Positions 1-19,552 of a DNA stretch of 19,552 nt are shown here, one piece after another. The notes under the pieces are model-generated. The model ran no database searches and was not told where the DNA came from. It saw nothing but the letters and a program-made list of their open reading frames with translations. The translations under genes were made by a program, and so were the position numbers. Where the stretch lies: assembly GCA_017379255.1 (NCBI GenBank), contig JAFNWZ010000015.1, forward strand, positions 1 to 19,552. Direction: 5' to 3'. This stretch comes from Akkermansia sp. (GTDB taxonomy: Bacteria; Verrucomicrobiota; Verrucomicrobiia; Verrucomicrobiales; Akkermansiaceae). Numbering within the stretch: the first letter of the stretch is position 1; the number at the start of each line of letters is the position of its first letter.

Positions 1-28
1 CCTGCGGTGCTTTTTTGATTTGGCGTTC

Positions 29-43
29 GGCTTCGTTGAAGCC
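29..43. other. Small perfect stem-loop downstream of rpsO
   Basis: GGCTTC-GTT-GAAGCC is a perfect 6-bp stem with a 3-base loop just after the rpsO stop. On the minus strand no T-run follows it (the next bases are A-rich), so it is not a convincing intrinsic terminator. It may be a processing or mRNA-end structure, or lie in the leader of a gene beyond the window edge. Nothing else is visible in bases 1-55. Confidence 0.35.
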
Positions 44-55
44 TCCCAGCGCTGA

Positions 56-307
56 TTAGTGGCGGAGGGAGAGACGCACAAGCAGATCCTTGTACAGATC
101 CGGGTTGGTGCGCTTGGCATAGTCCAGAAGCTTACGGCGGCGGGCCACCATCATGAGCAGACCGCGGCGGGAAGCGTGGTCGTGCTTGTTGGCGATGAGG
201 TGCTGCGTAAGGTGGGCAATGCGCTTGGTAAGCACTGCAACCTGGAAACCGGTGGAACCGGTGTCCTGCTCGTTCATCTTGAAGTCGTTAACGTTGATAT
301 CGCTCAT
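56..307 (-). CDS. rpsO: 30S ribosomal protein S15
   Basis: This 83-residue protein is ribosomal protein S15, which binds 16S rRNA in the central domain of the small subunit. The family signature is clear: the segment TGSTGFQVAVLTKRIAHLT, then a basic HDHASRRGLLMMVARRRKLLDY core and the C-terminal DLYKDLLVRLSLRH. The length is slightly below the usual 85-89 residues because the N-terminus is short. The start at 307 is the only plausible ATG, and no Shine-Dalgarno sequence precedes it. A good sigma70-like promoter lies 67 bases upstream, so the leader is about 60 bases. In many bacteria S15 represses its own translation through its leader; whether this leader can do so is not evident by eye. 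The neighbour beyond the left edge (pnp in many genomes) cannot be seen. Confidence 0.97.
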   Translation of the reverse strand: MSDINVNDFKMNEQDTGSTGFQVAVLTKRIAHLTQHLIANKHDHASRRGLLMMVARRRKLLDYAKRTNPDLYKDLLVRLSLRH

Positions 308-373
308 TTTTGTATTCTTGTGTTAGTGGTTGATTTTTCGTGGCTGCGGCAAATCGACCTACAAGGTGAGGGC

Positions 374-401
374 ATAATAGCACTAATTGCGGCATTTGCA
401 A
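374..401 (-). promoter_or_regulatory. Promoter for rpsO
   Basis: Read on the minus strand there is TTGCAA (-35, 401-396), a 16-base spacer and TATTAT (-10, 379-374). The -10 matches consensus at 5 of 6 positions and the -35 at 4 of 6. The predicted start of transcription near 367 gives a leader of about 60 bases before the rpsO ATG. Confidence 0.6.
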
Positions 402-430
402 GTCTAAAAGCGAAAAAAATGCATAACATG

Positions 431-445
431 AATGCGTAGCGCATT
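431..445. promoter_or_regulatory. Inverted repeat in the rpsO / nfeD-like divergent region
   Basis: AATGCG-TAG-CGCATT is a perfect 6-bp inverted repeat with a 3-base centre. It lies between the divergent rpsO and NfeD-like genes, upstream of the rpsO -35 and upstream of the possible NfeD promoter. It could be a protein-binding site or a small hairpin; the regulator is unknown. Confidence 0.35.
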
Positions 446-451
446 TTCTGC

Positions 452-479
452 TTGTTTCGTACCACAGCTGTGGTAAGCT
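452..479 (+). promoter_or_regulatory. Weak promoter with a 16-bp palindrome, NfeD-flotillin unit
   Basis: TACCACAGCTGTGGTA at 460-475 is a perfect 16-bp palindrome. It fills the spacer of a weak candidate promoter: TTGTTT (452-457), 16 bases, TAAGCT (474-479), with the ATG at 486 six bases later. Both core elements match consensus only at 3 of 6 positions, so the palindrome is the firmer observation. Its position over the -10 would suit an operator. Confidence 0.4.
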
Positions 480-485
480 TGGGGC

Positions 486-1043
486 ATGATGGAACTGATG
501 CCTGGTTTTGATTCCCCCCGAGCCCTTTTCTGCACCATTGCCTGGGTGGCCACGTTGCTGGCTGCTCTCATGTTTGTGGTATCCTTCTTCACAGATTTTG
601 ATGGTGGAGGAGATGCTGATGCCCCAGGGGATGGCGCCGATACCGGCATGTTTTCCTTCCGGGCCGTTCTTGGATTCTTCCTTGGCCTTGGCTGGGGTGG
701 GTATCTCAGTCTGCAGGCTGGCAGCAGCGTTACTGTGGCCTGCGCGGTGGGTTTTGGAGTGGGCCTGGTCATGTTTCTGCTGGTGGCGGCCATTATCCGC
801 ATGATATACGGCCTGCGGTCTGATGGCAACATCACCCCTGCCAGCCTGGTGGGGATGAACGGCACGGTATACGTGACGATTCCGCCGCGCGGAGAACTGG
901 GCGGGCAGGTGCAGGTGGCGCACCCCAACCAGTTGCTGACCATCGCTGCCGTGCAGGAGGGGGATACCCCGCTGCCTGCGCAGACTCCCATCACTGTGGT
1001 TGCCGCTGCTGCCGGGCGGGTGACAGTGCGTCCTCTTTCCTGA
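486..1043 (+). CDS. NfeD-like membrane protein (flotillin partner)
   Basis: A 185-residue membrane protein with three predicted transmembrane segments (about 13-36, 57-78 and 82-108), an acidic glycine-rich loop between the first two (DFDGGGDADAPGDGAD), and a soluble C-terminal domain from about residue 115 that begins LVGMNGTVYVTIPPRGELGG. That tail resembles the small OB-fold domain of NfeD-like proteins such as YuaF of Bacillus and YqiJ of E. coli. Those proteins are encoded next to flotillins and assist them in membrane microdomains; the flotillin gene follows here after 24 bases, which supports the call. ATG codons at 486, 489 and 498 are all possible starts. No Shine-Dalgarno sequence is visible. 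The exact subfamily is uncertain. Confidence 0.75.
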   Translation: MMELMPGFDSPRALFCTIAWVATLLAALMFVVSFFTDFDGGGDADAPGDGADTGMFSFRAVLGFFLGLGWGGYLSLQAGSSVTVACAVGFGVGLVMFLLVAAIIRMIYGLRSDGNITPASLVGMNGTVYVTIPPRGELGGQVQVAHPNQLLTIAAVQEGDTPLPAQTPITVVAAAAGRVTVRPLS

Positions 1044-1067
1044 TTAAAAATCTAAACACAACGAACT

Positions 1068-2561
1068 ATGACTGCAATCATCGCCGATGTCCCCTCCGGG
1101 GCAAGTAATATCGTGGCCATCATCATTCTGGTGGCTTTCCTGCTGGGAACCATTGTCTGGCTGTTCAGCCGGTACAAGATGTGCCCGTCTGATAAAATCC
1201 TCATCGTCTATGGTAACGTAGGCGCTGGCCGCTCGGCTAAGTGTATACACGGTGGTGCCACCTTCATCATGCCCATCGTGCAGAGCTATGCGTTCCTTGA
1301 CCTCAATCCCATCAATATCGATGTGCCGCTGAAGGGGGCGCTCTCCAGCCAGAATATCCGCGTCGATGTGCCGTCTTCCTTCATCGTCGGTATCAGTACG
1401 CAGCCGGAAATCATGCAGAATGCCGCCAGCCGCCTGCTGGGGCGCACGCGTCAGGACATCCGCGACCTGGCTTCCGAAATCATCATGGGCCAGATGCGCG
1501 TGGTTATTGCCTCCCTCACCATCGAAGAAATCAATGCCGACCGTGAGAAACTCATCAAAGGAATCACAGGTGGTGTGGATGTGGAACTGCACAAGGTGGG
1601 CCTCTACCTCATCAATGCCAACATTACCGACATCCGTGATGCCTCCGGCTACATCGCCGCACTCGGTCAGGAAGCCGCAGCCCGCGCCATCAACGATGCC
1701 ATGATTAAAGTGGCAGAGGAAACCCGCCGCGGTGAAATCGGCAAGGCCGAAGCCCTGCGCGACCAGACCGTGCAGGTGGCCATGGCCAATGCCGCCGCCG
1801 TGGAAGGTAACAACGAAGCCCAGATGAAAGTGGCCGATTCCAATGCCCGCCTCAAAGTGCGCCAGGCAGAGGCTGCCCGTATTGCCCTGGTGGCAGAGAA
1901 GGAACAGGCCGCCCAGGCAGAAGCTGCCGGTTACATTGCCAACCGGGAGGCGGAAATGAAGCGCGCCGAACTCGAGCGCGCCACCCAGACTGCCAATGAA
2001 ATCGTGAAAGCCGAAATCCAGAAGCGCAAGCAGGAAATCGCCGCCGAGGCCGTGGCTTCTGTCATGGTGAAGGAGCAGCAGGGTAAGGCCGATGCGCTGG
2101 TGATTGAGAAAGAGGCTGAAGGCCTTGCCGCCACCAAGCTGGCCAAGGGTGAGGCAGATGCCCTTCTGCTCAAGAAGAAGGCAGAAGGCGAAGGTCTTGA
2201 GCTGGTGGGCCGCGGTAATGCTGCCGCTATTCAGGCTGCGCTGGAAGCCAAGGCCAACGGCTTCCGCGATATTGTGGCCGCAGCGGGCGATGCCCGTGCG
2301 GCTTCCGGTCTGCTGGTCACAGAGCAGCTGCCGAAGATTGTCGAAACGCAGGCCAGCGCCATCCGCAACCTCTCCTTCGATAAGGTTGTGGTCATGGGTG
2401 GTGGAGACAGCAAGAGCGGCTCTGTGGGCGGTTTTGTGCAGAATCTGGTCACGGGCACGCTGCCGCTGCATGAGCTGGCCCAGAGCGTGGGCGTGCAGTT
2501 GCCGGACTACCTCGGCAAGAGTGCTCCCGAAGCCTCGCAGAATTCTACCACAGAGGCTTGA
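1068..2561 (+). CDS. Flotillin-like SPFH protein
   Basis: A 497-residue flotillin. It has one N-terminal membrane segment (about residues 14-34), an SPFH/Band 7 domain (about 36-210) and a long alanine/glutamate-rich coiled coil (about 200-395) with the repeated A-E-A-E pattern typical of flotillins, followed by a C-terminal oligomerisation region containing GLLVTEQLPKIVETQ. Family members (FloT/YuaG in Bacillus, YqiK in E. coli) form large membrane scaffolds that organise microdomains and influence fluidity, secretion and signalling. The length is close to FloT. It follows the NfeD-like gene by 24 bases, with no separate promoter visible, so the two are probably co-transcribed. The bases before the ATG (ACACAACGAACT) contain no Shine-Dalgarno motif. 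A strong hairpin follows the stop. Confidence 0.93.
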   Translation: MTAIIADVPSGASNIVAIIILVAFLLGTIVWLFSRYKMCPSDKILIVYGNVGAGRSAKCIHGGATFIMPIVQSYAFLDLNPINIDVPLKGALSSQNIRVDVPSSFIVGISTQPEIMQNAASRLLGRTRQDIRDLASEIIMGQMRVVIASLTIEEINADREKLIKGITGGVDVELHKVGLYLINANITDIRDASGYIAALGQEAAARAINDAMIKVAEETRRGEIGKAEALRDQTVQVAMANAAAVEGNNEAQMKVADSNARLKVRQAEAARIALVAEKEQAAQAEAAGYIANREAEMKRAELERATQTANEIVKAEIQKRKQEIAAEAVASVMVKEQQGKADALVIEKEAEGLAATKLAKGEADALLLKKKAEGEGLELVGRGNAAAIQAALEAKANGFRDIVAAAGDARAASGLLVTEQLPKIVETQASAIRNLSFDKVVVMGGGDSKSGSVGGFVQNLVTGTLPLHELAQSVGVQLPDYLGKSAPEASQNSTTEA

Positions 2562-2582
2562 TTTTCCCAAAATAGAGAGAAG

Positions 2583-2612
2583 ACACCCCGGAAGCAGATG
2601 CCTCCGGGGTGT
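2583..2612. terminator. Bidirectional terminator between flotillin and HAD genes
   Basis: ACACCCCGGA (2583-2592) and TCCGGGGTGT (2603-2612) form a perfect 10-bp GC-rich stem with a 10-base loop. It lies between convergent genes: 21 bases after the flotillin stop and 19 bases past the HAD stop on the other strand. The T-tracts are modest on both sides (TTCGCTTTCTGG on plus, CTTCTCTCTATTTTG on minus). Confidence 0.75.
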
Positions 2613-2631
2613 TCGCTTTCTGGTAAGCTGG

Positions 2632-3474
2632 TTACATCCGCTGGGCGTGGACGATGGAGTCTGCGATGTTGCGCACGGTTTCCTCCAGAATATTGCACAG
2701 GTGGCTTCCGGCGCGGAAATCGGCTGCGGCGAAGAAGTCTACGCGGCGCTGTCCGGATTTGAGCGCGTAGCACTTGCGGAAACTGCGGCGCGATTCGTCA
2801 TCCGGGTTATATACGGCTACGCTGGTTCCGCCCTGCTGGCGCATCACGGTGAAACAGGGCACGTCCGTGGGCCCGTCGCCTATGTAAATCATGTGCGCAA
2901 AGGGAATCGGGCGTAAATCCCCGTCCATGTGGTCATTCACATCCTCTATATAATTGAGCATACCCTTGTTGATGCGGAAGAGGTATTGCGTCTTGCTGGT
3001 GTGGGAAATGACCCGCTTCGGGAAGCTGATATGGCCATCCTGCTCGCTGAACTCACAGGCGAAAATCTCTCGCATATAGGGGCGGATGATAGAGCCGTCC
3101 AGAATGCTTTTGATGCCGCTGGAAATAATATAGAATTCCACTCTTACCCCGGCGTAGATGTGTTCCTTGCTCAGGGCCCGCTCGGCAAACTTTTCAAAAA
3201 AATCCGGAATGCCCTGGTAGTAGGTCAGCTTTTTGCCCAGTTCCCGCAGGTGCTCATTGCTCACGCCGTCCAGACTCAGCGTATCCAGAATTTCCTTCAG
3301 GTAGCATAACTCTCCATCCCAACCCTCGTCGCGCGCCCGGTCGTTGCATTTTTTCCAGAACTGCTCGGCATTGATGCCGTATTCCGGGAAAAGAGTGTCC
3401 TCCTGCATATTGTGCGGGCTGAGGGTCTGGTCAAAGTCAAAAATAAGAGCAATCGTATTCTGCGGAACGGCCAT
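2632..3474 (-). CDS. HAD-superfamily phosphatase
   Basis: A 280-residue haloacid dehalogenase-type hydrolase. Motif I is FDFDQTLS (nucleophile D13, acid/base D15), motif II is FYIISSG with the serine near 118-119, a conserved lysine lies in the region [15 protein letters not shown], and motif IV is [14 protein letters not shown]. The layout, with a large helical cap between motifs I and II, resembles the phosphoserine-phosphatase-like branch. The substrate cannot be told from sequence; phosphomonoester hydrolysis in the cytoplasm is the family expectation. The reading frame is open upstream to 3732, but that part would overlap the divergent lipoprotein gene. ATG 3474 places motif I at residue 13, as usual, and sits six bases after a -10 element, so it is the preferred start. 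Confidence 0.88.
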
Positions 3475-3480
3475 ATCTAT

Positions 3481-3509
3481 CTTATATCCCCTCTGCTGGT
3501 ATTCTGCAA
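3481..3509 (-). promoter_or_regulatory. Promoter for HAD gene, probably leaderless
   Basis: On the minus strand: TTGCAG (3509-3504), 17 bases, TATAAG (3486-3481; 5 of 6 consensus), then ATAGAT and the ATG at 3474. The predicted transcription start coincides with the A of the ATG. Confidence 0.5.
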
Positions 3510-3542
3510 GCAAAATGCTGCGTTTTTGCCTGAGAAATTGCA

Positions 3543-3571
3543 TTGACAAAGCTCGCATTATGGTATTGAAT
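3543..3571 (+). promoter_or_regulatory. Promoter for lipoprotein gene, probably leaderless
   Basis: A consensus TTGACA (3543-3548) is followed by a 17-base spacer and TTGAAT (3566-3571; 4 of 6). The ATG at 3578 comes six bases after the -10, so transcription should begin at or next to the start codon. This also argues for ATG 3578 over the upstream in-frame ATG at 3560, which would lie inside the promoter. Confidence 0.5.
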
Positions 3572-3577
3572 AGTGCC

Positions 3578-4012
3578 ATGAGAACCAGTTTGCCTATAAT
3601 CGCGTTGATGAGCCTGTTTGCTGTGTCCTGTACCCAGGTGCAGACAACGCACATTACGGATATGGCGGATCTGCCTCTCAAAACGACAGATCTGCCGGAT
3701 GAAAACTGGAAAAATGCGCCGTTGCGTGCCAATGCTCAGTACGTTCTGTATGGGGCAAACACGCATGGCGAGCGCGAGCTGCGCAAGGGCGATTACTACT
3801 TCCTGAGCTGGTACGATGCTGAGCCACAGAAGCCCGTCCGCATCGAAATGCAGTACACCCAGGCGCTCACCGGTGCAGATGTGCTGACCCGCACAGTGGA
3901 ATACAACGAACCGCGCGAGGAAGCCGGTTCCCGCAAGGAACGTTTCTTCTTCTCCGGTGAGGAACGCGCCAGGCGTGGCGATATCATGACCTGGAGGTCA
4001 GCATCTATGTAG
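3578..4012 (+). CDS. Small putative lipoprotein, frameshifted near its C-terminus
   Basis: As it stands this encodes 144 residues. The N-terminus is a lipoprotein signal (MRT, a hydrophobic stretch, then FAVSC with the lipidated cysteine at residue 18), so the product should be exported and membrane-anchored. I do not recognise the mature domain, which contains [20 protein letters not shown] and looks beta-rich. The frame ends in an unconvincing MTWRSASM and TAG at 4010. From 3988 another frame reads [19 protein letters not shown] and stops at 4056, which looks like the true end. One base missing near 3982-3990 would explain this; the repaired protein would have 159 residues. This could be a real decay event or a sequencing error. 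An upstream open stretch from 3344 overlaps the HAD gene and is unlikely to be coding. Confidence 0.72.
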
Positions 4013-4054
4013 ACGGCAAAGAGGCGGACACCCTGCAGTCTTTCCTTTGGGAGT

Positions 4055-4095
4055 AAGCGAATTCGCTTGACTTATGGCCGTTTGTCGCGTATCCT
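4055..4095 (+). promoter_or_regulatory. lepA promoter with overlapping 14-bp palindrome
   Basis: AAGCGAATTCGCTT (4055-4068) is a perfect 14-bp palindrome whose last two bases are the first two of the -35 TTGACT (4067-4072; 5 of 6). After a 17-base spacer comes TATCCT (4090-4095; 4 of 6). The lepA ATG at 4105 is nine bases further, so the predicted leader is only about 0-3 bases. The palindrome could be an operator. Confidence 0.5.
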
Positions 4096-4104
4096 TGCGC
4101 GCGC

Positions 4105-5913
4105 ATGGCAACGGACATCAAATTCAAGCGCAATTTCTCCATCATTGCCCACATTGACCACGGTAAGACAACCCTGTCTGACCGTCTTCTGGAATTCACC
4201 AACACCATTGGCGAACGCGACAAGCAGGACCAGCTGCTCGATGCCATGGACCTGGAGCGTGAGAAGGGGATTACCATCAAGTCCCACCCTGTTACCATGC
4301 GCTACAAGGCCAAGGATGGTAACACCTACGAGCTTAATCTCCTGGATACCCCCGGCCACGTGGACTTCTCCTACGAGGTGAGCCGTTCCCTCGCCGCTTG
4401 CGATGGCGCCGTGCTCATTGTGGATGCCGCCCAGGGCGTGGAAGCCCAGACCCTGGCCAATATGCACCTGGCCGTGGAGCAGAATCTCGAAATTGTGCCT
4501 GTGGTCAACAAGATTGACCTGCCCAGCACCAATCTGCCCCAGGTATACCGCCAGCTGGAGGAAATTGTCTGCATTCCCAAGGAAGAGGCTATTCTCTGCT
4601 CGGCCAAAGCCGGTATCGGCATTGAAGATGTGCTGGAAGCCATTGTGACCCGCGTGCCTGCCCCCAAGGTGATGGAGGACGATAACCACCTGCGCGCCCT
4701 CGTGTTCGACTCTGTGTACGATGCCTACCGCGGCGTGGTGTCCTATGTGCGTCTGGTCAGCGGACGTGTTGCCCGCGGCATGAAGGTCAAGCTTTTCGCT
4801 ACAGATGAAACCTACGAAGTGAAGGAAGTCGGTATCTTCACGCCCAAGATGCAGGCTACGGATGAGCTGCACACGGGTGATGTGGGCTACATCATCGCCA
4901 ACATGAAGAGCGCTGCCGATGTGAAGATCGGTGATACCTACACCAACCTGGCCGACCCGTGCAGCGAGCCGCTGCCCGGCTTCAAGGAAATCCGCCCCAT
5001 GGTGTTCTCCGGCATCTACCCGGTGGATTCCGGTGATTACGAAGCGCTGAAGGCGGCCATGGCCAAGCTGCAGATTAACGATGCGGCCTTCACCTACATG
5101 GGTGAAAGTTCCGTGGCGCTGGGCTTCGGTTTCCGCTGTGGCTTCCTGGGTCTGCTGCACATGGAAATCATCCAGGAACGCCTGCGCCGCGAGTTCAACA
5201 TGGACGTGATTTCCACTTACCCCTCCGTGATTTACGAAGTGCGCAAGACGGACGGTGAGGAAATCAACGTTGATAACCCGAGCATTCTGCCGGAGCCGCA
5301 GGAGATTGATGAAATCCGCGAACCCATCGTCAAGGTGTTCATCATGATTCCCAGCGAATACATTGGCGCTATCATGAGCATCGTCATGGAAAAACGCGGC
5401 GAGCTGACTCATACCGAGACCATTGATGATACCCGCGTGATGCTCACCTGCCGCATCCCGATGGCTGAAATCCTGGTGGACTTCAACGACAAACTCAAGA
5501 GCGCTACCCGCGGCTACGGTTCCATGGACTACGAGTACGACGGCTACCAGGCTGCCAAGCTCGTGAAGATGGACATGATGATTGCCGGCGAGCCGGTGGA
5601 TGCCTTCTCCATGATTGTGCACCGCGACCGCGCGGAATCCGTGGGCCGTGAGCTGGCAACCAAGCTTAAGGATGTAATCCCCCGCCAGCTCTTCACCGTG
5701 GCCATTCAGGCCTGCATCGGCGGTAAGATTATTGCCCGCGAAAGCATTTCCCCCATGCGCAAGAACGTGACGGCCAAGTGTTACGGCGGTGACGTGACCC
5801 GTAAGCGCAAGCTGCTCGAAAAGCAGAAGGAAGGTAAGAAGCGCATGAAAGCCATCGGTAAGGTGAGCATTCCGCAGGAAGCCTTCATCAATGTGCTGAA
5901 GAGCGGCGACTAA
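4105..5913 (+). CDS. lepA: Elongation factor 4 (LepA), ribosome-associated GTPase
   Basis: This 602-residue protein is the translational GTPase LepA/EF4, which binds ribosomes and has been linked to back-translocation and to 30S assembly. The G-domain motifs are intact: G1 AHIDHGKT (15-22), effector-loop GITIK (55-59), G3 DTPGH (81-85) and G4 NKID (135-138). They are followed by domain II, EF-G-like domains III and V, and the LepA-specific C-terminal domain (ending KRMKAIGKVSIPQEAFINVLKSGD, with the diagnostic GGDVTRKRKLLEKQKEGKKRMK stretch split around it). Length matches the family (about 600). The start at 4105 fits homologues, and no Shine-Dalgarno site precedes it (GCGCGCGC). A small membrane-protein gene begins one base after the stop, so the two are likely co-transcribed. 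Confidence 0.98.
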   Translation: MATDIKFKRNFSIIAHIDHGKTTLSDRLLEFTNTIGERDKQDQLLDAMDLEREKGITIKSHPVTMRYKAKDGNTYELNLLDTPGHVDFSYEVSRSLAACDGAVLIVDAAQGVEAQTLANMHLAVEQNLEIVPVVNKIDLPSTNLPQVYRQLEEIVCIPKEEAILCSAKAGIGIEDVLEAIVTRVPAPKVMEDDNHLRALVFDSVYDAYRGVVSYVRLVSGRVARGMKVKLFATDETYEVKEVGIFTPKMQATDELHTGDVGYIIANMKSAADVKIGDTYTNLADPCSEPLPGFKEIRPMVFSGIYPVDSGDYEALKAAMAKLQINDAAFTYMGESSVALGFGFRCGFLGLLHMEIIQERLRREFNMDVISTYPSVIYEVRKTDGEEINVDNPSILPEPQEIDEIREPIVKVFIMIPSEYIGAIMSIVMEKRGELTHTETIDDTRVMLTCRIPMAEILVDFNDKLKSATRGYGSMDYEYDGYQAAKLVKMDMMIAGEPVDAFSMIVHRDRAESVGRELATKLKDVIPRQLFTVAIQACIGGKIIARESISPMRKNVTAKCYGGDVTRKRKLLEKQKEGKKRMKAIGKVSIPQEAFINVLKSGD

Positions 5914-5914
5914 G

Positions 5915-6334
5915 ATGCGAAGGCTCTTTTTTTCGGCCCTGGCTCTGCTGTATGCGGCTCTCGGCAGCTACTATGTGCTGGAATCGGCTCTGGAATATCC
6001 GGATACGCTTCTCGCTTTAGTGGTGCTGGCCTGGGCACCGGCTCTGGTGGTTCTCCTTCTGGTCTGCCCCTGGCTGGGCGGTAAGAAATGGGTGGATTCA
6101 TTGCCCGTTGCAAACTGGGTTACGCTGGTGCCTTGCCTGGCTACCATGGCTTTCTTTTTCATGTTGATGAGCGACGGGGCATCGCCGTCTTTCTGCCGGA
6201 GCGATGCTGAGGAAGTGATACTTGGAGCGGGGCTGTTCGTAGCCCCTCTGGCAGCCATGTTGGTTGCTGCCACCTATGTCTTCAGTCTGGGGATGGCGGT
6301 TCTGTTCCGCTGGGAAAAAAAGAACCGCAGTTAA
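5915..6334 (+). CDS. Small polytopic membrane protein of unknown function
   Basis: A 139-residue protein with about four hydrophobic segments (near residues 4-22, 32-54, 66-84 and 102-132) and a basic C-terminus (RWEKKNRS). I do not recognise the family. It starts one base after the lepA stop, so it is translated from the lepA transcript, probably by coupling. Its own stop codon lies in the loop of the shared terminator at 6323-6345, so the gene ends exactly where transcription should stop. The segment around residue 55 (WLGGKKWVDSLPVANW) is the main soluble loop. Confidence 0.78.
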   Translation: MRRLFFSALALLYAALGSYYVLESALEYPDTLLALVVLAWAPALVVLLLVCPWLGGKKWVDSLPVANWVTLVPCLATMAFFFMLMSDGASPSFCRSDAEEVILGAGLFVAPLAAMLVAATYVFSLGMAVLFRWEKKNRS

Positions 6335-6345
6335 AAACTGCGGTT
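6323..6345. terminator. Bidirectional intrinsic terminator (lepA unit / rho)
   Basis: AACCGCAGTT (6323-6332), loop AAA, AACTGCGGTT (6336-6345) form a perfect 10-bp stem. On the minus strand it is followed by CTTTTTTTCCC, an excellent T-tract for ending the rho transcript. On the plus strand the tract is weaker (GCTTGTTTACC). The TAA stop of the plus-strand membrane-protein gene (6332-6334) is inside the hairpin. Confidence 0.9.
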
Positions 6346-6351
6346 GCTTGT

Positions 6352-7737
6352 TTACCGTTGGGATTTCAAATCCTGCATGAGCTGCGCGTTGGTGTGGCAC
6401 TTCTTCAGGAAGAAGAGCAGGCGCTCCATGGCCTCAGCAGGCTTGTGGTTGGCCAGGCCGCGGCGGATGAGGCGCACCTTCTCCAGCCATAATTCGGGGA
6501 GAATCAGCTCCTCGCGGCGCGTGCCGCTCTTCAGGATATCCACCGCTGGGTAGATATACATTTCTGCAATGCGGCGGTTGAGCACCAGCTCCATGTTGCC
6601 TGTGCCCTTGAACTCCTGGAAAATGAGCTCATCCATGCGGCTGTTGGTTTCTACCAGTGCCGTGGCCAGGATGGTGAGCGAACCGGCGCCGCGGGTGTTG
6701 CGGGCGGCGGCAAACAGGCGGCGGGGCGTCTCCAGGGCGCGGGCATCAATGCCGCCGCTCATGGTGCGGCCGCTGCCGCGCTCTGCGTTGTTGTAGGCGC
6801 GTGCCAGACGGGTGATGGAGTCCAGCAGTATCAGCACATGCCTGCCAGCCTCCACGAGGCGCTTGGCGCGTTCTATGGCCATTTCAGCAATGCGGCAGTG
6901 CTCGCGCACGTTGCTGTCATTGCTGGAGGCAAAAATCTCTGCGCCGGGCAGGGCGCGTTTGAACTCCGTCACCTCTTCCGGTCGTTCATCCACCAGCAGA
7001 ACCATGAGGTGCAGGTCCTCGCCGTAATTCTCCCGGGCGCCTTCGGCAATGTGCATGAGCAGGGTGGTTTTGCCGGTGCGGGGCGGGGCAACAATGAGGC
7101 CGCGCTGGCCGCGGGCCACCGGGGCCATCAGATCCAGAGTGCGGGTAGTGAAGCGGGAGGGAGTGGTCTCAAAGGAGAGACGGTGGGTGGGGTTGACTGC
7201 CTTTAAATCCTCAAAGTGGGGATTAGCGGCGGCTTCGGCGGGTTCCTGTCCGTTTACCTGCTGCACAGAAATGAGCTGGTGGCCGCGCTCATAGCGCTGA
7301 GCCATGCCGGTAAGCTGCACAAAGGGACGCAGACGCAGTTCCGTGATGATGTCCGCCGGTACATAAATGGCGGCGTCGGAGGGGGCCCAGTCATTATCCG
7401 CCGTGCGGATGAAGCCGAATCCCTTGTTGGTGATTTCCAGCAGGCCGGTGATGCTCTCCGGCTCGCCCACGGGAACGTATGCGCGGGTGGCAGAGTCCTG
7501 ATTGTTCTGCTGCTGCTGTTTGTTCTTGTAGAAGCGCTGTTTCTGGGGCTTGTTGCGGTTGAACGATTCGCGGCGCACCTGGGCAGCACCCTGGTTTTCG
7601 CCCTGGGGGGTCTTGTTGTTGTCCCCCTGCTGGCGGTTGCGGTGGTGGAAATGGCGGCGCTGGTTAGGGCGCTGCTGCCGCTGGCTGTTGGAGTTCTCCC
7701 CGGGTGCGGTCATAACCTCAGAAAAGTAGGTAGGCAT
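6352..7737 (-). CDS. rho: Transcription termination factor Rho with disordered N-terminal region
   Basis: A 461-residue Rho, the hexameric RNA helicase that ends transcription. The cold-shock-like RNA-binding domain (about 97-165, with NKGFGFIRTADNDW), Walker A APPRTGKT (217-224), the DERPEEVTE segment (250-258), Walker B LILLD (302-306) and the C-terminal GTGNMEL (378-384) and SGTRREE (404-410) elements are all present. The helical domain usually found at the N-terminus is not recognisable. Instead residues about 10-85 are rich in Gln, Asn and Arg, for example QQRPNQRRHFHHRNRQQ and KNKQQQQNNQ, and should be disordered. Such Rho variants with low-complexity insertions are known, notably in Bacteroides. 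Starts at 7737 and 7713 (MTAPGENS) are both possible; a 12-bp hairpin lies three bases upstream of the first. The gene follows yebC by 68 bases. Confidence 0.96.
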   Translation of the reverse strand: MPTYFSEVMTAPGENSNSQRQQRPNQRRHFHHRNRQQGDNNKTPQGENQGAAQVRRESFNRNKPQKQRFYKNKQQQQNNQDSATRAYVPVGEPESITGLLEITNKGFGFIRTADNDWAPSDAAIYVPADIITELRLRPFVQLTGMAQRYERGHQLISVQQVNGQEPAEAAANPHFEDLKAVNPTHRLSFETTPSRFTTRTLDLMAPVARGQRGLIVAPPRTGKTTLLMHIAEGARENYGEDLHLMVLLVDERPEEVTEFKRALPGAEIFASSNDSNVREHCRIAEMAIERAKRLVEAGRHVLILLDSITRLARAYNNAERGSGRTMSGGIDARALETPRRLFAAARNTRGAGSLTILATALVETNSRMDELIFQEFKGTGNMELVLNRRIAEMYIYPAVDILKSGTRREELILPELWLEKVRLIRRGLANHKPAEAMERLLFFLKKCHTNAQLMQDLKSQR

Positions 7738-7740
7738 TCA

Positions 7741-7771
7741 GCAAATGGGGCAGGGGTGCTGCCCCATTTGC
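7741..7771 (-). promoter_or_regulatory. Long hairpin directly upstream of the rho start
   Basis: GCAAATGGGGCA (7741-7752) and TGCCCCATTTGC (7760-7771) form a perfect 12-bp stem with a 7-base loop, ending three bases before the rho ATG at 7737. On the minus strand no T-run follows, so it is a poor intrinsic terminator for yebC. Its placement suits control of rho translation or of yebC-rho read-through. Confidence 0.6.
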
Positions 7772-7805
7772 CTGAGAAAAATAAGGACAAGAGGAATAAC
7801 TAAAA

Positions 7806-8558
7806 TCAGAGCTGTTCGAGAACAGCGTCATCGATTTCGAAATTGGCGAACACGTTCATCGTGTCGTCATAGTCATCGAGCAGGTCGTAAAGCTTCATCA
7901 CCTTGCGGGCCACGGCTACATCAGAAATCGTGGTCGGGTTCTGGGGCACGGAGATAAGCTTCATGCCGGTTACGTTCTTACCGGCGGCGCCCAGGGCTTC
8001 AGACACGGTGCCCAGGTCGGTGGGGCCACAGGTGAATATCCATTCGTTTTCCTCGTCGCCGGGTTCAAATTCATCAGCGCCGCAGTCCATGGCAAGTTCC
8101 ATGGCGGAGTCTTCATCCAGAGAGGTATCGATGAAACGCACCTCGCCCTTGCGGTCGAATTGGTAGGAAACGGAGCCGGGGGTGCCCATGTTGCCTCCGT
8201 TCTTGGAGAAGATGGTGCGGATTTCAGAGGAGCAGCGGTTGGTGTTGTCGGTGGCCACTTCCACAATGATGGCTGTACCCTCGGGGCCGTAGCCCTCGTA
8301 GGTTACTTCCTGAATGGCCTCACCCTGCAGTTCGCCGGTGCCCTTCTTTACGGCGCGGTCAATGTTGTCCTTGGGCATGGAGGCAGCCTTGGCGCCTTCG
8401 ATGGCCGTGCGCAGACGCGGGTTGGTGTCTACATCGCCGCCGCCGCTCTTGGCTGCCAGGGTGATTTCCTTGGAGAAACGGGCAAAAATCTTGCCTTTTT
8501 TCGCGTCGGCAGCTGCCTTCGTGAACTTAATCTTGGACCATTTGTTATGACCGGACAT
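7806..8558 (-). CDS. yebC: YebC/TACO1 family translation or regulatory protein
   Basis: A 250-residue YebC-family protein. The signature N-terminus MSGHNKWSKIKFTKAAADAK is present, followed by the conserved MPKDNIDRAVKKGTG and YEGYGPEGTAIIVEVATDN blocks and an acidic C-terminal region. Bacterial YebC proteins were long labelled transcriptional regulators. Work on YebC and mitochondrial TACO1 now supports a role in translation, including of proline-rich stretches. The frame is open upstream to 8600, but the family signature starts exactly at ATG 8558, so that start is used. The gene lies between tRNA-Pro(CGG) and rho on the same strand. No Shine-Dalgarno sequence is visible; the bases before the ATG are CCATATCTCATTAT. 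Confidence 0.95.
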   Translation of the reverse strand: MSGHNKWSKIKFTKAAADAKKGKIFARFSKEITLAAKSGGGDVDTNPRLRTAIEGAKAASMPKDNIDRAVKKGTGELQGEAIQEVTYEGYGPEGTAIIVEVATDNTNRCSSEIRTIFSKNGGNMGTPGSVSYQFDRKGEVRFIDTSLDEDSAMELAMDCGADEFEPGDEENEWIFTCGPTDLGTVSEALGAAGKNVTGMKLISVPQNPTTISDVAVARKVMKLYDLLDDYDDTMNVFANFEIDDAVLEQL

Positions 8559-8590
8559 ATAATGAGATATGGGGTTGTGAAAATGAATTT

Positions 8591-8689
8591 CCCACCTCAT
8601 GCAGAGTGTGTGGTGGGGTATTCAGACGCCAGGGCGGAGACCAATCTCCGCTGCGTATGCCGCAAGGTTGCGGCTGCCGGCTGGGCCGG
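8591..8689 (-). other. Cluster of stem-loops between tRNA-Pro and yebC
   Basis: The interval holds three perfect hairpins in succession: GCGGAGA-CCAA-TCTCCGC (8634-8651), CCGCAA-GG-TTGCGG (8660-8673) and CCGGC-TGG-GCCGG (8677-8689). A weaker pairing joins CCCACC (8591-8596) to GGTGGG (8612-8617). Read on the minus strand they would form the leader of yebC if transcription continues from the tRNA or starts just after it. No known RNA family is recognised. Confidence 0.4.
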
Positions 8690-8699
8690 AAAAGAAAAA

Positions 8700-8773
<74 letters not shown>

Positions 8774-8794
8774 CTGTGCTTGAAAGCCGGAGCA

Positions 8795-8822
8795 ATTATA
8801 CATGGAAAATTGACTTTGGCAA
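8795..8822 (-). promoter_or_regulatory. Promoter for tRNA-Pro
   Basis: On the minus strand: TTGCCA (8822-8817; 5 of 6), a 16-base spacer, and a perfect TATAAT (8800-8795). The predicted start near 8788 leaves a 5' leader of about 15 bases before the tRNA. Confidence 0.82.
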
Positions 8823-8855
8823 GTATAAAATCATCAGTTATGCCAAAAATAGTAT

Positions 8856-8891
8856 AAAAAATACCGCGTGGCTGTTGATGCCACGCGGTAT
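8856..8891 (-). terminator. Intrinsic terminator after the large single-pass protein gene
   Basis: ATACCGCGTGGC (8861-8872) and GCCACGCGGTAT (8880-8891) form a perfect 12-bp stem with a 7-base loop. On the minus strand it is followed by TTTTT and then ATACTATTTTT. A second inverted repeat, CACAGGAAA (8905-8913) with TTTCCTGTG (8934-8942), lies between the stop codon and this hairpin. The rest of 8774-8956 holds only the tRNA promoter. Confidence 0.9.
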
Positions 8892-8956
8892 TCAGGTAAT
8901 AAGGCACAGGAAATGGGAGAGGAGAGAGACACTTTTCCTGTGGGAAAGGAAAGGTC

Positions 8957-10987
8957 TTATTCCTTGCTGCGCTTCTGGTAAGCCTCGCGCATCTGGGCGG
9001 CGTTCACGGCGTTGGTGTGGGTCTTTTCCAGCGCGCGCTCAGCCTCATACTGGATGTCGTCGTCCTTGTCGGCCTTGTACTTGTTCAGAAGGCTGACCAC
9101 CCATTCGTGGTCGCTCAGGCTGCCCAGCACGCGGATGACCTGCTGCTTCTGCTTGCGGCGGGTCTGGAGTGTTTCGAGTTCTTCCTTGAGCTTGGGCAGG
9201 TCGGGGTGCGTATCACCGATGTAAAGGGTGGAGTCCACATCCGTCTTATTGATGATATCCTGAATGTTGGAGGTATCGCCGAACGGGTTATCGAAGCACA
9301 TGCTGAGCAGTTTTTCGCCATCGGCAATGCTGCGCGGGCGATCCTGCTTGAGGATGGTGCCGATAACGTTATTGATGTTGCTCAGGGCCTTGGCATCATC
9401 CGCGGCGGCTTCCTTCTGCTCCAGCACATAGTCCAGAATATCATCATTACCCCAGGAGCCGATGAATACCGGCGCTGCGCCGTACCAACCTTCGGACTGG
9501 ATTTCGCTCTTATAGAATTCGAGCGCCTTGGGGGAGCATGCCTTGGCCAGGGTGCTGGCCATGCCGGCGTTGGAGCGCAGCTTCTCCGGCATGTTGGTGA
9601 AGATGTCATCACCCAGTGCGGCTTTTTCGCCATGGTCATCCATCATCATGATGATGTTGTCCAGACAGTTACAGAGGTTGCCGGCCAGTGTGTTGTCGGC
9701 AATGTCGCTCTTGAGCAGGTCAAGAATCTCCTTGGCATCGGATGCGGTGACGCGCAGGCCGATGCATTCCCAGATGTAGGCCAGGTACTGGGTCTTCTTG
9801 GCCCAGGGCTTGGCGGTCTTCTTGTCAGCAACAGTCTTGGCCAGCTTCTTGAGCTCGGCATTGACTCCCTTGGCATCGGAAATGGCAACGCGCTGCAGCA
9901 GCCAGTGGAAAAGCGAGGGTTTCATCTTGACGCATTCCTTACCCATGGTGTCGAAAATCATGGTGCGGATAGCATCGTCCTGTTCGGCAGCAAGCCCAAG
10001 CAGGAGGCAGGCGTTCTGAGCCACACCCTCGGCGCGTGCGCCGTAGCGCGGCTTGCCGTTCTCGCCTTTCACATAGGGGTCTACCACTACCTCCATGAGG
10101 GCTTTTGCGTCTGCCATGGTGCAGGTCACGTCCACCTTCTTACGGGCGGCATCTGCCAGGTTTTCCACGCCCTGCATGTTGATTTGCTGGGCGCGGCGGA
10201 GCAGGTCATTGGTGTAGTCGATATGGGCCTGGATGCGGGCGTTTTCTGCCTGTTTCTGAACAACGAGCACGGTGCAGATGCCGATGGTGGCAACCAACAG
10301 GCCGGCACCGACCATAAAGGGAACTGTTTTCCAGATGGGGGTGCGCTGTTCTTCTTCCTGGAGAGCGCGCAGGTAGGCCTCTCGTCTGGCTTCCTCCTCT
10401 TCTTCGTCTGTCGTTTCAGAGGCGGCGGCTTTCTTTTTCTTCTTCTTGACGGCTTTCAGTTTCTCGGTGGGAGTGGGCGCTTCCGGAGCTTCTTCGGTTA
10501 CGGCGGCCGGGGCTTCTTCTTCAACCTGGACGGGGGCTTCCCCGGCGGCGGTTTGTGCTTCTTCGGCGGCCTGCAGTGCGGCCATCTGGCGGTTATACTC
10601 CTCCATCTGGCGGTTGTATTCCTCCATCTGGCGCTCGTATTCTTCCTGGGCCAGGCGGGCGGCTTCGGCTTCAGCAGCAGCCTGGGCGGCGGCTTCGTCA
10701 ACCTGCGGTTCAGCGGCGGCGGGAATTTCCTCCACGGGTTGTTCGACAGCGGGGATTGCTTCAACCGGCTGGGTTGCAATAGTTGTCATTGTTTCCTCCG
10801 GCTCTGCGGCGGGAGTCTCAGGCTTCTTTGCCTTGGGCGCGGGGGAAGCCGCAGGCTTCTTGGGAACAATAGTCTTGCCCGTGGCGCTCTTGAGAGTGGG
10901 TTGTTTGGCAGTAGCTGTGCCGGAGGGGCGCAGGGTGCGCACAGGGGCAGCACCGGTGGAGGCGGTTTTCAGTTTCGGAGTGGCCAT
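8957..10987 (-). CDS. Large single-pass membrane protein with low-complexity cytoplasmic half, function unknown
   Basis: A 676-residue protein I cannot assign to a family. Residues 1-220 are low complexity: an Ala/Pro/Lys-rich start, Glu/Pro/Ala-rich stretches, a charged region with three heptads (QMEEYNR repeats near 118-137), a KKKKKK tract (181-186) and an acidic DEEEEEARRE patch. A single membrane segment follows (about 222-243, VPFMVGAGLLVATIGICTVLVV). The remaining 430 residues are mostly helical and would lie outside the cytoplasm if the basic side stays in. Four cysteines are scattered through that part (for example VTCTMADAK, CLLLG, LCNCLD). Helical-repeat or scaffold roles are conceivable but unproven. 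No clear promoter is seen in the 101 bases before the start. A strong terminator follows. Confidence 0.8.
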   Translation of the reverse strand: MATPKLKTASTGAAPVRTLRPSGTATAKQPTLKSATGKTIVPKKPAASPAPKAKKPETPAAEPEETMTTIATQPVEAIPAVEQPVEEIPAAAEPQVDEAAAQAAAEAEAARLAQEEYERQMEEYNRQMEEYNRQMAALQAAEEAQTAAGEAPVQVEEEAPAAVTEEAPEAPTPTEKLKAVKKKKKKAAASETTDEEEEEARREAYLRALQEEEQRTPIWKTVPFMVGAGLLVATIGICTVLVVQKQAENARIQAHIDYTNDLLRRAQQINMQGVENLADAARKKVDVTCTMADAKALMEVVVDPYVKGENGKPRYGARAEGVAQNACLLLGLAAEQDDAIRTMIFDTMGKECVKMKPSLFHWLLQRVAISDAKGVNAELKKLAKTVADKKTAKPWAKKTQYLAYIWECIGLRVTASDAKEILDLLKSDIADNTLAGNLCNCLDNIIMMMDDHGEKAALGDDIFTNMPEKLRSNAGMASTLAKACSPKALEFYKSEIQSEGWYGAAPVFIGSWGNDDILDYVLEQKEAAADDAKALSNINNVIGTILKQDRPRSIADGEKLLSMCFDNPFGDTSNIQDIINKTDVDSTLYIGDTHPDLPKLKEELETLQTRRKQKQQVIRVLGSLSDHEWVVSLLNKYKADKDDDIQYEAERALEKTHTNAVNAAQMREAYQKRSKE
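10583..10645 (-). repeat. Three in-frame 21-bp tandem repeats
   Basis: Units begin at 10583, 10604 and 10625, each starting CATCTGGCG and differing at a few positions. They encode the heptad repeat around QMEEYNR in the cytoplasmic half of the large membrane protein. The period keeps the frame, so unit loss or gain would change coiled-coil length without breaking the gene. Confidence 0.85.
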
Positions 10988-11088
10988 AGTCAGCAGAGTT
11001 GTTGAAATGTTTTACTGCGTACCCTCTACCTTTAACATATTCCAGTGCAGAATGCAATCATTCATTCCGCGCTGTTCCGGTATTTTTA

Positions 11089-11895
11089 TCATTTTTTCCC
11101 AGTCCGGGGATAGAGGGAGGTTGCCTTGAGGTAAAGCGCAGGGGCAAGAAGCAGCAAGGTGCAGGTGCAGGTCATCCATACAGCCGTGTCCAGCGCGATG
11201 GGAGACACCGGGGGTGACTGGTAATCGGCTTCGCCTGCGAGGGTGAACAGCAAGCTGTTTGCGATGAAGGCTGTGAGCAGGGGAAGGACTGATAATCTGC
11301 GCCCCTGCAGCAGCATGACTCCACCCGCAGCTCCCAGAATGCCGGGGGGGAGCAGTATCATGGCTGCGTTAAACCACATCAGTCCGCACGCCAGCAGACA
11401 CAGTAGTGATAGCGGCAGGGTAATATAAGCATATCCCTGCTTCCGGCCGGTGCTCAGCACGCGGCAAAGTATCAGCGCAATGAAGCTGCCATGCAGTACC
11501 CAGTCGAGATACTGGGCTGTCTGCCAGGGTGATGCTTCATGGTATCCGGTTAACCACGCGAAGATGTGAGGTAGGGCATTGTAGCAGCAGGCCAGGCATG
11601 GAGCGCCGCACCAGAGTCCGGTGGAGGCAATGCTGCCCAGGGCACGGGTCAGCTGTTGGTGGTGCCCGGCGATGTGAAGGGCAGCCTGGGCGCACTGGGA
11701 TGCCGCTGCGGTGGTGACCATCAGGGCGCCTGCCATGAAGACGCCCAGTGGAAGCACGCCGCGCAAGTCCCAGAAGGTGTAGGTTCCCCAGAGTGTGGCA
11801 CTGCTGAGGGGCGTGGCCATGGCGGCAGTGCGCAGTACCGCCTGCACCAGCAGCAGCGCGGCAACCAGAGCCAGCAGGAACAGGCGGTTGCGCAT
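11089..11895 (-). CDS. Polytopic membrane protein of unknown function
   Basis: A 268-residue, strongly hydrophobic protein with about seven membrane segments. The first covers residues 4-22 (LFLLALVAALLLVQAVL); others include the VLPLGVFMAGALMVTTAAA, ITLPLSLLCLLACGLMW and VWMTCTCTLLLLAPALYL stretches. It is rich in cysteine for an inner-membrane protein (CGAPCLACC near residue 97, and others). The C-terminus is basic (LYPRTGKK). I do not recognise a family. It starts 14 bases after the map stop and is probably co-transcribed with map; the spacer (AAAAAGCACCTTGTT) has no Shine-Dalgarno site. No terminator is obvious after the stop. Confidence 0.75.
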   Translation of the reverse strand: MRNRLFLLALVAALLLVQAVLRTAAMATPLSSATLWGTYTFWDLRGVLPLGVFMAGALMVTTAAASQCAQAALHIAGHHQQLTRALGSIASTGLWCGAPCLACCYNALPHIFAWLTGYHEASPWQTAQYLDWVLHGSFIALILCRVLSTGRKQGYAYITLPLSLLCLLACGLMWFNAAMILLPPGILGAAGGVMLLQGRRLSVLPLLTAFIANSLLFTLAGEADYQSPPVSPIALDTAVWMTCTCTLLLLAPALYLKATSLYPRTGKK

Positions 11896-11909
11896 AACAA
11901 GGTGCTTTT

Positions 11910-12707
11910 TTACAGGGTGATGCCCAGCTGCTCCGGCAGGGCAATGCGGGGACGCTCGGTCAGGATTTCGCCACCGTTCGGGCCTACGGCCACCATGTGT
12001 TCAAAGTGGGCGGCCCAGGAGCCGTCGCTGGTCACGGCGGTCCAGTCGTCCCCCAGCACGCGCACGCGGTAGGAGCCCAGGGTAATCATGGGCTCAATGG
12101 CCAGAATCATGCCGCGCTTCAGGCGGGGAAGGGGGTAATTCGGGCGGTAGTTCGGAATCTGCGGTTCTTCGTGCAGGTGGCGGCCAACGCCGTGGCCCAC
12201 GTAATCGCGCACAATGCCGAACCCGAAGGGACGTACATAATCCTCAATCGCTCCGCAGACCTCCATGAGGGAATTCCCCTGTTTTGCGGCGGCAATGCCG
12301 CGGAAAAGCGCTTCTTCTGTCACTGCCATCAGGCGGCGGGCTTCCACGCTCACGCTGCTGCCCACGCCCACGGTCATGGCATTGTCGCCGTACCAGCCAT
12401 CTACTATGGCGCCGGCATCCAGGCTCACGATATCGCCGTCGTGCAGCACGCGGCTGCCGCCGATGCCGTGCACAATCTCCTCATTCACCGAGATGCAGAG
12501 CTGGCCTGGGTAGCCGCCGTAGCCCAGGAACGCATTGCCGCATTTCTCCCGCTTGAAGAGCTCGGCAGCGTAGTCATCAATGTCCTTGGTGGTGATGCCG
12601 GGGCGGATGATTTCCTGCAGCTCCATGAGGATGCGGGCCGATACCTCGCCGGCCTTGCGGAGCTTGCTGATTTCGTTCGGATTGCGTACGGGGATGCGGT
12701 CTGCCAT
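11910..12707 (-). CDS. map: Type I methionine aminopeptidase
   Basis: A 265-residue methionine aminopeptidase, which removes the initiator methionine from nascent proteins. All metal ligands can be located: D97, D108, H172 (in GHGVGRHLHEEP), E205 (in AIEPM) and E236 (in HFEHM); H80 is the conserved substrate-site histidine (EEIVHGIGG). The length is that of the short type I enzymes with no N-terminal zinc domain. The frame is open far upstream (to 13664), but that stretch is antisense to lpxA; ATG 12707 gives the family start MADRIPVRNPNEI. A promoter with its -10 eleven bases before the ATG supports this start and predicts a leader of about five bases. Confidence 0.97.
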   Translation of the reverse strand: MADRIPVRNPNEISKLRKAGEVSARILMELQEIIRPGITTKDIDDYAAELFKREKCGNAFLGYGGYPGQLCISVNEEIVHGIGGSRVLHDGDIVSLDAGAIVDGWYGDNAMTVGVGSSVSVEARRLMAVTEEALFRGIAAAKQGNSLMEVCGAIEDYVRPFGFGIVRDYVGHGVGRHLHEEPQIPNYRPNYPLPRLKRGMILAIEPMITLGSYRVRVLGDDWTAVTSDGSWAAHFEHMVAVGPNGGEILTERPRIALPEQLGITL

Positions 12708-12747
12708 GGTGTGCAGGTATTGTAGCACACCATTCCGGCGGGGGCAA
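12706..12747 (-). promoter_or_regulatory. map promoter with inverted repeat around the -10
   Basis: On the minus strand: TTGCCC (12747-12742; 4 of 6), 17 bases, TACAAT (12724-12719; 5 of 6), ATG at 12707. A perfect 9-bp inverted repeat, ATGGTGTGC (12706-12714) and GCACACCAT (12725-12733), encloses the -10 and includes part of the start codon. It could be an operator or a 5'-end RNA feature. Confidence 0.6.
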
Positions 12748-12800
12748 GTGCGGAACAAGGCATTTTTGCCGGGATAACAGCGGAAAATCTGATTTTGTGC

Positions 12801-12827
12801 TTGAAGCCGGGCGGGGCGGGGTGTAAT
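12801..12827 (+). promoter_or_regulatory. Candidate promoter for lpxA
   Basis: TTGAAG (12801-12806; 4 of 6), a short 15-base GC-rich spacer, and TGTAAT (12822-12827; 5 of 6). Transcription would start near 12834, just before ATG 12837. This favours ATG 12837 over the in-frame ATG at 12828, which would be upstream of the RNA start. Confidence 0.4.
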
Positions 12828-12836
12828 ATGCAGGAT

Positions 12837-13628
12837 ATGGCAGATATTCATCCTACAGCTATTGTTGACCCGACCTGTGAGATTGCAGATGACGTCAAAA
12901 TCGGGCCGTATTGTGTGGTGGGGCCGCATGTGCAGCTGGGTTCCGGCTGCGTGCTGCATAGTCATGTGGTGATTGGCGGTCCTTCCAAGTTCGGCAAGAA
13001 TAACGAGTTTTTCCCCTTCTGCACCATTGGTACCAAGACTCAGGATCTCAAGTACTCCGGTGAACCGACCACGCTGGAAGTGGGCGATGGTAACGTATTC
13101 CGCGAATACTGCAATATCAACCGCTCCACCACGCCGGAGCTGCGCACGGTGATTGGCTCGTACAATAACTTCCTGATTCATTCCCACTGCGGGCATGAAT
13201 GCATCGTGGGTGATCACAACATCTTCTCCGGTTACGCCGCCGCTGCCGGCCATTGCGAAATCGGTAACTGGGTGATTGTATCCGGCTGCGCGGCGCTGCA
13301 CCAGTTTGTGCGCGTGGGTGACCACGCCATGGTGGGCGGCATGGCCAAGGCCACGCAGGACATCGCTCCGTATATGATTGCCGAGGGCTCTCCCGCTAAT
13401 CTGCGTGCCATCAACCAGGTGGGCCTTTCCCGCCGTGGTTTCTCGGATGAGGATATACGCGCGCTGCGTTTCGCCTACCGTAAGCTCTTCCTTTACAAGG
13501 ATAACAAGGGCGACAAGATGGAGGATAAATTTGCTGAAGTCCTTGGGGATGAGAAGTACGGCAGCAATCCGCACATCAAGTACCTTGTGGACTTCCTGCG
13601 CGCCTCCCAGCGCGGTTTTGCCCGCTGA
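12837..13628 (+). CDS. lpxA: UDP-N-acetylglucosamine acyltransferase, first step of lipid A synthesis
   Basis: A 263-residue LpxA, close to the 262 of E. coli. It transfers a 3-hydroxyacyl chain from acyl carrier protein to UDP-GlcNAc. The N-terminal two-thirds is a left-handed beta-helix of hexapeptide repeats (IHPTAIV, CEIADDVKIGPYCVVG). The catalytic histidine is H120 in HSHCGHECIVG, and the TKTQDLKYSGEPT and GMAKATQDIAPYMIAEGSPA blocks are diagnostic. A helical C-terminal domain follows. The start at 12837 (MADIHPTAIV) matches homologues. The stop overlaps the next ATG (TGATG at 13626-13630), so gph is translationally coupled. The gene shows that the organism makes lipid A. Confidence 0.97.
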   Translation: MADIHPTAIVDPTCEIADDVKIGPYCVVGPHVQLGSGCVLHSHVVIGGPSKFGKNNEFFPFCTIGTKTQDLKYSGEPTTLEVGDGNVFREYCNINRSTTPELRTVIGSYNNFLIHSHCGHECIVGDHNIFSGYAAAAGHCEIGNWVIVSGCAALHQFVRVGDHAMVGGMAKATQDIAPYMIAEGSPANLRAINQVGLSRRGFSDEDIRALRFAYRKLFLYKDNKGDKMEDKFAEVLGDEKYGSNPHIKYLVDFLRASQRGFAR

Positions 13629-14293
13629 TGAAACCTTACCTTGTCTTTGACCTGGACGGTACACTGGTTGATTCCCTGCCCGGAATAGCGGCGGGAATCA
13701 ACCGTGCTTTATCTGCCTGTGGGTATCCCATCCACCCGCAGGAAAAAGTCCGCGCGATGATAGGCCGCGGGGCTGCGAATCTCTGCGCGCAGGCTATTGG
13801 CTACGCCGGATCGGCAGAGGCTCCGCCAGAGCAGCTGGAGGCGGTGCATGCTGCCTTCCGCCGGGAATACCCCCACTGCTGGTGCGGGGAGGAGTATACC
13901 CGCGCCTATGATGGAATTACCGCTCTGCTGGAAAAACTGGCTGCTGCCGGGGTGAAGCTGGCGGTGCTTTCCAACAAACCGCACGAGGTCACAGAGCCTA
14001 TGGTGCGGCATCTGTTCCCGTCTGTGCCCTTCGATGTGGTGCTGGGTTATACCCCGGCGTTCCCCCGCAAGCCGAATCCGGCTTCCATGCATCACATTGC
14101 GGAGAAATGGGGCGTTTCTCCTGCGGAAATTACACTGGTGGGGGATTCCCTGTTCGATGCCCGCTGCGCGGAAAATGCCGGTACCGGCCTGGTGCTGGTG
14201 GGCTGGGGCTATGCGGCAGATCCCGCCGCGCTGCGCGCGTGGCCTGCCCCGGTGTGTGAAACCATGGAGGACCTGGCGGCTCAGTTGTTATGA
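13628..14293 (+). CDS. gph: HAD hydrolase, phosphoglycolate phosphatase-like
   Basis: A 221-residue HAD-family phosphatase of the Gph/beta-phosphoglucomutase type. Motif I is FDLDGTLVDS (nucleophile D8, D10), a small helical cap follows, motif II is AVLSNKP, the lysine motif is PRKPNP and motif IV is LVGDSLFDARCAENAG. Phosphoglycolate is the likely substrate by resemblance, but specificity is not provable from sequence. Its ATG overlaps the lpxA stop, and its own stop overlaps the next start (ATGA at 14290-14293), so three genes form a coupled unit. The part from codon 138 on (14041-14293) is present again at 15375 as the tail of a chimeric gene, at about 94% nucleotide identity. The full-length copy here keeps all catalytic residues. 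Confidence 0.8.
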   Translation: MKPYLVFDLDGTLVDSLPGIAAGINRALSACGYPIHPQEKVRAMIGRGAANLCAQAIGYAGSAEAPPEQLEAVHAAFRREYPHCWCGEEYTRAYDGITALLEKLAAAGVKLAVLSNKPHEVTEPMVRHLFPSVPFDVVLGYTPAFPRKPNPASMHHIAEKWGVSPAEITLVGDSLFDARCAENAGTGLVLVGWGYAADPAALRAWPAPVCETMEDLAAQLL

Positions 14294-15219
14294 GGATAGT
14301 GGTGGCTGCATTTCTGGCATTCTGGGTGCTTCTGATGTCCGGTTGCACCGGGGCTCTGCTGGTGCACTACCTGGAGGAAAAATCAGAACCGCCATACGTT
14401 CCGGTATCGGCAGATGTCGTAAATCCTGCTTACGAAGGCTGCCGGGTGCAGCTTAAAGCCAGGGCGTATACGGATGAGTGGCTGGAGTTGCGGGATATCG
14501 GCGTGCGCTGCCAGGCTTTGCGGCTGAGCATAGAGACCGAAACCGGGGCGTGGAACGCCGCGCGCCGCAGCTGGGATTACGATGATTACCGGGGTGCGCC
14601 CCTACGCTCAGGAACGGCCTTTGCCCAGCGCGTGCGCATGGGGGCTTTTGAGTTGCGTTTCTCTGATGATGACTTGGAGTATGGGGCGCTTCCGACTAAA
14701 TTACCTGTGGAGCTTGTGAACTTGCCGGAAAGCTGGCGTCCCCATGCCCGTGAAGTAGCGGGTGATGACTGGGAATTGAAGATGGAGCTGGTGGGTAATC
14801 CTTCCCGCACCATTACCTGTACCATGGTGGAGAATGGCCGTGAACTGGTCGTGCGCGGTGTGCAGCGGGGGAACAGGATTTTTCCTGTACACGGCATTGA
14901 AGAAAGTGAACACGACTGGCAGATGTATGACCGGAGGAGAGATGAGTTCCTGCTGGAGAAAACGCTGTTTCCTGCGCTTGTGTCGCTGGCAGTGCCAGCG
15001 CTGCTGCTGGGGATTTTCCGTGTGTTGAAGTGGCGGCCGGGGCAGAAGAAAGATAAACTGGCGATTGGGCTGATGCTGGCGCTGGATGCGGCGGCTTTCC
15101 TTGTGTTCGGCGGTTGGGCGTATCCTGCCTGTGCCTGTGCCTGTGGTGTTGTGCTGCTGTTCTCGTTCTGCTGGATTGTGAGGGTAATCCGTCGTTTTGG
15201 CGTTGACGCTGAAACTTGA
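14290..15219 (+). CDS. TMEM43-like membrane protein, copy A
   Basis: A 309-residue membrane protein. It has an N-terminal hydrophobic segment (about 4-26, containing a possible but atypical lipobox LMSGC), a large beta-rich middle domain and three C-terminal membrane segments (about 228-248, 256-276 and 281-300) before a basic IVRVIRRFGVDAET tail. The middle domain starts PVSADVVNPAYEGCRVQL and carries RCQALRLSIETET. This resembles the TMEM43 (LUMA-like) family, where a DPANEG motif is followed by a similar NALKL segment; here DPANEG has become NPAYEG. The match is by motif only. The start overlaps the gph stop (ATGA). A diverged, frameshifted copy lies at 15615-16534. Confidence 0.68.
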   Translation: MRIVVAAFLAFWVLLMSGCTGALLVHYLEEKSEPPYVPVSADVVNPAYEGCRVQLKARAYTDEWLELRDIGVRCQALRLSIETETGAWNAARRSWDYDDYRGAPLRSGTAFAQRVRMGAFELRFSDDDLEYGALPTKLPVELVNLPESWRPHAREVAGDDWELKMELVGNPSRTITCTMVENGRELVVRGVQRGNRIFPVHGIEESEHDWQMYDRRRDEFLLEKTLFPALVSLAVPALLLGIFRVLKWRPGQKKDKLAIGLMLALDAAAFLVFGGWAYPACACACGVVLLFSFCWIVRVIRRFGVDAET

Positions 15220-15231
15220 TGAGTGTATGAT
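15203..15231 (+). promoter_or_regulatory. Near-consensus promoter for the chimeric gene, leaderless
   Basis: TTGACG (15203-15208; 5 of 6), 17 bases, TATGAT (15226-15231; 5 of 6), then six bases and the ATG at 15238. The start of transcription is predicted at the A of the ATG. The whole element lies in an 80-bp block identical to 16490-16569. Confidence 0.68.
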
Positions 15232-15237
15232 GGTTCT

Positions 15238-15633
15238 ATGAAAATCCAGGATAAGGATATTCCTTCCATGTTCCAGCGCAAGGCGTGCTGGGCAGTGCTT
15301 ACCGGCCTGGCTTTGCTGGTAGTGGTAGCGCTGGTGTGTGGCTTCTTGTTTGGAGTGGGCAGCCTTTTTGTGGCGCTGGGTTATACCCCGGCGGTCTCCC
15401 GCAAGCCGGATCCGGCTTCCATGTATCACATTGCGGAGAAATGGGGCGTTTCCCCGGCAGAAATCACGCTGGTGGGGGATTCCCTGTTCGATGCCCGCTG
15501 TGCGGAGAATGCCGGCACCGGCCTGGTGCTGGTGGGCTGGGGCTATGCGGCAGACCCCGCCGCGCTGCGCGCGTGGCCTGCCCCGGTGTGTGAAACCATG
15601 GAGGAACTGACCGGATGCTTATTGACAGACTAG
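15238..15633 (+). CDS. Chimeric gene: AI-2E permease N-terminus fused to Gph C-terminus
   Basis: This 131-residue frame is a fusion made by the tandem duplication. Residues 1-47 match the N-terminus of the AI-2E permease encoded at 16553 (MKIQDKD, FQRK, one membrane segment ending GVGSLFVAL). From the junction GTGGCGCTGG-GTTATACCCC at 15370-15389 onward it matches Gph from codon 138 (GYTPA, RKP.PASM.HIAEKWGVSPAE, LVGDSLFDARCAENAG). It lacks the Gph nucleophile and cap, so phosphatase activity is not expected. The frame has stayed open through substitutions at about 6-13% of sites, and it keeps a good promoter. It may be a harmless relic or an expressed membrane-anchored HAD fragment. A GTG at 15223 is also in frame but lies in the promoter. 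Confidence 0.7.
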   Translation: MKIQDKDIPSMFQRKACWAVLTGLALLVVVALVCGFLFGVGSLFVALGYTPAVSRKPDPASMYHIAEKWGVSPAEITLVGDSLFDARCAENAGTGLVLVGWGYAADPAALRAWPAPVCETMEELTGCLLTD

Positions 15634-16534
15634 CCGGGGTGATGGTGCGTTGTGCGCTGGTGGCGCTGTGTCTGGCCCTGATTGCGGTGCTTTTGGGCAG
15701 AGTGCGGTCGGGTTGCTGGAGCAGCGGAATGAGGAACCCTATCTGGTCATTGAGCCGGATGCGGTTGACCCTGCAAATGAGGGGCGCCGAGTGCAGCTGG
15801 CGGCCCCCGCGTATACGGATGAGTACCTGGAGTTGCGCGCGCTCGGCTTGCGCTGCCAGGCTCTGCGGGTAGAGATGAATGTCTATACCCCGGACAGGGA
15901 AAAGGAATATCTCGGGCTGCCGTTGCGGCAGACTGTGGATGTGGCTTCCCATGTGCGCATGGGGGCGTTCCGCCTGAAATTGAGTGCCAATGCCTTGGGC
16001 TCTGGTGTTCATTTTGTGAAAATCCCCTTCAGTTCGCTGAATTTGCCTGAAGTATGGCTGGATGCCTGCCGGGATACTAGTGAGGGTGAGCGGGAATTGC
16101 AACTGGAGCTGTCGGGCGGTCCGGAAATCTGTTGCCGCATGATAGAGAATGGCCGGCAGCTTGTCGTTCGCGGTGTGCAGCGCGGGGATACTATTGAGCA
16201 GGTTCGTGCCATCTATGATGATGCTCTCTTTTTTCATCACAGAGATAAAGTAGCGGCTGATGAAGCATGGAAGTCGGCAGCACTGGCTTTTCTGGTTTCC
16301 TGGATGATTCCTGCTTTGGTGCTGGGCGTATTCCGGCTGGTCCGGTGGAGCAAAGCCGGTGCCCATGCCGGATTGGCGGTTTTGACGATGCTGGCGCTGG
16401 ATGCCGCTGCTTTCCTGTGCTGCGGGGGGTGGGTGTATGGTGTCTGGGGGTTCGCCGCCGCGGGCATTCTGGTGGTTTGCTGCTGGCATATTGTGAGGGT
16501 AATCCGTCGTTTTGGCGTTGACGCTGAAACTTGA
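15615..16534 (+). pseudogene. TMEM43-like membrane protein, copy B, frameshifted
   Basis: The frame from ATG 15615 gives a good N-terminal membrane segment (MVRCALVALCLALIAVLLG) and then turns to poor sequence. The family domain continues in another frame: NEEPYLVIEPDAVDPANEG, RCQALRVEMNVYTPD, MIENGRQLVVRGVQRGD and three C-terminal membrane segments ending IVRVIRRFGVDAET. One base is missing near 15691-15697 (TTTTGGG); a fourth G restores one frame of 306 residues, matching the 309 of copy A. This copy keeps the canonical DPANEG motif and so looks less derived than copy A. It could be inactive, switched on by slippage in the TTTTGGG run, or intact with a sequencing error. Its start overlaps the end of the chimeric gene by 19 bases. 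Confidence 0.65.
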
Positions 16535-16546
16535 TGAGTGTATGAT
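16518..16546 (+). promoter_or_regulatory. Near-consensus promoter for the AI-2E permease, leaderless
   Basis: TTGACG (16518-16523), 17 bases, TATGAT (16541-16546), six bases, ATG 16553. It is identical to the promoter at 15203-15231. The -35 lies in the last codons of the TMEM43-like copy B. Confidence 0.68.
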
Positions 16547-16552
16547 GGTTCT

Positions 16553-17800
16553 ATGAAAATCCAGGATAAAGACGTTCCTTCCTTGTTCCAGCGCAAGGTG
16601 TGCTGGGCGGCGCTTACCGGGCTGGCTCTGCTGGTTGTGGTGGCGCTGGTTTGTGGCTTGTTGTTCGGCGTGGGCAGTCTTTTTGTGGCGCTGGAGCCCG
16701 TGCTGCTGCCGGTGGTGATTGCCGGATTCCTGGCCTATCTCCTTTCTCCCTGTGTGGCGCTGGTGCAGCGGCGCATCACGAAGCGTCTGTGGGCGGTGGT
16801 ATCGGTCATGCTGCTGGCGGGGGCGGTTCTGGTGGCGCTGGGGTGGACGATTGTGCCGCCGCTGGTGCAGCAGACGGGGGATCTGGTTTCCAAGCGTGAG
16901 CAGATTCTGGAAAGTGTGGTAGAGGGCGGTAAGACCCAGATGGCTGAAAACCGCCTGTTGCAGCAGGGGGTGGATATGCTTTACAGTAAGACTCTTAAGG
17001 ATGCGCGTGCGGCTGAATTGCCGGTGGAGGATTATGAGAATCTTTCTCAGGAAACAACTTATGAAGGGAAGTTGAAGGCGATTCTCAGCTTCAATTCGTC
17101 CTACCTCACAGAGACGCTCATGGCGTGGCTGACGGCGGGTTCCCGGGCGCTGTCCGGGGTCACGATGGCTCTGGTCGGCACGGTGATGGTGCCGGTATTC
17201 CTCTTTTATTTCCTGCTGGAAAGTACCAGTATTGCGCAGAACTGGCACACGGTGCTGCCCATCCGCCGCTCCGCTTTCCGGGAGGAAGTGGTGGCCACGC
17301 TTCAGGAAATCAATAACTACATCATCTCCTTTGTGCGTGGGCAGATGCTCGTGAGCGTGATAGATGGTGTGATTCTGGCTGTGGCATTGAAAATCATGGG
17401 TTTGCCCTATGCCATCACCATTGCTGCCGCCGCTGCCCTGCTGGGGATTATCCCCTACCTTGGCATGATTGGTACCTGGATTCCGGCGGTGGTTATTGCC
17501 TGGTTCACCTGGCATGATGTGAGCCATGTGCTCATCGTGAGTGCCATATTCGGTTGTGTGAGCCAGTTTGATGGCTGGGTGCTTCAGCCGCGCATTGTGG
17601 GCAGCCGGGTGAAGATGCATGACCTCACGGTGATGTTCTCTGTGCTGTTCTGGAGCTTTGTCATCGGCGGCGTGGTCGGCGCCCTGCTGGCGGTGCCGCT
17701 CACGGCTTCCATCAAGGTTTTGTTTACGCGCTACATCTGGTCCTCCTACCGCAAGGAAACGGAAGGAAGTACGAAGTGCGAGGTGCGAGGTACGAAGTGA
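16553..17800 (+). CDS. AI-2E family transporter (permease)
   Basis: A 415-residue member of the AI-2E/PerM/YdiK family of inner-membrane proteins, with two N-terminal membrane segments (about 19-42 and 47-67), a third near 75-98, a soluble middle region, and four to five further segments. Family features include PVVIAGFLAYLLSPCV, the EINNYIISFVRGQMLVSVIDG region, the LLGIIPYLGMIGTWIPAV loop and the C-terminal QPRIVGSRVKMHDLTVMFSVL. Members have been linked to autoinducer-2 export or sodium-proton exchange; the substrate here is unknown. ATG 16553 sits six bases after a -10, so it is preferred over the in-frame GTG 16538. The last residues (STKCEVRGTK) are encoded by one arm of an intergenic repeat, so the original C-terminus has probably been altered. 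Confidence 0.88.
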   Translation: MKIQDKDVPSLFQRKVCWAALTGLALLVVVALVCGLLFGVGSLFVALEPVLLPVVIAGFLAYLLSPCVALVQRRITKRLWAVVSVMLLAGAVLVALGWTIVPPLVQQTGDLVSKREQILESVVEGGKTQMAENRLLQQGVDMLYSKTLKDARAAELPVEDYENLSQETTYEGKLKAILSFNSSYLTETLMAWLTAGSRALSGVTMALVGTVMVPVFLFYFLLESTSIAQNWHTVLPIRRSAFREEVVATLQEINNYIISFVRGQMLVSVIDGVILAVALKIMGLPYAITIAAAAALLGIIPYLGMIGTWIPAVVIAWFTWHDVSHVLIVSAIFGCVSQFDGWVLQPRIVGSRVKMHDLTVMFSVLFWSFVIGGVVGALLAVPLTASIKVLFTRYIWSSYRKETEGSTKCEVRGTK

Positions 17801-17960
17801 GGAATTCCCTGCGCATGCGCGCAGAAGCCTGGATTAGAAAGCGTGGCTTACTGCCCGGCTTTTGAAAGCCGGAAGATGCAGGTTTGCTTGCATCTCACTC
17901 CGCAGGCGGAGCCTGCCTGACTGCATACTTCGTACCTCCCACTTCGTACCTCGTACTTCC
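17764..17960. repeat. Compound inverted-repeat element with GTACGAAGT-type arms
   Basis: Arms of 35 bp at 17764-17798 and 17926-17960 pair as an imperfect inverted repeat (about 30 of 35 positions). Each is built from short units such as GTACGAAGT and GAGGTACGA. The 127-bp middle contains several perfect hairpins: CTGCGC/GCGCAG (17809-17824), CCGGCTTT/AAAGCCGG (17855-17872), GATGCA/TGCATC (17875-17894) and CTCCGC/GCGGAG (17898-17911). The left arm encodes the last residues and stop of the AI-2E gene. It resembles the dispersed repeats that translate as KYEVR in many genomes. No transposase is present. Confidence 0.65.
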
Positions 17961-17997
17961 ATATTGAGTCATATTTGCTTGACAGGCAGGCGCAGGC

Positions 17998-18026
17998 TTG
18001 CAAATGGCAGGCTGTTGTGCTACAAT
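17998..18026 (+). promoter_or_regulatory. Promoter for secA
   Basis: TTGCAA (17998-18003; 4 of 6), 17 bases, TACAAT (18021-18026; 5 of 6). The predicted start near 18033 gives a leader of about 67 bases, which includes a CGCACC/GGTGCG pairing (18029-18034 with 18045-18050). A consensus TTGACA at 17979-17984 has no -10 at the right distance. Confidence 0.6.
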
Positions 18027-18099
18027 CGCGCACCGCACGCGTGGGGTGCGGGCGTGTCGCCGTGTCGGCAGTTACTGTTTTACCTGAAAATTTTCTGAT

Positions 18100-19552
18100 A
18101 TGATTAAGTGGATTCTGAACAAAATCGTGGGTTCCAAGAACCAGCGCGAAGTGCGCAAGCTCAAGCCGGTGGTGCGCCGTATTCTGGACTTGGAAAAATC
18201 CTGGGAGGATAAGGACCGTGACTTCCTGGTGGGTAAGACCCGCGAGTGGCAGGCGCACCTGCACCGCTTCACCCCCATGGACCTGCCGACCCGCGGTGTG
18301 GTGCTGGCTGCTGCCCCGGAGCAGCTGGAGCAATACGCCGGGATGCTGAATACCCGTTTTGAATCCCTGGCTCCCGAGTTCCCGAAGCTGCCCAAGGTGG
18401 AGGCCACGGTGGAATCCATCGAGGCTGGTAAGAAGGCGCTGGTTGAGATTGAGCCCAAGTTTGCCAAACTGCGCGCCAGGTATCTGGAAACGATTCTGCC
18501 CGAGGCCTTTGCCGTGGTGAAATGTGCTGCCCGCCTGATGTGCGGCCAGACGGTGGATGTGTGCGGCACCCCCATCAAGTGGGACATGGTGCACTTTGAT
18601 GTGCAGCTCATCGGCGGTATTGCGCTGCACCGCGGCTTCATTGCCGAAATGGCCACGGGTGAGGGCAAGACCCTCGTGGCTACGCTGCCGGTGTACCTGA
18701 ACGCCCTGACCGGCATGGGTGTGCATGTGGTCACGGTGAACGACTACCTCGCCCGCCGCGACTCCATGTGGATGGGCGCGCTGTTCTCCTTCCTCGGCCT
18801 TAGCATCGGCTGCATCCAGAGCATGATGCCCAGTGACCTGCGCCGCCAGCAGTACGCCAAGGACATCACCTACGGTACCAACTCCGAATTCGGTTTCGAC
18901 TACCTGCGCGACAACGGCATGGCCTCCAGCAAGGAAGCCCAGGTGCAGCGCGGCCACTACTTCGCCATTATCGACGAGGTGGACTCCATCCTCATTGACG
19001 AAGCCCGCACGCCGCTCATCATCTCCGGCCCGGCTGTGATTGAGCATGAGCAGCAGTACGACACCCTCAAACCGCTCATCGAAAAAGTGGTGCGCAAGCA
19101 GGTGGAGCTGTGCAACGGCCTCATGCAGAAGGCGATGGAATATGCCAAGGCCGGTGACCCCGAGCGCGCAGGCCGCTGCCTGTTCAAGGTGAAGCTGGGC
19201 CAGCCGCGCAACCGCGCCTACATGCGCTCCCAGCAGGACCCCGAATACCGCCGCATGGTGGAGAAGTACGAGCTGTTCCTCTACCAGGACCCCCGCAAGA
19301 TTGAGCTCTTCAAGCTCAAGGAAGAGCTTTACTACACCATTGATGAAAAGACCCACGATGCCGACCTCATGGAAATGGGCCGCGAAATCATCAGCCCCGG
19401 GCATCCGGAGAATTTCGTGCTGCCGGATATCGGTACCGAGTTCGTGAACATCGACGAGGACGAGAAGCTCAGCGAGCGCGAGAAGGAAGCCCGCAAGACT
19501 GCCCTCATGAAGCGTCTGGATGAAACCGGCGTGCGTCTGCACACCACCAGCC
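18100..19552 (+). CDS. secA: Protein translocase ATPase SecA (5' part)
   Basis: The first 484 codons of SecA, the ATPase that drives preproteins through SecYEG; the gene runs off the right edge. Walker A is ATGEGKT (185-191), Walker B IIDEVD (290-295), with [47 protein letters not shown] and [15 protein letters not shown] all intact. Compared with E. coli there is a roughly 70-residue insertion before ILPEAFAVV (about 55-128) and a long insertion in the preprotein-binding domain after IISGP (about 312-420, including [21 protein letters not shown]). The second resembles insertions seen in Bacteroidota and related groups. The start follows GAAAATTTTCTGAT with no Shine-Dalgarno site. Confidence 0.97.

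Follow-up and report, generated by a model that had tools for sequence, protein, structure and literature searches.

A tandem array in an Akkermansia draft genome that probably unites two divergent alleles of a TMEM43-like gene

The window analysed here (the whole stretch of DNA, 19,552 nt) is one entire contig (C95) of a 457-contig, 2.5-Mb draft genome (G000; 90% complete, 3.97% contamination), for which the nearest named relatives found were Akkermansia MAGs from ruminant guts. It holds a gph gene and a gene for an AI-2E family permease, between which two head-to-tail units were found, each comprising the 3' part of gph, a gene for a divergent TMEM43-like membrane protein (the T gene; T1 in unit 1, T2 in unit 2) and the 5' part of the permease gene (Table 1). 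An earlier note, written from the letters of the sequence, had described these two units with their lengths and gene content as well as the survival of complete outer genes on both flanks, and our coordinates confirm both descriptions. The gph product matched Pfam HAD_2 (1e-31) and NCBIfam PGP_bact (4.4e-41), the latter under the curated cut-off of PGP_bact, and gph, T1 and the right-hand permease gene are all open and of full length. The C-terminus of the permease reads into one arm of a dispersed inverted repeat of the GAAGTACGAAGTGCGAGG type (17765-17960), and similar 31-34-nt pieces are found on six further contigs of the draft. A tRNA on the minus strand (8700-8773, 64.9 bits) is the sole Rfam match at gathering score in the window.

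Table 1. Features of the array and of its two flanking genes, in window coordinates.
Feature	Position	Strand	Description
Full-length gph	13628..14293	+	221 aa; phosphoglycolate-phosphatase-like HAD hydrolase; left parent of the junction
Unit 1	14035-15368	+	1334 bp; gph 3' part, T1, AI-2E permease 5' part
Microhomology site 1	14035..14045	+	TGTGGTGCTGG inside gph; start of unit 1
T1	14290..15219	+	gene for a divergent TMEM43-like membrane protein, 309 aa, intact; single in L018
80-nt exact repeat	15175-15254 = 16490-16569	+	spans T 3' end, spacer and permease start; common to both haplotypes
Chimeric ORF	15238..15633	+	ATG at 15238, stop at 15633; 131 aa, in frame
Unit 2	15369-16683	+	1315 bp; gph 3' part, T2, AI-2E permease 5' part; head to tail with unit 1
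Junction (site 2)	15369..15379	+	TGTGGCGCTGG; T1-type permease 5' part to gph 3' part; start of unit 2
T2	15615..16534	+	the other TMEM43-like allele; reading frame interrupted within the signal-peptide part, continuing downstream as 15686-16534
T2-haplotype 3' piece	16490..16683	+	T2 3' end, spacer, permease 5' part; 99.5% to L019, 92.3% to L018
Full-length AI-2E family permease gene	16553..17800	+	415 aa; right parent of the junction; Pfam AI-2E_transport 2.2e-50
Microhomology site 3	16684..16694	+	TGTGGCGCTGG inside the full-length permease gene

Scans of the T1 and T2 products against Pfam and NCBIfam returned no match at E <=0.001, and the TMEM43 profile PF07787 matched none of 28 T-family members at E <=1 and nothing in G000. 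Profile-profile comparison (hhalign) of the T family against nine PF07787 proteins from the same taxonomic order gave a probability of 98 (E 3e-13 over 189 columns), while the control, one unrelated alignment, gave a probability of 1 (E 0.057). TMEM43 proteins have a single helix at the N-terminus, a middle rich in beta structure and three helices at the C-terminus, and an AlphaFold2 model of T1 (mean pLDDT 82.4, pTM 0.68) shows such a layout; T1 has 309 aa, compared with 381-401 aa in the nine aligned PF07787 proteins. The hhalign match upholds the label TMEM43-like, already used in the earlier note, as that of a distant relation. In the genus, T was detected in 12 of 76 genomes at E <=0.001, the window's own counted, with G012 and G035 carrying partial matches and G034 a weak one with internal stops. 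Two genes about 12 kb upstream (486-2561), which we take to encode a small membrane protein and a flotillin-like protein, share the strand of the TMEM43-like genes.

Of the 1303 ungapped columns in a global alignment of the two units, 870 match (66.8%), with 43 gap columns besides, and the identity is distributed as a mosaic, a feature that the earlier note had not mentioned. The gph 3' parts agree at 94% over 241 nt, the DNA of T1 and T2 agrees mostly at 28-77% per 60-nt window with about 45% of residues in common, and the permease parts are about 87% identical after the exact 80-nt stretch, within which the single-T loci L018 and L019 differ by 1 base. Such a pattern is not what a single duplication with evenly spread divergence would leave.

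The 11-bp motif TGTGG(T/C)GCTGG (TGTGGNGCTGG) was found at 14035, 15369 and 16684 and its GCTGG part at 14041, 15375 and 16690, all as previously listed. GCTGG alone is uninformative, because the window contains 97 copies of it. Comparison of the gph and permease genes of the window showed that 30 of 813,440 register pairs reach at least 10/11 bases, and therefore the claim of an 11-bp near-identity between the two genes at the junction stands. Measured against TGTGGCGCTGG, the gph genes of the window and of L018 each match at 10/11 bases and that of L019 at 9/11. The order of the units, their direct orientation and a downstream-to-upstream junction at microhomology are as expected for a plain tandem duplication of one gph-T-permease segment in one genome with subsequent divergence of T; the earlier note had read the array as a tandem duplication.

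Comparison with fetched loci of related genomes revealed the order gph, T, permease with one T, which the earlier note had named as the unduplicated state, in L018, L019, L022, L023, L024 and L026, and tblastn found no second gph 3' match in these six or in L021. The two T genes of the array have their counterparts in different loci: L018 (RGIG7361) reads gph-T1-permease, its T1 being 97.1% identical in amino acids, and L019 (RGIG7740) reads gph-T2-permease with an intact T2 at 94.0% (both by tblastn over the fetched loci). At the nucleotide level, T1 is 98.4% identical to L018 over 14290-15174 and T2 is 95.2% identical to L019, with 96.8% amino-acid identity between T2 and the protein P0070, while identity to either L018 or L019 is 89.7-95.8% for lpxA, for the pieces of gph as far as 14293 and for the remaining permease gene. 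The first permease 5' copy is 95.4% identical to L018 and 92.3% to L019, the second 99.5% to L019 and 92.3% to L018, so that the permease 5' piece travels with the T allele; the right-hand permease gene is L019-like up to about 16,730 and beyond this a mosaic that favours neither locus clearly. In unit 2, the gph 3' part (93.4% to L018, 91.1% to L019) is assignable to neither haplotype, which counts against a clean donor assignment. Its dS to the window gph is 0.158, compared with 0.266 between the window gph and L018 and 0.244 between the window gph and L019, a low value that fits a donor from the same population, later gene conversion or a partly local origin.

Among the other fetched loci, L020, L025 and L027 start inside the locus, and L028-L041, which were left out of the trees, gave permease matches with no T found and gph only in L029, where it is reversed; several of these, such as L037 and L038, hold little upstream DNA. 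In L021, the T gene between gph and permease has been gutted to an ORF of about 80 aa (about 5743-5985, by eye) that retains the signal-peptide part, the DIGVRCQAL motif and the C-terminal part. The spacing between permease and secA is about 1.9 kb in L023 and L024 and about 0.15 kb in L022 and L026.

In a protein tree of 26 T rows, for which 17 of 42 proteins were used, T1 was placed with L018_T and P0045 and T2 with L019_T and P0070, both sets being starred. Forcing T1 and T2 together as sisters was 448 log-likelihood units worse (p-AU 3.6e-151), and their being each other's closest relatives was thereby ruled out; they represent separate clades older than the array. The plain duplication would thus be tenable only if later conversion had replaced the duplicate with T2, and it is further at odds with permease 5' copies that follow different haplotypes and with sister gph and permease pieces about 90-96% identical to those of the window, when T1 and T2 share so much less. 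We consider it highly improbable, and the duplication of a single unit gives way to two separate alleles, each of them single in a sister lineage.

Both alleles occur singly in sister lineages, an 11-bp near-match lies at the junction, and the same fusion is present in another protein cluster. Our preferred reading, to which we assign a probability of roughly 0.7, is that the array is a heteroallelic tandem, in which two divergent T alleles that elsewhere occur singly at one locus have come to lie side by side. DNA of the T2 haplotype would have recombined with the T1 haplotype, where we infer both donor and direction. At one end, an out-of-register crossover at TGTGGNGCTGG would have joined the T1-type permease gene near codon 44 to the T2-haplotype gph near codon 136, and at the other end ordinary homology would have joined DNA within or beyond the permease gene. 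The resulting permease-gph stub and T2 would afterwards have begun to decay, with gph, T1 and the right-hand permease gene staying open. Counting against this reading are the unassigned gph 3' part of unit 2, the match of only 9/11 bases in the gph of L019 (the T2 representative), the mosaic permease gene beyond about 16,730 and the finding of such a junction in G000 alone among the 76 genus genomes searched. A ComEC domain was found in 74 and DprA in 70 of the 76 genus genomes, neither of them in G000 (90% complete), and their presence would allow DNA uptake in the genus, short of demonstrating it. What looks like duplication with divergence may thus really be the union of two alleles, which alters how such tandems are dated and read.

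The chimeric ORF at the junction consists of permease codons 1 to about 44-47, followed by gph codons from about 136. Its gph part shows 5 amino-acid versus 3 silent changes, as against 1:14 between the window gph and L018 (Fisher p 0.0086), where the count for the chimera branch is a hand-made three-point sum that includes one junction codon of permease origin; with this codon removed, the ratio is 4:3 versus 1:14 between the intact gph copies (Fisher p 0.021). These few changes, most of which are absent from the related protein P0001 described below, suggest that the stub is an unconstrained frame that happens to be still open. T2 is 10 nt shorter than the T2 of L019 in the signal-peptide part, which breaks its frame and had gone unmentioned before. 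This frame break and the excess of amino-acid changes in the gph part of the chimera indicate that both T2 and the chimera are probably decaying. The earlier view that nothing was lost is too strong given the broken T2 frame, and the gain of a chimera holds as far as an in-frame ORF is concerned, but its gph part carries that excess of amino-acid changes.

A protein search with the chimera as query returned 44 proteins. P0001, likewise of 131 aa, matched the chimera over its whole length at 93% identity and has the same junction, as read in the cluster representative; its listing, from which the membership is taken, gives 14 member sequences and 1 contig, with a longest contig of 39,883 bp. 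That a protein with this junction represents a cluster of 14 listed members on another contig speaks against a single error of assembly. Recurrence of permease-gph joining is hinted at by two other in-frame junctions, both seen solely on contigs of <=2,218 bp: in P0002 and P0003 the switch falls near permease residue 90 and near 'AAAGA' of gph, and in P0027, P0030 and P0036 it falls near permease residue 70, with gph taking over at 'LVGDSLFD' (P0036 reads 'LVEDSLFD'). P0088 and P0090, likewise from short contigs, fuse other genes to the same two partners: the gph 3' part is joined to what is presumably the start of V-type ATPase subunit I, and the permease start presumably to another membrane protein. 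Because of such odd fusions in short contigs, the two further junctions are weaker evidence than P0001. In-frame protein queries were used, and therefore out-of-frame permease-gph junctions would be missed. Within the genus, gph was matched at 1e-40 in 73 of the 76 genomes searched, and G000 alone showed an extra gph 3' copy fused to the start of a permease gene. P0040, a full-length gph, may itself be a mosaic: judged by eye, its first two thirds look distant in type, and its end is the same as in P0003/P0037.

These data also bear on the possibility that an assembler joined contigs of co-resident T1 and T2 strains. The window being a whole contig of a 457-contig draft with 3.97% contamination, and the odd fusions P0088 and P0090 in short metagenome contigs, would be compatible with such an artefact. 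Against it, the junction recurs in P0001, with 14 listed members and a 39.9-kb contig longer than that of the window, none of the 17-mers covering the 11-bp junction site has a second copy within the window, and the stub carries substitutions of its own. We regard an assembly chimera as distinctly improbable.

The main rival to the union of two alleles is an ancestral T1-T2 tandem, from which L018 and L019 would each have collapsed to one unit by direct-repeat recombination, the permease 5' repeats retaining T1 and the gph 3' repeats retaining T2. The direct repeats that this requires are present (241 nt at 94% and 80 nt exact), the occurrence of the same junction in another protein cluster implies that the array is not brand new, and T2 and the chimera have had time for change. 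However, the seven fetched loci in which gph precedes the permease gene in the same orientation contain either one T (six loci) or the gutted T of L021, and L029, with its reversed gph, gave no T match. Moreover, the gph 3' copies are too alike (dS 0.158) for a deep array, unless gene conversion has homogenised them. An ancestral tandem is therefore unlikely in our view.

Comparison of L022 and L023 at the DNA level gave 91.6% identity for gph, 94.2% for the permease gene and 53.2% for T (the T alignment contained a row for L019 read one frame off, and L019 T values in it are void; those given above come from other comparisons). The T tree places L022 with the window and L018, an arrangement that the combined gph and permease DNA rejects (p-AU 2.8e-37). 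The T gene has thus switched type between L022 and L023, gph and permease staying similar, which is in favour of the union of two alleles. It is conceivable, though less likely than not, that the locus serves ruminant-gut Akkermansia as a natural site of allele switching, passing from T1 through T1+T2 to T2 via collapse of the array. An incoming T would be added beside the resident one through the gph/permease microhomology, and the array would later collapse by its left (gph) or right (permease) direct repeats. If so, the three different junctions found among permease-gph stubs would be footprints left by such intermediates. As a recurrent intermediate, the array would represent a wild instance of allele switching caught half-way, and would point to T as a protein pressed to change type while its neighbours remain constant.

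The proposed union has parallels in three known systems. In homology-facilitated illegitimate recombination (HFIR), homology elsewhere anchors the incoming DNA. PMC6382021 (citing de Vries and Wackernagel 2002) describes, for transformable bacteria, microhomology segments of 3 to 10 bp and RecA dependence, and the joint of the array would likewise have been made through a few bases of microhomology. Here, however, the out-of-register joint would have placed an additional allele next to the resident one, and in a lineage from the wild. A second parallel is provided by the merodiploids of Streptococcus pneumoniae, in which, as described in PMC3784515, unequal recombination during transformation generates tandem copies that may differ in allele and meet at a hybrid joint. 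The same account puts their size at about 100-900 kb, the main case being bordered by IS861 repeats, and notes a single 3,276-bp duplication that lacks flanking repeats. The array shares the tandem copies differing in allele and the hybrid joint, but is built of units of 1.3 kb joined at an 11-bp near-match inside two genes. A parallel in layout is offered by orphan cdiA-CT/cdiI modules, which, according to PMC3150448, adjoin the resident CDI module and may keep a conserved fragment upstream of the variable part; in both cases, an extra variable-gene module lies beside the resident one. Unlike CDI, T encodes a TMEM43-like membrane protein without a known toxin or immunity partner in the Pfam and NCBIfam scans, and the fragment carried along in the array comes from the neighbouring gene.
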